Shown: positions 1-64,000 of the stretch, one piece after another | Position numbering within the stretch: position 1 is the stretch's first letter | How the letters are laid out: every line of letters starts with the position of its first letter | Source of the DNA: Verrucosispora sp. WMMD573 | GTDB lineage: Bacteria; Actinomycetota; Actinomycetes; Mycobacteriales; Micromonosporaceae | Assembly: GCF_027497175.1 (NCBI RefSeq) | Contig: NZ_CP114901.1 | Location: forward strand, 4,154,001-4,218,000 | Length of the DNA: 64,000 nt | Reading direction: 5' to 3' | Made by a program: the position numbers and the translations under genes | The notes under the pieces: model-generated | Told to the model about the DNA's origin: nothing | Database searches by the model: none | The model's input: the letters and a program-made list of their open reading frames with translations, nothing else

Positions 1-2
1 TG

Positions 3-638
3 ACCATGCACCGCACCGAGTTCCGGCACAACAGCGCGGTCAGCTACGGCGGTGGCCTGGCCAACTTCCGGGCCGCGGGTGACGTCTACTCCTCCACCTT
101 CGTGCAGAACAACGCCGGTCAGGGCGGCGGCCTGGCCAGCTTCTCCGCCCGTACCAAGGTCTTCGACACGCTGGTGGCGCAGAACAGCGCCGAGATCGGC
201 GGTGGCCTGGCCAACTCCGACGCGGTGCTGGTGCTGCGGCAGCTGACGGTCCACGGCAACGTCGCCACCGTCAAGGGCGGCGGCATCTCCACCTTCCAGG
301 GCCTGCTGCCACTGGACGACAGCGTGGTCAGCGAGAACACCACGCGCGGCAATGGCGGTGGCATCCACACCGAGAGGTCGAACCTGCTCGTGCGGGGCAG
401 CGACGTCAAGGAAAACGCCGCGGTCGGCAAGCGGTCGCAGGGAGCGGGGCTGTTCGTGACGGCGGGCTCGACCTCGCTCTACCGCAGCCACGTGACCGGC
501 AACCAGTCCACGGTGAAGGCGGGCGGGATTCAGGCCGAGCGGGCCCAGGTCAAGATCGATGACGACAGCGTCGTCATCGAGAACAATCCGACCAACTGCG
601 CGGGCAGCAAGGTGCCGGTGGCGCACTGCTTCCGCTGA
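3..638 (+). CDS. Right-handed beta-helix (polymorphic-repeat) protein, C-terminal part
   Basis: The frame is open to the left edge of the window, so only the C-terminal part of a longer gene is visible. The 210 residues from the first ATG are built of degenerate repeats of about 20-23 residues with GGGLA, GGGI and GGGIH turns and N/S-rich strands (for example YGGGLANF, QGGGLASF, IGGGLANS). This is the pattern of right-handed parallel beta-helix proteins of the pectate-lyase or Chlamydia Pmp type. Such proteins are usually secreted and act as adhesins or polysaccharide-binding proteins; no catalytic residues can be assigned here. The last residues carry two cysteines (near NCAGSK and AHCFR) that may form a disulfide closing the helix. 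Function is unknown. Confidence 0.75.
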   Translation, partial: TMHRTEFRHNSAVSYGGGLANFRAAGDVYSSTFVQNNAGQGGGLASFSARTKVFDTLVAQNSAEIGGGLANSDAVLVLRQLTVHGNVATVKGGGISTFQGLLPLDDSVVSENTTRGNGGGIHTERSNLLVRGSDVKENAAVGKRSQGAGLFVTAGSTSLYRSHVTGNQSTVKAGGIQAERAQVKIDDDSVVIENNPTNCAGSKVPVAHCFR

Positions 639-667
639 GCCGGACGTACGGCCGGGTATCCGCGCCG

Positions 668-710
668 ACGACCAAGGCCCGTGTCCGAAGCCGGCACGGG
701 CCTTGGTCGT
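668..710. terminator. Bidirectional hairpin terminator
   Basis: A perfect 16-bp inverted repeat (arms 668-683 and 695-710, beginning ACGACCAAGG) with an 11-nt loop lies between two convergent genes. There is no U-tract, as is usual in high-GC actinomycetes. Confidence 0.8.
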
Positions 711-722
711 GCGTCACCGGGC

Positions 723-929
723 TCACTGAGAGGGCTGGGGCAGTTCGCAGTCGATCTTCGGGTTGGCGCCGACGTAGTTCAACGGCCCGGCGGCGATGGT
801 CACCAGGATCGTGCCGACCTCGGCGCAGTTGGCTTCCTCGTCGCTGTAGTAGCCGCGCTGGCCGGCGGCGATGGCGCCGATGACGAGCCAGATCACCACG
901 AGGACTCCGAATATCGACGTGCCACGCAT
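723..929 (-). CDS. Small conserved membrane protein
   Basis: A 68-residue protein. The ATG at 929 is chosen because GGAGG sits 5 nt upstream; a GTG at 941 is in frame but lies on the ribosome site. Residues 5-22 (FGVLVVIWLVIGAIAAGQ) form one hydrophobic helix that could be an uncleaved anchor or signal. The exposed part has two cysteines and the phrase LNYVGANPKI. I recognise it only as a small actinobacterial hypothetical membrane protein; no function can be assigned. It lies downstream of the LtrA-like gene on the same strand. Confidence 0.65.
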   Translation of the reverse strand: MRGTSIFGVLVVIWLVIGAIAAGQRGYYSDEEANCAEVGTILVTIAAGPLNYVGANPKIDCELPQPSQ

Positions 930-1016
930 GGCTTCCTCCACAGATTCGGGGGTTGAGTTGCAAGGTTTGGGCCTTGTACCCAGACGCGCCGAGTGGCTAA
1001 CGGAGGCCGGCGTGAC

Positions 1017-2222
1017 CTACGGCGGCATGGGTGCCTCAGGCGGACGGTTGCGGGTGTGGCGGAGGTCGGCCAGCGCTACCCCGGCGAGCACCAGTAGCGC
1101 GGCCAGCGCGGCACTGAGCGCCGGCAGGAACAGCACCGCGGGCACCGCGGCCAGCAGCGCCACCACGCCGCCGAGCCGGGACCACGACACCCGGTTGAAC
1201 ACCTCGCGTTCGAAGAGGGCCCGGCCGACCAGGAACAGCGCCGGGCCGCCGAGCATGATCGATGCCCATTCGGGCGGGGTACGCGCGGGCAGGGTGTAGG
1301 TGTGCAGCACCAGCTCGAAACCGGCCGCCGTGGCGACGACCCCGGCGACCATCAACAGGTGGGTGTACGGGGAGGTGTTCAGGAAGCGGATCGGCCTCCT
1401 CGTGGCCTTGATGGCGACGGGCAGCAGCTCCCCGGCCTTGTGCACGTAGATCCGCCAGAGCAGCAGGGTGGTGGCGAAGGCCAGCAGCAGCGCCATGGCG
1501 TCCTCGAACTCCGAGTGGTTCGTGGTGTAGGCGATGCCGATGACGAGGATCGCGTCGCCCAGGGCGATGGTGTAGAACTGCTGATACCGCTCGGCCAGGT
1601 GCTCGGCGGTCAATTTGAACAGCGCAGCGGGGACGCTGCCCAGCCCGGGTACCGGGTAGGACAGCCGCAGCCCGAGGTAGTCGATGCCGAGGGCGAGCAG
1701 CCACAGCACCATTCGCGCATCCTCGGAGACGAACGCGCCGCCGATCCACGGCACCGCCGACAGCGTGAACCAGCAGAAGATCCTGGCCGCCCGTCGTTGG
1801 ACCTGCGGGTCGTTGCGAACCGCTGGAATGATGAACAACCCGCGTCCGAGGTGGATGGCGACGTACGCACCGGCGAAGGTGAGCCCCCGATCGCCGAACG
1901 CCTTGGGGATCGCGCTGGCCATCAGCAGCACCCCGAACATCACGGCGAGCACCAGGGCCTTGATCTCGGTGCGCTCCGGGTCGTACAGGTCGGTGACCAG
2001 GCTGGTGATCGTCCAGGTCCACCACACCGCGCCCAGCAGGATCAGCGCCTGGCCGGCCTGGTGCCAGTTGATCTCCTCGGCCAGCCCGCGCGAGATGAGC
2101 GCCAGCGCGACGACGTAGACCAGGTCGAAGAACAGTTCCAGGAGGGTGACCCGGCGGGTCGTGGTGGAGCTGCGGGTGGGAGGTCGCCGTGGGTTGTCGG
2201 GCTGTTGCTGGGCGAACGGCAC
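1017..2222 (-). CDS. Low temperature requirement protein A (LtrA) family membrane protein
   Basis: A 401-residue polytopic membrane protein. The start is the GTG at 2222, preceded by GGGAG 6 nt upstream. After a short basic N-terminus the family signature VTLLELFFDLVYVVAL appears at about residues 25-40, followed by some ten further hydrophobic segments including the WWTWTITSLVTDLYD and FYTIALGDAILVIG blocks typical of LtrA. In Listeria the family was linked to growth at low temperature, but its biochemical role is unknown. It stands alone, with no functional neighbours. Confidence 0.85.
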   Translation of the reverse strand: MPFAQQQPDNPRRPPTRSSTTTRRVTLLELFFDLVYVVALALISRGLAEEINWHQAGQALILLGAVWWTWTITSLVTDLYDPERTEIKALVLAVMFGVLLMASAIPKAFGDRGLTFAGAYVAIHLGRGLFIIPAVRNDPQVQRRAARIFCWFTLSAVPWIGGAFVSEDARMVLWLLALGIDYLGLRLSYPVPGLGSVPAALFKLTAEHLAERYQQFYTIALGDAILVIGIAYTTNHSEFEDAMALLLAFATTLLLWRIYVHKAGELLPVAIKATRRPIRFLNTSPYTHLLMVAGVVATAAGFELVLHTYTLPARTPPEWASIMLGGPALFLVGRALFEREVFNRVSWSRLGGVVALLAAVPAVLFLPALSAALAALLVLAGVALADLRHTRNRPPEAPMPP

Positions 2223-2399
2223 GGATGACTCCCGGCAGCCGGCGACAGTGCGGCGTGCCGGCTCGGCCGGCGTACCGACCGTAACGGCGGTTCCGGTCGG
2301 AGCGTGACCTGGTCGAGGTCGGTCACCGGAATGGCGTACGACGCGGCCGCCGGTCGCGGGGCCCGCGAGGGCGGCTCCGTGACCGGCGGCCGGGGGTCG

Positions 2400-3164
2400 T
2401 CAGGACTCGCTGTCGGCCTGGGCGGCCAGCACCTTCGCCTGCTGAGGCCAGGTGGCCAGGCTGGCGGTGGCGCGCAGCCCGGCGTTCTTGACGGTCTCCC
2501 GCAGCGCGGTCTCGTCCAGCTCGGCCAACTGCCGGTAGGTCCGGATGCCCGCGCCGTGCAGCGCCGCCGCCATCTTCGGCCCGACCCCCTGGATGCGCCG
2601 GAAGTCGTCGGTCTGGGCGGCTACCGGTTCCGCCGCGACCGGATCGACCGCCCCGGTCGGCTCGGTCACCACCGGATGGGCCACCACGGCCGGTTCGGTC
2701 GCGATCGGGTCGGCGGCGACGGCCGGTTCGGTCGCGATCGGGTCGGCGGCGACGGCCGGTTCGGTGGCGACCGGATCGGCTGCGCCGGACGCCGCTGCGG
2801 ATTCGGTGGTGTCCTTGGGCCGGACCGGCGGGGTGGCGACCGTCGGTCGCGGTTGCGCGGTCGCGTCCGCCGTCGGTCCCTCGTCGACAGACGTCGGATC
2901 GACGTCGCCCGTGAGCGGTTCGCTGGCCCGTGGCACCTCGGCGGGGGCATCGGTCGCCGGCACCTCGGTGCTGCCGCCGATCGGCTCAGCGACGGTCGGG
3001 GTGGGCTCGGCCTCGGTTGGCTCGGGCCGCGCCGAATTAGTGGTTTCGGTGCCCGCCGCAGCGGGTGGTTCCGCCCGCCGACCGCGCAGCAGTACCCAGC
3101 CCACCGCCAGCCCCGCCAGCAGCGCCACGAGCAGTATCAGCCAGCTCCCGAAGGACTCGCCCAC
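2400..3164 (-). CDS. Membrane-anchored Ala/Pro-rich repeat protein with C-terminal helix-hairpin-helix domain
   Basis: A 254-residue protein. The GTG start at 3164 follows GGAGGG. One transmembrane helix (about residues 8-25, LILLVALLAGLAVGWVLL) is followed by a charged turn and a long low-complexity Ala/Pro/Thr/Glu stalk (about 30-180). The stalk contains tandem 11-residue units VAADPIATEPA. The C-terminal 65 residues (from DDFRRIQGVGPKMAAALHGAG) form a helix-hairpin-helix domain like that of COG3743 proteins and the C-terminal extension of some L21 ribosomal proteins, a fold that often binds DNA without sequence specificity. The anchor plus DNA-binding fold suggests a cytoplasmic tether, but this is inference. 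Confidence 0.7.
   Translation of the reverse strand: MGESFGSWLILLVALLAGLAVGWVLLRGRRAEPPAAAGTETTNSARPEPTEAEPTPTVAEPIGGSTEVPATDAPAEVPRASEPLTGDVDPTSVDEGPTADATAQPRPTVATPPVRPKDTTESAAASGAADPVATEPAVAADPIATEPAVAADPIATEPAVVAHPVVTEPTGAVDPVAAEPVAAQTDDFRRIQGVGPKMAAALHGAGIRTYRQLAELDETALRETVKNAGLRATASLATWPQQAKVLAAQADSES
2688..2753. repeat. Tandem 33-bp direct repeat
   Basis: Two identical 33-bp units (2688-2720 and 2721-2753) with a degenerate third copy beginning at 2754. They encode the 11-residue VAADPIATEPA units of the stalk and are likely to vary in number between strains. Confidence 0.9.
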
Positions 3165-3341
3165 GGTAACCCTCCCTGAGGTTCACGTCCGGATCGTCGC
3201 GAGAAAAACTCGCCGCAGCTTCGCACACGCGCGGCCGGGACGACAGGCAGGTCAGGTAACAGTCCGTACCGGACCGGCGGAGGCTACGGCAGGTGTCCGG
3301 TACGGGACGGACGGTACGGTGGTCGCCGGGTGCGGACATAT

Positions 3342-3377
3342 CGTGACCCCGGCACCGGGTCGGGTGCCGGGGTCACG
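3342..3377. terminator. Hairpin terminator after the FAD monooxygenase operon
   Basis: A perfect 15-bp stem (3342-3356 with 3363-3377, starting CGTGACCCCGG) and 6-nt loop, 8 nt past the stop codon of the leftward monooxygenase gene. Confidence 0.8.
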
Positions 3378-3384
3378 ATGAGAA

Positions 3385-4734
3385 TCAGTCCTGCTCACCT
3401 CGGTAGGTGTAGAAGTCGTCGATGAACTTGCGCCGTAACCGGGGAACCCGGCTGGTGACCCGGAAGTAGCCACGGGCACCGAGCAGCGCGAGCCGTCCGA
3501 ACACCGGCTGGTACATGCGATCGTCACCGTTGGTGCCGCTGCGCCCCAGCGAGTCGGCGACCCGGGCGAAGCCGTACGGCACCATCGCCGCCTCGTAGTC
3601 GGCCACCGCCTGCACCAGGTTCTTGTCGCCAGCGGCGGCGAGGATCAGCTGCCGCCGCAGCAGGTTCGCGTCGCGCAGTGCGGTGTTGGCCCCCACGCCG
3701 CGCCCCGGCGTCATGGTGTGGATCGCGTCACCGAGCAGGGTGACGGTGCTGCTCTTCCAGGGCGGCACCGGTTCCGAGGTGGACACCCGGATCGGCAGGG
3801 CGCTCTCCGGGTCCGCCAGGCTGAGCAGCTCTCGCAGGTGAGGGTGCCAGTTGGCGGTCAGCTCCAGGGCCACCTCGATCAGCTCTCTGCCCCGGCGACG
3901 CAGCACGTCGGACGGGAAGCGGCGGGCCGTGCTCCACACCACCAGGTTGATGTTGTCGCGGGTCGGGTCGTGTCGCAGCCCGGGCCAGTCGGTGAGCAGT
4001 TTCGCGTCCGCCGAGCTGGTCTCCGGTTTCAGGCGGCCGTCGCGGTCCCACTTGAACTCCATCACGTGCAGTACGCCCATCACCCCGCCGGTGCCGAAGA
4101 TCAGCGAGATGCCCCGCTGCACGCTCTCCGGCAGTAGGGACCGGGTGTGCGCGGTGAGTGGTACCCGGGTGGCGATGTTGACCGTGCCGGCGTCCCGGAT
4201 GACCGCGTGCGGCAGGTACTGGCGGCGGACCGCCGAGTGCGTGCCGTCCGCCGCCACGAGCAGGTCGCCGGTGGCGGTGCCACCGTCGGCGAAGTGGGCG
4301 GTGACCGTGCCGTCGTCGTGCTGCTCGTACCGGGTGAAGGTGCGGTCGAAGTGCACCACGTCCGCCAATCCGGTCAGCAGCACCTGGCGCAGCGTCATCC
4401 GGGCCACGGACCGTTCCGTGTCGACCGGATGGGTGTCCGGTCGCAGCGGAAATGACGCGGTGTGGCGCAGCTTCTCGCTGAGCACGTTGAAGTAGCGGGG
4501 CGAGCGGGCGCAGGTGGCCAGGTAGATCTCGAACAGCTCCGGCGGTAGGCAGTCACGCAGGGCCCGACTGCCGGTGGGACCGATGCCCACCCGATAGCCG
4601 AGCAGTCCCTCGCCCCTGGCCCGGTGTCGTTCGTAGACCGCCACGCCGATTCCGGCCCGGCGCAGCCCGTGGGCCAGGCAGAGGCCGCCGGTGCCAGCGC
4701 CGATGACCAGGACGTGCGGTGCTCGGGTCGTCAT
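3385..4734 (-). CDS. FAD-dependent monooxygenase (polyketide tailoring)
   Basis: A 449-residue flavoprotein hydroxylase of the group A family. The N-terminal GAGTGGLCLAHGL (about residues 12-24) is the Rossmann FAD-binding motif, and GDAIHTMTPGRGVGANTALRDA (about 335-356) is the second FAD/ribityl motif. Such enzymes use NAD(P)H and O2 to hydroxylate aromatic substrates. It starts 12 nt after the TcmI-type cyclase stop and shares its strand, so cyclase and oxygenase are probably co-transcribed under the SARP promoter. The likely role is oxidation of the aromatic polyketide; the position oxidised cannot be told. It lacks the C-terminal thioredoxin-like extension of some polyketide hydroxylases. 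Confidence 0.85.
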   Translation of the reverse strand: MTTRAPHVLVIGAGTGGLCLAHGLRRAGIGVAVYERHRARGEGLLGYRVGIGPTGSRALRDCLPPELFEIYLATCARSPRYFNVLSEKLRHTASFPLRPDTHPVDTERSVARMTLRQVLLTGLADVVHFDRTFTRYEQHDDGTVTAHFADGGTATGDLLVAADGTHSAVRRQYLPHAVIRDAGTVNIATRVPLTAHTRSLLPESVQRGISLIFGTGGVMGVLHVMEFKWDRDGRLKPETSSADAKLLTDWPGLRHDPTRDNINLVVWSTARRFPSDVLRRRGRELIEVALELTANWHPHLRELLSLADPESALPIRVSTSEPVPPWKSSTVTLLGDAIHTMTPGRGVGANTALRDANLLRRQLILAAAGDKNLVQAVADYEAAMVPYGFARVADSLGRSGTNGDDRMYQPVFGRLALLGARGYFRVTSRVPRLRRKFIDDFYTYRGEQD

Positions 4735-4746
4735 GCTTCCGCCCGG

Positions 4747-5094
4747 TCAGCCGGCCACACGCGGTGCCGGAACGTCCGCGGCGTCCCAGCGGTAGAAGCA
4801 GTTGGCGATCGCGTCGCGGGGCGAGCGCCAGGTGGGCAGGTACGGCGAGGTGTGTGCGGACAACCGCTCGTTGACCTGCTGGTACAACGGATGGTTGCGG
4901 GCCGCCGCGAGGGCGTCCGCGCCGACGTCGTCGGTCTCCATGAGGTGTACGCACAGGTCGTGCAGGCAGTACAGGGACCGGTGGCGGACCCCGGTCAGGC
5001 TGGGCAGTTCGGTCTCGTCGGACTCGGCGAAGATCTGCGCCACGCGACCCTCCGCGCCCGGGATGACTCTGCTGACGATCACTAGACGGCTCAT
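4747..5094 (-). CDS. TcmI-family aromatic polyketide cyclase
   Basis: A 116-codon frame giving a 115-residue protein. The ATG at 5094 (MSRLVIVSRV) is preferred over an upstream in-frame start at 5178 because AGAGGGA lies just before it and the family begins here. The dimeric alpha/beta-barrel fold is recognisable from [19 protein letters not shown] (about residues 37-55) and the C-terminal WRSPRDAIANCFYRW. TcmI-type enzymes close late rings of linear polyketides. A paralogue with the same motifs lies at 6428-6754 on the other strand. It sits in a leftward operon with the SARP gene upstream and the FAD monooxygenase downstream. Confidence 0.88.
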   Translation of the reverse strand: MSRLVIVSRVIPGAEGRVAQIFAESDETELPSLTGVRHRSLYCLHDLCVHLMETDDVGADALAAARNHPLYQQVNERLSAHTSPYLPTWRSPRDAIANCFYRWDAADVPAPRVAG

Positions 5095-5185
5095 CGGATC
5101 CCTCTCACCGGTGGTTCGGCCCGGATGGACACCGGGTGCCGGGCCGCTGTCGTCCCACCCTGTCGCCCGCGCAGTCACCTGCCCG

Positions 5186-6028
5186 TCAACGTCCGGGATC
5201 GGTGCGGTGACGCATCGTCAACGGGCCTGGGGCGGCGTTGCGGGTGACCAGGTGCCGGCGGGGTCCGCTGTTCGGCCGGCTGGCGCGCCGGATGGGGTCG
5301 AGGGTCTCCGCGAGCAGCGCGCTCATCGCCGGCGACGGCTCCAGGCGCAGTTCCCGCAGCAGCAGGTCCCGGTAGACGTAGTAGGCGTGCACCGCCTCGA
5401 AGGCATTGCCCTCGGCGAGGTGAATGCGCACGACCAGCCGGTGCGGCGTCTCGCGCAACGGCTCGGCGGCCATCGCCTCCAGCGCCGCCTCCAGCGCCTC
5501 GCCGTGCCGCCCGGCAGCCAGGTGCTGGCCGGCGACCTGTTCCAGCATGTGCAGTCGGAGCTGGCGCAGCCGTTCCCGGTCGGCCAGCACCCAGTCGTCG
5601 TACCAGCCGGGCAGCAGGTCGTGCCGGCCGGCGGCGAGGGCCTCCGGGGCGTCGCCCGGTGGGTGGCCGTCGCGTACCCGGCCGGCCGTGTCGACGAGCA
5701 GGTCGACATCGACCCGGACCAGCGGGTCGAGGCGGACGGTGTCGGCGGCGGTGCTCAGCGGGCAGTACGGATCCTGACGCAGTCGCCACATTGCGGTCCG
5801 CAGTGACGACAGCGCCCGTTCCTCGGTGGCTTCCGGCCAGAGCAGACCGGCGAGGTGGGTGCGGGTGGCCCCGGGTCGCAGCCCGATCAGCGCGATGATC
5901 CGTTGCAGGCCGCGGGGCACCACCACCGGGCTGTCGCCGTGGGTCAGGCGGAAGCCGCCGAGCAGATGCAGCCGGATGTCGGCGTCGTGGGGCTGGCCGG
6001 TGGTGGGCGTGGGCGAAACGGCGGCCAC
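5186..6028 (-). CDS. SARP-family pathway-specific activator
   Basis: A 280-residue regulator. The GTG at 6028 is the chosen start, with GGGGG about 8 nt upstream. The N-terminal OmpR-like winged helix covers about residues 18-110 (IRLHLLGGFRLTHG, LIGLRPGATRTHLAGLLWP, ALSSLRTAMWRLRQ). It is followed by the bacterial transcriptional activation domain at about 115-255 (DLLPGWYDDWVLADRERLRQLRLHMLEQ), which defines Streptomyces antibiotic regulatory proteins. There is no ATPase or TPR extension, so it is of the small ActII-ORF4/RedD type. Its place between the two divergent arms of the polyketide cluster indicates that it activates both. Confidence 0.92.
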   Translation of the reverse strand: MAAVSPTPTTGQPHDADIRLHLLGGFRLTHGDSPVVVPRGLQRIIALIGLRPGATRTHLAGLLWPEATEERALSSLRTAMWRLRQDPYCPLSTAADTVRLDPLVRVDVDLLVDTAGRVRDGHPPGDAPEALAAGRHDLLPGWYDDWVLADRERLRQLRLHMLEQVAGQHLAAGRHGEALEAALEAMAAEPLRETPHRLVVRIHLAEGNAFEAVHAYYVYRDLLLRELRLEPSPAMSALLAETLDPIRRASRPNSGPRRHLVTRNAAPGPLTMRHRTDPGR

Positions 6029-6157
6029 GGCGGCACCCCCTGCGGAACGCGTCGGTTGCGGGTCTCGGTCGGGTCCCGGCGTGGCCGCCGTGACGCCACT
6101 GTCGACTCGTCGGGCCGTCGCACGGGTGGTGCGGTGCCGGGTACGACCGTCGTGAAG

Positions 6158-6185
6158 ATTATCAATCGCAATTACTCTGAGTCAA
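6158..6185 (-). promoter_or_regulatory. Near-consensus housekeeping promoter of the SARP operon
   Basis: On the minus strand TTGACT (6185-6180) is separated by 16 nt from GATAAT (6163-6158), an excellent -35/-10 pair, giving a leader of about 120 nt before the SARP start. The 399-nt divergent gap 6029-6427 is AT-rich only here. TCAACG/GCAACG hexamers at 6182-6187, 6197-6202 and 6207-6212 and overlapping CAAC/GTTG inverted repeats (6183-6201) adjoin it. They could be activator or repressor sites, but their spacing is not the regular 11 nt expected for SARP boxes. Confidence 0.65.
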
Positions 6186-6427
6186 CGATGTTGTCGGCAA
6201 CGCAACTCAACGGCTTGTGTGAAACCGCCTCTGAACTGGTCAATCGCGCCGATCATGGCAGCCGTCGCCGCTCAGCTGAACCACAGCTTACGTCAACTCA
6301 GCGTCACCGGTTGCCATTCATCTCGGGGGTTTCTGTGACGCCTGGGTGACGCGGTGCTGCGCATCGTGGCGGCAGCCGTCCGGGCACACCCGGTGGTGTC
6401 CCACAGCCTCACCGGGGGAGGACCAGC

Positions 6428-6754
6428 ATGGACCGAACGCTGATCGTCGCGAAGGTGGTCCCGACCGCCGAGTCGGCGGTCGCCGAGATCTTCGCCGGGT
6501 CCGACACGACCGAACTGCCCCGCCTGGTGGGGGTCCGGCATCGCTCGCTGTACCGCCTGCACGACCTGTACGTGCATCTCATCGAAACCGAGTCGGCCGG
6601 CGACGGTGCCGTGGAGGCCGTGCGGGAGCACCCGGAGTTCGTCCGGGTCAGCAGCCGGTTGAGCTCCTACATCTCGCCGTACCGGCCGGACTGGCGCTCG
6701 CCCCGGGACGCCATGGCACGCTGCTTCTACCGTTTCGACGGGCGTCGGCCGTGA
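6428..6754 (+). CDS. TcmI-family aromatic polyketide cyclase (second copy)
   Basis: A 108-residue cyclase. The ATG follows a strong GGAGGA. It shares the blocks [19 protein letters not shown] and [15 protein letters not shown] with the copy at 4747-5094, so the two are clear paralogues. It is the first gene of the long rightward operon; its stop overlaps the GTG start of the carboxyltransferase gene (GTGA), implying translational coupling. Expected role: regiospecific cyclisation of the nascent or first-cyclised polyketide. Which copy acts first cannot be judged from sequence. Confidence 0.88.
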
Positions 6755-8445
6755 CCGCCACCGCGCCCTCGGGCGAGTCCCTGTGGTCCCGGTGCGGCGG
6801 CTGTGCCGCCCTGCTCTACCGCAAGCGGCTGCGCCGCAATCTGGACGTCTGCCCCGAGTGCGGGCTGCACGCCCGACTCGCCGCACCCGAGCGGGTCAGC
6901 CAACTGGTCGACCCGGGATCGTTCCGGCCGCTGCCGGACCGGCCGGCCGAGGTGGACCCGATCGGCTTCGTCGACGTCCTGCCGTACCCGCACCGGCTCG
7001 CCGCCGCCCGCGCCGATACCGGCCTGCCGGAGGCGGTGCTCTGCGGCACCGCCACGATCGGCGGGTCGCGCTGTGCGCTCGCGGTGATGGACTTCCGATT
7101 TCTCGGCGGCAGCCTCGGCTGTGCCGTCGGCGAGCTGATCACCCGTACCGCCGAGCAGGCGTTGGAGTTGGCCGTGCCACTGGTCCTGGTCACCGCCTCC
7201 GGCGGCGCCCGGATGCAGGAGGGCGCGCTGTCGCTGATGCAGATGGCCACGGTCAGCCAGGCGATGGCCGCGCTGCGCGAGGTCGGGCTGCCCACCATCA
7301 GCGTGCTGACCGATCCCACCTACGGCGGAGTGGCGGCCTCCTTCGCCACCAGCGCCGACCTGGTACTCGCCGAGAGCGGCGCCCGGATGGGCTTCGCCGG
7401 CCCCCGGGTGATCCGCCAGGTGACCGGACGCAAGCTCCCGGAGGGCTTCCAGACCGCCGAGTTCCTGCTGCGACACGGCCAGGTCGACATGGTGGTGCCC
7501 CGGCACGCGCTGCGTGCCCGACTGGCCACCCTGCTCGCCGCCACCGGCCGCCGGGCCACGAACCGGCCCGGCGCAACCGCCCCGCCACCCGAGGTGGCCC
7601 GCCCGCTCCCGACGTCTCGGACGCCGGTTTGCGACGCCTGGGAGACGGTACGCCTGGCCCGGCACCCCGGCCGCCCCACCACCCTTGACTACCTGGAGAC
7701 CACCTTCGACGGCTTCACCGAGCTGCACGGCGACCGGCTCGGCGGCGACTGCCCGGCGGTGGTCGGTGGGTTGGCGCGGCTCGACGGCCGGCACCTGATG
7801 GTGATCGGCCACCAGAAGGGACACACCACTGCCGAACTGGCCGCCCGCAACTTCGGCATGGCCACCCCGGCGGGCCATCGCAAGGCGTTGCGGCTGATGC
7901 GGCTGGCGGCCCGACTCGGACTACCCGTGGTGACCCTGGTCGACACTCCGGGGGCCGATCCGGGCGTCGAGGCGGAGGAGCACGGTCAGGCGGCGGCGAT
8001 CGCGGAGAACATCCTGACCCTCAGCGCGCTGCCCACACCGGTGGTGACCCTGGTGACCGGCGAGGGGGGCAGCGGCGGCGCCCTCGCCCTGGCGGTGGCC
8101 GACCGGGTCCTGATGCTTCAGCACGCGGTCTACTCGGTGATCAGCCCGGAGGGTTGCGCCGCGATCCTCTGGCCCGGTCGTACCGCCGCTCCGCAGGCGG
8201 CCCGGGCCCTGCGGTTGACCGCGCCGGATCTGTGCCGGCTCGGGATCGTCGACGAGGTCGTTCCCGAGCCGGACGGCTCCGCCGCCGACGACCCCGAGGC
8301 GACGGCGCGAACCGTCCGGCAGGCGCTGCTGGCGAACCTGCTGCCGCTGCTGGAGGTCCCGGCGGTGACTCTCGTCCAACGACGCCGACGGCGCTTCCGG
8401 CGCTTCGGCGCCGACCGTGCCGGTACCCGGGCGGGTGCCCGATGA
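6751..8445 (+). CDS. Acetyl-CoA carboxylase carboxyltransferase, AccD-AccA (beta-alpha) fusion
   Basis: A 564-residue protein; the GTG start overlaps the cyclase stop. The N-terminal half is AccD-like and has the zinc ribbon Cys15, Cys18, Cys34 and Cys37 (CGGC...CPEC) seen in bacterial beta subunits, then the crotonase-like [16 protein letters not shown] block. The C-terminal half (from about residue 300) is AccA-like, with [13 protein letters not shown] and [19 protein letters not shown]. Together they transfer carboxylate from carboxybiotin to acetyl-CoA to make malonyl-CoA. Location before BCCP and biotin carboxylase genes shows a dedicated extender-unit supply for the polyketide synthase. 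Most actinomycetes use AccD5/PCC-type subunits for bulk metabolism, so this plastid/E. coli-style enzyme is pathway-specific. Confidence 0.9.
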
Positions 8446-8999
8446 GCGCGGTGCCCACGGCCGCCGCCGCCCCGGAACCCGCCCGGCTTCCGACGGCCGA
8501 CGCCGCCCTGGCCGAACTGCGCCGACACGCCCAGCAGGTCATCGTCGAACTGGCCGACCCGGTGCGCCGGCTGCGGCTGCGCCTCGGCGACGCCGAGCTG
8601 GAGGTGGAGTGGGATCGGCCGGTCGGCTCGGGAGTACCGGCCGGCCCCACCGATTCCGGCATGGCCGCACCCGCGGTCCGCCCTCGTACGGCACCAGCGC
8701 CTCCGCTCACGACGGCGGTCGAACCGTCCGCGGCCCCGTCGGCGGCGATCCCCGCGACCCGCATGAGCGTCCACTCGCCGATGGTCGGCACCTTCTACCG
8801 GTCGCCGCAGCCGGGTGCGGCCCCCTTCGTGGCCGTCGGCGACCTGGTCCGGCCCGGGCAGGTCGTCGGCATCGTCGAGGCGATGAAGCTGATGAACGAG
8901 ATCGTCGCGGATCGGCCCGGCCGGGTCGCCGAGGTCCTGGTGGCCGACGGACAGCCGGTGGAGTACGACCAGCCACTGGTCGCCCTGGATCCGGCGTGA
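8442..8999 (+). CDS. accB: Biotin carboxyl carrier protein of acetyl-CoA carboxylase
   Basis: A 185-residue protein. The ATG overlaps the preceding stop (ATGA); an apparently longer frame upstream lies inside the carboxyltransferase gene and is ignored. An N-terminal helical region is followed by a Pro/Ala-rich linker (about 62-105) and a C-terminal biotinyl domain with the canonical EAMKLMNEI, in which Lys149 is the biotinylation site. It shuttles carboxybiotin between the biotin carboxylase encoded next and the fused carboxyltransferase encoded before. Confidence 0.93.
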
Positions 9000-11549
<2,550 letters not shown>

Positions 11550-11553
<4 letters not shown>

Positions 11554-12824
11554 CCAGCCGGCGCACCGTGGTCACCGGCGTCGGGGTGGTGGCCCCCGGC
11601 GGGGTGACCCGGGACCGGTTCTGGAAGAGCATCACCGAGGGCCGTACGGCGACCCGGCGGATCAGCTTCTTCGACCCGTCGCCGTTCCGGTCGCAGATCG
11701 CCGCGGAGTGCGACTTCGACCCGGACGCCGCCGGGCTGACCCCCGCCCAGCGGCAGCGCGCCGACCGGTACGTGCAGTTTGCGCTGGCCTGTGCCGCCGA
11801 GGCGGTGGCCGACAGCGGGTTGGACCTCACCGATGCCGAACGCGACCGGACAGCTGTGGTGCTCGGCACCGCGGTCGGCGGCACCATGGCGCTGGAGCAG
11901 GAGTACGTGACGGTCAGCGACAGCGGCCGACGCTGGTTGGTCGACGCGGCGCTCGGTGGCCCGTACCTCTACCCGGCGCTGATGCCCAGCAGCCTGGCCG
12001 CCGACGTGGCCTGCCGCCACGGCCTGCACGGTCCGGCGCAGGTGATCTCCACTGGCTGCACCTCCGGCATCGACGCCATCGGGTACGCCCACCAACTCGT
12101 GGTCGACGGCGAGGCCGACATCGTGCTCGCCGGGGCCGCCGACTCGCCCATCTCCCCGGTGACCGTCGCCTCGTTCGACGCGATCAAGGCCACCAGCCCG
12201 GACAACGACGACCCGGCGCACGCCTCCCGTCCCTTCGACGCCGACCGGCACGGCTTCGTGCTGGCCGAGGGGGCGGCGGTGCTGGTGCTGGAGGAGGCCG
12301 GGCACGCCGCGCGGCGCGGCGCGCACGTCTACTGCGAGGTGGCCGGCTACGCCAGCCGGAGCAACGGCTTCCACATGACTGGGCTGCGCCCGGACGGCCT
12401 GGAGATGGGGCTGGCCATCACCGACGCGCTGCGGCAGGCCCGACTGATGCCCGAGGACGTCTCCTACATCAGCGCCCACGGCTCCGGCACCCGGCAGAAC
12501 GACCGGCACGAGACGGCGGCGTTCAAACGGTCGCTCGGCGCGGCGGCCTACCGGGTACCGATCAGCTCGATCAAATCGATGGTCGGGCACTCACTGGGTG
12601 CCATCGGCGCCATCGAGATGGCCGCCTGCGCGCTGGCCATCGAGTTCGGGGTGGTGCCGCCCACCGCCAACTGGGCCACCCGGGACCCGGAATGCGACCT
12701 GGACTACGTGCCCAACGAGGCCCGGGAGGTGCCGGTGGACGTGGCGCTGTCGGTGGGCAGCGGCTTCGGCGGTTTCCAGTCGGCCATGCTGTTCCGCCGG
12801 TTGGCCCGGGACGTGACGCCGTGA
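11550..12824 (+). CDS. Type II polyketide synthase ketosynthase alpha (KS-alpha)
   Basis: A 424-residue beta-ketoacyl synthase starting at GTG. The catalytic triad is intact: Cys170 in STGCTSGID, His310 in SAHGSGT and His347 in [10 protein letters not shown]. It condenses malonyl-ACP units as a heterodimer with the KS-beta encoded 37 nt downstream. The cupin-KS-alpha-KS-beta order matches tcmJKL and whiE. Together with the absence of a ketoreductase, this predicts a non-reduced polyketide. Confidence 0.96.
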
Positions 12825-12861
12825 GCACCCGTCGGGTCGAGACGGTCGTCGAGGTGACGGC

Positions 12862-14109
12862 GTGACCGGCGGGCGGGCCGTGATCACCGGCGTCGGGGTG
12901 GTCGCGCCCAGCGGCGTCGGCGCGGACGCGCACTGGCGCACGGTCCTGACCGGCCGCCGCCGTACCGGGCCGATCTCCCTCTTCGACGCCTCCGGGTACC
13001 CGACCCGCCTCGGCGGTGAGGTGGCGGACTTCGACCCGGCCCGGTACGCCGACAACCGCGCTCTGGTGCAGACCGACAGGTGGACGCACCTCGGGTTCGC
13101 CGCCACCGCGCTGGCGCTGGCCGACGCCGGCCTGCCGGAGCGGGCCGCCGACCCCTACGGCTGGGCGGTGACCCTGGCCAGCGCCTCCGGCGGCAACCTG
13201 TTCGGCCAGCGGGAGTTGCAACGCCTCTGGTCGTCACCGTCGCGCACGGTCGGCGCCTACCAGTCGATCGCCTGGTTCTACGCGGCCAGCGTCGGACAGC
13301 TCTCCATCCGGCATCAGGCGAAGGGGCCGTGCGGGGTGCTGGTGGCGGAGTCGGCCGGTGGCCTGGACAGCCTGGCGCACGCGGTGCGCACCGTGCGGCG
13401 CGGCGCCTCGGTGGTGCTCGCCGGGGCGACCGAGTGCCCGCTGAGCCCGTACGCGCTGGCCTGTCAGCTACGGTCCGGTCTGCTCAGCGAGGTGGCCGAT
13501 CCGGAACACGCCTACCGGCCGTTCGACGCCACCGCCAGCGGCTACCTGCCCGCTGAGGGCGGCGCGGTGTTCGTGGTGGAGGCGTTGGACCACGCCCAGG
13601 CGAGGGGCGCGCGCAGCTACGGCGAGGTGACCGGTTGGGGCGCCACCCACGACGCGGCGCACACCACCTCGGACAGTGCCGGTGACCCGCACCAGTACGC
13701 CCGCGCGATGCGGCTGGCCCTGGGTCGGGCCGGTGTCGAGGCGGACGAGGTGGACGTGGTGGTCCCCGACGCGCTCGGGGTGCCCCGCTACGACCGGGCC
13801 GAGGCGAGCGCCCTGCGTGCCGTCTTCGGCGCCCGCACGCCGCCGGTCAGTACCCACAAGGAGCTGACCGGGCGGGCGCACCAGGGCGGGTCGGCGCTGG
13901 ACGTGGCCACCGCACTGCTCGCCTTCGCGCACGACACACTGCCCGCCTCGGCCGGTCCGGAGGTGGTCGCCGAGGGCTGCGAGCTGGATTTCCTGCGGGC
14001 CCCCCGCCGCCCGCGTACCCGGTTGGCGCTGGTCTGCGCCCGGGGTTTCGACGGATTCAACAGTGCGCTGGTGTTGCGAGGTGCGCCACCGGCCGGAGAG
14101 GAGGGGTGA
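12862..14109 (+). CDS. Type II polyketide synthase chain length factor (KS-beta)
   Basis: A 415-residue ketosynthase homologue. The GTG start is preceded by GAGGTG. The active-site cysteine is missing, as expected for KS-beta: the aligned segment reads GPCGVLVAESAGGLDSL. Most chain length factors have glutamine where this protein has Ser164. That residue is linked to malonyl-ACP decarboxylation, so the substitution is notable. KS-beta pairs with KS-alpha to set polyketide chain length. Its stop shares a base with the ATG of the next gene (TGATG). Confidence 0.94.
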   Translation: MTGGRAVITGVGVVAPSGVGADAHWRTVLTGRRRTGPISLFDASGYPTRLGGEVADFDPARYADNRALVQTDRWTHLGFAATALALADAGLPERAADPYGWAVTLASASGGNLFGQRELQRLWSSPSRTVGAYQSIAWFYAASVGQLSIRHQAKGPCGVLVAESAGGLDSLAHAVRTVRRGASVVLAGATECPLSPYALACQLRSGLLSEVADPEHAYRPFDATASGYLPAEGGAVFVVEALDHAQARGARSYGEVTGWGATHDAAHTTSDSAGDPHQYARAMRLALGRAGVEADEVDVVVPDALGVPRYDRAEASALRAVFGARTPPVSTHKELTGRAHQGGSALDVATALLAFAHDTLPASAGPEVVAEGCELDFLRAPRRPRTRLALVCARGFDGFNSALVLRGAPPAGEEG

Positions 14110-14432
14110 TGACGCGAGCACGGGTGGTGTTCCTGGTCCGGGTGCCCGACGAGCGCACCGAGGACTTCCTGCGGGCCTACGAGGCGGTCCGGCACCTGGT
14201 CGCCGACGGCGTGCCGGGCCACCTGGTCGACCAGGTGTGCCGTTCGTCGACCGACCCGGAGCAGTGGTTGATCACCAGCGAGTGGACCAGCCTGGCCGAC
14301 TTCGAGGCGTGGGAGCGCAGCCCGGAGCATCGCGAACTGGTCCGGCCGATGCGGGAGTGCTTCACCGACGCCCGGTCCCTGCGTTTCCACATCCACGCGC
14401 AGACCCCGGTGCCGGCCGGAACGCCGGGATGA
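14109..14432 (+). CDS. ABM-family (TcmH-like) monooxygenase
   Basis: A 107-residue ferredoxin-like alpha/beta-barrel protein. ATG at 14109 is chosen, after GGAGAGGAGGGG; a GTG directly before it is also possible. The block DPEQWLITSEWTSLADFEAWERSPEHRELV is typical of antibiotic-biosynthesis monooxygenases such as TcmH and ActVA-ORF6. These oxidise anthrone-type intermediates to quinones with O2 and no cofactor. It closes the rightward polyketide operon. Confidence 0.85.
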   Translation: MTRARVVFLVRVPDERTEDFLRAYEAVRHLVADGVPGHLVDQVCRSSTDPEQWLITSEWTSLADFEAWERSPEHRELVRPMRECFTDARSLRFHIHAQTPVPAGTPG

Positions 14433-14811
14433 GCAAAGGCGCACGCTCGGTGTCGGATTACTCACTGAAGGTCGACACACGGAATCGATCATCCTCGCCG
14501 GGTGGCCTGGCGACAATCCGGCCAGTTGCCCTTTCCCACATCCATTTGCATGAAGCAATGTTCACGGTGCCTGCCGTAGGGTTCCGGCAGTGCTCCGAGC
14601 AGGCGACCTGCGGCCGGTCCGCGCCGCGGCGACGTCGATGGTGAGGTGGGGATGTCATGACCGGACCGCTGTTCTCGCCGAGTGAGGCCGATCCGCGACC
14701 CCTCGCCGACCCGCCGACCCGCACCGATCAGCCGACCCGCAACGCTGAGCACCCCGTCGCCGAGCTGCCGATCCGCGCCGCACCACGGCTGCGAACGTGG
14801 CCGCCGGACCC
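14433..14811. other. Gene-poor gap after the polyketide operon
   Basis: No convincing gene lies here. A small hairpin CTGCCG...CGGCAG is at about 14570-14590. A frame starting at the ATG at 14657, behind GGTGAGGTGGGG, reads 62 Pro/Arg-rich residues and runs into the antisense of the next gene. It may be the orphaned start of a lost gene. Confidence 0.4.
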
Positions 14812-15741
14812 TCAGCGCGACCCCAGGTCGACCTCGGCCAGATAGACGCAGCTGCGCCCCTCGTGTGACGAGTAGTAGCTGACGTACAGCCGCTCGTCGT
14901 GCCAGGCCAGGCCGGGATAGCTGGAGTCGCCGCCGGAGGGCAGCGTCACCAACTCCCGCAGCCGGCCCCGCGCCACGTCGACGGCGCAGATGGCGGTCCG
15001 CACCGCACCGTCGTGCAGGCGTACGCCGGCCACGAGGGTGCCGTCGGGCAGCCGGCACAGCGCCGGCCCGCCCACGCGTACCCCGAGGTCCGTCCAGGTC
15101 CACTCCCGATAGGGCGGACGGGCGCGGCCCAGCTGGGCGGTTGCCGTGCCGCCGTCGCGCCGCAGCAGGCAGGTGGCGGTGCCGTCGGGGTCGAAGACCA
15201 GCCCGGATTCGTTCGGGTACCCGCCGGAGAACAACGTCCGTACCACCGGTCGCAGGTCGAAGCCGTCCTCGCTGCGGTAGAGCCGGACGAACCGCGGTTC
15301 CCGGGTGGCGTAGCCGATGCCGTACATCGCGTCGCCGCACCAGGCGGCCTGCCAGACCCAGACGTCCGGTTCGCCGACCGGCCGTGGCTCGTCCCACCGC
15401 TGACCGTCGTCGCTGACCGCGGTGACGGTCCGGAACCGCTTCGGCGTGCCGGTCGCGGCGGCGGCGAGCAGCTGCAACCGTCCGTCGGGGCGCGGCACGA
15501 AGCGTGGGTCGCGCAGGTCGACCCCGGCCTGGGCGAGGACGGCGGCGGTCTGCCAGGACTGACCGTCCGAGGAGGTCAGCACCCGCAGGACGCCGTCGTC
15601 GGACAGGTGCGACCGGCCCTGGCGGAACGCGCAGAACCAGTTTCCCGCGTACCGGACCAGGTCGGTGAAGGCGCTGTGCGGGGCGGTGTCACCGATACGG
15701 CGTAACGCGCGCACCTCGGTGGTCGCCGGACGGATGATCAC
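14812..15741 (-). CDS. Sialidase-like beta-propeller protein (putative glycosidase)
   Basis: A 309-residue protein taken from the GTG at 15741 (VIIRPATTEVRALRR); the frame stays open far upstream, but that part is antisense to other material and lacks domain character. The sequence has repeated propeller blades with SxDGxxW Asp-box-like turns (SSDGQSWQTAAV, SDDGQRWDEPRP, SEDGFDL). It also has blocks such as DLRDPRFVPRPDGRL and NESGLVFDPDGTATCLLRRDG, typical of exo-alpha-sialidase-fold proteins. No signal peptide is evident, so it may be cytoplasmic. It points away from the polyketide operon and probably has no role there. No clear ribosome site is present. Confidence 0.65.
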   Translation of the reverse strand: MIIRPATTEVRALRRIGDTAPHSAFTDLVRYAGNWFCAFRQGRSHLSDDGVLRVLTSSDGQSWQTAAVLAQAGVDLRDPRFVPRPDGRLQLLAAAATGTPKRFRTVTAVSDDGQRWDEPRPVGEPDVWVWQAAWCGDAMYGIGYATREPRFVRLYRSEDGFDLRPVVRTLFSGGYPNESGLVFDPDGTATCLLRRDGGTATAQLGRARPPYREWTWTDLGVRVGGPALCRLPDGTLVAGVRLHDGAVRTAICAVDVARGRLRELVTLPSGGDSSYPGLAWHDERLYVSYYSSHEGRSCVYLAEVDLGSR

Positions 15742-15819
15742 GTGCGTCGACGGTACGCGGCACGGGCGACGCCGGTGTGGCGATGGGACGAACAGCGGAC
15801 GAACGCGACGGCCCGGCGG

Positions 15820-15990
15820 TGGTCTATCGCCGCCAACGTCGGCATCACCGCTGGTGCCTTCGTGGGCGGGCTCGCGCTGCCGAGCCACGGCGTGCACAGC
15901 ACCGTTGCCCTGGTGCTGGCGCTCGGCGAGCGGCGTCTCGCCCACCCCGCCCGCACCGGGGCCGCGCCACCGGAACCGCCCCCACCGCCA
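15820..15990 (+). pseudogene. Decayed MFS transporter fragment
   Basis: On the plus strand the translation SIAANVGITAGAFVGGLAL...GVHSTVALVLALGE resembles the last two or three helices of DHA1-type major facilitator permeases (pattern FNxGIxxGxxxGG). No start, no upstream helices and no proper end are present. It is best read as a remnant left beside the insertion sequence. Identification is by eye only. Confidence 0.3.
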
Positions 15991-16034
15991 CACCGGCTCT
16001 GTTGCCCCGCGCTGCGCTGGCCCGCAACTTCGCT

Positions 16035-17635
16035 GATACTGCTGCCTCGACGACGCCTGGCGATTTAACTCGTGGGTCGGGGTGGTGCAGGTGGCGTCTG
16101 GTTCGTTCGGTGTGTTGGCGTGACGTGGAGCGGCCACCGCCTGATTATCGGGATCGACCAAGATCTTCGATGTGAGGCGGTGGCCGTGGCCGTCATTGTG
16201 GGTCATGCGGGCATGGGTGGGGAAGCGACGCGCGGTGACCATGACCGGTTGGTGGAGTTCCGTCAGGGTTGGTATCAGTGCCTGACGCGGTGGGCGGACA
16301 CGTTGTTCGAGGTCACGGATGCGGTGTTGACCACGCCGGGTCCGGTGGCATCGCTGCCGTATCTGACGTTGGAGCCGGCGCTGCGCCGGGGGTGGGGCAG
16401 TGTGTACGCGTCCTTGTCGAAGGGGCGGGTGGATGTCACCGCGGTGCGTGACCTGCTGATCGGCGTTCTGCCGGGGTGGTGGCCGGTGTTCGCGGTGGAC
16501 GTGACGGCGTGGCCGCGCCCGGAGGCGGGGTGTTCGCCGCGGCGGGGGATGTGTCGAGTGCCTGATCCGGGTGGCGATCGGCGGGGGCGGATGGTGCCGG
16601 GTTGGGCCTACCAGTGGGTCTGTCAGGTGTCCGCGACGCCGGATTCCTGGACCGCGCCGGTCGATGTCGTGCGGGTGGACCCTGAGGACAACGCCACCGA
16701 GGTGGCCTGCAACCAGATGAGCGGCCTGGTGCGGGGCTTGGCCCGTCACCGGCCGGGTGTGGTGCCGGTGTTCTGCCTGGACGCCGGTTACTGCCCGATC
16801 ACCGCGACAGCTCGGGTGGCGTCCGACCCCCACGCTCCCGCCCGGATCATCGGTCGGATCCGCCGGAACCGGTCTTCTACGCCGACCCGCCCGCCAAGAC
16901 CCCCGGCAGCCCCGGCCGACCCAAACAGCATGGCGATCGATTCGCCTGCGCTGACCCCACGACCTGGCCGGAGCCCACCCACGAGGTGCACACCGTCGAT
17001 GACACCTACGGCCCGATCCACGTCCAAGCGTGGACCGGCCTGCACCCCAAGCCGGGTCCCCGACGGCGGTGGGCGGCGAAGAACACCAAGGGCCTGGCCG
17101 CCCCGATCATCCGCGGCACCGTCGTTCGGGTCAGCCTGACCCGAACGGTCGAGGCCGGCACCCACAAACCCTGTGGCTGTGGACCGCCGGCCCCGACCCG
17201 ATCAACCTTGACCTGATCTGGCGGGCCTACCTACGCCGGTTCGCCATCGAACACACCAACCGGTTCATCAAACAGCACCTCGCCTGGACCACCCCAGCGG
17301 TGCGTCACCCCAGCCAAGCAGACCTGTGGACCTGGATCGTCGCGGCGGCACACACCCAACTCCGCCTCGCTCGAACCCTGATCGCCGACCAACGCCTGCC
17401 CTGGGAACGACCCCTGACCACCACCACCCTGACCCCGTTCCGGGTCCGACGAGGTTTCCGCAGCCTGCACCCACACCTACCCACACCAGCCAAGCCACCG
17501 AAACCCTCCCGACCAGGACCAGGACGACCAAGAGGCAGCCGCAACCAGCAACCAACCCCACGCCACAAAACGATCATCAAGCGACGCAAACGCACGAAGC
17601 GTTAAATCGCCAGCGACGCCGGATGCAGCAGTATC
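16035..17635 (+). mobile_element. Insertion sequence with 35-bp imperfect terminal inverted repeats
   Basis: The ends match as inverted repeats: left 16035-16069 and right 17601-17635. They share the outer GATACTGCTGC and inner CTGGCGATTTAAC; 26 of 35 positions agree. The element is about 1.6 kb and holds one DDE transposase gene broken by two frameshifts. No convincing target-site duplication flanks it (left ...CTTCGCT, right CCTGGAA...), so it is probably old, or one flank has rearranged. Confidence 0.85.
16072..17605 (+). pseudogene. DDE-type transposase, twice frameshifted
   Basis: The coding sequence runs in three successive frames: frame 1 to about 16870 (…RIIGRIRRNR), frame 3 from 16872 to about 17160 (VFYADPPAKTPGSPGRPKQ…), and frame 2 to the stop at 17605 (LWLWTAGPDPINLDLIWRAY…). 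Catalytic-type acidic residues are visible as AVDVTAWPRP, VFCLDAGYCP and RRFAIEHTNRFIKQ, the DDE layout of a large actinobacterial family resembling IS701-like transposases. The C-terminus is basic (KRRKRTKR). The true start is uncertain. Unless one of the shifts is programmed, the protein is inactive. Confidence 0.8.
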
Positions 17636-17805
17636 CCTGGAACTGCCGATGAGTCCGGGCGGCGGGGCCATCTTCGTGATCAGGGTCGGGCTGCGGACCG
17701 CCCCGGCACCCGTGGTGGTGGGCAACCGAGGTGGAAATGCGCTCTCGGCCGGCGCGTGACGGCCTGGGTCTTGTTCGCGGGTGCCGGAATACGCGGGAGT
17801 TGCCG

Positions 17806-18216
17806 TCACCCGCCCGCTGCGGGCGGTGCCGTCTGCGCCTGGTGCGCCGCGGCCAGGCGTTTCGGCGCTCGGGCGTACCAGGCTTCGACGATCAGCTCGG
17901 TCAGCTCGGTGACGTCGATCCGGTCCAGCCGGACCAGCACCGACGGGTAGCCGTCGAAGTGCGGCGTGGTGAAGAAGAGGCCGGGGTCGTTGTCGAGCAG
18001 CGCCTCCTTGACACCGAGGTCCGCCACCCGGACCCCGAGGATGGGACCGTCCGGTGCGGCCGGACCGAGGTCGTGGAGTTCCTTGCCGCGGAGCGGGCGC
18101 TCCCAGACGAACGGCTTGTCCTTCACCCGCCAGGCGGCCACGCCGTCATAGGAGGGCCGCTCGCTGGTCTCCGGCAGGCCCAGCGCGATCCGGCGTACGT
18201 CGTCCCAACTGGCCAC
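17806..18216 (-). CDS. MmcQ/YjbR family protein
   Basis: A 136-residue protein from GTG at 18216 (VASWDDVRRIALGLPETSE); a second GTG at 18243 is possible because GGAGG abuts the first. The family pattern is clear: LPETSERPSYDGVAAWRVKDKPFVW, LFFTTPHFDGYPSVLVRLDRID and a C-terminal EAWYARAPKRLAA. MmcQ/YjbR proteins have a CyaY-like fold and are suspected to bind DNA; no enzymatic activity is established. It is divergent from the flavin oxidase gene. Confidence 0.85.
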   Translation of the reverse strand: MASWDDVRRIALGLPETSERPSYDGVAAWRVKDKPFVWERPLRGKELHDLGPAAPDGPILGVRVADLGVKEALLDNDPGLFFTTPHFDGYPSVLVRLDRIDVTELTELIVEAWYARAPKRLAAAHQAQTAPPAAGG

Positions 18217-18357
18217 CTCCCGACGGTACGCCAGGTGGCGCACCCGGTGTGCCCCGCCGAGCGCGTTCGACTGCGCCCGGCCACCTCGCCGCGCCCAGCG
18301 CCGACCCTCCGGCGCGACAGTGGCGTGGCAGGTGCCGGGTCGGCGATGGTGGACCGC

Positions 18358-19455
18358 ATGGAGATCATGCCCGGGCCACCGCCGGCCTGCCTGGCCGACT
18401 TCGCCGCCCTGGCCCGGACGGTGCTGCCGCCGCACGTCTGGGACTACGTGGACGGCGGCAGCGGCGCCGAGGTGACCCTCGGTGCGAACCGCCGGGCGCT
18501 GGACCGGGTCGGCGTGTTGCCGAGGGTGCTGACCGGGGTGACCACCCCGAGACTGCGGACCCGGTTGCTCGGCCGGGAGTACGCGATGCCGGTCGGGGTG
18601 GCGCCGATGGCGTACCAGCGGCTGGTGCATCCCGACGGCGAGCCGGCGCTGGCCGCCGCCGCCCGCGCCGCCGACGTGCCGTACCTGGCCAGCATCCTCG
18701 GCAGCACACCTATCGAGCAGGTCACCGCCACCGGCGCCGAGGTCTGGTTCCAGTTGTACTGGCTGCGGGACCGGTCGCTGGTGGCCGACCTGCTGGCACG
18801 GGTCCGCGCCGCCGGCTGCCGGGCGTTGGTCGTCACGGTGGACGTGCCGGTGCTCGGCCGACGGCTGCGGGACCTGCGCAACACCTTCCGGCTGCCGCCG
18901 GAGCTGGTCCCGGCGAATCTGCCGGGTGGTCGCGACGACCTGGCCCACGGCGGTACGCCGGGCGTCACCCCGCTGTCCGCGCCGCACGATGCGCCCTTCG
19001 CTCCGGCGCTGAGCTGGGCGGATCTGCGCTGGCTGAGGGAGCGGTGCGACCTGCCGCTGGTCGTCAAGGGCATCCTTGATCCGGCCGACGCCGTGCGGGC
19101 GGTCGAGGCGGGGGCGCAGGCGGTGGTCGTGTCCAACCACGGTGGTCGGCAACTCGACGGGGTCCCGGCCAGCGCCACCATGCTGCCCGAGGTGGTGGCG
19201 GCCGTCGGCGACCGGTGCGAGGTGCTGCTGGACAGCGGCATCCGGGGCGGCGTCGACGTGCTGCGCGCGTTGGCGATGGGTGCCGACGCGGTCCTGGTCG
19301 GTCGGCCGATGCTCTGGGCCCTCGCGGCCGGTGGGCGCCCGGCGGCCAGCACCGCGCTGGCCCTGCTCGCCGACGAGTTACGGGACGCGCTGGCCCTGGC
19401 CGGCTGCGCCGATCCGACGACCGTCCGCGAACTGCGCACGGTGCCGGTTGACTGA
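18358..19455 (+). CDS. FMN-dependent alpha-hydroxy acid oxidase/dehydrogenase
   Basis: A 365-residue TIM-barrel flavoprotein. ATG 18358 is chosen because GGTGGA lies 5 nt upstream; ATG 18346 is the alternative. Family markers are present in order: DYVDGGSGAEVTLGANRRALD near the N-terminus, the FMN-binding PVGVAPMAYQRLVHPDGE block, the catalytic SNHGGRQLDG (active-site His and Arg), and the phosphate-binding DSGIRGGVDVLRALAMGADAVLVGRP. Relatives oxidise lactate, glycolate, mandelate or long-chain hydroxy acids. The substrate cannot be set from sequence, and neighbours give no clue. Confidence 0.9.
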   Translation: MEIMPGPPPACLADFAALARTVLPPHVWDYVDGGSGAEVTLGANRRALDRVGVLPRVLTGVTTPRLRTRLLGREYAMPVGVAPMAYQRLVHPDGEPALAAAARAADVPYLASILGSTPIEQVTATGAEVWFQLYWLRDRSLVADLLARVRAAGCRALVVTVDVPVLGRRLRDLRNTFRLPPELVPANLPGGRDDLAHGGTPGVTPLSAPHDAPFAPALSWADLRWLRERCDLPLVVKGILDPADAVRAVEAGAQAVVVSNHGGRQLDGVPASATMLPEVVAAVGDRCEVLLDSGIRGGVDVLRALAMGADAVLVGRPMLWALAAGGRPAASTALALLADELRDALALAGCADPTTVRELRTVPVD

Positions 19456-19536
19456 CCGGTACCGGGGTGGCGACTCATCGCGTTCACCGGTTCGCAACGT
19501 GTGACCGCCGCCCTGCCGTGGTCCTGGGTGGACGGT

Positions 19537-19549
19537 CATAATGGGCGAC
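19537..19549 (+). promoter_or_regulatory. Leaderless promoter -10 box
   Basis: CATAAT (19537-19542) ends 7 nt before the ATG at 19550, so the transcript probably begins at the start codon. This decides the start in favour of 19550 over the ATG at 19541, which lies in the box. Confidence 0.6.
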
Positions 19550-19801
19550 ATGGTTGCCTGGGAGTATGCCCTGCTGGTCCGCCGCTACCAGGGGCAGGGC
19601 CGCAATTTTCATGTCTCGTTCGTCTGGTACGGCCCGGACGGGTCCCGCAAGGACATCACGGCGTACGGCGACACCGCCATCGCACATCTCAACCGCGCCG
19701 GACGCGACGGGTGGGAACTCGTCTCCGCCGCGGAGGACGTGAACAACGTGCAGGGCAGCACCGAGGTCCACCGTTACCACCTCAAACGTCCGATCGCCTG
19801 A
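19550..19801 (+). CDS. DUF4177-like small protein
   Basis: An 83-residue protein starting MVAWEYALLVRRYQG. The layout, an initial WEY-type strand, a central LNRAGRDGWELVSA and a final HRYHLKRP strand, is that of DUF4177 proteins, whose function is unknown. The leaderless promoter sets the start. It converges on glyA across a strong terminator. Confidence 0.8.
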   Translation: MVAWEYALLVRRYQGQGRNFHVSFVWYGPDGSRKDITAYGDTAIAHLNRAGRDGWELVSAAEDVNNVQGSTEVHRYHLKRPIA

Positions 19802-19809
19802 GGTCGGAA

Positions 19810-19846
19810 TCGCGCCGGGCCGGGGACGTTCCCCGGCCCGGCGCGA
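19810..19846. terminator. Bidirectional terminator between DUF4177-like gene and glyA
   Basis: A perfect 17-bp stem (19810-19826 with 19830-19846) with a 3-nt loop, lying between convergent stops. Confidence 0.88.
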
Positions 19847-19852
19847 GCGTCG

Positions 19853-21289
19853 TCAGCCCAGTTCGACGTCCGGGTAGAGCGGGAAACCGCTGAGCAGTTC
19901 ACTGGCCTGGCGGCTGACCTTGTCCGCGACGGCCGGGTCGAGGACGTACTTCGCCTTGGAGGCGGTGCCGTCCGGACCGACCCCGGCGCTGGTCTGGCTG
20001 AGCACGGTGTGGATCAGCTCGGCGGTGCCGTCCATCTCCGCGGTGCCGAGCCCCCGGGTGGTCAGCGCGGGGGTGCCGATCCGGATGCCGGAGGTGTACC
20101 AGGCGCCGTTGGGGTCCTGCGGCACGGCGTTGCGGTTGGTCACGATGCCCGAGTCCAGCAGCGCCTGCTCGGCCTGCCGGCCGGTCAGCCCGTAGCCGGT
20201 GACGTCGATCAGCACCAGGTGGTTGTCGGTACCGCCGGTGACCAGCCTGGCGCCCCGGCGCAGCAGACCCTCGGCCAGCGCCTGCGCGTTGTCGACGATC
20301 TGGCGGGCGTACCCGGCGAAGTCGGGCCGGCGGGCCTCCGCCAGAGCCACCGCCTTGGCGGCCATCACGTGCGGCAGCGGGCCGCCGAGCACCATCGGGC
20401 AACCCCGGTCGACCTGGTCGGCCAGCTCCGGGCCACACAGCACCAGGCCGCCGCGCGGGCCGCGCAGCGACTTGTGCGTGGTGCTGGTGACGATGTGCGC
20501 GTGCGGCACCGGGTCGAAGTCGCCGGCGAAGACCTTGCCGGCGACCAGGCCCGCGAAGTGCGCCATGTCCACCATGAAGGTGGCGCCGACCGAGTCGGCG
20601 ATCTCCCGCATGATCCGGAAATTGATCTTCCGGGGGTACGCCGAGTAGCCGGCGACCAACACCAACGGGCGGAACTCCCGAGCCGCCTCGGCGACCCGGT
20701 CGTAGTCGACCAGGCCGGTGACCGGGTCCGTGCCGTAGCTGCGCTGGTCGAACATCTTGCCGGAGATGTTCGGCCGGAAACCGTGGGTGAGGTGCCCGCC
20801 CGCATCCAGCGACATGCCGAGCATCCGCTGGTTGCCCAGCTCACGTCGCAGCGCGAACCAGTCCGCCTCGGTGAGGTCGTTGACGTGCCGTGCCTGGGCC
20901 CGCTGCAGGGCCGGTGCCTCGACCCGGTCGGCCAGGATCGCCCAGAACGCCACCAGGTTGGCGTCGATGCCCGAGTGCGGCTGCACGTAGGCGTGTGACG
21001 CACCGAACAGTTCCCGGGCATGCTCGGCGGCGAGGGCCTCGACGGTGTCCACGTTCTGGCAGCCGGCGTAGAACCGGCGCCCGATGGTGCCCTCGGCGTA
21101 CTTGTCGCTGAACCAGTTGCCCATCGCCAGCAGCGTCGCCGGGGAGGCGTAGTTCTCACTGGCGATCAGCTTGAGCGACTCGCGCTGGTCGGCCAGTTCC
21201 GCCCCGATCGCGTCGGCGACCCGCGGCTCGACACCACGGATCACCTCAAGAGCGCTGCGAAAGGCGGTGGATTCGGCGTTGCGCGGCAT
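19853..21289 (-). CDS. glyA: Serine hydroxymethyltransferase
   Basis: A 478-residue PLP enzyme interconverting serine/tetrahydrofolate and glycine/5,10-methylene-tetrahydrofolate. The ATG at 21289 has GGAGG 4 nt upstream. Recognisable blocks are [27 protein letters not shown], the PLP-lysine motif [13 protein letters not shown], and DNHLVLIDV. It is longer than the usual 415-435 residues, matching the long GlyA form found in some actinomycetes and acidobacteria. A ZTP riboswitch in the leader ties its expression to folate/one-carbon status. Confidence 0.95.
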
Positions 21290-21309
21290 GCGACCTCCAG
21301 GTGACGTGC

Positions 21310-21400
21310 GGAAGGCCCAGGCGCTCGGCATGCGTCCTCGTGACGGGGCCGCTCCCCGATGGTTCTCCATCTCCATGCGCCAGTCACGGCCCGAGGGGAT
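21310..21400 (-). ncRNA. ZTP (pfl) riboswitch upstream of glyA
   Basis: The minus-strand leader reads, in order, GGGCC-GTGACTGGCG, then a P2 hairpin (AUGG/CCAU), AACCATCGGGGAGCG-GGCCC, a variable linker and GAGCGCCTGGGC. These are the conserved blocks of the pfl motif: P1 is GGGCC/GGCCC, and the 3' GCCTGGGC loop makes the pseudoknot. The RNA senses ZTP/ZMP (AICAR), which builds up when 10-formyl-tetrahydrofolate is short, and turns on one-carbon genes. It ends about 12 nt before the GGAGG of glyA, suggesting control of translation initiation. Confidence 0.85.
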
Positions 21401-21475
21401 CCTACCGGGTACGCCCACCCGGCGGGCCGCTGCGCCGCCGGGCGCGGTGCGGATCGACGCCCTTGGCCGCTTCAC

Positions 21476-21488
21476 TACGATCGCAGGC
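21476..21488 (+). promoter_or_regulatory. Leaderless promoter -10 box
   Basis: TACGAT (21476-21481) ends 7 nt before the ATG at 21489, and no ribosome site is present. Confidence 0.6.
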
Positions 21489-22358
21489 ATGGCGGAGACG
21501 GACGATGGTGGCAGTCTCCTGGCCATCAGTGACTTGCACGTCGGGCACCCGGAGAACCGGCCGGTCGTCGAGGGGCTGCGCCCCCGGACGCCGCAGGACT
21601 GGCTGCTCGTCGCCGGTGACGTGGGCGACACGGTCGCCGACGTGGAGTGGGCGCTGCGGCTGCTCGCCGGCCGGTTCGCCCGGGTCGTCTGGTCGCCGGG
21701 CAACCACGAGCTGTGGACGCCGCCCGGGGACCCGGTGACGTTGCGGGGCGTGGCCCGCTACGCCCACCTGGTCGAGCTGTGTCGTGGACTGGGCGTGGTC
21801 ACGCCCGAGGATCCGTACCCGGTGTGGATGGGCCCCGGCGGCCCGGTGACGGTGGCGCCGCTGATGCTGCTGTACGACCACAGTTGGCGGCCGGACGGCT
21901 TCGACACGCCGGAGGCGGCGCTGGCCGAGGCGTACCGGACCGGAATCGTCTGCACCGACGAGGTGCTGCTGCATCCCGACCCGTACGAGAGCCGGTCGGC
22001 GTGGTGCGCGGCGCGGGTGGCCGAGACCGCCCGCCGGCTCGCCGCGCGCGATCCCGCGCTGCCGACCGTGCTGATGAATCACTGGCCGCTGGTCCGGGAA
22101 CCGACGCGGGTCCTGCGGTACCCGGTCTTCGCCCAGTGGTGCGGCACCGACGCCACCGCCGACTGGCACGTACGCTTCGCCGCCGCCGCGGTGGTCTACG
22201 GCCATCTGCACATTCCACGCACCACCTGGCACGACGGAGTGCGGTTCGAGGAGGTGTCGGTGGGCTACCCCCGGGAGTGGCGGCCCCGAGGCGTACCCCC
22301 GGGCCGGCTGCGGCAGATCCTGCCGCCGCCGGACGGGGTGCCGCCAACGGCCTGGTGA
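21489..22358 (+). CDS. Metallophosphoesterase
   Basis: A 289-residue calcineurin-like phosphoesterase. All metal-binding motifs are in order: SDLHVGH (about residue 14-20), GDVGD, GNHE, MNHWP and the C-terminal GHLH. A dinuclear metal centre hydrolysing a phosphomono- or diester is expected. The substrate is unknown. No signal peptide is present, so it acts in the cytoplasm. Its start is fixed by the leaderless promoter; the LigD-like gene follows 43 nt after its stop. Confidence 0.9.
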
Positions 22359-22401
22359 ACGCGGGGTTGGGCGCCGGGTGTGGCGTCGTACCCTCTCAGG
22401 T

Positions 22402-23373
22402 GTGGCGACGGCGGCGGAGGAGATCCAGGTGGGGCGGCGGACGGTCCGCGTCAGCAGCCCGGACAAGCCGTACTTCCCCGAGCGGGGGCTGACCAAGCTC
22501 GACGTGGTGCGCTACTTCCTCGCCGTCGGCGACGGCATTCTGCGCGCGCTGCGGGACCGGCCGACGATGCTGGAACGGTGGCCCCGGGGCGTGTTCGAGG
22601 GCGCGACCATCGCCACCCGGCAGGACAACCGGGGCGACGCGTTCTACCAGAAGAGGGTGCCGGCCGGCGCGCCCGACTGGGTGGGCACGGCCCACCTCAC
22701 CTTTCCGAGCGGACGCACCGCCGACGAGGTCGCCCCGGGCGAACTGGCCGTGGTGATCTGGGCGGTGAACCTGGGCACGCTGCGCTTCCATCCGTGGCCG
22801 GTGACCAGGGCGGACGTGGAGCGGCCGGATCAGCTGCGGATCGACCTCGACCCGCTGCCCGGGGTCGGCTTCGACCAGGTGGTGCCCGTGGCGCAGCAGG
22901 TGCGCGCCTTCCTCGACGAGCTGGGGCTGACCGGCTATCCGAAGACCACCGGCGGGCGGGGCCTGCATGTCTACGTCCCGATCGAGCCGCGGTGGAGCTT
23001 CGGCGAGTGCCGCCGGGCGGTGCTGGCGCTCGGGCGGGAGATGCAGCGGCGCCGGCCGGACCTGGTCACCACCACCTGGTGGCGGGAGCAGCGGGACCGG
23101 CCGGTCTTCGTCGACTACAACCAGATGGCCCGGGACCACACGATGGCCTCGGCGTACTCGATCCGGCCCACGCCGGCCGCGCTGGTGTCCGCGCCACTGG
23201 ACTGGGCGGAGCTGGACGACGCGCGGCCGGAGGACTTCGACGTGACCACCATGCCGGGTCGGTTCGCCTATCGCGGCGACCCGCACGCGGGCCTGGACGA
23301 GCGGCGCTTCTCGCTGGAACCCCTACTGGAGTTGGCCGACCGGGAGGGCCTGGAGTCCCCGCCCGAACGCTGA
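22402..23373 (+). CDS. LigD-type DNA polymerase/primase domain protein (NHEJ)
   Basis: A 323-residue stand-alone polymerase domain of the archaeo-eukaryotic primase family. The GTG at 22402 is chosen because TACCCT ends 7 nt before it (leaderless). Motifs include VSSPDKPYFPERGLTKLDVVRYF, the catalytic RIDLDPLPG (two metal-binding Asp) and KTTGGRGLHVYVPI. The later VDYNQMARDHTMASAYSIRP block also fits. No ligase or nuclease domain is attached and no ku gene is in this window. It would fill ends during non-homologous end joining or act as a primer-making repair enzyme. Confidence 0.92.
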   Translation: MATAAEEIQVGRRTVRVSSPDKPYFPERGLTKLDVVRYFLAVGDGILRALRDRPTMLERWPRGVFEGATIATRQDNRGDAFYQKRVPAGAPDWVGTAHLTFPSGRTADEVAPGELAVVIWAVNLGTLRFHPWPVTRADVERPDQLRIDLDPLPGVGFDQVVPVAQQVRAFLDELGLTGYPKTTGGRGLHVYVPIEPRWSFGECRRAVLALGREMQRRRPDLVTTTWWREQRDRPVFVDYNQMARDHTMASAYSIRPTPAALVSAPLDWAELDDARPEDFDVTTMPGRFAYRGDPHAGLDERRFSLEPLLELADREGLESPPER

Positions 23374-23378
23374 GCGGG

Positions 23379-23885
23379 TCACTCCCAGGGGCTGCGCGTC
23401 CCGTCGTACTCCTCGAAGACCAGCCAGCTGCGGGTGGCGAGCACTCCGGCGATGCGCTGCACCCGGTCCAGCACCACGTCCCGCAGGGTGGCGTTGTCCG
23501 GCGCCCGGACCAGGGCGAGCACGTCGTGCTCGCCGCTGAGCAGCGCCACGTGTTCGACGTAGCGCACCCGGGCCAGCTCCGCCGACACCTCCCGCCAGGT
23601 GTTCTGCCTGATCGTCAGCGCGATGTACGCCGAGGTGCCCAGGCCGGCGACCTCCGGGGCGACCCGGGCGGAGAACCCGGTGATCACCCCGTCGCGCAGC
23701 AGCCGCTCCACCCGGGCGTACGCGTTGGTGCGTGAGACGTGCACCCGTTCGGCGAGCGTCCGGATGGAGAGCCGACCGTCCCGGGTCAGCTCGTCGAGGA
23801 TGCGCCGGTCCACCTCGTCGAGGGCGACTGCCGAACGTCCCGTTCCGCCCCGCCGGTCCGCCTCGTCGGCGGTCTCCTGGCTCAT
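23379..23885 (-). CDS. Lrp/AsnC family regulator (BkdR-like)
   Basis: A 168-residue regulator with AGGAGG before its ATG. After a 20-residue acidic tail, the HTH is at about residues 22-70 (LDEVDRRILDELTRDGRLSIRTLAERVHVSRTNAYARVERL), followed by the RAM ligand-binding domain (HVALLSGEHDVLALVRAPDN). It is divergent from the branched-chain keto-acid dehydrogenase operon, so it most likely senses branched-chain amino acids or keto acids and controls that operon, as BkdR does elsewhere. Confidence 0.9.
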   Translation of the reverse strand: MSQETADEADRRGGTGRSAVALDEVDRRILDELTRDGRLSIRTLAERVHVSRTNAYARVERLLRDGVITGFSARVAPEVAGLGTSAYIALTIRQNTWREVSAELARVRYVEHVALLSGEHDVLALVRAPDNATLRDVVLDRVQRIAGVLATRSWLVFEEYDGTRSPWE

Positions 23886-23930
23886 CGAACCCTCCTCTGG
23901 GTGCCATCCATCCCGCGTTCACCGGCCATC

Positions 23931-23939
23931 TTGAGTCAA
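23931..23939. promoter_or_regulatory. Putative Lrp-type operator in the divergent bkd region
   Basis: The palindrome TTGAGTCAA sits midway in the 104-nt divergent gap between the Lrp gene and the E1-alpha gene. It is in an AT-rich island and would overlap promoters on either side. Confidence 0.35.
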
Positions 23940-23989
23940 TCATCCGACAGCAGGAGCATAGGGCCACCACACGTCCAGGAGGTTCCGCC

Positions 23990-25156
23990 GTGACCACCAC
24001 CCCCCAGGCGGCCCGCAGGGCATCTCCGCGCAAGCGGCGGCCGGCCACCCCGGCCGCGGCCGACCCCGCCGCCGGCCTGCTGCCCCAGACCGAACCGGTC
24101 CGGCTGCTCAACCCGGACGGCACCCTGCTGCCGACCCGCGCGGACTACCCCGAACCGCCCGTCGAGGCGCTGCGCGAGATGTACCGGCGGATGGTCGTCG
24201 GCCGGCGCTTCGACGCGCAGGCCACCGCGCTGACCAAGCAGGGCCGGCTGGCCGTCTACCCATCCTCCCGGGGCCAGGAGGCCTGCCAGGTCGGCGGTGT
24301 CCTGGCGCTGCGCGACGAGGACTGGGTATTCCCCACCTACCGGGAGTCGATGGCGCTGACCGCCCGCGGCATCGACCCGGTCGAGGTGCTGACGCTGCTG
24401 CGCGGCGACTGGCACTGCGGCTACGACCCGGCGCAGCGGCGCACCGCACCGCAGTGCACGCCGCTGGCCACCCAGTGCGTACACGCCGCGGGTCTGGCCT
24501 ACGGGGAGTCGTACCAGGGGCGCGACACGGTGGCCCTGGTCTACATCGGCGACGGTGCCACCAGCGAGGGCGACTTCCACGAGGGAGTCAACTTCGCCGC
24601 CGTGTTCAAGGCCCCGGTCGTGTACTTCGTGCAGAACAACAGGTACGCCATCAGCGTCCCACTGTCCCGGCAGACCGCTGCCCCGACGCTGGCCCACAAG
24701 GGTGTCGGGTACGGCGTCCCCAGCGAGCAGGTCGACGGCAACGACCCGGTGGCCGTGCTCGCGGTGCTCACCCGCGCGGTCGCGCACGCCCGCGCCGGCA
24801 GGGGACCGTTCCTGGTCGAGGCGCACACCTATCGGATGGAGCCGCACACCAACGCCGACGACGCCTCGCGCTACCGCGACGCCGACGAGGTGGAGGCGTG
24901 GCGTGACCGCGATCCGCTGGTCCGGCTGGAGACCTACCTGCGCGGCCGGGACGTGCTCGACGACGCGGCCGTCGCCGAGATCGCCGAGCAGGCCGAGACG
25001 TACGCGGCCGACCTGCGGGACCGGATGAACAGCCAACCCACGGTCGACCCGCTCAGCCTCTTCGACCACGTCTACGCCGAACCCACCGCGCAACTGGTGG
25101 AGCAGCGGGAGCAGGTGCGCGCCGAACTGGCCGCGGCAGCGGAGGAGGACGCCTGA
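23990..25156 (+). CDS. Branched-chain 2-oxo acid dehydrogenase E1 component, alpha subunit
   Basis: A 388-residue ThDP-dependent subunit. GTG 23990 is chosen, behind AGGAGG. A basic Ala/Pro tail of about 40 residues precedes the core. The ThDP motif is GDGATSEGDFHEGVNFAAVFKAPVVYFVQNN (GDG...NN), and the YRMEPHTNADDASRYRD block matches the phosphorylation-loop region. E1 decarboxylates branched-chain keto acids and loads the acyl group on the E2 lipoyl domain. These acyl-CoAs prime branched fatty acids in actinomycetes. Pyruvate dehydrogenase-like specificity is not excluded. Confidence 0.92.
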   Translation: MTTTPQAARRASPRKRRPATPAAADPAAGLLPQTEPVRLLNPDGTLLPTRADYPEPPVEALREMYRRMVVGRRFDAQATALTKQGRLAVYPSSRGQEACQVGGVLALRDEDWVFPTYRESMALTARGIDPVEVLTLLRGDWHCGYDPAQRRTAPQCTPLATQCVHAAGLAYGESYQGRDTVALVYIGDGATSEGDFHEGVNFAAVFKAPVVYFVQNNRYAISVPLSRQTAAPTLAHKGVGYGVPSEQVDGNDPVAVLAVLTRAVAHARAGRGPFLVEAHTYRMEPHTNADDASRYRDADEVEAWRDRDPLVRLETYLRGRDVLDDAAVAEIAEQAETYAADLRDRMNSQPTVDPLSLFDHVYAEPTAQLVEQREQVRAELAAAAEEDA

Positions 25157-26172
25157 TGGCCACCATGACCATGGCGAAGGCGCTCAACGCCGCGCTCGCC
25201 GACGCGATGCTCGACGACGAGCGGGTGCTCGTCTTCGGCGAGGACGTCGGTCAACTCGGTGGGGTCTTCCGGATCACCGACGGACTCCAGGCCCGCTTCG
25301 GCGACAAACGCTGCTTCGACACCCCCCTCGCGGAGGCCGGCATCGTCGGGTTCGCCGTCGGGCTGGCCATGTCCGGGCTGCGGCCGGTGGTCGAGATGCA
25401 GTTCGACGCGTTCGCGTACCCGGCGTTCGAACAGATCGCCTCGCACGTGGCGAAGCTGCGTAACCGCACCCGGGGCGCGTTGAGCGTGCCGATGGTGATC
25501 CGGGTGCCCTACGCCGGCGGGATCGGCGGCGTGGAACACCACTGCGACTCCTCAGAGGCGTACTACGCGCACACCCCGGGTCTGAAGGTGGTCACCCCGG
25601 CGACCGTCGACGACGCGTACTCGCTGCTGCGGGAGGCGATCGACGACCCGGACCCGGTGGTGTTCATGGAGCCGAAGAAGCTCTACTTCGCCGGCGCCGA
25701 GACCGCGCTGCCGACCCGCACCGAGCCGTTCGGCCGGGCGGTCGTGCGTCGGCCCGGACGCGACGCCACCCTGGTCGCGTACGGGCCGGCGGTTCCGGTC
25801 GCGCTGGAGGCCGCCGAGGCCGCCCGGGACGAGGGATGGGACCTGGAGGTGGTCGACGTACGCACCATCGTGCCGTTCGACGACGCCACCATCGCCGCCT
25901 CGGTACGCCGCACCGGGCGGTGCGTGGTGGTGCAGGAGGCGCAGGGCTTCGCCGGGGTCGGCGCGGAGATCGCCGCCCGGGTGCAGGAGCGGTGCTTCCA
26001 CGCGCTGCACGCCCCGGTGCTGCGGGTCTCCGGGCTGGACATCCCGTACCCGGCGCCGATGCTGGAGCACACCCACCTGCCGTCGGTCGACCGGGTACTG
26101 GACGCGGTGGCCCGGTTGCAGTGGGACGACCAGCCCGACCGGCGTTGGCTGACCGAGAGCAGTGCGGCATGA
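25156..26172 (+). CDS. Branched-chain 2-oxo acid dehydrogenase E1 component, beta subunit
   Basis: A 338-residue transketolase-like partner of E1-alpha. Its ATG shares a base with the alpha stop (TGATG). Recognisable blocks are VFGEDVGQLGGVFRITDGLQ, DTPLAEAGIVGFAVGLAMSGLRPVVEMQF and FMEPKKLYF. The C-terminal domain ends with DIPYPAPMLEHTHLPSVDRVLDAV. It completes the alpha2beta2 E1. Confidence 0.94.
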   Translation: MATMTMAKALNAALADAMLDDERVLVFGEDVGQLGGVFRITDGLQARFGDKRCFDTPLAEAGIVGFAVGLAMSGLRPVVEMQFDAFAYPAFEQIASHVAKLRNRTRGALSVPMVIRVPYAGGIGGVEHHCDSSEAYYAHTPGLKVVTPATVDDAYSLLREAIDDPDPVVFMEPKKLYFAGAETALPTRTEPFGRAVVRRPGRDATLVAYGPAVPVALEAAEAARDEGWDLEVVDVRTIVPFDDATIAASVRRTGRCVVVQEAQGFAGVGAEIAARVQERCFHALHAPVLRVSGLDIPYPAPMLEHTHLPSVDRVLDAVARLQWDDQPDRRWLTESSAA

Positions 26173-27581
26173 CCGAGAAGGTTTTCCTCCTGCCCGACCT
26201 CGGCGAGGGCCTGGCCGAGGCGGAGATCGTGCAGTGGCGGGTCGCGGTCGGCGACACGGTCACGGTGGACCAGACCGTGGTCGAGGTCGAGACCGCCAAG
26301 GCGGTCGTCGACGTGCCCTGCCCGTACGCCGGCCGGGTCGTCGCCCTGCACGGCGCCGAGGGTGAGGTGCGTCCGGTGGGCCAACCCCTGATCACCGTCG
26401 CCGGGCCGGTCGGTGGGCACGCCGACGGCAGCGAGCCGACCGGGCACGCGGTATACCGCGAGGAGGAGCGGGCCGGCTCCGGCAACGTCCTGATCGGGTA
26501 CGGCACCGGGCACGGCGGTGCCCGCCGTCGTCGGCGGCCTCGGCTCGCCGCGGCCGGGGACGCGTCGGGTGCCAGCGGCGCACCGACGGCTTCGGGTGCC
26601 GGCCGGCCGGTGGCGGTGGCCGACCGGGAGCCCGGCCCGCCCGAACCGGCCCAGCCGCTGGTCATCTCGCCGATCGTGCGGCGGTTGGCGCGGGAGCGTG
26701 GGGTGGATCTGACGACGGTGCGCGGCAGCGGCCCCGGCGGTGTGGTCCGCCGGGCCGACGTGGAGGCGGCGGCCCGCGACGTCAGCGGGGCGTCGGCCGA
26801 CGTCGGCGCCCGGCTCGCCGCAGTTCCCGACCGTCCGGCGACAACGGGACAGCACCCGGCGCCGGGAGACCCGGGCATGGCCGGTGCCCAGGATCTGGTC
26901 ATCCCGTTGACCGGTATCCGCCGGACCATCGCGGACAAGCTGTCCCGCAGCCGGCGGGAGATCCCCGAGGTGACCATCTGGGTGGACGCCGACGCCACCG
27001 CCCTGCTGGAGACCCGGGCCGCGATCAACTCCGCCCGCCCGGACCGCCCGGTGAGCATCCTGGCCCTGTTCGCGCGGATCTGCCTGTCCGGGCTGCGCCG
27101 CTACCCGCAGCTCAACGCGCGGGTCGACACCGAGGGCCAGCGGATCGTCCAGTCGGCCGGGGTGCACCTGGGCATCGCCGCCCAGACGGACCGGGGGCTG
27201 GTGGTGCCGGTGCTGCGGGACGCCGAGCGGCTCACCACCACCGAACTCGCGGTCGAACTCGCGGCCACCACCGCCGCGGCCCGGGCCGGTGAACTGTCCC
27301 CGGCCCGGCTGACCGGGGGTACCTTCACGCTGAACAACTACGGGGTGTTCGGCGTCGACGGCTCGACCCCGATCATCAATCACCCGGAGGCCGCGTTGCT
27401 CGGCATCGGCCGCATCGTGGACAAGCCGTGGGTCGTCGACGGCCAGCTCGCGGTCCGGAAGGTGACGCAGCTGAGCCTCACCTTCGACCACCGGGTCTGC
27501 GACGGCGGTGTGGCCGGCGGGTTCCTGCGGCAGGTGGCGGACTGTGTCGAGCAGCCCGCGTTGCTGATCGCCACGGTCTGA
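26169..27581 (+). CDS. Dihydrolipoamide acyltransferase (E2) of branched-chain 2-oxo acid dehydrogenase
   Basis: A 470-residue E2, start overlapping the E1-beta stop (ATGA). Domains in order: one lipoyl domain (residues 1-78; lipoyl-lysine in VETAKAVVDVP), a charged Gly/Ala linker, a peripheral-subunit-binding domain (about 158-200, ISPIVRRLARERGVDLTTVRGSGPGGVV), a second linker, and the CAT-like catalytic domain ending with the active-site DHRVCDGG. An E3 gene is not in the window, so the complex must share a lipoamide dehydrogenase encoded elsewhere. Confidence 0.93.
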   Translation: MTEKVFLLPDLGEGLAEAEIVQWRVAVGDTVTVDQTVVEVETAKAVVDVPCPYAGRVVALHGAEGEVRPVGQPLITVAGPVGGHADGSEPTGHAVYREEERAGSGNVLIGYGTGHGGARRRRRPRLAAAGDASGASGAPTASGAGRPVAVADREPGPPEPAQPLVISPIVRRLARERGVDLTTVRGSGPGGVVRRADVEAAARDVSGASADVGARLAAVPDRPATTGQHPAPGDPGMAGAQDLVIPLTGIRRTIADKLSRSRREIPEVTIWVDADATALLETRAAINSARPDRPVSILALFARICLSGLRRYPQLNARVDTEGQRIVQSAGVHLGIAAQTDRGLVVPVLRDAERLTTTELAVELAATTAAARAGELSPARLTGGTFTLNNYGVFGVDGSTPIINHPEAALLGIGRIVDKPWVVDGQLAVRKVTQLSLTFDHRVCDGGVAGGFLRQVADCVEQPALLIATV

Positions 27582-27600
27582 CGGCCCAGGTGAATCAGGG

Positions 27601-27640
27601 CGGGTTCGCCGTTCCGTCCGAAGTCGGGACGGCGAACCCG
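27601..27640 (+). terminator. Terminator of the bkd operon
   Basis: A 15-bp stem with one mismatch (27601-27615 with 27626-27640, CGGGTTCGCCGT...) lies 20 nt past the E2 stop. The rest of the gap to 27877 holds no recognisable gene. Confidence 0.82.
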
Positions 27641-27877
27641 TGAGCGAGCGTCCGCTGGGCCCGCGGACCGGATCAGTGGTACGGCGCCGGACATAGCGCG
27701 ACAGTCGACCGAGTATCGCCCGAATCGTCGTCGCCGGCATCTTCCGTTCGTCGGGGGTGCGATCACGGAAAGGCTTCTCCGTGCCTTGCCCATGCTCTTG
27801 CTCGAAACCGCGAAAACGTCGGTGTCGAACTGGGGAGAATGTGGCGGAGGAAGCGGCGATAAACGGGGGGACGCATC

Positions 27878-29137
27878 ATGATGTTGAGGCGGCGACTGAC
27901 GCTGTTGGCGGTGAGTGTCGCAGCGACACCGCTGGCGCTGGGCGCGTGCACCGGCGACCGCAGGGCCGGGCAGCCCGCCGAGGCGCGAGCCAACCCGGAA
28001 CTGTCCGTGACACCGGCCGAGGGAACCCGCGACGTGCCGGTCACCGGGGAGGTCGGCACCGTGGTCAAGCACGGGCGGGTCACCGCCGTGCGGATCACCG
28101 ACGACAAGGGCACGACGGTCGCGGCCGAGCCGCGTGAGGACGGCACCGGGTGGGTGCCGAGCCGGTCACTGGAGCCGAAGCGGACGTACACCGCGGAGGT
28201 CACCGCGACCGGCGACTCCGGGAAGACGGTCACCCGGAGGACGAGCTTCACCACGCAGCCCAAATCATCCAAACCAACCATTGTTAGCACATTGTATTTC
28301 GCCGGTGATCGGACGTACGGAACGGCAATGCCGGTAACTGTCGCCTTCGACCCGCCCATTCCCGAGGAGGCGCGGGCGGATGTGCAACGCCGTTTGTTCG
28401 TGAAAACGGATCCGCCGCAACCGGGCACCTGGTCCTGGGTGTCCGACGGTAGCCAGGTCTATTACCGAGCGCCCGATTTCTGGCGGCCGGGTACGTCGAT
28501 CAAGGTCCGCTCGGCGCTGGAGGGCCTGCCGATCGGCAAGGAGCACGTCGGCGACGCCGACCGGCGGGCCACCTCGAAGATCGGCCGGCAGGTCGAGTTG
28601 GAGATCGACAACGCGAGCAAGCAGATGTCGGTGATCCGGGACGGCAAGTTGTTGCGCAAGTTGCCGGTAAGTCTCGGCAAGCCGAGCACCCCCACCTCCA
28701 GCGGCAAGATGGTGATCATGGAGAAGCACGACTTCACCACGTTCGACACGCGGGGCTCGGCCGATCCGTACGTGGTGGACGTCGAGGATGCGCAGCGGCT
28801 CACCTGGGGTGGTGAGTTCATCCACGGCGCACCCTGGTCGGAGGGGGACCAGGGGTACACAAACGTGTCCCACGGATGCACCAACCTGTCGGCGGCCAAC
28901 GCGGACTGGCTGATGGGCATCACCCAGGTCGGTGACCTGGTGACCGTCAAGGGCACCGAGGTCGAGCTCAACGAGGGCAACGGCTGGACGGCGTGGAACG
29001 TCGGCTGGGAGCAGTTCGCCAGGGGCAGCGCACTGCCGGTGCCGGCCGGTCTGCGGCCCTCGCCGACCCAGGCGCCGGACCCGGGAGCGGTCGCCGGAGG
29101 CTCGCCCGAACCGCAGCCGTCGGCGAGCGGCGGCTGA
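27878..29137 (+). CDS. L,D-transpeptidase lipoprotein with N-terminal Ig-like domains
   Basis: A 419-residue secreted cell-wall enzyme. The N-terminus is a lipoprotein signal with lipobox LGAC (Cys24). Two Ig-like domains follow (about 40-125 and 130-235), as in mycobacterial LdtMt2-type proteins. The YkuD catalytic domain (about 238-360) has His316 and the nucleophile motif SHGCTNLS (Cys334). It forms 3-3 cross-links in peptidoglycan or attaches proteins to it. The C-terminal 35 residues are Pro/Ala/Ser-rich. Start may be either of two adjacent ATGs (27878 or 27881) behind GGGGGA. Confidence 0.93.
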   Translation: MMLRRRLTLLAVSVAATPLALGACTGDRRAGQPAEARANPELSVTPAEGTRDVPVTGEVGTVVKHGRVTAVRITDDKGTTVAAEPREDGTGWVPSRSLEPKRTYTAEVTATGDSGKTVTRRTSFTTQPKSSKPTIVSTLYFAGDRTYGTAMPVTVAFDPPIPEEARADVQRRLFVKTDPPQPGTWSWVSDGSQVYYRAPDFWRPGTSIKVRSALEGLPIGKEHVGDADRRATSKIGRQVELEIDNASKQMSVIRDGKLLRKLPVSLGKPSTPTSSGKMVIMEKHDFTTFDTRGSADPYVVDVEDAQRLTWGGEFIHGAPWSEGDQGYTNVSHGCTNLSAANADWLMGITQVGDLVTVKGTEVELNEGNGWTAWNVGWEQFARGSALPVPAGLRPSPTQAPDPGAVAGGSPEPQPSASGG

Positions 29138-29148
29138 CCGAACGTACG

Positions 29149-29181
29149 CGCCGGGCCACCCGCCCGCGGGTCGGCCCGGCG
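29149..29181 (+). terminator. Terminator of the L,D-transpeptidase gene
   Basis: A near-perfect stem (CGCCGGGCC with GGCCCGGCG, extended by ACCCG/CGGGT) lies 12 nt past the stop. Confidence 0.8.
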
Positions 29182-29318
29182 CCCCGTGGTGGTTCCCGGA
29201 AGATGGTCACCCAGGGGCCGGGGATCGTCCCTAGGGTGGACCCGGCCGGCCTGCGGGTCATGCCCTGGGCTTACCCGGAACCGCCTTCGGGCAGGGTGGA
29301 AGTGTCGGTGGCGAGGGA

Positions 29319-29330
29319 TAGGTTCGTCGT
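29319..29330 (+). promoter_or_regulatory. Leaderless promoter -10 box
   Basis: TAGGTT (29319-29324) ends 6 nt before the ATG at 29331; there is no ribosome site. Confidence 0.5.
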
Positions 29331-29681
29331 ATGCGAGAGCGCGAGGAACGGTTCCACGTCGAGACCGTCGTGTCCGACGACGCGGTGTGCGTTCGCGTGG
29401 TCGGTGTGATCGACATTGCCACGGTCGCGGCGTTCCGCGCCGCGCTCTGGGCGGCCCCCACCCGCACCGAGTTGCGGGTGGATCTGTCCGGCGTCCGGCT
29501 GCTGTCAGCTGCCGGGGTCCGCACCCTGGTCGCGGCTCGGCTCTGGGTGCGGTCGCAGGGCGGCAACCTGGTGCTGCTCGACCCGCCGCCGCTGGTGGAG
29601 CGGGTGCTCCGGGCCACCGGCCTGGGGCGGGTCATCCCGGTCGTCGGCACGACACCGGAGCGGGTGCTCGCCGCGGCGTGA
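29331..29681 (+). CDS. STAS-domain anti-anti-sigma factor
   Basis: A 116-residue single STAS domain (ERFHVETVVSDDAVCVRVVGVIDIATVAAFRAAL...). The segment LRVDLSGVRLLSAAGVRTLVAA carries the conserved serine-containing loop that SpoIIAB/RsbW-type kinases phosphorylate. It would release a sigma factor from its anti-sigma factor. No cognate anti-sigma kinase is nearby. Confidence 0.87.
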   Translation: MREREERFHVETVVSDDAVCVRVVGVIDIATVAAFRAALWAAPTRTELRVDLSGVRLLSAAGVRTLVAARLWVRSQGGNLVLLDPPPLVERVLRATGLGRVIPVVGTTPERVLAAA

Positions 29682-29732
29682 CCGGTCGGCGTGCCACCCG
29701 TCGGCGGCGCAACCGGTGCGCCGTCCGAACGG

Positions 29733-29770
29733 CGCGTCCGGCGCCGGGCACGGGGCCGGCGCCGGACGCG
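29733..29770. terminator. Bidirectional terminator between STAS and FKBP genes
   Basis: A perfect 15-bp stem (29733-29747 with 29756-29770, CGCGTCCGGCG...) separates convergent genes. Confidence 0.87.
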
Positions 29771-29775
29771 TGCGG

Positions 29776-30156
29776 TCAGCGGACGCCGAGCAGGTCGACC
29801 ACGAAGACCAGGGTCTCGTTGGGCTTGATGACGCCACCGGCGCCCCGGCTGCCGTACCCGAGGTGCGGCGGGATGGTCAGCCGGCGTCGGCCGCCGACGC
29901 GCATCCCCACCACGCCCTGGTCCCAGCCGGCGATGACCCGTCCACCGCCGAGCGGGAAGTCGAACGGCTCACCCCGGTTCCAGGAGGCGTCGAACTCCGC
30001 GCCGGTGGAGTGGGACACCCCGACGTAGTGCACGCGGGCCACCTGCCCGGGCTGGGCCTCCGGCCCCTCGCCCACGGTGATCTCCTCGATCACGAGGTCG
30101 GCCGGCGGGGCGCCCTCGATCGGGCCGATCTCGGGCTTGCTCGCTGCCTGGTTCAT
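29776..30156 (-). CDS. FKBP-type peptidyl-prolyl cis-trans isomerase
   Basis: A 126-residue FKBP domain with no signal peptide, starting at ATG 30156 behind AGGAGAAG. Typical blocks are ARVHYVGVSHSTGAEFDASWNRGEPFDFPLGGGRVIAGWDQGVVGMRVGG split over strands and the C-terminal PPHLGYGSRGAGGVIKPNETLVFVVDLL. It catalyses proline isomerisation during folding in the cytoplasm. Confidence 0.95.
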   Translation of the reverse strand: MNQAASKPEIGPIEGAPPADLVIEEITVGEGPEAQPGQVARVHYVGVSHSTGAEFDASWNRGEPFDFPLGGGRVIAGWDQGVVGMRVGGRRRLTIPPHLGYGSRGAGGVIKPNETLVFVVDLLGVR

Positions 30157-30270
30157 GCGGCTTCTCCTGGTGCGTCGGTTGCATCTCAGCACAATCCTGC
30201 CGGATGCTACGGCCCGACGCCCCGTGGACCGCTGCGGGCCAGCAATGGCCGAGCCGGACGGGACACGGTG

Positions 30271-30301
30271 CGGCGGACGCCACCGTAGGTGACGCCCGCC
30301 G
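30271..30301 (-). terminator. Terminator of the DoxX-family gene
   Basis: An 11-bp stem with G-U pairs (CGGCGGACGCC with GACGCCCGCCG) follows the leftward DoxX gene. Confidence 0.5.
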
Positions 30302-30319
30302 TGGGGGAGGTGATCAGGG

Positions 30320-30883
30320 TCAGCGGAGCCAGCCGAACCGCTTGACGATCGGCAGCCGGGCCCAGGTGCGGCCGAGCCCCCAGGTGTCACCGGCGTTGGC
30401 CACCGCGAGCAGGGCCAGCACGCCGGCGTAGACGAGGTGGTCGTCCATGAAGGGGTTGTTCTCCGGGGGCAGCACGGCCGTCCACATCAGCACCAGCAGC
30501 AGACCGCCGGTCGCGGCGGCGACGCGCACCCCGATGCCGAGCAGCAGTGCGGTACCGATGGCGGCCAAGCCGATCATGAAGAGCCAGTCGGCCCAGACGG
30601 CGCCGGCGATGCCGTTGTAGAAGCCCTGGAACGGGCCGGCGGCACCGAAGCTGAGGAAGCCCTCGGTCGGGCTGCCCCCGTTGATCCAGGCGTTCTTCGC
30701 CTCGGTGGCGAACCCCAGGCCGAACACCTTGTCCAGGAAGGCCCAGAGGAAGACCCAACCGAGCGCCAGGCGGAGCCCGGCGAGCAGGTAGCGGGTGGCC
30801 CGGGTGCGGAGGTTCTGCTCCTGGTTGGTCTCGGCCACCGGGGTCTTGGCGGCGGTGTTCCGCTCGATCATCGCGGTCATCAT
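30320..30883 (-). CDS. DoxX-family membrane protein
   Basis: A 187-residue polytopic protein. ATG 30883 is chosen because AAGGGA lies 7 nt upstream; a GTG at 30889 is in frame. Four to five helices are visible (LLAGLRLALGWVFLWAFLDKVFGLG, WADWLFMIGLAAIGTALLLGIGVRVAAATGGLLLVLMW, HLVYAGVLALLAVANAG). The layout is that of DoxX/TQO small-subunit proteins linked to quinone or thiosulfate metabolism. A precise function is not assignable. Confidence 0.82.
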   Translation of the reverse strand: MMTAMIERNTAAKTPVAETNQEQNLRTRATRYLLAGLRLALGWVFLWAFLDKVFGLGFATEAKNAWINGGSPTEGFLSFGAAGPFQGFYNGIAGAVWADWLFMIGLAAIGTALLLGIGVRVAAATGGLLLVLMWTAVLPPENNPFMDDHLVYAGVLALLAVANAGDTWGLGRTWARLPIVKRFGWLR

Positions 30884-31054
30884 GTCCACGTCCCTTCGCT
30901 GCTTCGCACCGCGTGTTCCGGTGGCAGTTCCATTGGACGCCCGGGACGCGGGCGGCGATCAGGGCCGGCGGGCCGTGGCCGGCCGGGACCTTCGACCCGT
31001 CTTCACCGGGACCCGTGACCGGTGCCGGATCCGCACGACCGTCCGTCGCGGCGG

Positions 31055-31780
31055 TCAGCGGGCGACGTAGAGATCGGCGAGCTGGGCGGACAGCAGTGCG
31101 GGAGCCTCCGCCAACGACGGGCCGTACCAGGTCAGGTGCCGACCGGACACCAGGGCGCAGGGAATGCCGGGAAAGGCCTCCGGCCCGTCGTCGCGGGTGA
31201 AGCGGTACGGCTCGTCCGGCAGCACGACGAGCTCCGGCGTCTGGTCCCGCAGCTGCGGCAGGGTCGGTCGTGGATACCGCTCCGGCTGCTCGCCGTACGG
31301 GTTGTCGATGCCGAGCCGGCGCAGCAGATCCCCGGCGAAGGTGTCGGCGCCGAGCACCACCCAGGGTCGCCGCCAGACCGGCACCACCGCGCGTCGGGGG
31401 ACCGGCGTGCCCGGTAGCGCGGCCCAGGCTCGCCGGGCCTCCGTCAGCCACCGCGGCTCCGCTGCCGTTCCCAGCTCACGAAGAAGGTCGGTCAGCTCGG
31501 TCAGCGCACCATCCACTGTGCGGGGATAGGTCACCCGGGTCGGTATCCCCGCCGCGGCCAGGGCGGTGGCGTCCGCCCGTCGGTTCTCCTCGACGTTGAG
31601 CAGGACCAGGTCGGGACGGAGCGCGCGGATCCGGTCCAGGTCCGGGTACTTGGTGCCGCCCACCCGTGGCACGTCCAGGTCCGCCGGGTGGGTGCACCAG
31701 TCGGTGGCACCGACCAGCAGACCGGGCAGGGTCGCCGCCACCGCCTCGGTCAGCGACGGCACCAGGGACACCACCCGCAC
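31055..31780 (-). CDS. BtuF-like helical-backbone metal/cobalamin-binding protein
   Basis: A 241-residue protein of the periplasmic-binding fold III family (MRVVSLVPSLTEAVAATLPGLLVGATDWCTHP, RPDLVLLNVEENRRADATALAAAGIP). GTG 31780 follows AGGAGGT. It has no signal peptide or lipobox, unlike true importers' binding proteins, so it may act in the cytoplasm or be a degenerate form. No ABC transporter is adjacent. Confidence 0.8.
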   Translation of the reverse strand: MRVVSLVPSLTEAVAATLPGLLVGATDWCTHPADLDVPRVGGTKYPDLDRIRALRPDLVLLNVEENRRADATALAAAGIPTRVTYPRTVDGALTELTDLLRELGTAAEPRWLTEARRAWAALPGTPVPRRAVVPVWRRPWVVLGADTFAGDLLRRLGIDNPYGEQPERYPRPTLPQLRDQTPELVVLPDEPYRFTRDDGPEAFPGIPCALVSGRHLTWYGPSLAEAPALLSAQLADLYVAR

Positions 31781-31984
31781 CCGTCCACCTCCTCGACCCG
31801 GCTGCCGAGTGGTCCGGCGTGGACCACCGTCCGGTCACCGCCAGCCCGTCGGGGGAGCCGCCGGCATGATCGTCATCCTAGACTCGGTCGGCCGACGGCA
31901 GGAGAGCGTTGTCGAGCTGCTCACGCGCCGTCGGCCGGCCGTGCGGGCCGCTGCCGGCCGGCAGGGAGAGGTTGACGAGGACTC

Positions 31985-32857
31985 ATGGGTACGACGATGA
32001 CCGGTGAAGACGATCGCGTGCTGTCGCAGGTGCCGGAGGAAGCCGGGCGTGGCCCCGTGCTGATCCGGGCGGAGCAGCGGGTACACGTCGGGCTACGCCT
32101 GGGCGAGATCGTCCGGCGTCGGCCGCCGGGTCTGACCGCGAGCCAGTGGAACACGGCCAGCCGGACGCTGTTCGACCATGTGGTCTGCACGGCGGCGACC
32201 GGACGGCCCGAGTTCGCCGTCGAGTTCCGGTCGCCGTCGACCGACGCCACCGCTCGGCGGGCCGAGCGGACCACCGAGGTGGTCGCCGCCGCGATCGGGC
32301 TGCCGTTGCTCCGGGTCGTCTCCGCCACCCTGCCCGGCACCGGACACGGGGCGCGGATCGTCGGGTACCTCGTCGACGCCCGCCGGTACGCCGCCGGTGC
32401 CGCCGGTTCTGACGTGGCGGACGTCGGGTTCCGGGACATCGTCGGCCGGCTACCCGACGGACGTGAGGGCGCGGTCAACGACCTCGGCGCGCTCGCCCGC
32501 GCCGAAGCGGTGCAGGCGTACGTGGCACGTCGGCTGACCGATCCGATCCTGCGCGGGTTGCACGTGTGCTGGACGCGGGGGCCGGCCGAGGGTTGGGGTT
32601 GGGCCGAGGTGCGTTCGGGCGAGGTGCTGGTGGAGCGGGTGACCGTGCACGCGTACGGCCTCTCCTGTGGCGTCGAACCCGCCCGGCTCGCCGAGGACCT
32701 GGCCGTCCTCGCGATAGGCGAGCGACTGCGGACCATCGAGGCCGGCGTGCCGACACTGTTGCCACTCGGGGATCTGCTGGCCGACATCCGGCGGCTGCGG
32801 GACCGACGCGACGAACTCGTCGGCGATTTCGCCTACGACCATCTCTGCCAGCGGTGA
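31985..32857 (+). CDS. Conserved protein, DUF2726-like nuclease-fold N-terminal part
   Basis: A 290-residue protein starting at ATG 31985 behind GACGAGG (ATG 31997 also possible). The region VHVGLRLGEIVRRRP...LFDHVVCTAATGRPEFAVEFRSPS...AERTTEVVAAAIGLPLLRVVS resembles DUF2726 proteins. These have a restriction-endonuclease-like core with a conserved acidic strand (here PEFAVEF). The second half has no match I can name. Function unknown. Confidence 0.55.
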   Translation: MGTTMTGEDDRVLSQVPEEAGRGPVLIRAEQRVHVGLRLGEIVRRRPPGLTASQWNTASRTLFDHVVCTAATGRPEFAVEFRSPSTDATARRAERTTEVVAAAIGLPLLRVVSATLPGTGHGARIVGYLVDARRYAAGAAGSDVADVGFRDIVGRLPDGREGAVNDLGALARAEAVQAYVARRLTDPILRGLHVCWTRGPAEGWGWAEVRSGEVLVERVTVHAYGLSCGVEPARLAEDLAVLAIGERLRTIEAGVPTLLPLGDLLADIRRLRDRRDELVGDFAYDHLCQR

Positions 32858-33156
32858 CCGCATCCTGAGCGTTCGTCGACCAAGGGCGGACGGTGACCGG
32901 CCGGGCGCGGAAAGAAACATCGGAAAAAAGTTGGCGGCCTTTGAACCGCCGTCGGAGCGCACCCGTACCTCACCGCGAATGGACAGGATCTCCCCAACCC
33001 GCACCGGCAGGTGCGGCAGACGGTGCGGAAAGGGCATCGTCGTTCGTCGACGTGCCACCGGTGCGTTCAGGCGGTCCCCGTCGAGCGCGCCACCAAGATT
33101 CCGTTCGGTCCGTCGAGTCACGAATCAGGAACCGGATCGAGAAGGAGAGCAATTCG
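32858..33156. other. Non-coding gap before the secreted protein gene
   Basis: An A-rich stretch (around 32910-32935) followed by a GGCGG...CCGCC hairpin (about 32931-32951) is the only visible structure; these may mark the promoter of the gene at 33157. No gene is seen. Confidence 0.35.
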
Positions 33157-34404
33157 ATGCGCAGGTCAACCCGGTCGCGCCGACCAACCGGTAACGCGCG
33201 GACCAAGCGACTTCTGGCCGTTGGCGCCACTCTCGCTGTCTTCGGCGGCGTCGTCGCCGTGACCCAGATCTCGTCGGCCGGTGACCGACGGTCACACCAG
33301 CAGAAGCGACCGGTGGCGGCCGAATGTGTCGCACCCAGCCCCGGTGCCACCGCGCCGGCCGCTCGGGGCGCCACCACGACCCGCACCTGGCAGAACGGCC
33401 GCTGGGTGGTCAACCACTGGGGCGACGGACAGCAGACCGTCGAGGAGTGTCAGGAGACCAGGGACGGCACCGACGGCGCGACCGCCGGCGCTTTCGCGGT
33501 GGCCTGTCCGGACGTGGTCAGCCGACTCCCGCAGGTGCCCGACCGGGCCCGTGCCGAGGTGGACCGCAACCTGAACGCGTTGCAGACCCAGATCACCGAG
33601 GCGGACGAGCGGCTCGCCGCGGAGGGTGACCGCGGTGAGGGGTTCATTCGTAACGCCATCCTCAATCCGCTGGCCAGCAAGCGTCGAGCGACTCTGGGCC
33701 GGATCACGATCGCCATCGACCGCTTCGGCCCCCGGCCACGCGGCCTCGGCAACCTCGCCACCTGCCAGGTGCAGCCGGTCGACAACAACGACGGCGGCAC
33801 CGACGGCGGTGACAACAACGGCGGTGACAACGGCGGTAACGACGGCGGCAACAACAACGGCCTCGACGTGCTGGCGAACAACTGTGACAACAGCCAGCTC
33901 CAGGCGCACGACGGTTTCCAGAACGGCAACCGCTGCATCAGCACCGCCTTCGGTGAGGTTGGTGCCGCGGCCAACAACCCGTCGCTGTTGATCACCGACT
34001 TCCCGCAGCAGATCAATCGCAACGAGGGCTTCTCGATCCAGGTCAGCACCCGCAACCTGATCCGGGACCGGTTCCTCCCGGCCGGCCAGGGCGGCTACTA
34101 CCTGGAGAGCTCGCTGCTCAACGGTGAGGGCCTGACCCGCGGTCACTTCCACACCGCCTGCCGGATGCTGAACAACACGGATGAGGCGCCCGCGCCCGAG
34201 CCGGTGCCGGCCTTCTTCGTCGCCACTGAGGACGGCGGCGGCGGCGCCCAGCCGGACCAGGTCACCATCCAGATCCCGGGCCTGCCGGACTCCGGCACCG
34301 CGCAGTGCGCTGTCTGGGCCGGCGACGGTTCGCACCGCATCCCGATGTCGGAGCGGGCCAACCAGACCCCCGCCTTCGACGCGGTGCGCATCCAGGTCAA
34401 CTGA
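33157..34404 (+). CDS. Secreted protein of unknown function with Asn/Asp/Gly-rich linker
   Basis: A 415-residue protein. The start is ATG 33157 behind AAGGAGAG. A basic N-terminus plus hydrophobic stretch (about residues 17-36, RLLAVGATLAVFGGVVAVTQ) forms a signal peptide or anchor. A first domain (about 50-205) with four cysteines is joined by a low-complexity NDGG-type linker (about 208-230) to a second domain (about 231-415) with paired cysteines. I recognise no family; an actinobacterial exported structural protein is plausible. It is followed by a strong palindromic terminator. Confidence 0.75.
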   Translation: MRRSTRSRRPTGNARTKRLLAVGATLAVFGGVVAVTQISSAGDRRSHQQKRPVAAECVAPSPGATAPAARGATTTRTWQNGRWVVNHWGDGQQTVEECQETRDGTDGATAGAFAVACPDVVSRLPQVPDRARAEVDRNLNALQTQITEADERLAAEGDRGEGFIRNAILNPLASKRRATLGRITIAIDRFGPRPRGLGNLATCQVQPVDNNDGGTDGGDNNGGDNGGNDGGNNNGLDVLANNCDNSQLQAHDGFQNGNRCISTAFGEVGAAANNPSLLITDFPQQINRNEGFSIQVSTRNLIRDRFLPAGQGGYYLESSLLNGEGLTRGHFHTACRMLNNTDEAPAPEPVPAFFVATEDGGGGAQPDQVTIQIPGLPDSGTAQCAVWAGDGSHRIPMSERANQTPAFDAVRIQVN

Positions 34405-34437
34405 CGCCGATGGCTGCGGTCGTGGGCTGAGCCCGAA

Positions 34438-34477
34438 CAGCGGGGCCGCCCGGAGAATTCTCCGGGCGGCCCCGCTG
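34438..34477. terminator. 40-bp perfect palindrome acting as bidirectional terminator
   Basis: A perfect palindrome centred on GAATTC (34455-34460), starting CAGCGGGGCCG. As RNA it forms a stem of about 18 bp with a 4-nt loop. It lies between the convergent secreted-protein and lsr2 genes. Confidence 0.9.
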
Positions 34478-34547
34478 CATGTAGGAAAGCCGGCGCAATC
34501 CTGCCGTGACCCGATCCCTAACCGCGCCAGAGCGACATTCCCGCTGC

Positions 34548-34895
34548 TCAGCGGTTCTTGTACGCCTCGACCACCTCGACCGGGATGCGACCCCGCTCGG
34601 AAATCTTGTAGCCGTTCCGGACCGCCCATTCGCGGACGGCGCGGTTCTGCTCGCGGTTCATTCCGGGCGTGGCCGAACCGATGCCACGACGTGGGTTACG
34701 GCCCGTGTCGGCGGCACCACGGCCGAGTCGCCGGCCGGCATTGATAAACGGATCCAACGCCTTCCGCAGGACACCCGCGTTCTCGTCGGAAACGTCGATC
34801 GTGTACGCCACGCCATCCAGGCTGAACTCGACCGTACGGTCGGCCTTTCCGCCATCGAGGTCGTCAGTCAGCACCGTGATTACTTGTTTGGCCAT
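34548..34895 (-). CDS. lsr2: Lsr2-family nucleoid-associated protein
   Basis: A 115-residue H-NS-like xenogeneic silencer. The ATG has GGGAG upstream. The N-terminal dimerisation domain is MAKQVITVLTDDLDGGKADRTVEFSLDGVAYTIDVSDENA. A flexible linker leads to the DNA-binding domain, whose AT-hook-like RGR lies in NGYKISERGRIPVEVVEAYKNR. It binds AT-rich DNA and bridges it. Confidence 0.95.
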   Translation of the reverse strand: MAKQVITVLTDDLDGGKADRTVEFSLDGVAYTIDVSDENAGVLRKALDPFINAGRRLGRGAADTGRNPRRGIGSATPGMNREQNRAVREWAVRNGYKISERGRIPVEVVEAYKNR

Positions 34896-35116
34896 CGTCG
34901 ATTACTCCCTGTGTCTGGCGGGGTGTGCTCAAAGTTTGACTGATCGTCCGGCAATTACGCAACAAAAGCGCGCCCTGCGGCGGTTCGCGTTTTGCGTGAC
35001 ATCGAAATCCCCGATTTCGGATCTGCTCGGCGTGGGCAAGGTCCACCCCTGGCGAGCCTCGGCCGACCCGCGTCGTGTGCTGGGTCACATGACGGAACAA
35101 CCGAGGCCCGGCGCGA

Positions 35117-35146
35117 CTTGAGCCAGACACGCTCAACTCATATGCG
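35117..35146 (+). promoter_or_regulatory. HspR operator (HAIR) overlapping the lon promoter
   Basis: CTTGAGC (35117-35123), 7 nt, GCTCAAC (35131-35137) matches the HspR-associated inverted repeat CTTGAGT-N7-ACTCAAG in 11 of 14 positions. Its left arm contains the -35 TTGAGC, and TATGCG lies 17 nt downstream as -10. This is the layout of HspR-repressed heat-shock promoters in actinomycetes, and it predicts induction of lon by heat. Confidence 0.82.
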
Positions 35147-35160
35147 ATAGCAGGTGTTCG

Positions 35161-37505
<2,345 letters not shown>

Positions 37506-37511
37506 GACACA

Positions 37512-37551
37512 CCCGTGGGGGCCTGGGCAGGTCGGTCCAGGCCCCCACGGG
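37512..37551. terminator. Bidirectional terminator after lon
   Basis: A perfect 15-bp stem (CCCGTGGGGGCCTGG and complement) with 10-nt loop between convergent lon and the dehydrogenase gene. Confidence 0.87.
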
Positions 37552-37574
37552 GATTGTGCGGCGGAGTACGGCGA

Positions 37575-38657
37575 TCAGTCCGGCAGATTCTTGATGATGG
37601 CCTCGGTGACGGCCTTGGTGCTGGCGTTGCCGCCAATATCCCGCGTCAGTAGACCCTGCGCGGTCGTTGCCTCGATGGCGGCGTTTATCTTCTTTGCCTC
37701 GTCGGGCAGGCCGAGATGGGTCAGCATCATGGCGGCGCTGCCGATGGCGCCGATGGGGTTGCAGATTCCCATTCCAGCGATGTCGGGTGCGGACCCGTGC
37801 ACCGGCTCGAACATGCTCGGATACCGACGTTCGGGATTGAGGTTGGCGCTCGGGGCGAGGCCGAGGCTGCCCGCCAAGGCGCTGCCGAGATCAGAGAGGA
37901 TATCCGCATTCAGGTTGGATGCGACGACCACCGAGAGGTCCTCGGGGTGCAGGACGAACTTTGCCGCCATAGCATCCACCAGAACACTCTCGGTCTCGAC
38001 GTCCGGATAATCGGCGGCAACCCTCCGGAATGTGTCGTCCCAGAGGACCATGCCGTACTGCTGTGCGTTGCTCTTGGTGACGCTGGCCACTTTCTTGCGG
38101 GTCCTGGTCCGGGCAAGATCGAACGCGAACCGCATGATCCGTTCGCACCCGACCTCCGTGAACAGGGCAGACTGGACGGCAACCTCTCCGCCCGCACCGC
38201 GGGCGGAGAGGTTGCGTCCGCCAAGGCCGGCGTATTCGCCCTCGGTGTTCTCGCGTACGACGACCCAATCGAGTTCGACGGTGTCGGCCTTGCGCAGCGG
38301 GCTGGTGATGCCCGGCAGAAAGTTCACCGGCCGCACATTCGCCCAATGATCGAAGCCTTGGCAGATGCGCAGGCGGAGACCCCACAGGCTGATGTGGTCA
38401 GCCACGGTGGGCCACCCTACGGCGCCGAAATAGATGGCGTCGAAGTTGCGCAACTTTTCCAGACCGTCATCGGGCATCATGACTCCATGCTCGGCATAGT
38501 AGTCCGAGCCCCACGGGAACTCCTCCCAGTGGAATCCGAAACGGCCACCGGAGCGCGCTTCCAGCGCGTCGAGGACGTCCCGTCCAGCGGCGACTACCTC
38601 GCGACCGACACCGTCGGCGGGAATGGCGGCGATACGGAAACGGTGCTGATTGCTCAT
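37575..38657 (-). CDS. Tartrate/D-malate dehydrogenase (isocitrate/isopropylmalate dehydrogenase family)
   Basis: A 360-residue NAD-dependent beta-decarboxylating dehydrogenase. ATG 38657 (MSNQHRFRIAAIPADGVG) is chosen, with GGAG upstream; an in-frame start at 38690 lies closer to the mapped promoter. The blocks EEFPWGSDYYAEHGVMMPDDGLEKLRNFDAIYFGAVGWP, DWVVVRENTEGEYAG, the catalytic Lys in SVTKSNAQQYGM and the metal-binding Asp in NLNADILSDL match the tartrate dehydrogenase (TtuC)/DmlA subgroup. Known TtuC oxidises (+)-tartrate and D-malate and converts meso-tartrate to D-glycerate. It has its own LysR-type promoter (38696-38763) and lies near a glycerate kinase gene, supporting a glycerate-forming role. 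Confidence 0.88.
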   Translation of the reverse strand: MSNQHRFRIAAIPADGVGREVVAAGRDVLDALEARSGGRFGFHWEEFPWGSDYYAEHGVMMPDDGLEKLRNFDAIYFGAVGWPTVADHISLWGLRLRICQGFDHWANVRPVNFLPGITSPLRKADTVELDWVVVRENTEGEYAGLGGRNLSARGAGGEVAVQSALFTEVGCERIMRFAFDLARTRTRKKVASVTKSNAQQYGMVLWDDTFRRVAADYPDVETESVLVDAMAAKFVLHPEDLSVVVASNLNADILSDLGSALAGSLGLAPSANLNPERRYPSMFEPVHGSAPDIAGMGICNPIGAIGSAAMMLTHLGLPDEAKKINAAIEATTAQGLLTRDIGGNASTKAVTEAIIKNLPD

Positions 38658-38695
38658 GGCAACTCCGGCCTCGTGGCAGTTGGTAGGCACAAATC

Positions 38696-38763
38696 AGTGA
38701 ACCCGGATGTTCCATAGGCGTCCAACACCGCTATCCGATCGGTTGCATTGGCGCAGCCTATGA
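38696..38763 (-). promoter_or_regulatory. LysR-regulon promoter of the dehydrogenase gene
   Basis: On the minus strand TCATAGG-N5-CCAATGC (38763-38745), TTGGAC starting exactly 38 nt from the first base (38725-38720), then an 18-nt spacer and TTCACT (38701-38696). The second half-site has one mismatch to CCTAT. The expected transcript leaves a short leader of about 30 nt. Confidence 0.75.
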
Positions 38764-38774
38764 ATCCCGCCGCA

Positions 38775-40175
38775 CTACACCTCGCAGCTGTGGGTGTGCT
38801 CGCCGGCCGTCATGCGCTGCGTACCCACGAACGCCTTGACCGCGCGGGGCCGGCCCAGCTTGATCCGGTCCAGGGCCTTGATCCTGTCCTTTTTGCTCTT
38901 ATCGCGCCACGTGTCGTCGTCGGTGTCGAAGGCGAGCGGCTGCAGATAGTCGACCGGGTCGATGACCCACCGCACGTGCGGCCGGTCGGCGTCCGGCACC
39001 TCCATGAGGTCCATCTGTTCCAGGTAGCCGGCGTACACGGCCAGGGAGCAGCCTTCCCGCGTCCGGGTGCCCGAGGTCAGATGGTTCGGCACGAAGATGC
39101 GTGGGTGAAGGACCGACTGGTAGTGGATGAGGTCGCGCAGGCCGTTGTTGGTGTAGTTCGCCGTCGACGCGGTCGCCAGGTGCAGGTCGGTCTGGGGAAG
39201 CGACGCGAGGCGGCCACGGATGCGCTCGCCGTCCTCGGGAGTGCCGGACCAGCCGTTGCCGATGCCCTCCTTCAGGGCACCCGCGGTGTTCTGCCACCCG
39301 AAGCTGAAGTTGCTGCCGTGCCGCAGGGTGATGTGGAAGTAGATGCTCACGGTGCCGCCGGAGCCTCCGCCGGTACGCAGGTTCATCTGCCCGGGCTGCG
39401 GGCTGGAACCCGGAGTGAGGGATGTGCCGGACGGGAAGAGCGCCGCGTCGCGCGGGTCGACGAGGATCTCGGTACGCGGTGGCGGGTACTGCGGGTCCTG
39501 CGGCACCGCGACCGAGTGCAGGTGCCGGAAGGCCACCACCTGGGCGTAGGGTTCGAGCACGTCGAGCCGGATCATCTCGGTGCCGGGAACGGAGTCGGCG
39601 CTGGTGACCGGCACGGTCCGGAGGACGGCGTCGGCGGGGATCCGGGTCTTCTGATCAGCGTTGACCAGCGGGTCAGCCTTCAGCCGGGCGAAGTCGGCGG
39701 CCAGCACGGCACAGGTCTCCTCCGAGGCGTAGATCGTCGCCCCGGTCATCGCCGCGATGTACGCCGCGTTGTCGGCGTGGTCGCCATGCCCATGACCGAG
39801 CAGGATGGCGTCCGGGCGGGCATCGATGAGGTCGGCGATCACCAGCGGCGTCCGGCCCCGTTCCACCTCCAGCCGGCTGATGAACGTGTCGAGGTAGACG
39901 AGCCGTCCGCCGACCGCCACGGCGAACGACGAGTTGGACAGCCAGGATGTGATGACGCGTTCCTGGGGAAAGGCGCCGGTCCGAGGATCGACGTTCTCCG
40001 GGCCGAACAGCCGCAACCGGGCGGCGATGCCGGCATCCGAGAGGCGTCTGCCGCCCTTCAGCGGTGCCCAACTGGTACCGAGGTGGGAGGCGAAACCCGG
40101 GGCGGCGGCGACTGTCGAACCGATGGCGACGCCGGACACCGCGGTGGCCGAGGCGAGGAACAACCTTCGTTTCAT
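38775..40175 (-). CDS. Tat-exported metallo-beta-lactamase-fold hydrolase
   Basis: A 466-residue protein. The ATG follows GAGGAGAAG. The N-terminus MKRRLFLASATAVSG...VAAAPGFA has a twin basic pair and a hydrophobic core like a Tat (or Sec) signal; KRR lacks the full S/T-RR-x-F-L-K consensus. The MBL signature LLGHGHGDHADN (HxHxDH) is at about residues 125-136, and further metal-ligand histidines are in AFRHLHS and VPNHLTSG. Compared with small lactonases it is long, with an extra C-terminal region of about 150 residues. The substrate is unknown. Its LysR-type promoter links it to the dehydrogenase, glycerate kinase and importer, so it may release an organic acid outside the cell. Confidence 0.78.
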   Translation of the reverse strand: MKRRLFLASATAVSGVAIGSTVAAAPGFASHLGTSWAPLKGGRRLSDAGIAARLRLFGPENVDPRTGAFPQERVITSWLSNSSFAVAVGGRLVYLDTFISRLEVERGRTPLVIADLIDARPDAILLGHGHGDHADNAAYIAAMTGATIYASEETCAVLAADFARLKADPLVNADQKTRIPADAVLRTVPVTSADSVPGTEMIRLDVLEPYAQVVAFRHLHSVAVPQDPQYPPPRTEILVDPRDAALFPSGTSLTPGSSPQPGQMNLRTGGGSGGTVSIYFHITLRHGSNFSFGWQNTAGALKEGIGNGWSGTPEDGERIRGRLASLPQTDLHLATASTANYTNNGLRDLIHYQSVLHPRIFVPNHLTSGTRTREGCSLAVYAGYLEQMDLMEVPDADRPHVRWVIDPVDYLQPLAFDTDDDTWRDKSKKDRIKALDRIKLGRPRAVKAFVGTQRMTAGEHTHSCEV

Positions 40176-40258
40176 TGCTTCTCCTCATTGCCTGGTGCAG
40201 GCACGGAGTAGGGACGGGGAAGGTGAGGGTGCTCGCGGGTGGGGCTGAGATCGACTCA

Positions 40259-40326
40259 CTCAACCAATGTGATCGCCGCCACGTCCAAGACCGGTGTCCT
40301 CTGGACGCGATAGCGCGCTCCTATGA
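40259..40326 (-). promoter_or_regulatory. LysR-regulon promoter of the MBL-fold hydrolase gene
   Basis: TCATAGG-N5-GCTATCG (40326-40308), TTGGAC starting 38 nt along (40288-40283), then 18 nt to GTTGAG (40264-40259). One half-site base departs from ATAGG-N5-CCTAT. The -10 is weak, as in activator-dependent promoters. Confidence 0.75.
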
Positions 40327-40385
40327 GTCGTCGCGTCGCGCCTGATCAGCCGCGACGCTCGCAGCTACAGCACCGCCCGCCGACG

Positions 40386-41519
40386 TCACCCGGTGAGATG
40401 GTCCCGAGCGATCCGTCGTCCGATCTCGGTGAGCAGCTCGGCGGCGTTCGACTGGCATCGGTGGACGTCCGGTTCGACGCTGGTGAGCAGGTAGACACCG
40501 GCGAAGCCGGCGGCGGCGAGTTCGGCGGCGTCGAGCGTCGACTGACCGGCCACCGCGACGACCGGCACACCCGCGGAGCGTGCCGCGGCGGCCACCCCGA
40601 CGGGAGCCTTGCCGGCGAGGCTCTGCCGGTCGAGCTGACCCTCGCCGGTGATCACGAGCCGTGCGGTGGCCAGGGCCGGGGTGAAGTCGGTCAACTCCAG
40701 GAGAAGTTCGATACCCGAGCGGACGCTCGCGCCGAGGGCCAGGGCGGCGAATCCGACCCCACCGGCGGCGCCGGCCGAGGGCGACGAGGCCAGTCGCGTA
40801 CCGGTGCTCTGCTCCACCACGGTCGCCCACCGGGTCAGGGCGTGTTCGAGGTGGTGGACCTGCGCGGGGTCGGCACCCTTCTGCGGACCGTACGTCGCGG
40901 CTGCGCCCCGGGCACCGAGCAACGGGTTGTCCACGTCGGCGGCCACCGTCACGGAGACGCCCTGGAGCAGTTCGCGGGCCGGGTCCAGGTCGACGGAGGA
41001 GACGTCGGCGAGCCAGCGACCACCGCGCCGGACCTCCCGCTGATCGCCGTCGAGCAGCCGGGCGCCCAGTGCCTGGAGCAGGCCGGCGCCGCCGTCGGTG
41101 CTGGCGCTGCCCCCCAGACCGATGACGAGATCCCGGCAGCCGTTGCGCACCGCTGCGGCGACGACCTGCCCGAGCCCGTACGACGAGGCGTCCAACGGCG
41201 CGGGAACGTTGTCGGGTAGCCGGCTGAGCCCGCATGTGTTGGCGAGTTCGACCACCGCGGTCGTGTCACGGGCCGCGTAGCTTGTCTGCACGGTGCAGCC
41301 GGTTGGCCCGTCGACCGTGACCGGGATCCGCTCGAAGCCGGCGGCAGTCAGGACCGCGAGTGTGCCATCCCCACCGTCGGCCATCGGCCGGCATCCGACG
41401 TCGAGTTCCGGACGTACGTCCTGCAGCCCGGCTCGTAGAGCCTGCGCGACCCCTGTCGCGTCCAGGGAGCCCTTGAACTTGTCCGGTGCCACAAGACATG
41501 TTGTCCTGCTGGTGGGCAC
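40386..41519 (-). CDS. Glycerate kinase
   Basis: A 377-residue type I glycerate kinase (GlxK/GarK family). GTG 41519 is chosen because GGGAGG lies 5 nt upstream. Family blocks in order: LVAPDKFKGSLDATGVAQALRAGL, CRPMADGGDGTLAVL, VIGLGGSASTDGGAGLLQALGARLLD, DVDNPLLGARGAAATYGPQKGA and VITGEGQLDRQSLAGKAPVGVA. It phosphorylates D-glycerate to 2-phosphoglycerate, the entry to lower glycolysis. It is the natural acceptor for glycerate formed by the tartrate dehydrogenase-like enzyme. Confidence 0.94.
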   Translation of the reverse strand: MPTSRTTCLVAPDKFKGSLDATGVAQALRAGLQDVRPELDVGCRPMADGGDGTLAVLTAAGFERIPVTVDGPTGCTVQTSYAARDTTAVVELANTCGLSRLPDNVPAPLDASSYGLGQVVAAAVRNGCRDLVIGLGGSASTDGGAGLLQALGARLLDGDQREVRRGGRWLADVSSVDLDPARELLQGVSVTVAADVDNPLLGARGAAATYGPQKGADPAQVHHLEHALTRWATVVEQSTGTRLASSPSAGAAGGVGFAALALGASVRSGIELLLELTDFTPALATARLVITGEGQLDRQSLAGKAPVGVAAAARSAGVPVVAVAGQSTLDAAELAAAGFAGVYLLTSVEPDVHRCQSNAAELLTEIGRRIARDHLTG

Positions 41520-41574
41520 GGTGCCTCCCGGGGTTGCTGCTGCACGATGGGCTGCCGGATCGGTAGCCCCATCA

Positions 41575-41642
41575 ACCTTGGGTTGGCCCCGGTACGGCGT
41601 CCAACACGCTGGGTCTACCACTCCCATAGGTGGGGCCTATCG
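41575..41642 (-). promoter_or_regulatory. LysR-regulon promoter of the glycerate kinase gene
   Basis: CGATAGG-N5-CCTATGG (41642-41624), TTGGAC 38 nt along (41604-41599), 18 nt, CAAGGT (41580-41575). The core ATAGG-N5-CCTAT is perfect. Confidence 0.8.
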
Positions 41643-41725
41643 GACTGGCTCCGGCGAGATGGACCGGAGTCGGGTCGATTTGGTACGCGACCGACGAGGC
41701 CCGGCCCGGGTGCCGATCCGGTCTG

Positions 41726-42631
41726 TCAGGCGACCGGCCGATCACGTCTCTCGGCGCGGTACGCCTGGGCGACGTCGATGAACGCTCGGGCGGCGGGCGT
41801 CAGCTGGGTGCGGCGACTGACCATGACGACCCGGAGATGCGCCGTGGGGCGAATTGGCAGCACGTCAGCGCCAGCCCTGATGGCCAGATCTTTCCAGGCG
41901 GCGGGCAGGATCGCGTCGGCCACCCCGGCAAGGACGAGTGGCAGGATCGACGTACGGTGGGCGACCTCGGCGACCAGCCGGGCCTGGCTGCCCTGGGCCA
42001 GGATGTGATCGACGAGCTGCCGCATGAGGGAACCGGGCTGCGAAGCGATGAGCCGGTGACCGTCGAGATCGTCGGCGGTGACATGGTCACGCCCGTGAAA
42101 GGGGCCACCGGGAGCGGTGAAGAGCATCAGCGGCTGGTCCTCCAGGGCCACGATGTCGAGCTCCGCGACCCGGACGAGGTCAGGCGCACCGAGCAGGCCG
42201 ATCTCGACGGCCCCGGTCCGCACGGCGTCGATGACCTCGTCGGGTACGAAGGCGGCGTTGACACTGACGGTGACGTCTGGATGGGCGGCGGCGAATCGTT
42301 GCATGATCGGTGCCAGCGGCTGGATGCCTGCGGAGGGCATCGAGGTGATCTCGACCCGGCCTCGGGCGACTCCCTTGATGGCGTCGATGGTCGCCTGGGC
42401 CGTGGCCAGGTCCCGGATGACCTGTCGGGCCGGGCCGATCAGTTGCTTGCCGGCGTCGCTGAGTACCACGCCGCGGCCGACCCGGTGGAACAGGGCAACG
42501 CCCAGCTCGCGTTCGAGGCCGGCGATGGCCTGCGACAGTGACGGTTGCGCGATGTAGAGCCGTTCGGCGGCCTTGCCGAAGCCCTCGGCATCGACGACGG
42601 CGAGAAAGTAGCGCAGCTGGCGGGCGTCCAT
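41726..42631 (-). CDS. LysR-family transcriptional regulator
   Basis: A 301-residue LTTR. The N-terminal winged HTH (residues 1-60) reads MDARQLRYFLAVVDAEGFGKAAERLYIAQPSLSQAIAGLERELG, and the effector-binding domain runs from about residue 90. It lies between the glycerate kinase gene and the ABC importer operon. It has its own copy of the operator/promoter architecture, so it is the obvious regulator of the five similar promoters and probably controls itself. The inducer is likely a tartrate-like or hydroxy-acid molecule (inference). Confidence 0.93.
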   Translation of the reverse strand: MDARQLRYFLAVVDAEGFGKAAERLYIAQPSLSQAIAGLERELGVALFHRVGRGVVLSDAGKQLIGPARQVIRDLATAQATIDAIKGVARGRVEITSMPSAGIQPLAPIMQRFAAAHPDVTVSVNAAFVPDEVIDAVRTGAVEIGLLGAPDLVRVAELDIVALEDQPLMLFTAPGGPFHGRDHVTADDLDGHRLIASQPGSLMRQLVDHILAQGSQARLVAEVAHRTSILPLVLAGVADAILPAAWKDLAIRAGADVLPIRPTAHLRVVMVSRRTQLTPAARAFIDVAQAYRAERRDRPVA

Positions 42632-42773
42632 CGCCGGTCAGTGCCGGGCACCGCTACGACGCCGCAGTGGTCGGTGGCGGCCGTCGTCGGATACAGCCAT
42701 GGTGAACCTGCGGTGTGTCATGCGCGCACACCTTTCGCCGAAGTTCATGATCAGATCTTCCTGACCTGCCGAC

Positions 42774-42841
42774 ATGCAACCAGGCTGACGCCGATAGGTC
42801 CAGTGCCGGTTCGCGAGGGATCACATAGGTGACGCCTACTG
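42774..42841 (-). promoter_or_regulatory. LysR-regulon promoter of the lysR gene
   Basis: CAGTAGG-N5-CCTATGT (42841-42823), CTGGAC starting 38 nt along (42803-42798), 18 nt, TTGCAT (42779-42774). One half-site base and one -35 base differ from the others, consistent with weaker autoregulated expression. Confidence 0.7.
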
Positions 42842-42922
42842 GCGAGGATTCCTCGGCCGGACGGCTCTGCATCGCCGACGTACGGACGAGTGAGCGCCCT
42901 CGGGTGGGCGTCAGCCCCGCAA

Positions 42923-42990
42923 CGATAGGCACGACCTATCGGTTGGATCGATGCAGCGTCTTGGACGTCACTATGACCGCCGAGTTAACT
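42923..42990 (+). promoter_or_regulatory. LysR-regulon promoter of the ABC importer operon
   Basis: A perfect CGATAGG-N5-CCTATCG (42923-42941), TTGGAC starting 38 nt along (42961-42966), 18 nt, TTAACT (42985-42990). The inverted repeat centre is about 65 nt before the expected start point, the classic LTTR recognition-site position. Confidence 0.82.
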
Positions 42991-43027
42991 GTTGTGCTGC
43001 AGGACACAGTCAGCTTGGAGACAGCAG

Positions 43028-43099
43028 ATGCCGCGATCCCCGCCACCCCCACTGGACCTGTCGAAATGCAGGGCGACGTGCGAGCGTCAGGTGCCCTGA
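43028..43099 (+). CDS. Possible 23-residue leader peptide
   Basis: ATG 43028 sits 8 nt after GGAG and opens a 23-codon frame (starts MPRSPPPPLDL, contains two Cys and ends ERQVP). It lies inside the long leader of the importer operon. A Pro-rich run of four PPPP codons could stall ribosomes and act in attenuation. Position and ribosome site are the only evidence. Confidence 0.25.
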   Translation: MPRSPPPPLDLSKCRATCERQVP

Positions 43100-43327
43100 A
43101 GGTTGGATCGCCATGACCGGCTCGCTCCCGTGCCCGTCCGGTCGGTGACTCCGACGCAGCACGGCGTCGTCCGCGGAACCTGCGGCTAGGACGCAAGCGG
43201 CGCGAGACCTGTCCAGGTCGGCCCCGACTGGCGTGTCAGCGCGCCGACGAACGGACCCGACCGTTCCAACACCACGGCCACCAACCGGAGCCAGTCGCCT
43301 AGCCGACGAGTCCAAGGGAGTCCCTGC

Positions 43328-44179
43328 ATGGTTCAACCGTCCCCGCCGCGTACCGAGCCGGAACGGAGCGTGCCGCACCCCGGCGAGCGACCGGACACGC
43401 TGCTCCGCGTGTCTCACGCGTCGATCGGCTATCGGGTCAACGGCGCCTTCACCCGAGCCGTGGCAGACGTGAGTTTCGACGTCGCCGCCGGCGAAACGAT
43501 CATGTTGATCGGCCCGTCCGGATGCGGAAAGTCGACCCTTCTCAAGACCATCGCGGGATTCCTGGACCTCGCCGACGGCACGATCACCGTCGCCGGGCGA
43601 CGCACACTCGCTCCCGGGCCGGACCGCGCGGTCGTGTTTCAGGAGTTCGACCAGCTGTTTCCCTGGCGTGACGTACTGGACAACGTGGCGTACCCGTTGC
43701 GCCGCAACGGCCGCACAAAGGCCGAAGCGGAGCAACAGGCTCGTCGCTATCTGGAGATGATGGGGCTGAGCCGTGCTCTCGACCGCCACCCGCACCAGCT
43801 CTCGGGTGGCATGAAGCAGCGGGTGGCGATCGCGCGTGCGTTCGCGCTGGAGCCCGTCATGCTGCTGATGGACGAGCCGTTCGGCGCCCTGGACGCCCTC
43901 ACCCGCGCCCGCCTCCAGGCCGAACTCAACGCCATCGCGAAGCGTACCGGGGTGACCATCCTGTTCGTCACCCACAGTATCGAAGAGGCCATCGTCCTCG
44001 GCGATCGCGTCGTCGTGCTGACCGACCCGCCCTCGGTCGTCCGCGAGGTTGTGACGATCACCGAGGAGGCGAAGGTGGTCGGTTCAGAGCAGTACCGAAG
44101 CGTGCGGACACACTTGGGCAGCCTGCTGCACCGGGATGGTAAGGAGGCAGACGAGGATGTCGCTGAGTTCACCGACTGA
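43328..44179 (+). CDS. NitT/TauT-family ABC transporter ATP-binding protein
   Basis: A 283-residue ATPase. ATG 43328 follows GGGAG. Walker A GPSGCGKST (residues 62-70), Q-loop VFQEFDQLFPW (Gln105), signature LSGGMKQR (158-165), Walker B VMLLMDEP (177-184) and the switch histidine in VTHSIEE (His216) are all present. The FDQLFPWRDV wording is typical of nitrate/sulfonate/taurine-type importers. It overlaps the permease gene by 23 nt. Confidence 0.94.
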   Translation: MVQPSPPRTEPERSVPHPGERPDTLLRVSHASIGYRVNGAFTRAVADVSFDVAAGETIMLIGPSGCGKSTLLKTIAGFLDLADGTITVAGRRTLAPGPDRAVVFQEFDQLFPWRDVLDNVAYPLRRNGRTKAEAEQQARRYLEMMGLSRALDRHPHQLSGGMKQRVAIARAFALEPVMLLMDEPFGALDALTRARLQAELNAIAKRTGVTILFVTHSIEEAIVLGDRVVVLTDPPSVVREVVTITEEAKVVGSEQYRSVRTHLGSLLHRDGKEADEDVAEFTD

Positions 44180-45041
44180 ACAACAGACGATCACGCCGGC
44201 CGGGGGGACTCCGGTGCCGCCGACGACCACCACCGACGCCGCGCCGCGGCGGGTGCGGGACTGGCGGTGGGGATCGATGCCGGTATGGCTGCGACGGGTG
44301 CTCGTTGTCGTCCTGCTGCTGACCGGTTGGCAGCTCTACGTCACGGTGTCGGGCGTCAACCCCCTGCTGTTCTCCTCGCCCGCGGACGTGGGCAAGGCCC
44401 TGGTCGCCGGATTCCAGAACGGCGAGCTGCTCCGATCGACCGGCACCACGATGCGGGTCCTGCTGCTCGGCATGCTCTTCGGCAGTCTGATCGCGGTCGT
44501 GCTGACCACTCTCGCAGTGTGGACGCGTTTCGGGGAGGACGTGCTCGTCGTCTTCTCCTCGATGCTGAATCCATTGCCATCGATCGCTGTGCTGCCGCTG
44601 GCTATCCTGTGGTTCGGGCTGAGTGAAACGGCGCTGGTCTTCGTGGTCGCCAACGCGGTCATCTGGCCGATTGCCATCAATGTCAATACCGGTTTTCGGA
44701 CGGCGAACCGCACGATTCTGGCGGTGGGGCGCAACATCGGCCTCAAGCGCTGGCGCATGATTTCCGAGGTGCTCTTTCCCGCCGCTCTCCCGCACACCAT
44801 CTCGGGGGTGAAGACCGCCTGGGCGTTCGGCTGGCGCACCATCGTCGCCTCCGAACTCGTGTTCGGCGTTGCTGGCGGTGGGGGCGGCCTCGGCTACTTC
44901 ATCAACAACAGCCGTTACTACCTCGACATCCCCGACGTTTTCGCCGGCCTGGTGACGATCGCTGTCATCGGTCTCCTGATTGACATGGTGTTCATTCTCA
45001 TCGAGCGGCGTACCGTCGTGCGATGGGGCATGAAGACGTAG
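44157..45041 (+). CDS. NitT/TauT-family ABC transporter permease
   Basis: A 294-residue inner-membrane protein with about six helices. ATG 44157 is chosen, behind GGAGG, overlapping the ATPase gene. A 45-residue polar N-terminal tail precedes the first helix (VLVVVLLLTGWQLYV). The EAA coupling loop reads GRNIGLKRWRMISEVLFPAALPHTISGVKTAWAFGW. It partners the ATPase before and the binding protein after. Confidence 0.93.
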   Translation: MSLSSPTEQQTITPAGGTPVPPTTTTDAAPRRVRDWRWGSMPVWLRRVLVVVLLLTGWQLYVTVSGVNPLLFSSPADVGKALVAGFQNGELLRSTGTTMRVLLLGMLFGSLIAVVLTTLAVWTRFGEDVLVVFSSMLNPLPSIAVLPLAILWFGLSETALVFVVANAVIWPIAINVNTGFRTANRTILAVGRNIGLKRWRMISEVLFPAALPHTISGVKTAWAFGWRTIVASELVFGVAGGGGGLGYFINNSRYYLDIPDVFAGLVTIAVIGLLIDMVFILIERRTVVRWGMKT

Positions 45042-45149
45042 CCGGCTCGCCGACCCGTCGGCCTTCCGGTGACCACCACCGCAGGTGGAACGCAACTGTC
45101 CACCGCACACCCCCGTCCACTACCAGCAAGACAAGGTGGGGTTCACTTC

Positions 45150-46166
45150 ATGACTTCAACCAAGCCTCGAACCGCTCGGCGATCCCGTTTCACCGCCGTC
45201 GCCGCACTTGCCGCGCTCCTGCTGACCTCGACCGCGTGCGGTTCCGACGAAGCCACCGAGCAGGCCAGTGACGGTATGCCGGCCAAGGTCACCATCGCGT
45301 ACCAGCCGGGCCTGTCATACGCTCCGCTCATCCTGCTCAAGCAGAGCGGCACCCTGGAGAAGGAATTCCCCAACACAACGTTCGAGTGGACGGAGTTGTC
45401 GTCCAGCGCCGCAGTGCAGGACGGCATGATCTCCGGCGACATCCAGGTCGGCGCGGGTAGCGCGGCGCAGATGATTCTGGCCTGGGACAAGGGCGTCGAC
45501 TGGCGGTACCTCGCCTCACTCAACGACGCGGAGCTGTGGCTGATGGCCAAGGACGAGCGTCTCAAGTCTCTCAGTGACTTCACCGGCTCCGACAAGATCG
45601 CAATGCCCTCGTTGACGTCTATCCAGGCGCTGGTCCTCCGCAAGGGAGCCCAGGCGCAGCTCGGTGACGCCAAGGCGCTCGACACCAACATCGTGCCGAT
45701 GTCTCACCCGGACGGCTTGCAGAATCTGGTCAGTGGCCAGATCGCCGGGCACCTGACCTCACCGCCGTTCCAGTTCGACGAGCAGGATCAGGGCATGCGC
45801 GTCGTCCTGAAGAGCAGTGACCTCTTCGGGCCGATCATGTTCAACGGCGTGTTCATGATGAACGAGTACTACGAGCAGAACACCGAGTTCTCGACGAAGT
45901 TCTATTCGATCCTGGAGAAGCAGATCGGCGCGCTCGCGGACAACCCGGCCGCGGCGGCGAACGACCTCTCGACGAACTCCGGCGGAAAGACCTCGCCGGA
46001 GAGCTTCGAGAAGTACCTCACCAACCCGGCGATCACCTACACGACCGAACCGCACGGTCTCCAGGACATCGCCGGTTTCATGAAGGAGATCGGAATGATC
46101 TCGAAGACCCCGGGCAGCTGGAAGGACCTCACCTTCCCCACCGTCCACGAGAGTGCTGGCAGCTGA
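45150..46166 (+). CDS. NMT1/SsuA-like ABC transporter substrate-binding lipoprotein
   Basis: A 338-residue protein. ATG 45150 lies behind AAGGTGGGG. The signal ends in a lipobox LLTSTAC (about residue 30). The mature part has the NMT1/TauA pattern: AYQPGLSYAPLILLKQSGTLEKEFPNTTFEWTELSSSAAVQDGMISGDIQVGAGSAAQ and SLTSIQALVLRKGAQAQLGD. Relatives bind nitrate, sulfonates, pyrimidine precursors or aromatic acids. Genetic context suggests a hydroxy-acid, but the sequence does not fix the ligand. Confidence 0.92.
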   Translation: MTSTKPRTARRSRFTAVAALAALLLTSTACGSDEATEQASDGMPAKVTIAYQPGLSYAPLILLKQSGTLEKEFPNTTFEWTELSSSAAVQDGMISGDIQVGAGSAAQMILAWDKGVDWRYLASLNDAELWLMAKDERLKSLSDFTGSDKIAMPSLTSIQALVLRKGAQAQLGDAKALDTNIVPMSHPDGLQNLVSGQIAGHLTSPPFQFDEQDQGMRVVLKSSDLFGPIMFNGVFMMNEYYEQNTEFSTKFYSILEKQIGALADNPAAAANDLSTNSGGKTSPESFEKYLTNPAITYTTEPHGLQDIAGFMKEIGMISKTPGSWKDLTFPTVHESAGS

Positions 46167-46199
46167 CAGCACGACCCGTATATCCCGCGCGGTGACCTC

Positions 46200-46234
46200 G
46201 CCGTCGGCGGTCGCTTCCGGCGACCGCCGACGGC
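46200..46234. terminator. Bidirectional terminator between the ABC operon and the helicase gene
   Basis: A perfect 15-bp stem (46200-46214 with 46220-46234) with a 5-nt loop lies between convergent genes. Confidence 0.87.
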
Positions 46235-46273
46235 TCGTCGTGCCCCAGTGACCGGCAACGGACGGCGCTGCGG

Positions 46274-47974
46274 TCAGCGGCGCTCGTCGCGGTCCCGGCG
46301 GACGGTGGCCTTGCGACCCTTGATGGTGCTTCCCCGCAGCCCGGCGATGACCTCGTCGGCGACAGTGACAGGCACCTCCACCAGGGAGAATCGATCGGCG
46401 ATCTCGATCGAGCCGATGTCCCGGCCCCGGACCCCGGTCTCCCCGGTGATCGCGCCCACCAGATCCTGCGGGCGCACCCCGGCCCGCCGGCCCACCCCGA
46501 TGAAGACCTGGGTGGTGCCGGCGGTGCGGGGCCGCGCCGGACGGCGCTCGCCCCGGCCCTCGTACCCCGCCGACCGTCCTTCCCGGGGCGGGCGGACCGC
46601 GACCTGAGGAATCTCCTCCTCGGCCTCGTCGGAACCGGGCAGCGTCGCCTCGTGGGCCAGCTTCACGGCGGCGAGCGCCACCTCCATCAGGTCGAACTCG
46701 TCGCTGAGCGTCTCGACGATCACCCGGAACGGGTCCAGGTCGTCCTCCAGCAGGCTTTCCCGCAGCGCGGCCTGGGTCAGCTCCAGCCGACGGGTCCGTA
46801 GGTCGGCGACCGTGGGAATCTTGTCGATCGTGATCCGCTGCCCGGTGACCCGTTCGATGGTCTTGAGCATCCGGTGTTCCCGGGGCTCGGCCAGAGTGAT
46901 CGCCACCCCCTCCCGGCCGGCTCGGCCCACCCGACCGATGCGGTGCACGTACGACTCGGGCGCCGACGGCACGTCGAAGTTGACCACGTGGCTGAGCTGT
47001 TCGACGTCGAGCCCACGGGCCGCCACGTCGGTGGCGACCAGTAGGTCGGCGGTGCCAGCGCGCAGCCGCCCCATCACCCGGTCCCGCTGCTCCTGGCTCA
47101 TGCCGCCGTGCAGCGCCTCCGCCCGGTAACCGCGACCGTTCATCGTCTCGGTGAGCCGGTCGACCTCCTCCCGGCTACGGCAGAACACGATCGCCGCGGT
47201 GGGCGACTCGACGTCCAGCACCCGCCCCAGCGCCGCTGGTTTGTGCGCCCGCGCCACCAGGTACGCGCTCTGCCGTACCCGGGGCGCCTCACCGGCCACC
47301 GGCTGCTCGCGGGCGATCAGGATGCGCACCGGATCGCTCAGGTGCGCTCGGGCCATCCCGTCGATACGCGCCGGCATGGTGGCCGAGAACAGCACCGTCT
47401 GCCGCTGCTCGGGGGTGTGTTCCAGGATCGCCTCGATGTCCTCGGCGAAGCCCATGTCGAGCATCTCGTCTGCCTCGTCCAGCACCACCGTGGCGAGGTT
47501 GCCCAACCGCAGCGTGCCGCGGGCGATGTGGTCCAGAGCGCGGCCGGGAGTGGCCACCACGACGTCGATGCCCGCGTCCAGCGCCCGCAACTGCCGACCG
47601 ATCGGCTGCCCACCGTAGATCGGCAACACCCGCGCACCGAGATCCTTGCCGTAGCGGTGGAACGCCTCGGAGACCTGCACCGCGAGTTCCCGGGTCGGCA
47701 CCAGCACCAGCGCGTGCGGGTCGTCGCCCGCCCGGTCGTCGGGCATCCGCTGCAACAGCGGCAGGGCGAACGCCGCCGTCTTGCCGGTGCCCGTCGCCGC
47801 CTGCCCGAGCAGATCCCGGCCGCCCAGCAGCGGCGGGATCGCCTCCCGCTGGATCGGCGTGGGCTCCTCGTACCCAAGCGCGGCGAGCGCGGCGAGCAGT
47901 TCGGGTCGTAGGCCGAGTTCCGTGAAGGCGGGCGGCTCGGCGGACGGGTCGGGCAGTACGGGCGTGGAACTCAT
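46274..47974 (-). CDS. DEAD-box RNA helicase (DeaD/CsdA-like)
   Basis: A 566-residue helicase. Q-motif GYEEPTPIQ, Walker A AATGTGKT (residues 60-67), DEAD (166-169, VVLDEADEMLDMGF), SAT and the C-terminal HRIGRVGRAGREG are intact. The C-terminal 75 residues (TTQVFIGVGRRAGVRPQDLVGAITGETGV...) form a DbpA-type RNA-binding domain. It probably helps ribosome assembly or cold adaptation by unwinding rRNA or mRNA structure. Confidence 0.94.
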   Translation of the reverse strand: MSSTPVLPDPSAEPPAFTELGLRPELLAALAALGYEEPTPIQREAIPPLLGGRDLLGQAATGTGKTAAFALPLLQRMPDDRAGDDPHALVLVPTRELAVQVSEAFHRYGKDLGARVLPIYGGQPIGRQLRALDAGIDVVVATPGRALDHIARGTLRLGNLATVVLDEADEMLDMGFAEDIEAILEHTPEQRQTVLFSATMPARIDGMARAHLSDPVRILIAREQPVAGEAPRVRQSAYLVARAHKPAALGRVLDVESPTAAIVFCRSREEVDRLTETMNGRGYRAEALHGGMSQEQRDRVMGRLRAGTADLLVATDVAARGLDVEQLSHVVNFDVPSAPESYVHRIGRVGRAGREGVAITLAEPREHRMLKTIERVTGQRITIDKIPTVADLRTRRLELTQAALRESLLEDDLDPFRVIVETLSDEFDLMEVALAAVKLAHEATLPGSDEAEEEIPQVAVRPPREGRSAGYEGRGERRPARPRTAGTTQVFIGVGRRAGVRPQDLVGAITGETGVRGRDIGSIEIADRFSLVEVPVTVADEVIAGLRGSTIKGRKATVRRDRDERR

Positions 47975-48298
47975 GGGTCAAGCCTTTCATCACGCTCCCC
48001 GGTCCGCTGCGGCGACCACCCGAACATGTGCGCGGCGTCGCCGAGGGCGACGTGCCCGGACACCGGGCCCAGCATCGGGTCGTGACAGTCACCGTGCCGA
48101 CCTGCGGTCCGCAGGAGGGCCGTCTGCGACGGGTCATCGCGTCCTTCGCCGCCAACGGTGCCCGCGTACGCCGGCCGCGCGGCCGGCCGCGCGGTTGGCA
48201 CGCCTTAGGGGGATACAGGAGTATTGCTCGTGCTCATCCGGATTGGTGCGATTACTTTCTGTCACAGGCGACCGTCGCGGCGGCAGAGAGGACCGATC
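47975..48298. other. 324-nt divergent gap between helicase and DUF5715 genes
   Basis: Contains an 18-bp perfect palindrome GCCGGCCGCGCGGCCGGC (48170-48187) and, closer to the rightward gene, an AT-richer stretch (48205-48265) where a promoter is expected. No gene is supported. DEAD-box genes often have long leaders for autoregulation. Confidence 0.45.
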
Positions 48299-49255
48299 AT
48301 GCGAGTGCCCAGCCGAAGCCCGGGACACCGACCCGGTCTCCCCGTCACCCCGGCCCGTCGACGCCCGCCGGGTACCGTGCGCCCGCTCACCGCAGCCCCG
48401 CCCGACCTGGCGGCCTACCGCGACGCCGTGGCCGAACTGCTGGTCGAGGTGAGCGCGCTCGCCGGGGTGAGCAGCGCGAAGGCGCGTCAGGTGCTGATCG
48501 ACCAGCGGCTGCGGGAACCGGCCATCATGCAGGTCCTCGACGCCACGTCCCAGGGTCTGATCGGAGCCCGCGAGACTCTGCTGCTGGAGATGGCCCGGTA
48601 CCAGCCGAACGAGCGCAGTTCCGCCGCTGACCTGGCCGCGCTGGTGCGCATCTACCTGCTGTCCCGCGTCGACGTGATGTGGTGGCGCGACGCCGCCACC
48701 TTCCTCACCGACGCGGAGGTCAACCACAGCGCCGAACTGGTCGACCTGGAGTGGTTGCGGCGGCGAGGGCTGCTCCGGTTCCAGTACACCGAGCAGCCCC
48801 GCACGGTCGTCGGCCGGGGCGTGCGCGCGCTGCGCCGCCGGATGGTGCCCGACGCCACGCCGCGTACCGCCGGGTTGCTGTTCCGCCGGGCCCGTCGTGA
48901 GGTGATCGCCCTGCTCAACGAGATCGGTCGCGAGTTCGCCGCCGCCACCCCGGCGGGTGCCCCACCGCTGTGGGTGACCAGCCTGGTCCGCAGCGCCGAA
49001 CACCAGTACCGGTTGCGGCGCCTCGGGTACGCCGCGATGGTGCCCAGCGGCCACTGCCTGGGCTGGGCGGTGGACGTGGAGATGGAGTGGCACCGCCGCT
49101 TCGGAACCCGGGACACCCTGGCCGAGGTGCTGCTGAACCGGCAACGGACGGGCGAGATCAACGTGGTGGACGAGGGCCAGGCGTGGCACGTCTGCCTCGC
49201 GCCGTCGGCGACGCTGCGGCTGCGCCGGGCGTACGAAGCCGAGATGGGGAGCTGA
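48299..49255 (+). CDS. DUF5715 (M15/VanY-like) protein
   Basis: A 318-residue protein from ATG 48299 (GAGAGGACC upstream). The region VTSLVRSAEHQYRLRRLGYAAMVPSGHCLGWAVDVEMEW resembles the DD-carboxypeptidase pattern SxHxxGxAxD, and a later AWHVCLAP may give the third metal-binding histidine. It has no obvious signal peptide but does have a basic N-terminus. The family's function is not established; a peptidoglycan or amide-hydrolysing role is plausible. It is joined to the AsnB-type gene with a 3-nt gap. Confidence 0.65.
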   Translation: MRVPSRSPGHRPGLPVTPARRRPPGTVRPLTAAPPDLAAYRDAVAELLVEVSALAGVSSAKARQVLIDQRLREPAIMQVLDATSQGLIGARETLLLEMARYQPNERSSAADLAALVRIYLLSRVDVMWWRDAATFLTDAEVNHSAELVDLEWLRRRGLLRFQYTEQPRTVVGRGVRALRRRMVPDATPRTAGLLFRRARREVIALLNEIGREFAAATPAGAPPLWVTSLVRSAEHQYRLRRLGYAAMVPSGHCLGWAVDVEMEWHRRFGTRDTLAEVLLNRQRTGEINVVDEGQAWHVCLAPSATLRLRRAYEAEMGS

Positions 49256-49258
49256 CCC

Positions 49259-50869
49259 GTGTGCGGGATCATGCTCAGCATCGGCCCGGAGGCGGACCCG
49301 GCGATCTTCCGACGAATGCTCGGCACGCTCGCCCCACGGGGCGAGGTGACCGAGACCCGACACGAGAGCGGTCTGCTCGCCGGCACCCGGCGGCTGCGGG
49401 TGGTGGACCGCGAGCGGGCCGTGCAGCCCTGGGTCTCCGCCGACGAGCGTTGGCTGCTCTGCTACAACGGCGAGGTCTTCAACCACCATGAGCTGCGGAC
49501 CGAGCTGACCGCCCTCGGTCACCGGTTCCGCAGCGGCAGCGACACCGAGGTGGTGCTCGCCGCGTTCGAGCACTGGGGCGAGCGGGTGGTGACCCGGTTG
49601 CGTGGCGAGTACGCCTTCGTCGTGGTGGAACGGGCCACCGGGCGCGCGTACCTGGTCCGGGATCCGCTCGGCGTGAAGCCCCTGTACTGGGCGCGGACAC
49701 CGGGATGCCTGCACCTCGCCAGCGAGGTCAAGGCGCTGGTCCGGCTGGGCGCGCCGGTGGGCGAGGTGCCGCCGGGGCACCACGGTTGGGCCGACGCCGA
49801 AGGTGACCCGCAGCTGCGACCGTACGTGGACCTGCTCGCCCTCGGCGCGGGCCGGCCGGTGGTGGCGGACCCGGACGAGGCCGCCCTGCTCGTCCGTGCC
49901 GCCCTCACCGACAGCCTCCGGGTGCGGATGGACACCGACCTGACGGTGGGCGTGGTGCTCTCCGGCGGACTGGACAGCTCGCTGGCGCTGCTGCACGCGG
50001 CTCAGCTGCACCCGGACTGCGTGGCCGTCACCGTCGGGGTGCCGGAGAGCCCGGATCTGGTGTACGCCCGGCGGTTGGCCAGGGAACTCGGCGTGGCACA
50101 CGAGGTGGTGGAGTTGCGCCCGCGCGACATCCGGCTCGCCGACGTACGGGAGGCGATCCGGATTTCCGAGCTGACCGAGTACGGGGACATCATCAACGCG
50201 GTCGTCTCCGTGCCGATCTTCCGGCGGCTGCGGGAGCTGGGCGTCAAGGTGGTCCTCACCGGAGACGGGTCGGACGAGCTGTTCGGCGGCTACCCCATGT
50301 ACCACGAGGTCGGCCCGGAGGCGTCCCGGCGTCTCTTCCTACACAAGATCCGCAACCTGTGCCGGACGGAGTTGCAACGGGTCGACCGGACCAGCATGGC
50401 CTTCGGCGTCGAGGCCCGGGTGCCCTTCCTCGACCTCGCGCTCGTCGAGTTGGCGATGCGGTTGCCGATCGAGTTGAAGCTGCGGGACGGCCAGGAGAAG
50501 TGGATCGTGCGGCGGGCCTTCGCCGACGTGCTGCCCGACTACATCCGGCGTCGGCCGAAGAACCCCATGTCGTACTCCTCCGGGCTGCACGAGCGGGCCC
50601 GGCTGTACAAGCCGCTCTTCGCACGCCTGCACCGCTCGTTCGGCTATCACCTGCTGGAGCCGGTCCGCCGCGACTTCGACAGCGTGCTGATGCGGTGCGG
50701 CAACGACCTGGACGCCGCGCTCGCCGCCGGGCGGGTGCGGCCCGACTACACCGTGCTCGAACACGCCCGGGACCTGGTCGGCGCGGCGAAGTGGAACGCC
50801 ACCCCGATCATGCGCCGGCTGGTGTCCCCACGCCGCAACCGCGGCGACGAGGCCCCACTGCCCGGCTGA
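49259..50869 (+). CDS. Asparagine synthetase B-type glutamine amidotransferase
   Basis: A 536-residue two-domain enzyme. The N-terminal Ntn glutaminase domain begins MCGIM, with Cys2 as nucleophile (GTG start). The C-terminal synthetase domain has the PP-loop LSGGLDSSLALLHA and the TGDGSDELFGGYP block. It adenylates a carboxylate and amidates it with glutamine nitrogen. Besides free asparagine formation, actinobacterial relatives (LtsA/AsnB) amidate meso-diaminopimelate in peptidoglycan. Pairing with a VanY-like protein makes a cell-wall role possible here. Confidence 0.9.
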   Translation: MCGIMLSIGPEADPAIFRRMLGTLAPRGEVTETRHESGLLAGTRRLRVVDRERAVQPWVSADERWLLCYNGEVFNHHELRTELTALGHRFRSGSDTEVVLAAFEHWGERVVTRLRGEYAFVVVERATGRAYLVRDPLGVKPLYWARTPGCLHLASEVKALVRLGAPVGEVPPGHHGWADAEGDPQLRPYVDLLALGAGRPVVADPDEAALLVRAALTDSLRVRMDTDLTVGVVLSGGLDSSLALLHAAQLHPDCVAVTVGVPESPDLVYARRLARELGVAHEVVELRPRDIRLADVREAIRISELTEYGDIINAVVSVPIFRRLRELGVKVVLTGDGSDELFGGYPMYHEVGPEASRRLFLHKIRNLCRTELQRVDRTSMAFGVEARVPFLDLALVELAMRLPIELKLRDGQEKWIVRRAFADVLPDYIRRRPKNPMSYSSGLHERARLYKPLFARLHRSFGYHLLEPVRRDFDSVLMRCGNDLDAALAAGRVRPDYTVLEHARDLVGAAKWNATPIMRRLVSPRRNRGDEAPLPG

Positions 50870-50897
50870 GCCGTTGCCGGCGTCCGGTGGCCCGGGC

Positions 50898-50928
50898 TTG
50901 ACTCTGACACCGTGTCAGCGCCGATCGT
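50898..50928 (+). promoter_or_regulatory. MerR-type promoter with 19-bp spacer
   Basis: TTGACT (50898-50903) and GATCGT (50923-50928) are 19 nt apart, with the palindrome CTGACAC-C-GTGTCAG (50904-50918) filling the spacer. This is the layout of MerR-family promoters, which the regulator untwists on effector binding. It indicates autoregulation of the next gene. Confidence 0.85.
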
Positions 50929-50937
50929 GGGGGAGCC

Positions 50938-51756
50938 ATGTTGACCATCGGAGACTTCGCCCGCCTGGGCCGGGTGTCGGTACGGATGCTGCGGCACTAC
51001 GACAGCATCGGGCTGCTACCGCCGGCCGTCGTCGATCCGCACAGCGGCTACCGCTACTACACCGCCGCCCAGCTGGGTCGGCTCAACCGGGTGATCGCCC
51101 TGAAGGACCTGGGGCTGACCCTGGCCCAGGTCCGGGCGATCCTCGACGAGACTGTCGACCTGGGTGAGCTGCGGGGCATGCTACGGCTGCGCCGGGCCCA
51201 GTTGGCCGCCCAGGTGGCGGCGGACACCACTCGACTGTCCAGTGTCGAGGCGAGGCTCCACATGATCGAGACGGAGGGTCGGATGACCAGCCAGGATGTC
51301 GTGCTCAAGCAGGTGCCACCGATCCGGGTCGCGGAGCTGAGTGCCGTTGCCCGCAGCTACGAGCCCGCGGACATCGGTCCGGTACTGACGCCGCTCTACC
51401 CGGAGCTGTTCCGCAGGCTGGAGGCAGCCGGGGTCAACCCGGCCGGGCCGGCCGTTGCCTGGTACGACCGGGCCGCCGACGGCGAGGGCGTGGTCGTGCA
51501 TGCCGGGGTGGGTATCGAGGGCGAGGCGGCGGCCGGTGGCGTCGCCGTGGTGGAACTGCCGGCGATCACGGCGGCGACGACGATCCACCACGGCCCCATG
51601 GACACGGCCGACCGCAGCATGCAGGTGCTGGCCCGCTGGATCGAGGAGAACGACTGGCGGACGGACGGCTACGCGCGCGAGCTCTACGTGGATTATTGGC
51701 CCGAGGAGGCCGACAAGGGGGTCACCGAGTTGCAGCTGCCGGTACGCCGGATCTGA
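50938..51756 (+). CDS. MerR-family regulator with GyrI-like effector domain
   Basis: A 272-residue regulator behind GGGGGAG. The N-terminal MerR HTH reads MLTIGDFARLGRVSVRMLRHYDSIGLLPPAVVDPHSGYRYY. A coiled helix (about residues 80-115) leads to a C-terminal GyrI/BmrR-like small-molecule-binding domain (about 120-272). BmrR-type proteins sense lipophilic compounds and turn on efflux. No efflux gene is adjacent, so targets lie elsewhere. Confidence 0.93.
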   Translation: MLTIGDFARLGRVSVRMLRHYDSIGLLPPAVVDPHSGYRYYTAAQLGRLNRVIALKDLGLTLAQVRAILDETVDLGELRGMLRLRRAQLAAQVAADTTRLSSVEARLHMIETEGRMTSQDVVLKQVPPIRVAELSAVARSYEPADIGPVLTPLYPELFRRLEAAGVNPAGPAVAWYDRAADGEGVVVHAGVGIEGEAAAGGVAVVELPAITAATTIHHGPMDTADRSMQVLARWIEENDWRTDGYARELYVDYWPEEADKGVTELQLPVRRI

Positions 51757-51769
51757 ACCGGACCGGCGA

Positions 51770-51817
51770 CGGCGGCCTGCCGACAGCACCCGGGTGGATG
51801 GTGTCGGCAGGCCGCCG
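51770..51817. terminator. Bidirectional terminator
   Basis: A perfect stem of 15-16 bp (51770-51785 with 51802-51817, GGCGGCCTGCCGACA) between the convergent MerR and DUF2188 genes. Confidence 0.85.
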
Positions 51818-51831
51818 CGGGTGCTGCCCGG

Positions 51832-52053
51832 TCAGCCGGCGGGCGGGTACGGGTCGTCCTGGTAGGTGTACTCGGTCTCGATTTTCCCGTCGGCCGTGTG
51901 CACCACCAGCTGGCTGGGCTCGTTGCCGTGCGCCGTCTCGCGCCCGACCTCGACCGCCCGCTGCTTCGTGTCGTACGTCCCGACCACGGTGCTGCCCTGC
52001 TCGACCTTCCAGCCGGTGCCGTCGGGCACCACGTGGTACTCGTTGCGCGTCAT
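51832..52053 (-). CDS. DUF2188-domain protein
   Basis: A 73-residue protein. ATG 52053 has AAGGGGTG upstream; the longer open frame above it is not used. The pattern EYHVVPDGTGWKVEQGSTVVGTYDTKQRAVEVGRETA...QLVVHTADGKIETEYTY fits DUF2188, a small two-strand/helix domain of unknown function common in soil bacteria. Confidence 0.85.
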   Translation of the reverse strand: MTRNEYHVVPDGTGWKVEQGSTVVGTYDTKQRAVEVGRETAHGNEPSQLVVHTADGKIETEYTYQDDPYPPAG

Positions 52054-52135
52054 CTCAACACCCCTTCCTGCGTGACGGACGTGGTACCCGGGACAGGCGG
52101 TAGGAAACGCGGCAACCGATGCGGCTGTGACGCGG

Positions 52136-52175
52136 CCGGGCCCGGCCACCCCCGTACGGGAGCGACCGGGCCCGG
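52136..52175 (-). terminator. Terminator of the LVIVD-repeat gene
   Basis: A 10-bp stem CCGGGCCCGG (52136-52145 with 52166-52175), with an inner CCCGTACGGG, just after the leftward stop. Confidence 0.65.
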
Positions 52176-52190
52176 TCGGTGTGCTGGGTC

Positions 52191-53648
52191 CTACCAGCTC
52201 AGGTAGCTGGGCTGGGTCTGCACGTTCAGCTCGCGGAAGTGGGCCAGCTTGGCCGTCCACGTCCGCCAGTCGTTGAGCGCGAGCACGTCGAGCCCCTTCT
52301 GGATGTCGGAGGAGTAGATGTGCCCGTTGTAGTAGTAGGCCGACCAGGAGCCGCCCAGGATGAGCTGGCTGTCCGACAGCGGGCCGCGCTCCCAGTAGCC
52401 GATCTCCTTGGGGTTGCGGGAGTCGGTGAAGTCCCACACCGAGACGCCGCCCTGGTACCAGGCCTGGACCATGATGTCCTTGCCGAGGACCGGGATGAGC
52501 GAGCCGTTGTGGGCCACGCAGTTCTCGGTGTCGCCGTTGGTCCGGGGGATCTTGTAGTAGCTGCGGAACTCCAGCTTGCGCTGGTCGCCCCGACCGGTGA
52601 TGTCGTAGATGGCGTTGGCGCCGCGCTCCGGGCCCACGGTCTCGTTGCAGGTGGCGCCGCCGCCACCGCCCAGCTCGTCGGTGAAGACGACCTTGGTGCC
52701 GCGGTTGTTGAAGGTGGCCGAGTGCCAGAACGCGAAGTTGGTCGTGTCCCGCACGGTGTGCAGCACCCGTGGCGCCTCCCGCTTGCTGATGTCCAGCAGC
52801 ACCCCGTCACCCATGCAGGCGCCGGCGGCGAGGTCCTTCGTCGGGTAGGCGGTGATGTCGTGGCAACCGGTGGTCGCCGAGCCGCCGGTACGACCCTCGT
52901 AGCCACCGTCGGGGAAGAGGTTCGGCGTGGCGACGACGGCCGCGTCGGTCGGCTTCTTCAGCGGCACCTTGACGATGCTGATCGAGTCGTGCGGCGGCTG
53001 GCAGTCCGGGAAGGCGGCGTTCGGGCTGTACGAGGAGACGTACAGGTAGACCGACTTCTTGTCCTTCGCCGGTACCAGCGTGTGCGTGTGCGAGCCGCAG
53101 GCCGTCTCGACCGCCTTGATGTACCGCGGACTGGCCTTGTGCTTGATGTCGAAGATCTTGATGCCCTCCCACGATTCCTTGTTCGTGGCGGACTGGGAGG
53201 TGCTGCTGCACGAGTCGTCGTTGCGGGACGAGTCCGTCGACAGGAAGAGCAGGTCACCGTAGACGGAGACGTCGTTCTGCGCGCCCGGGCAGAGCACCTG
53301 AGAGACGATCTTCGGCTTGCTCGGCTTGGCGACGTCGTAGATGACGAAGCCGTCGTAGTTGCCGACGAAGGCGTACCTGCCCTGGAAGGCGATGTCGGTG
53401 CCGAACGCCGCGGTGGTGTCGAACGGCGCCTGCTTCGGCAGGTTGGCGATCAGTTTGAGGTTGGGGCTGCTGGCGATCTCGTCGACACCGAGCGGTGCCT
53501 CGACGGCTGCGGCGGACTGGTTGGCCGCCGGTGCGACGGCCTGCGCGTTACCGGGTGAGGCAACGGCGATGCTGGCGAACAGGAGCCCGGTGGCGGCCAC
53601 ACTGACGAAACGCAGTTGCCGCCCCCGTGGCAGGGTCAATCCGACCAT
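52191..53648 (-). CDS. Secreted LVIVD-repeat beta-propeller protein
   Basis: A 485-residue exported protein. The N-terminus has a basic stretch and a hydrophobic core with cleavage likely near NAQA (about residue 36). The body has LVIVD-type repeats (YAFVGNYDGFVIYDVAKPSKPKIV, GIKIFDIKHKASPRYI, VSVWDFTDSRNPKEIGYW), forming a propeller, with at least six cysteines. The function is unknown. The divergent neighbour is a DUF305 protein. A CRP-like site lies in the shared control region. Confidence 0.88.
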   Translation of the reverse strand: MVGLTLPRGRQLRFVSVAATGLLFASIAVASPGNAQAVAPAANQSAAAVEAPLGVDEIASSPNLKLIANLPKQAPFDTTAAFGTDIAFQGRYAFVGNYDGFVIYDVAKPSKPKIVSQVLCPGAQNDVSVYGDLLFLSTDSSRNDDSCSSTSQSATNKESWEGIKIFDIKHKASPRYIKAVETACGSHTHTLVPAKDKKSVYLYVSSYSPNAAFPDCQPPHDSISIVKVPLKKPTDAAVVATPNLFPDGGYEGRTGGSATTGCHDITAYPTKDLAAGACMGDGVLLDISKREAPRVLHTVRDTTNFAFWHSATFNNRGTKVVFTDELGGGGGATCNETVGPERGANAIYDITGRGDQRKLEFRSYYKIPRTNGDTENCVAHNGSLIPVLGKDIMVQAWYQGGVSVWDFTDSRNPKEIGYWERGPLSDSQLILGGSWSAYYYNGHIYSSDIQKGLDVLALNDWRTWTAKLAHFRELNVQTQPSYLSW

Positions 53649-53712
53649 CGGCGACGCCCTTCGAAAGGGTAGTGACGTTGGCCGTACCCTACTCGCAGAC
53701 GACTTTCATCGA

Positions 53713-53747
53713 TGTGATCCAAGTCACAATTCACGTCTAATGTGAAT
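53713..53747. promoter_or_regulatory. CRP-like site and adjacent inverted repeat in the LVIVD/DUF305 gap
   Basis: TGTGATCCAAGTCACA (53713-53728) is a perfect TGTGA-N6-TCACA. Next to it, ATTCAC-N7-GTGAAT (53729-53747) is a second perfect inverted repeat. Rightward, TACGAT (53751-53756) may be a -10; leftward, TAGGGT (53691-53686) may be the -10 of the LVIVD gene. Confidence 0.7.
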
Positions 53748-53787
53748 GGTTACGATCGCAGCGACCTCGACCCGGAGGAGGTGTGGC

Positions 53788-54495
53788 ATGACCACTCGGC
53801 GCGGACGGCTACTTGCCGCCGTCACATCGATTGTCGTCGCGCTCGCCATCGGCGGCTTCGCGTTGCGGGCTGGTCACTCCACGTCGGACGATCCGGCCCC
53901 GGCCGCCGCCACCGCGCCCTCCACCGCCAGCCCCGCGCCGAGCCCGGCGGACGCCTCCGTGCCACCGGTCATCGTGCCGGGCCGTCCTGGCGAGGAAGCC
54001 GTCGAACGCCCCGCCGACGAGGTACGCGACGACGCGCCACCGCGCTACAACGGGCTGGACACCTGGTTCGTCCGGATGATGATCCCGCACCACGAGCAGG
54101 CGCTGGAGATGGCGGATCTGGCCACCGACCGGTCCGCCGAACCGCAGGTGCGGGCCCTCGCCGACCGGATCCGGGCCAGCCAGGGCCCGGAGATCGGTGT
54201 GCTGCGGGCCTGGCTGACCGCGCGGGGACTCTCCGCCGGTGTCGACGGGCACGACCATGCCACGATGCGCGGCATGCAGTCGGCCGAGGCGATGCGCCGG
54301 CTCTCGGCCGCCCGAGGCGCCGAGTTCGACAGTCTCTTCGTGCGGATGATGACCGAGCACCACGAGGGCGCGGTGGTGATGGCGACCGATGTGTTGAAGG
54401 TGGGGGTCGACCTGACCGTGGAGCAGTTCGCCACCTCCGTGGCCAGCGAGCAGGCCGTCGAGATCGCCCGGATGCGCGATCTTCTACCGTCCTGA
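53788..54495 (+). CDS. DUF305 exported protein
   Basis: A 235-residue protein. ATG 53788 follows GGAGGAGG. One N-terminal helix (about residues 9-26) acts as signal or anchor, then a Pro/Ala-rich linker (about 30-85) and the DUF305 domain. The domain has the twin histidine motifs MMIPHHEQALEMA and MMTEHHEGAVVMA, a ferritin-like helical layout often linked to copper. The pair with the LVIVD gene is divergent and shares control sites. Confidence 0.9.
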   Translation: MTTRRGRLLAAVTSIVVALAIGGFALRAGHSTSDDPAPAAATAPSTASPAPSPADASVPPVIVPGRPGEEAVERPADEVRDDAPPRYNGLDTWFVRMMIPHHEQALEMADLATDRSAEPQVRALADRIRASQGPEIGVLRAWLTARGLSAGVDGHDHATMRGMQSAEAMRRLSAARGAEFDSLFVRMMTEHHEGAVVMATDVLKVGVDLTVEQFATSVASEQAVEIARMRDLLPS

Positions 54496-54515
54496 CCGCG
54501 CTCGCGGACCGTTGG

Positions 54516-55778
54516 TCAGAGACGTTCCACGGTGGGGCCGGTGCAGCGGTTGCGGGTGTCGAAGACGTATCGGGCATGCCGGACCACGAGGTCGTAGTCG
54601 AACACGTCGTGGTCGGTCACCACCACGACGCCGTCGGCCTCGCGCAGCTCCCGCTCGGTCAGGCTCACCGTCAGCACCCCGGCGGGCAGGTGGTGCGCCT
54701 CGGCGTACGGCTCGACCGCCCGCACCTCGGCACCGAGTTCCCGCAGCCGCCGGGCGACCTCGACGGCCGGCGAGTCGCGCATGTCACCGGTGTTGCGTTT
54801 GTACGCCAGCCCGAGCAGCAGCAGCCGGGCGTCCTTGACCGCCCGCCCGGAGCGGTTCAGCCCGGCCATCACCCGTTGCGTCACGTGTTCGGGCATCTCG
54901 TGGTTGACGTCGTTGGCCAGCTCGATGAACCGGAACTGCCGGCCGAGGCGGCGCTTGACCTGCCAGGAGAGGTAGCAGGGGTCGATCGGTAGGCAGTGCC
55001 CGCCGACGCCCGGCCCGGGCCGGAACGGCATGAATCCGAACGGCTTGGTCTCGGCCGCTTCGATGGCCTGCCACACGTCGATGTTCAGCTGGTGCGAGAG
55101 CATCGTCAGCTCGTTGACCAGGGCGATGTTGACCTGCCGGAAGGTGTTCTCGATCAGCTTGGTCAGCTCGGCGATCCGAGTCGAGTCCACCGGCACCGTC
55201 CGCTCCACCAGGCGTCGATAGAACGAGTCGACCCGGGTCAGCGCGGCGGCGTCCACCCCGGAGACCACCTTCGGGGTGTTGGCCAGCCGCCAGGTCGGGT
55301 TGCCCGGGTCGATGCGCTCGGGGCTGTACCCGAGGTGGAAGTCTCCCGGGCTGCGCAGCCCGCTGGCCGCCTCCAGCAGCGGCCGGAGCAGCTCCTCGGT
55401 GGTACCGGGGTAGGTGGTGGACTCCAGGACCACCGTGCAGCCGGGCCGCAGGTACGGTCCGATTCCCCTACCGGCCTGCTCCACGAAGCTCAGGTCGGGC
55501 GTGCCGTCGCGCAGTGGAGTGGGCACGGTGATGACGCAGATGTCGAAGTCCTTCGCGTCGGCGTACTCGGTGCTCGGGCGGTACCGACCGGTGGCCAGCG
55601 CGCGGCCGAGCCGGTCGGCCGGAATGTCCGCCACGAACGACTCGCCCGAGGCGAGGCGCTTGATCCGGTCGGCGTCGACGTCGAGGCCGACCACGTCCAG
55701 TCCGGCCTCGACGGCCTGCATGGCCAGCGGCAGACCTACGTAACCCTGGCCGACGACGACCAACTTCTCCACGCTCAC
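54516..55778 (-). CDS. UDP-glucose/UDP-ManNAc-type nucleotide-sugar dehydrogenase
   Basis: A 420-residue NAD-dependent, four-electron oxidising dehydrogenase. GTG 55778 follows GGGAG. The Rossmann motif GQGYVGLPLA (about residues 10-19), TVPTPLRDGTPDLS, ESTTYPGTTEELL, the catalytic cysteine loop GPGVGGHCLPIDP and a C-terminal dimerisation domain fit the WecC/WbpO group (6-dehydrogenation of UDP-HexNAc) more than UDP-glucose dehydrogenase. It supplies uronic sugars for surface polysaccharide. No glycosyltransferases flank it. Confidence 0.88.
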   Translation of the reverse strand: MSVEKLVVVGQGYVGLPLAMQAVEAGLDVVGLDVDADRIKRLASGESFVADIPADRLGRALATGRYRPSTEYADAKDFDICVITVPTPLRDGTPDLSFVEQAGRGIGPYLRPGCTVVLESTTYPGTTEELLRPLLEAASGLRSPGDFHLGYSPERIDPGNPTWRLANTPKVVSGVDAAALTRVDSFYRRLVERTVPVDSTRIAELTKLIENTFRQVNIALVNELTMLSHQLNIDVWQAIEAAETKPFGFMPFRPGPGVGGHCLPIDPCYLSWQVKRRLGRQFRFIELANDVNHEMPEHVTQRVMAGLNRSGRAVKDARLLLLGLAYKRNTGDMRDSPAVEVARRLRELGAEVRAVEPYAEAHHLPAGVLTVSLTERELREADGVVVVTDHDVFDYDLVVRHARYVFDTRNRCTGPTVERL

Positions 55779-55883
55779 CCGAACTCCCGCACCGTAGGAG
55801 ATAACTGCTGGTGAGGAGCCTAGAGCGCGGTCTGGTGCCGTACGTCCGTTTCGGGAATTCCGGGGAGATTGTGGCTGGTGAGG

Positions 55884-57257
55884 TCAGCCGCCCTCGCCGT
55901 CGTCGGTGTCCGGCGGCGGGTCTACCACGGGCGGTGTGCTGGGCGGCGACGATGGGGGCGACACCGACGGAGTGGGGGCGCTGGACGAGCCCGTCGGCTC
56001 GGGGGCGTCGGAGCTTGACGCGCTCGGCTCCGGCGGCGCGGGTTCGCTCGACTCGCTGGGCTGCGGCGAGGACGGCTCGGGCGACGGGGAGTCGGTCGGC
56101 CGGGTCGTCGAACCGGCCGGACGCAGCGACGGCGCCTGCGCCGGTGCGCTCTCCTGCGGGCTCGGTGGTGCCGCCTCCCCGTCGGTGGACTGCACCGTCG
56201 GGGCGGTGGTCGGCAGCTTGACCGCCGGGGTGTCCGCCTCCTGGGTGGCGCCGAGCGCCGCGCCGAGCGCCGTCATCCCCACCAGCACGGCGGTCAGCGC
56301 ACCTACCAGCTTGCCGCGTCGCCGACGCCCCGGTGGCGGTGCGTCGACCACCGGCAGTCCGGTGCGCGTGTCCGGCCCGGCGTCGCGCAGTGGCGTGGTC
56401 ATCGGGACCACAGTGGTCGGCAGGGCGCCCTCGGAGACGGCCGCCCGTGCCGCTTCCGCCATCGCCGCGGCGCTGCTGAACCGGTCCGCCGGGTCCTTGG
56501 CCAGAGCCCGGTCGACAAGCACCCGCACCGCTTCCGGGATGTCGTGCGGCAGCTCCGGTGGCGGGTCGTCGAGATGCCGGACGGCAACCTGGAGGGGGTT
56601 GTCGCCGGTGAACGGCGGACTGCCGGTCAGGCAGCAGTAGGCGACGGCGCCGAGCGCGTACAGGTCCGTCGCGCCGGAGACCGGTCGCCCGGCGGCCTGC
56701 TCGGGCGCCATATATAGGGCGGTGCCCGGCACGGCGTTCGTGCTGGTGATGCTCGTGACGTTCGTCGAACGGGCCACGCCGAAGTCGACCAGGACGACCG
56801 TGCCGTCCTCCTGGATCAGCAGGTTGCTCGGTTTGACGTCGCGGTGCACGATCCCGCCGGCGTGCGCGGCGTGCAACGCCTGGGCCGACTGTGCCACCAC
56901 CGACATGGTCAGGCCCACATCCAGGCGACCCTCGGCCTCGATCCGCTTGGACAGCGGCTGACCGGTGACGAACTCCATGACCAGGTAGTCGGCCCGGCCG
57001 CCATCGGGCAGGTCGTCCTCACCGCAGTCGTAGACCTGCACGATGCCCGGGTGCCGCAGTGCCGCCATGATCCGCGCCTCGGCGCGGAACCGGGCGATGA
57101 AGTCGGGATCGGAGACGAGCGAGGGCAGCAGTACCTTGACCGCGACCTGCCGTCCGAGGATCAGGTCGGTCGCCCGCCAGACATCGCCCATGCCGCCGGT
57201 GGCGACACGTTCGTCCAAGCGGTAACGGCCGCTGAGTACGACCTCCGAAGACAACAC
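55884..57257 (-). CDS. Transmembrane serine/threonine protein kinase
   Basis: A 457-residue Hanks-type kinase. GTG 57257 is chosen because TACGGT ends 6 nt before it (leaderless). Gly-rich loop VATGGMGDVW, catalytic Lys41, HRDVKPSN (Asp138) and DFG (156-158) are intact. After the kinase domain (to about 275) come a juxtamembrane basic stretch RRRRGK and one helix (about 325-350). The extracellular tail of about 110 residues is rich in Pro, Ser and Glu and has no PASTA repeats. The tail resembles a cell-wall-embedded stalk. Confidence 0.93.
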   Translation of the reverse strand: MLSSEVVLSGRYRLDERVATGGMGDVWRATDLILGRQVAVKVLLPSLVSDPDFIARFRAEARIMAALRHPGIVQVYDCGEDDLPDGGRADYLVMEFVTGQPLSKRIEAEGRLDVGLTMSVVAQSAQALHAAHAGGIVHRDVKPSNLLIQEDGTVVLVDFGVARSTNVTSITSTNAVPGTALYMAPEQAAGRPVSGATDLYALGAVAYCCLTGSPPFTGDNPLQVAVRHLDDPPPELPHDIPEAVRVLVDRALAKDPADRFSSAAAMAEAARAAVSEGALPTTVVPMTTPLRDAGPDTRTGLPVVDAPPPGRRRRGKLVGALTAVLVGMTALGAALGATQEADTPAVKLPTTAPTVQSTDGEAAPPSPQESAPAQAPSLRPAGSTTRPTDSPSPEPSSPQPSESSEPAPPEPSASSSDAPEPTGSSSAPTPSVSPPSSPPSTPPVVDPPPDTDDGEGG

Positions 57258-57732
57258 CGCATTACCGTACCCACAGTGGGCTCGGACGGCGCGTCGGCGG
57301 GTCGGGCGGTGCCGATGGCCGTCGCGGTGTCGCGGTCGACGCAACCGTCGACCACTGACCACGGATGTCCCAGGGTGACCATGGCGGCACAGGGCGCCAC
57401 GTTGTGGTCGGTATCGGTCCGATACGACTGTCCGTAGCGTCGTGGGCCCGCGCCGCGTTACGGCGAACCGCGGTGGCGCGGGTAGACAATTCTCACTGCG
57501 GGTGCATCCGTCCCGCGCTGTCCGGCGGCGTCGGCGCTCGAAACGTCAGCTCCGATCCGGTCGCCGGTGACCGGCGCACGGTCAGGTTGTGGTCCTCGGC
57601 GTTGTCGGCGAGAATCCGCTACCGGGCCGCACGCACGAGCCCGGTTCGTTCAAGTCGACGGGGGTGGGGTGCGGGGCGCGGAGTGGGCCGAGCCGACGCG
57701 TGCCGCCGCCCGGAAGCGTCGGCGGTGCGACC
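57258..57732. other. 475-nt divergent gap between kinase and sigma factor genes
   Basis: Carries the leaderless kinase promoter at its left edge (TACGGT on the minus strand, 57269-57264). Further right an AT-richer patch (57484-57498, GTAGACAATTCTC) may belong to the sigma factor promoter. No gene is supported in the gap. Confidence 0.45.
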
Positions 57733-58362
57733 GTGACCGGTGAGCTGGACCAGCTGGTGGCCGCCGCTCGGGCCGGTGACGAGGACGCCTTCCGCCAGCT
57801 GTACCGCAACCTGCAGCCCGGGCTGCTGCGCTACCTGACCGCCCTGGTCGGTGCGGATGCCGAGGACGTCGCGTCGGAGACCTGGTTGCAGGTGGCCCGC
57901 GACCTGCCGACCTTCACCGGCGGCGAGTTTCGTGCCTGGGCCGTCACCATCGCCAGGAACCGGGCGATGGACCACCTGCGCCGGCAGCGCCGTCGCCCAG
58001 CTTTGTCGGTGCCCGTGCAGGAACTGAGCGAGTTGGCCGGGGACGCGGACACCGCCGAACGGGCGGGCGAGAGTCTCGGCACCGAGGCCGCGCTCGCGAT
58101 GATCGCCAGCCTGCCGCCCCGGGAGGCCGAGGCGGTCCTGCTGCGCGCCGTGATCGGGCTCGACGCCGAGACCGCCGGGCGGGTGCTCGGCCGTCGGGCC
58201 GGTGCGGTGCGTACCGCCGCCCACCGTGGCCTGCGCCGGCTGGCCGTTCTGCTAAACCAGCGAGCTGCCAGCACCGCACCCGACGATGTCCCGACCGCGG
58301 CCGACATCCGGGCTCGGCGACGCGCCGGCCTGCCGCCACAGACCGAACCGGTGGACGGCTGA
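57733..58362 (+). CDS. ECF RNA polymerase sigma factor
   Basis: A 209-residue sigma-70 family protein from GTG 57733. Region 2 (about residues 14-90) contains FRQLYRNLQPGLLRYLTALVG.DAEDVASETWLQVARDL. The helix FRAWAVTIARNRAMDHLRRQRRRP follows, and region 4 reads ALAMIASLPPREAEAVLLRAVIGLDAETAGRVLGRRAGAVRTAAHRGLRRL. It would recruit RNA polymerase to a small regulon. The next gene begins 1 nt after its stop and may encode its membrane-bound control partner. Confidence 0.9.
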   Translation: MTGELDQLVAAARAGDEDAFRQLYRNLQPGLLRYLTALVGADAEDVASETWLQVARDLPTFTGGEFRAWAVTIARNRAMDHLRRQRRRPALSVPVQELSELAGDADTAERAGESLGTEAALAMIASLPPREAEAVLLRAVIGLDAETAGRVLGRRAGAVRTAAHRGLRRLAVLLNQRAASTAPDDVPTAADIRARRRAGLPPQTEPVDG

Positions 58363-58363
58363 C

Positions 58364-59137
58364 ATGCGTGGACTCCGAGTGATGCTGAGCCGTTCGCGGC
58401 GCGGCGACCACGAGCGGCTGCTGGACGCCGCCCCGCACGCCCGACCCACCCGGATGGCGACGCCGGATTCAACCGGCCCGCTCGCCGACCTGTTGCGGGC
58501 CGCGGCCGGTCCAGCCCGGGAGCGGGAACTGGCCGGCGAGGAGGCCGCCGTCGCGGCATTCCGCACCGCCCGCCACCGCGGCACGGTTCCGTCGACGCCC
58601 GGGCGACGACGGAACCGGTTCACCGTCGGGGTGGTGGCCTGGATCGCCGGGCTGGCGGCCACCGCCACCGCGGGCGTCGCCCTCGCGGCGGCCGGTCTGG
58701 ACGGCCCCGGCCCGGCCTCGGCGCCGGTTGTCACCAGCCCCGCCGCGCCGGCACCCAGCACCGAGGCCACCCCGTCCGGGGAGGCCGTCCCCACCGGCGA
58801 GGCCACCGCAGCCCCGACCGATGGTCCGACAGGTGACGCGGCCTCCCCACCTGCGCAGTCGCCGAGCGCGTCGGTGTGGCCGCCGAGCGCCTCGGTGACG
58901 CCGGGTCCCGGGGCCAGCGGGAACGTCGGCCCCGGTAACTCGGACAACACCACCGACCGTCCGGGCCTGTGTCGGGCCTATCTGGCCAAGTCGGCACGAC
59001 AGCGGGAGAAGGCCCTGCGCACGCCGGCCTTCGAGGAACTCGTGGTCGCGGCCCGCGGCGCGGAACACGTCGAGGAGTACTGCCACGGCCTGCTGGCCGA
59101 CCCGGACCCGGAGCCGACCGAAAGCGCCGTCGGCTGA
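58364..59137 (+). CDS. Membrane protein co-transcribed with the sigma factor (possible anti-sigma partner)
   Basis: A 257-residue protein. The cytoplasmic N-terminal part (about 1-82) is helical (LADLLRAAAGPARERELAGEEAAVAAFRTAR). One transmembrane helix at about 86-108 (VGVVAWIAGLAATATAGVALAAAGL) is followed by a long Pro/Ser/Thr-rich external linker and a C-terminal domain with two cysteines (LCRAYLAKSARQREKALRTPAFEELVVAARG..EYCHGLL). No zinc HxxxCxxC anti-sigma motif is present, so an anti-sigma role rests only on position and topology. Confidence 0.6.
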   Translation: MRGLRVMLSRSRRGDHERLLDAAPHARPTRMATPDSTGPLADLLRAAAGPARERELAGEEAAVAAFRTARHRGTVPSTPGRRRNRFTVGVVAWIAGLAATATAGVALAAAGLDGPGPASAPVVTSPAAPAPSTEATPSGEAVPTGEATAAPTDGPTGDAASPPAQSPSASVWPPSASVTPGPGASGNVGPGNSDNTTDRPGLCRAYLAKSARQREKALRTPAFEELVVAARGAEHVEEYCHGLLADPDPEPTESAVG

Positions 59138-59423
59138 GTCACACATCCGGCGGTCCGCGCGAAGATGCACCACCTCCATTCCGCGCCGAATTCGACCGAA
59201 TTGTGAAATCTCTTCGACGCACGGTCGCCCCCTGCTACACAGGTGGTGGCGGAATCGCCGACTCCGACCCCGGGTGAATCGCCTCGTCAACCTGCCCGTC
59301 GAGGGCGACGTGTCCGGCGTTCGGAGCCGGTGCGGCAGCACCGTGCGGTTCAGGTTCACAAGGGTTCGATGTCACCGGGGTGGGCTACCGTGGCGGCGGA
59401 TCGATCGGGAAGGGGCGCCACGC

Positions 59424-60659
59424 ATGGTGATGTCACCCGAGGTGGACCGGATCCCGGTGCTGCGGGACCGTGCCGCCGCGGCCCGGCACCTCGCCCGGAT
59501 CTGCTTCAAGACCGGGCCACCCACCCTCACCGGGGTCGAGCTGGAATGGACGGTCCACGACGCCGTCGATCCGGTGCGCTCCGTCGACGCCGCGCGGCTA
59601 CGCGCGGCACTGGGGCCGTACGGCCCCACCACGCTGGACCCGACCAGCCCGGCCCTGCGCCTGTTCCAGGGCGGCGCGATCACCGTCGAACCCGGTGGCC
59701 AACTGGAGATCTCCACCCCGCCGCGAACCGGTGTCGCCGCGCTGATCGAGGCCACCCAGTCCGACGTGGCACAAACCACCACACTTCTGCACGCCGCCGG
59801 CCTGACTCTCGGCCGGGCCGGTATCGACCCGCACCGACACCCCCGGCCGGTGATCGACACTCCCCGCTACCGCGCGATGCGTCAGGTCTTCGACCGTCGC
59901 GGATCCGACGGGCGGACGATGATGTACAGCACGGCCGGTCTGCAGATCTGTCTCGACGCCGGGCAGCCCGAGCAGATGCCGGCCCGTTGGCAACTGGTAC
60001 ACGCGGTCGGGCCGCCCCTGCTCGCCGCCTTCGCAACCGCCACCCGGCACGCCGGCCGTGACACCGGCTGGGCGTCGGCCCGGATGGGCGCGTGGTGGCG
60101 CATCGATCCCGCCCGCACCGCCCCGGTCTGGACGCCCGCCGAAGCCGACCGGGATCCGGTCGCCGCCTGGACGGCCTACGTCCTGGCCGCGCCGCTGCTC
60201 TGCGTCCGCGGCGACGGCCCGGACTGGACAGCACCGCCGGACGTCACGTTCGCCGACTGGGTCGACGGGGCGCTGCACCGACCGCCCCGCGTCGACGACC
60301 TGGAATACCACGTCAGCACGCTCTTCCCGCCGGTGCGGCCGCGCGGCTACCTGGAGATCCGTTACCTCGACGCCCAACCGGGACGGAGCTGGATCCTGCC
60401 GTTGGCGGTGTTCAGCGCACTGCTCAGCGGCCCCGACACGATCGCCGCCGCGATGGCGGTGACCGCGTCCGCCGCCGACGGCTGGCACCGCGCCGCGCGG
60501 TACGGGCTGCGGGACGTCACCCTGGCCCGGGCCGCCGCTCAGCTGTTCGACCTGGCCCGGACCGCGCTGCCGCGGCTGGATCTGCCGCCCGGCCTGCACC
60601 GGGATATCGACCACGGATTACGGCGGCGACGTGACGCCGCGGAGAGGAGTCAGCCGTGA
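59424..60659 (+). CDS. egtA: Ergothioneine biosynthesis glutamate-cysteine ligase EgtA
   Basis: A 411-residue ligase of the GCS2 group. ATG 59424 has GAAGGGG upstream. Blocks such as GVELEWTVHD, GGAITVEPGGQLEISTPP and YLEIRYLDAQPG are those of EgtA. It makes gamma-glutamylcysteine, the sulfur donor for EgtB. The egtA-egtB-egtC-egtD order that follows confirms the pathway. Confidence 0.95.
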   Translation: MVMSPEVDRIPVLRDRAAAARHLARICFKTGPPTLTGVELEWTVHDAVDPVRSVDAARLRAALGPYGPTTLDPTSPALRLFQGGAITVEPGGQLEISTPPRTGVAALIEATQSDVAQTTTLLHAAGLTLGRAGIDPHRHPRPVIDTPRYRAMRQVFDRRGSDGRTMMYSTAGLQICLDAGQPEQMPARWQLVHAVGPPLLAAFATATRHAGRDTGWASARMGAWWRIDPARTAPVWTPAEADRDPVAAWTAYVLAAPLLCVRGDGPDWTAPPDVTFADWVDGALHRPPRVDDLEYHVSTLFPPVRPRGYLEIRYLDAQPGRSWILPLAVFSALLSGPDTIAAAMAVTASAADGWHRAARYGLRDVTLARAAAQLFDLARTALPRLDLPPGLHRDIDHGLRRRRDAAERSQP

Positions 60660-61990
60660 CCGACACCGGCATCGACCGCGACGCCGAAGGGCTGCGCGGC
60701 CGGATCGCCTCGGAACTGGCGCGTACCCGCGCCCGTACCGCCCGGCTGACCGAGGCGGTGGACGACGCCGACCTGATGCGTCAGCACTCACCGTTGATGT
60801 CCCCGCTGGTGTGGGACCTGGCGCACGTGGGCAACCAGGAGGAGCTCTGGCTGGTGCGCGACGTCGGCGGGCGGGAGCCGGTCCGGTGCGACATCGACGA
60901 CCTGTACGACGCGTTCAAGCAGCCACGTCGGGACCGCCCCTCGTTGCCGTTGCTGCCGCCGCCGGAGGCCCGGGCGTACGTGGCCACGGTCCGGGAAAAG
61001 GTGTACGACCTGCTGGATCGTGTCACCTTCGACGGTGATCGGTTGGTGGCCGACGGCTTCGCCTTCGGCATGATCGTGCAGCACGAGCAGCAGCACGACG
61101 AGACGATGCTCGCCACCCACCAGTTGCGTTCCGGTCCCGTGGCACTGCACGCGCCGCCGCCACCGGAGCCGGCCGTACGGGTTCCCGCCGAGGTGCTGGT
61201 GCCCGCCGGCCCGTTCGTGATGGGTACCGACACCGACCCCTGGGCGTTGGACAACGAGCGCCCCGCCCACCGGGTGGACCTGCCCGCGTACGTCATCGAC
61301 GCCGCACCGGTGACCAACGGTGCGTACCGTGCGTTCATCGCTGACGGGGGTTACGACGACCCGCGTTGGTGGACCGCGGCGGGCTGGCGGCACCGCCGGC
61401 AGGACGGTCTCAGTGCGCCGATGCACTGGCGACGGGACGGTGACGACTGGGCCTACCTGCGGTTCGGCAGGTGGGACCGGGTCCGCGACGACGAGCCGGT
61501 GGTGCACGTCTGCTTCCACGAGGCGCAGGCGTACGCCACCTGGGCGGGCAAGCGGCTGCCCACCGAGGCGGAGTGGGAGAAGGCCGCCCGGTGGGATCCG
61601 GCGACCGGCCGATCCCGGCGCTATCCGTGGGGCGACGACGACCCCACCTCCGCGCACGCCAACCTGGGCCAGCGACACCTGTCGCCGGCACCGGTGGGCG
61701 CCTACCCGGCAGGGGTGTCGCCGCTCGGGGCGCACCAACTCGTCGGCGACGTGTGGGAATGGACCGCCACCCCCTTCCGGGGCTATCCAGGCTTCGCCGC
61801 CTTCCCCTACCGGGAGTACTCCGAGGTCTTCTTCGGCGACGACTACCAGGTGCTGCGGGGCGGCTCCTTCGGTACCGACCAGGCGGCCTGCCGCAGCACG
61901 TTCCGCAACTGGGACTACCCCATCCGGCGGCAGATCTTCAGCGGCTTCCGCTGCGCCCGGGACGCCCGGCCCGACGAGGCGCATCGGTGA
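60656..61990 (+). CDS. egtB: Ergothioneine sulfoxide synthase EgtB
   Basis: A 444-residue non-haem iron enzyme, GTG overlapping egtA's stop. The N-terminal DinB-like helical domain supplies iron ligands His57 (LAHVGNQEE), His143 and His147 (QHEQQHDET). The C-terminal FGE-sulfatase domain runs from about residue 180 (VPAGPFVMGTD...GDVWEWTATPF...GGSFGTDQAACRSTFRNWD). With O2 it joins gamma-glutamylcysteine sulfur to trimethylhistidine (hercynine). Confidence 0.96.
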   Translation: MTDTGIDRDAEGLRGRIASELARTRARTARLTEAVDDADLMRQHSPLMSPLVWDLAHVGNQEELWLVRDVGGREPVRCDIDDLYDAFKQPRRDRPSLPLLPPPEARAYVATVREKVYDLLDRVTFDGDRLVADGFAFGMIVQHEQQHDETMLATHQLRSGPVALHAPPPPEPAVRVPAEVLVPAGPFVMGTDTDPWALDNERPAHRVDLPAYVIDAAPVTNGAYRAFIADGGYDDPRWWTAAGWRHRRQDGLSAPMHWRRDGDDWAYLRFGRWDRVRDDEPVVHVCFHEAQAYATWAGKRLPTEAEWEKAARWDPATGRSRRYPWGDDDPTSAHANLGQRHLSPAPVGAYPAGVSPLGAHQLVGDVWEWTATPFRGYPGFAAFPYREYSEVFFGDDYQVLRGGSFGTDQAACRSTFRNWDYPIRRQIFSGFRCARDARPDEAHR

Positions 61991-62012
61991 CGGCCGGGAA
62001 GCCGGTCGCCTG

Positions 62013-62759
62013 ATGTGTCGACACCTGGCCTATCTGGGGCCACCGGTGACCCTGCGGGAGTTGCTGTTCGATCCGCCGCACTCGCTGCTGCGTCAGTCCT
62101 GGGCCCCACGCGACATGCGCGGCGGGGGGACCATCAACGCCGACGGGTTCGGCGTCGGGTGGTACCCGGACGGCGAGACGCCGGTGCGGTACCGCCGGGC
62201 GCAGCCCATCTGGAGCGACCCGACCATCGCCGAGTTGGCGGCGGTCACCTCCTCCGGCGCGGTGCTGGCCGCCGTCCGCTCGGCCACCGTCGGCATGGCG
62301 ATCGTCGATGCCGCCGCCGCGCCCTTCGCCGAGGGGCCGTGGCTGTTCAGCCACAACGGGGTGGTGCGGGGCTGGCCCGACTCCATGGTCCCGCTCGCCG
62401 CCGAGCTACCCGTACGGGACCTGCTCACCCTCGACGCGACGACCGACTCGGCACTGCTGTGGGCACTGGTCCGTGCCCGGTTGCGTGCCGGTGTCGCGCC
62501 GGCCCGGGCGGTCGCCGAGACGGTGACCTCGGTGGCTGCGGCGGCGCCCGGCTCCCGGCTCAATCTGCTGCTCACCGACGGGCGCACGGTGGTCGCCAGC
62601 GCGGCCGGGCACGCCCTGTCACTGCGGGCCACGCCCGCGTCGGTGCTGCTGGCCTCCGAACCGCACGACGACGGACCGGGCTGGCGCGAGGTGCCAGACG
62701 GGCAACTCGTGCGGGCCACGGCGACCGATCTGCGCCAGCAGGCACTGGCGGCCTGGTGA
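62013..62759 (+). CDS. egtC: Ergothioneine biosynthesis glutamine amidotransferase-like hydrolase EgtC
   Basis: A 248-residue class II Ntn hydrolase starting MCRHLAYLG, in which Cys2 is the nucleophile; SHNGVVRGWP is the oxyanion block. It removes the glutamyl group from the sulfoxide made by EgtB. Start at ATG 62013, 22 nt after egtB. Confidence 0.95.
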   Translation: MCRHLAYLGPPVTLRELLFDPPHSLLRQSWAPRDMRGGGTINADGFGVGWYPDGETPVRYRRAQPIWSDPTIAELAAVTSSGAVLAAVRSATVGMAIVDAAAAPFAEGPWLFSHNGVVRGWPDSMVPLAAELPVRDLLTLDATTDSALLWALVRARLRAGVAPARAVAETVTSVAAAAPGSRLNLLLTDGRTVVASAAGHALSLRATPASVLLASEPHDDGPGWREVPDGQLVRATATDLRQQALAAW

Positions 62760-62813
62760 GAAGACGGTCCGGGTCCGTACGCACCTGTCAGACACGACGG
62801 AAGGGATACGCAG

Positions 62814-63779
62814 ATGGGCGCTGAGCCGCTCGAGATCCACCTCGACGACCGGGACATCGGCCGCAGCCTGCGAAGGGACGTCCGCGTCGGGCTGACCGCC
62901 GCGGCGAAGTGGCTGCCGCCGAGGTGGTTCTACGACTCCCGGGGCAGCGAACTCTTCGAAGAGATCACCCGACTGCCCGAGTACTACCCGACCCGGGCCG
63001 AACGTGCCGTCCTGGCCGCGCAGGCGACGGAGATCGCCGAGCTGACCGGCGCGAAGACCCTCATCGAGCTGGGGTCCGGTTCCTCGGGGAAGACCCGCCT
63101 GCTGCTGGACGCCTTCACCGAGCGCGGAGGGCTCGGCACCTTCGTGCCGCTGGACGTCTCGGCCAGTGCGCTGGCCGGATCCACCGCCGCCCTCGCCGCC
63201 GACTACCCGGGGCTGCGGGTGCGCGGCATAGTCGGTGACTTCACGCGCCACCTGGCGCACCTGCCGACCGGCGGGCGGCGGCTGGTCATCTTCCTCGGTG
63301 GCACCATCGGCAACCTGCTGCCGGAGGAACGGTCGGAGTTCGTCGCCGGGATGCGGGCCGCGCTGGAGGCGGGTGACTGGCTGTTGGTCGGCACCGACCT
63401 GGTCAAGGACCCGGCGGTGATCGTGCCCGCGTACGACGACGCGGCAGGGGTGACCGCGGAGTTCAACCGCAACGTGTTGCGGGTGCTCAACCGGGAACTC
63501 GGCGCCGACTTCGATCCGGCGGGGTTCGCCCACGTCGCGCTCTGGAATCCGGAACAGGAGTGGATCGAGATGCGGCTGCGGGCGGAACGGTCCATGCGGG
63601 TGACGGTGCTGGACCTCGGCGTCGACTTCGCCGCCGGTGAGGACCTGCGTACGGAGGTGTCGGCGAAGTTCCGCCCGGAGGGGATCGCGGGGGAGTTGGC
63701 CGCCGGTGGTTTCCGTACCGAGCGGTTCTGGACCGATCCGGGTGGCCTGTTCGGGGTGACCCTCGCGCGCGCCGAATGA
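62814..63779 (+). CDS. egtD: Histidine N-alpha-methyltransferase EgtD
   Basis: A 321-residue SAM-dependent enzyme (ATG behind GGAAGGGA). LPPRWFYDSRGSELFEEITRLPEYYPTRAE, the SAM loop LIELGSGSSGKTRLLLDAF and FLGGTIGNLLPEER are diagnostic. It trimethylates histidine to hercynine. The C-S lyase EgtE is not encoded next to it; the operon ends here. Confidence 0.96.
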   Translation: MGAEPLEIHLDDRDIGRSLRRDVRVGLTAAAKWLPPRWFYDSRGSELFEEITRLPEYYPTRAERAVLAAQATEIAELTGAKTLIELGSGSSGKTRLLLDAFTERGGLGTFVPLDVSASALAGSTAALAADYPGLRVRGIVGDFTRHLAHLPTGGRRLVIFLGGTIGNLLPEERSEFVAGMRAALEAGDWLLVGTDLVKDPAVIVPAYDDAAGVTAEFNRNVLRVLNRELGADFDPAGFAHVALWNPEQEWIEMRLRAERSMRVTVLDLGVDFAAGEDLRTEVSAKFRPEGIAGELAAGGFRTERFWTDPGGLFGVTLARAE

Positions 63780-63812
63780 GCGCTGCCCGTCGGCGGAGCT
63801 GATCGGCTCGGG

Positions 63813-63847
63813 ACCGGGGTTCGGCGGCCGTCACGCCGGACCCCGGT
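63813..63847 (+). terminator. Terminator of the egt operon
   Basis: A 14-bp stem with one G-U type mismatch (63813-63826 with 63834-63847, ACCGGGGTTCGGCG) and 7-nt loop, 33 nt past egtD. Confidence 0.82.
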
Positions 63848-63882
63848 GATCCGGGCAGGAACGATCGGCTAGGCTGGGCGCT

Positions 63883-63980
63883 GCGAAGGGGAGTAGCCCA
63901 TAACGCCGTGGTCGACATACTGGTGCGTCATGCATCCGGCCACCCGGCCTCGTTTGCGGCGAGGCGGGCGAGACCTTCGA
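63883..63980 (+). ncRNA. yybP-ykoY manganese riboswitch
   Basis: P1 is formed by CGAAGG (63884-63889) and CCTTCG (63974-63979). Inside lie the conserved 5' internal-loop block GGGGAGTAG, the CATACTGG segment and the 3' GGCGAGACC, in the order and spacing of the yybP-ykoY motif. The RNA binds Mn2+ and turns on exporters or UPF0016/TMEM165-type transporters. The controlled gene should start just beyond the right edge. Confidence 0.82.
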
Positions 63981-64000
63981 CCCAGGCTGTTGCGGCCGGG

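Follow-up and report, generated by a model that had tools for sequence, protein, structure and literature searches.

Described tartrate systems and the organization of the island

The closest described systems are the TAR regions of Agrobacterium (Allorhizobium) vitis, which are reported to encode a LysR-like regulator (ttuA), a tartrate dehydrogenase (ttuC), and a glycerate kinase (TtuD) (PMC9219206, PMC2063504), the latter belonging to class II (MOFRL) (PMC2063504). The island studied here shares with these regions, as described there, a LysR-like regulator, a tartrate dehydrogenase, and a glycerate kinase in one cluster forming an accessory trait, the likeness of the LysR protein to ttuA being judged by the type of regulator in the cluster. 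Therefore, the statement of a previous reading of this DNA (hereafter, the sequence-only reading) that no pathway with this set had been described is too strong, since its core resembles the ttu (TAR) systems. Nevertheless, the two differ: the glycerate kinase is of class I (PF02595) here and, according to the same accounts, of class II (MOFRL) TtuD type there, and an ABC importer, an exported MBL hydrolase, and five separate promoters are found here. What is new with respect to TAR is the importer, of NitT/TauT ABC type, together with the exported hydrolase of MBL fold. TAR systems also contain a pyruvate kinase gene, ttuE, and no pyruvate kinase gene is present among the seven island genes.

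Another related system is the E. coli dmlR-dmlA pair, composed of a LysR regulator and a dehydrogenase of the same family with D-malate as substrate and, to our knowledge, without glycerate kinase or exported hydrolase; set side by side with these generally known features, the island adds both. An index-level search of the open-access literature did not find tartrate dehydrogenase together with LysR and glycerate kinase, or with LysR and regulon, and found it with metallo-beta-lactamase only in an Entamoeba context.

The island lies in Verrucosispora sp. WMMD573 (GCF_027497175.1, contig NZ_CP114901.1; 6.5-Mb genome), in the window analyzed here, that is, the whole stretch of 64,000 nt between positions 4,154,001 and 4,218,000 of the forward strand. 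Its features, in window positions, are as follows.

37506..46273, island of 8.8 kb and seven genes, between lon (35154-37505) and a DEAD-box helicase gene (46274-47974)
37575..38657, minus strand, tartrate dehydrogenase, TTC type (tartrate/D-malate dehydrogenase), TIGR02089
38720..38761, minus strand, dehydrogenase control element (ATAGG-N5-CCAAT + TTGGAC), 1 mismatch
38775..40175, minus strand, exported MBL-fold hydrolase, 466 aa, PF12706, HxHxDH, twin-arginine-like signal by eye
40283..40324, minus strand, MBL gene control element, 1 mismatch
40386..41519, minus strand, glycerate kinase, class I (PF02595), likely start GTG 41519
41599..41640, minus strand, glycerate kinase control element, exact
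41726..42631, minus strand, LysR-type regulator, 301 aa, PF00126 and PF03466 over cut-off
42798..42839, minus strand, lysR control element (GTAGG, CTGGAC), 2 mismatches
42925..42966, plus strand, ABC importer operon control element, exact
43328..44179, plus strand, ABC importer ATPase, NitT/TauT type, PF00005
44136..45041, plus strand, ABC importer permease, PF00528 (65.9 bits), longest ORF taken as its extent
45150..46166, plus strand, substrate-binding protein, NMT1/SsuA-like, PF13379, lipoprotein-like signal by eye

The likely starts, chosen by eye, differ from those of the longest ORFs for the dehydrogenase (ATG 38657), the glycerate kinase, and the binding protein (ATG 45150); the long glycerate kinase ORF starts within the control repeat, and GGGAGG precedes its GTG. 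Of 29 other genomes of the genus, 24 have the lon C-terminus within 1.5 kb of the helicase gene, and we propose that the catabolic island was horizontally acquired. As a whole, we consider it likely that this is an acquired, LysR-controlled island for the catabolism of a tartrate-type hydroxy-dicarboxylate.

The control element consists of an imperfect ATAGG-N5-CCTAT, with 36 nt from its first base to TTGGAC (four sites) or CTGGAC (lysR). As the sequence-only reading had proposed, five units have this control region in common: all five sites were located at the positions it gave, with one constant spacing, its 38 nt from the 7-mer arm to the hexamer being equivalent to 36 nt from the A of ATAGG. 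Other details were only partly recovered. The repeat is exact only at 41626 and 42925, the other three having one mismatch each (CCAAT, GCTAT, and GTAGG), and, by eye, the 18-nt spacer followed by a -10-like hexamer fits three promoters (TTCACT, TTGCAT, and TTAACT), whereas the MBL promoter is better at 19 nt (TTGAGT) and that of the glycerate kinase has CAAGGT at 18 nt, which is not a convincing -10 hexamer.

Tartrate dehydrogenase, glycerate kinase, and the proposed route

The window dehydrogenase reaches 523.5 bits with TIGR02089 (cut-off 470.4), a cut-off that all eight relatives scanned also pass, and its best PDB sequence match is 3flk/3fmx, a tartrate dehydrogenase/decarboxylase. Tartrate dehydrogenases can convert meso-tartrate to D-glycerate and CO2, or oxidize tartrate, and the family also accepts D-malate. 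The glycerate kinase scores 411 bits with PF02595 and 373 with TIGR00045 (cut-off 168). Proteobacterial clusters that combine the same dehydrogenase with the MBL protein have a MOFRL-class glycerate kinase in all five cases scanned; therefore, this step is filled by two families.

In the proposed mechanism, the acid (or its product) would cause the LysR protein to act on ATAGG-N5-CCTAT, at about -65, making contact with a second half-site (ATCG) as well as with TTGGAC at the -35, and thereby to switch on five promoters: its own and those of the dehydrogenase, the glycerate kinase, the ABC importer, and the exported MBL-fold hydrolase. The exported hydrolase would probably act outside the membrane and release the acid from an ester, a lactone, or a conjugate, the importer would take it up, the dehydrogenase would convert meso-tartrate to D-glycerate and CO2 (or oxidize tartrate), and the glycerate kinase would deliver phosphoglycerate to glycolysis. 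This connection of a LysR regulon to a route, already made by the sequence-only reading, gains from comparison, which supports dehydrogenase, importer, and glycerate kinase belonging to one regulon, with a C4-dicarboxylate carrier as the importer in relatives. On the other side, the core was already described, the element is common to LysR paralogues, and, of the five gene families expected under the motif in relatives, the dehydrogenase is widely found there, whereas MBL and ABC genes are under it only in the window genome, G060, and G093 among the genomes examined.

The regulon could instead serve D-malate, as in E. coli dmlRA, with the dehydrogenase yielding pyruvate and the glycerate kinase present for another purpose; we regard this as unlikely, although it is the best of the alternatives. 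In its favor, the LysR gene of relatives is beside a dehydrogenase of this family and a C4-dicarboxylate carrier, and in most of them a glycerate kinase was not seen under the element. Against it, the window, G060, and G093 each have an exact element for the glycerate kinase itself, and in G256 and G258 the kinase comes after DctA behind the element. The carriers preceded by the element in relatives (DASS, or DctA and then glycerate kinase) support the substrate class. The scarcity of glycerate kinases under the element in relatives and the known use of D-malate were counted against a tartrate island.

The ABC importer and the exported MBL-fold hydrolase

The best NCBIfam models of the importer ATPase are ntrCD, SaoA, and the taurine ATPase, all under their cut-offs. 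The binding protein, whose relatives have about 338 aa, is nearest to sulfonate/nitrate/taurine binders, a resemblance also counted against a tartrate island; it reaches 32.4 bits with PF13379 (cut-off 24.7) and stays below the cut-off of SsuA_fam TIGR01728 (74.7 vs 163.5). Homologue names, among the best 120 listed, were generic and did not indicate the importer substrate. The possibility that a leader peptide precedes the ABC operon was rejected, the 23-aa ORF of the window having no counterpart in L070. Similarly, the ABC ATPases near the MBL gene in L117-L119 were left uncounted as the same importer, because the only neighboring permease that was scanned is MacB/FtsX-like, and the rest group with it.

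The hydrolase scores 28.7 bits with PF12706 (cut-off 27), and its HxHxDH residues (H128, H130, D132, and H133) are invariant across the 26-sequence alignment A1. The fold matches of its AF2 model (pLDDT 78.7) are MBL-fold proteins, the best Foldseek matches including 6hrg, 3x2z, 7e3w, and 2wyl/3bv6. It resembles UPF0173/UlaG-like hydrolases in the MBL fold and HxHxDH, but it is about twice as long as 6hrg and 3x2z, has a putative signal peptide, shows 10-19% identity, and remains below the cut-off of the UPF0173 model NF001911 (33.6 vs 144). The matches to solved structures, which range to RNase J and NAPE-PLD, gave no answer regarding its substrate.

In a 397-genome sample of the order, the MBL protein was found only in the window genome and G060; an Amycolatopsis homologue (P0002) shares 73% with the window protein. 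Among other genome loci at ≥50% identity, 11/19 have it within 10 kb of a tartrate dehydrogenase, compared with 2/59 at ≤43%, and in four proteobacterial loci (L101, L102, L105, and L107) MBL, dehydrogenase, and TctBA form one same-strand run. This clustering argues against the importer and the MBL protein serving some other purpose (degradation of sulfonates, lactones, or signals) with the promoter type alone in common, an explanation that appears improbable despite the binding protein being nearest to nitrate/sulfonate binders and some MBL homologues being near an AP_endonuc_2/HPPD-type protein (Jiangella, Kribbella) or type II secretion genes (Bradyrhizobium). Eight of the 19 closest other loci have no dehydrogenase neighbor, an observation likewise counted against the tartrate island. 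Returning to tartrate catabolism, its first step could conceivably involve plant polyphenol esters, of which caffeoyl-tartrate is an example, or a like conjugate: the exported MBL would be the missing first enzyme, cleaving the ester outside, after which the tartrate would be imported and burned by the LysR regulon. The idea is doubtful, but some neighbors fit it. In L106, MBL is flanked by an alpha/beta hydrolase and by a PF00775 dioxygenase-like protein whose start is signal-like; in L113/L114, its neighbor is a feruloyl-esterase-like protein (BD-FAE), also with a signal-like start. With its link to tartrate dehydrogenase across phyla, an uncharacterized exported MBL-fold family, so far a "hypothetical protein," gains a pathway that can be tested.

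Specificity of the control element and its coupling to the LysR gene

Without the hexamer, the repeat is barely above chance within the window, where eight copies at ≤2 mismatches compare with a shuffle mean of 3.4 (eight reached in 2/100 shuffles). The composite element is far above chance: genome-wide, all four sites at ≤1 mismatch and five of seven at ≤2 are in the island, while at ≤3 there are nine sites compared with eight for the reversed control. T-N11-A is present in 37/37 sites (window and the loci of 15 relatives), the selecting pattern itself containing it. The layout fits a LysR regulon, with T-N11-A in the pattern, an ATCG half-site conserved outside it, and TTGGAC, relative to the predicted start points.

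The regulator carries HTH_1 and LysR_substrate domains. Its relatives, sought by protein alone in 300 family genomes, were found in 20, own included, and 19 of these 20 combine the element (≤2 mismatches) with a clustered tartrate dehydrogenase gene (for L233-L235 and L247, dehydrogenase presence was taken from a separate comparison). The sole exception, G089 (38%), has neither and was counted against the tartrate island. The expectation that orthologues carry the motif is also borne out from the dehydrogenase side, where 13 of the 14 closest genes, own included, are preceded by the element (≤2 mismatches), which is absent, even at ≤3 mismatches, from all 20 dehydrogenase loci without this LysR. 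In G060 and G093, the lysR element is in the same place with 3 mismatches and that before MBL has 1 mismatch. Therefore, although the repeat by itself hardly exceeds chance across the window and three sites are imperfect, chance repeats are ruled out by the genome-wide specificity, the element before the closest dehydrogenase genes, and the LysR coupling, and promoter duplication without LysR control is, with them, extremely improbable.

Element and LysR gene thus co-occur across genera. For actinobacteria, this amounts to a LysR regulon of the tartrate type whose control element is precise, can be searched for, and tracks the regulator gene, so that the targets of the regulator become predictable genome by genome. 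The idea that the element is unique to this regulator was rejected, as other LysR paralogues, with other neighbors, have the same element, which was also counted against the tartrate island. Of 32 stretches taken around motif matches, 15 have the LysR orthologue and the dehydrogenase, 14 have another LysR-family gene nearby (28-54% over the matched part), and three have no LysR match (L072, L092, and L094). By eye, most recognition helices of the LysR proteins at these stretches have a QPSLS core, which may explain the site shared among paralogues.

The control element is specific to the cluster

At low mismatch, the composite control element (ATAGG-N5-CCTAT-N21-TTGGAC), unlike its repeat alone, is specific to the cluster genome-wide. 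The repeat by itself is barely more frequent than in shuffled sequence, whereas the composite at up to one mismatch has four sites in the 6,495,827 bases of the genome, every one in this cluster, the fifth cluster site carrying two mismatches. At up to two mismatches, 5/7 genome sites lie inside the cluster, and at up to three the element (nine sites) is hardly more frequent than its reversed control (eight). The five repeats and their constant distance to TTGGAC or CTGGAC, as proposed in the sequence-only reading, are real on re-check of the window sequence, although only two copies are exact and three have one mismatch. The 18-nt spacer to a -10, claimed for all promoters, stands at three of them, being 19 nt at the hydrolase gene and unclear at the glycerate kinase gene.

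The shape of the element was examined in 37 sites from the window and 15 stretches of related genomes. Of these, 35 were chosen by the pattern at up to two mismatches, whereas the lysR sites of loci L069 and L070, with three mismatches, were added by hand; conservation within the pattern therefore comes partly from this choice. Outside it, the conserved features are an ATCG some 22 nt from the initial A (22-34 of the 37 sites, depending on the base), a GT preceding TTGGAC (32 and 33 sites) and a weak T..A.T hexamer 18-19 nt past TTGGAC (22-26 sites per base). This layout corresponds, here at the level of sequence, to the one described for LysR regulators in PMC8407307, in which T-N11-A often lies near -65 and a further site spans -35 and -10.

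The element follows the regulator across the family

Among 300 family genomes (own included), 32 match the element at up to one mismatch, compared with 6 for the reversed control, and 32 stretches around matches of this kind were fetched for inspection. The proposed link of the motif to the cluster genes holds in these relatives for the LysR orthologue (44-94% identity) and the dehydrogenase (48-96%), which occur together with the element in 15/32. Because these stretches were chosen by motif, protein-based searches were added. LysR matches at E <= 1e-45 are present in 20/300 genomes (own included), and 19 of these combine the element at up to two mismatches with a dehydrogenase gene in the cluster, the latter taken from the motif-chosen stretches for L233-L235 and L247, where it falls outside the short locus. 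At the locus of genome G089 (LysR match 38%), neither element nor dehydrogenase was found. Similarly, dehydrogenase relatives at 75-100% occur in 14 genomes, own included, 13 of which carry the element at up to two mismatches, starting 74-123 nt upstream of the aligned dehydrogenase reading frame; the sole exception, G146, lacks the LysR orthologue at this locus. In contrast, the element at up to three mismatches was found in 0/20 dehydrogenase loci without the LysR orthologue (7.1-8.5 kb each), comprising G146, the window genome's own paralogue and 18 loci at 51-56% identity, hand-picked from the upper part of the match list, leaving aside those known to carry the LysR. Therefore, the element tracks the regulator and not the enzyme. 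That paralogue, a second dehydrogenase of the family at 51% identity (L232, G000:C1:5146751-5147806), has no element.

The same element also occurs at other LysR genes of the family, so an element match by itself does not identify the regulator. At five loci it precedes succinate dehydrogenase subunit genes, assigned by family match in L086 and grouped by blastp in the others:

Element before succinate dehydrogenase-type genes, another LysR gene adjoining
L083:6164-6205
L086:6705-6746
L088:6435-6476
L096:6140-6181
L097:6715-6756

These loci, with the family scan covering L086, suggest that sdh genes form a regulon of their own under LysR control, with a similar site. SnoaL/DUF4440-like proteins lie behind the element in L072 and L075, near motif matches, with no LysR gene shown near that of L072. 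A third group of LysR genes is present in L075 and the similar loci L071, L073, L074 and L091.

Substrate class and relation to known systems

The minus strand of the cluster encodes the tartrate dehydrogenase, the MBL-fold hydrolase with predicted export, the glycerate kinase and the LysR; the plus strand encodes, in order, an ABC ATPase, permease and binding protein. The window corresponds to G000:C1:4154001-4218000. All seven proteins are encoded at 99-100% on one contig of Verrucosispora sioxanthis CWR15, which places the window in this species or a close relative. By profile score the dehydrogenase belongs to TIGR02089, and its best solved-structure match is tartrate dehydrogenase 3flk. 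In relatives, the element has a second target, either a DASS carrier (TIGR00785 in 4/4 scanned) or DctA followed by glycerate kinase (NF002461 and TIGR00045 in L077; DctA 83% alike, with PF02595, in L076). Such replacement of the ABC importer by a C4-dicarboxylate carrier supports the predicted substrate class, independently of the argument first made for it. For D-malate, E. coli dmlRA is the comparison system; the glycerate kinase favours tartrate, without proving it.

A pyruvate kinase gene is a feature of A. vitis TAR systems. The outline of the pathway in the sequence-only reading was right, but not its supposed lack of precedent: A. vitis TAR regions are described as containing ttuC and, in most cases, ttuA, which encodes a LysR-like regulator (PMC9219206), together with the class II glycerate kinase TtuD (PMC2063504). 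Judged from its genes, the window system would work alike. Nevertheless, it lacks both a class II kinase and a pyruvate kinase gene, and is therefore a variant of the TAR type, not a member.

The exported hydrolase and its partners

The exported hydrolase is the most interesting part of the cluster. Its signal looks twin-arginine-like by eye, and the metal motif is intact. A full-length close homologue occurs only in own, G060 and G093 among 200 family genomes, 76 others having weak partial matches, and the order-level sample has it in 2/397 genomes, own included; a protein near-identical to that of G060/G093 is named for unclassified Solwaraspora. Elsewhere the hydrolase is widespread, with 424 proteins reaching E <= 0.001 out of the 7,998 candidates scored.

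Among the best 79 loci from 172 genome candidates (own omitted from counts), a dehydrogenase at least 68% identical to an Agrobacterium one is present at 11/19 with hydrolase identity of at least 50%, versus 2/59 at 43% or less (dehydrogenases at 48-50%; two further matches at 41-42% excluded). Some loci are truncated by contig ends, including L139 and L142, both of which count among the eight lacking a dehydrogenase. The difference gives a one-sided Fisher value of 6e-7, for loci that are not independent, since L113/L114 and L115/L116 are pairs of near twins. Importers at these hydrolase-dehydrogenase loci are of TTT, TRAP and MFS types, and the glycerate kinases are of MOFRL type in 5/5 scanned. 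The pairing of hydrolase with dehydrogenase is thus conserved while importer, regulator and kinase family vary. At other loci the hydrolase adjoins an AP_endonuc_2/HPPD-type protein, and the family is therefore not confined to a tartrate-type pathway.

Nine plasmid records carry the hydrolase, of which three were examined. On an Agrobacterium plasmid the hydrolase gene comes after TctA, among genes annotated as two tartrate dehydrogenases, glycerate kinase and pyruvate kinase, and L102 has a similar gene order. On a Bradyrhizobium plasmid (L103:437-15153), the gene is embedded in a type II secretion cluster that also contains a LysR gene, and a dehydrogenase was not found in the locus.

Gammaproteobacterial loci repeatedly contain a second, distinct MBL-fold family, with signal-like starts, in the neighbourhood of the dehydrogenase and of the first hydrolase:

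Second MBL-fold family
L115:6038-7090 (the member covered by family scan)
L115:11224-12318
L113:15335-16417

Genomic setting and leader regions

The island is flanked by lon and a DEAD-box helicase gene. In 24/29 other genomes of the genus, the 1.5 kb flanking the helicase gene include the lon C-terminus, which is not shown in the remaining five, one of them cut short; in G060/G093, neither gene was found within the 17 kb surrounding the cluster. Measured per 1000 bases, G+C ranges over 0.64-0.71 within the island, against 0.70-0.73 beside the helicase gene and 0.67-0.73 beside lon, which makes composition weak evidence on origin.

Two leader regions were also observed:

42640-42760, minus strand: between the lysR element and its gene, a short leader ORF (about 27 codons) that stops just ahead of lysR
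42967-43327: 5' region from the ABC element to the ATPase gene

In the second, the window exceeds G060/G093 by about 110 nt, and both ends of the region appear conserved. These two genomes also have a leader ORF before lysR, diverged and of similar length (by eye), and the DNA preceding it is well conserved.
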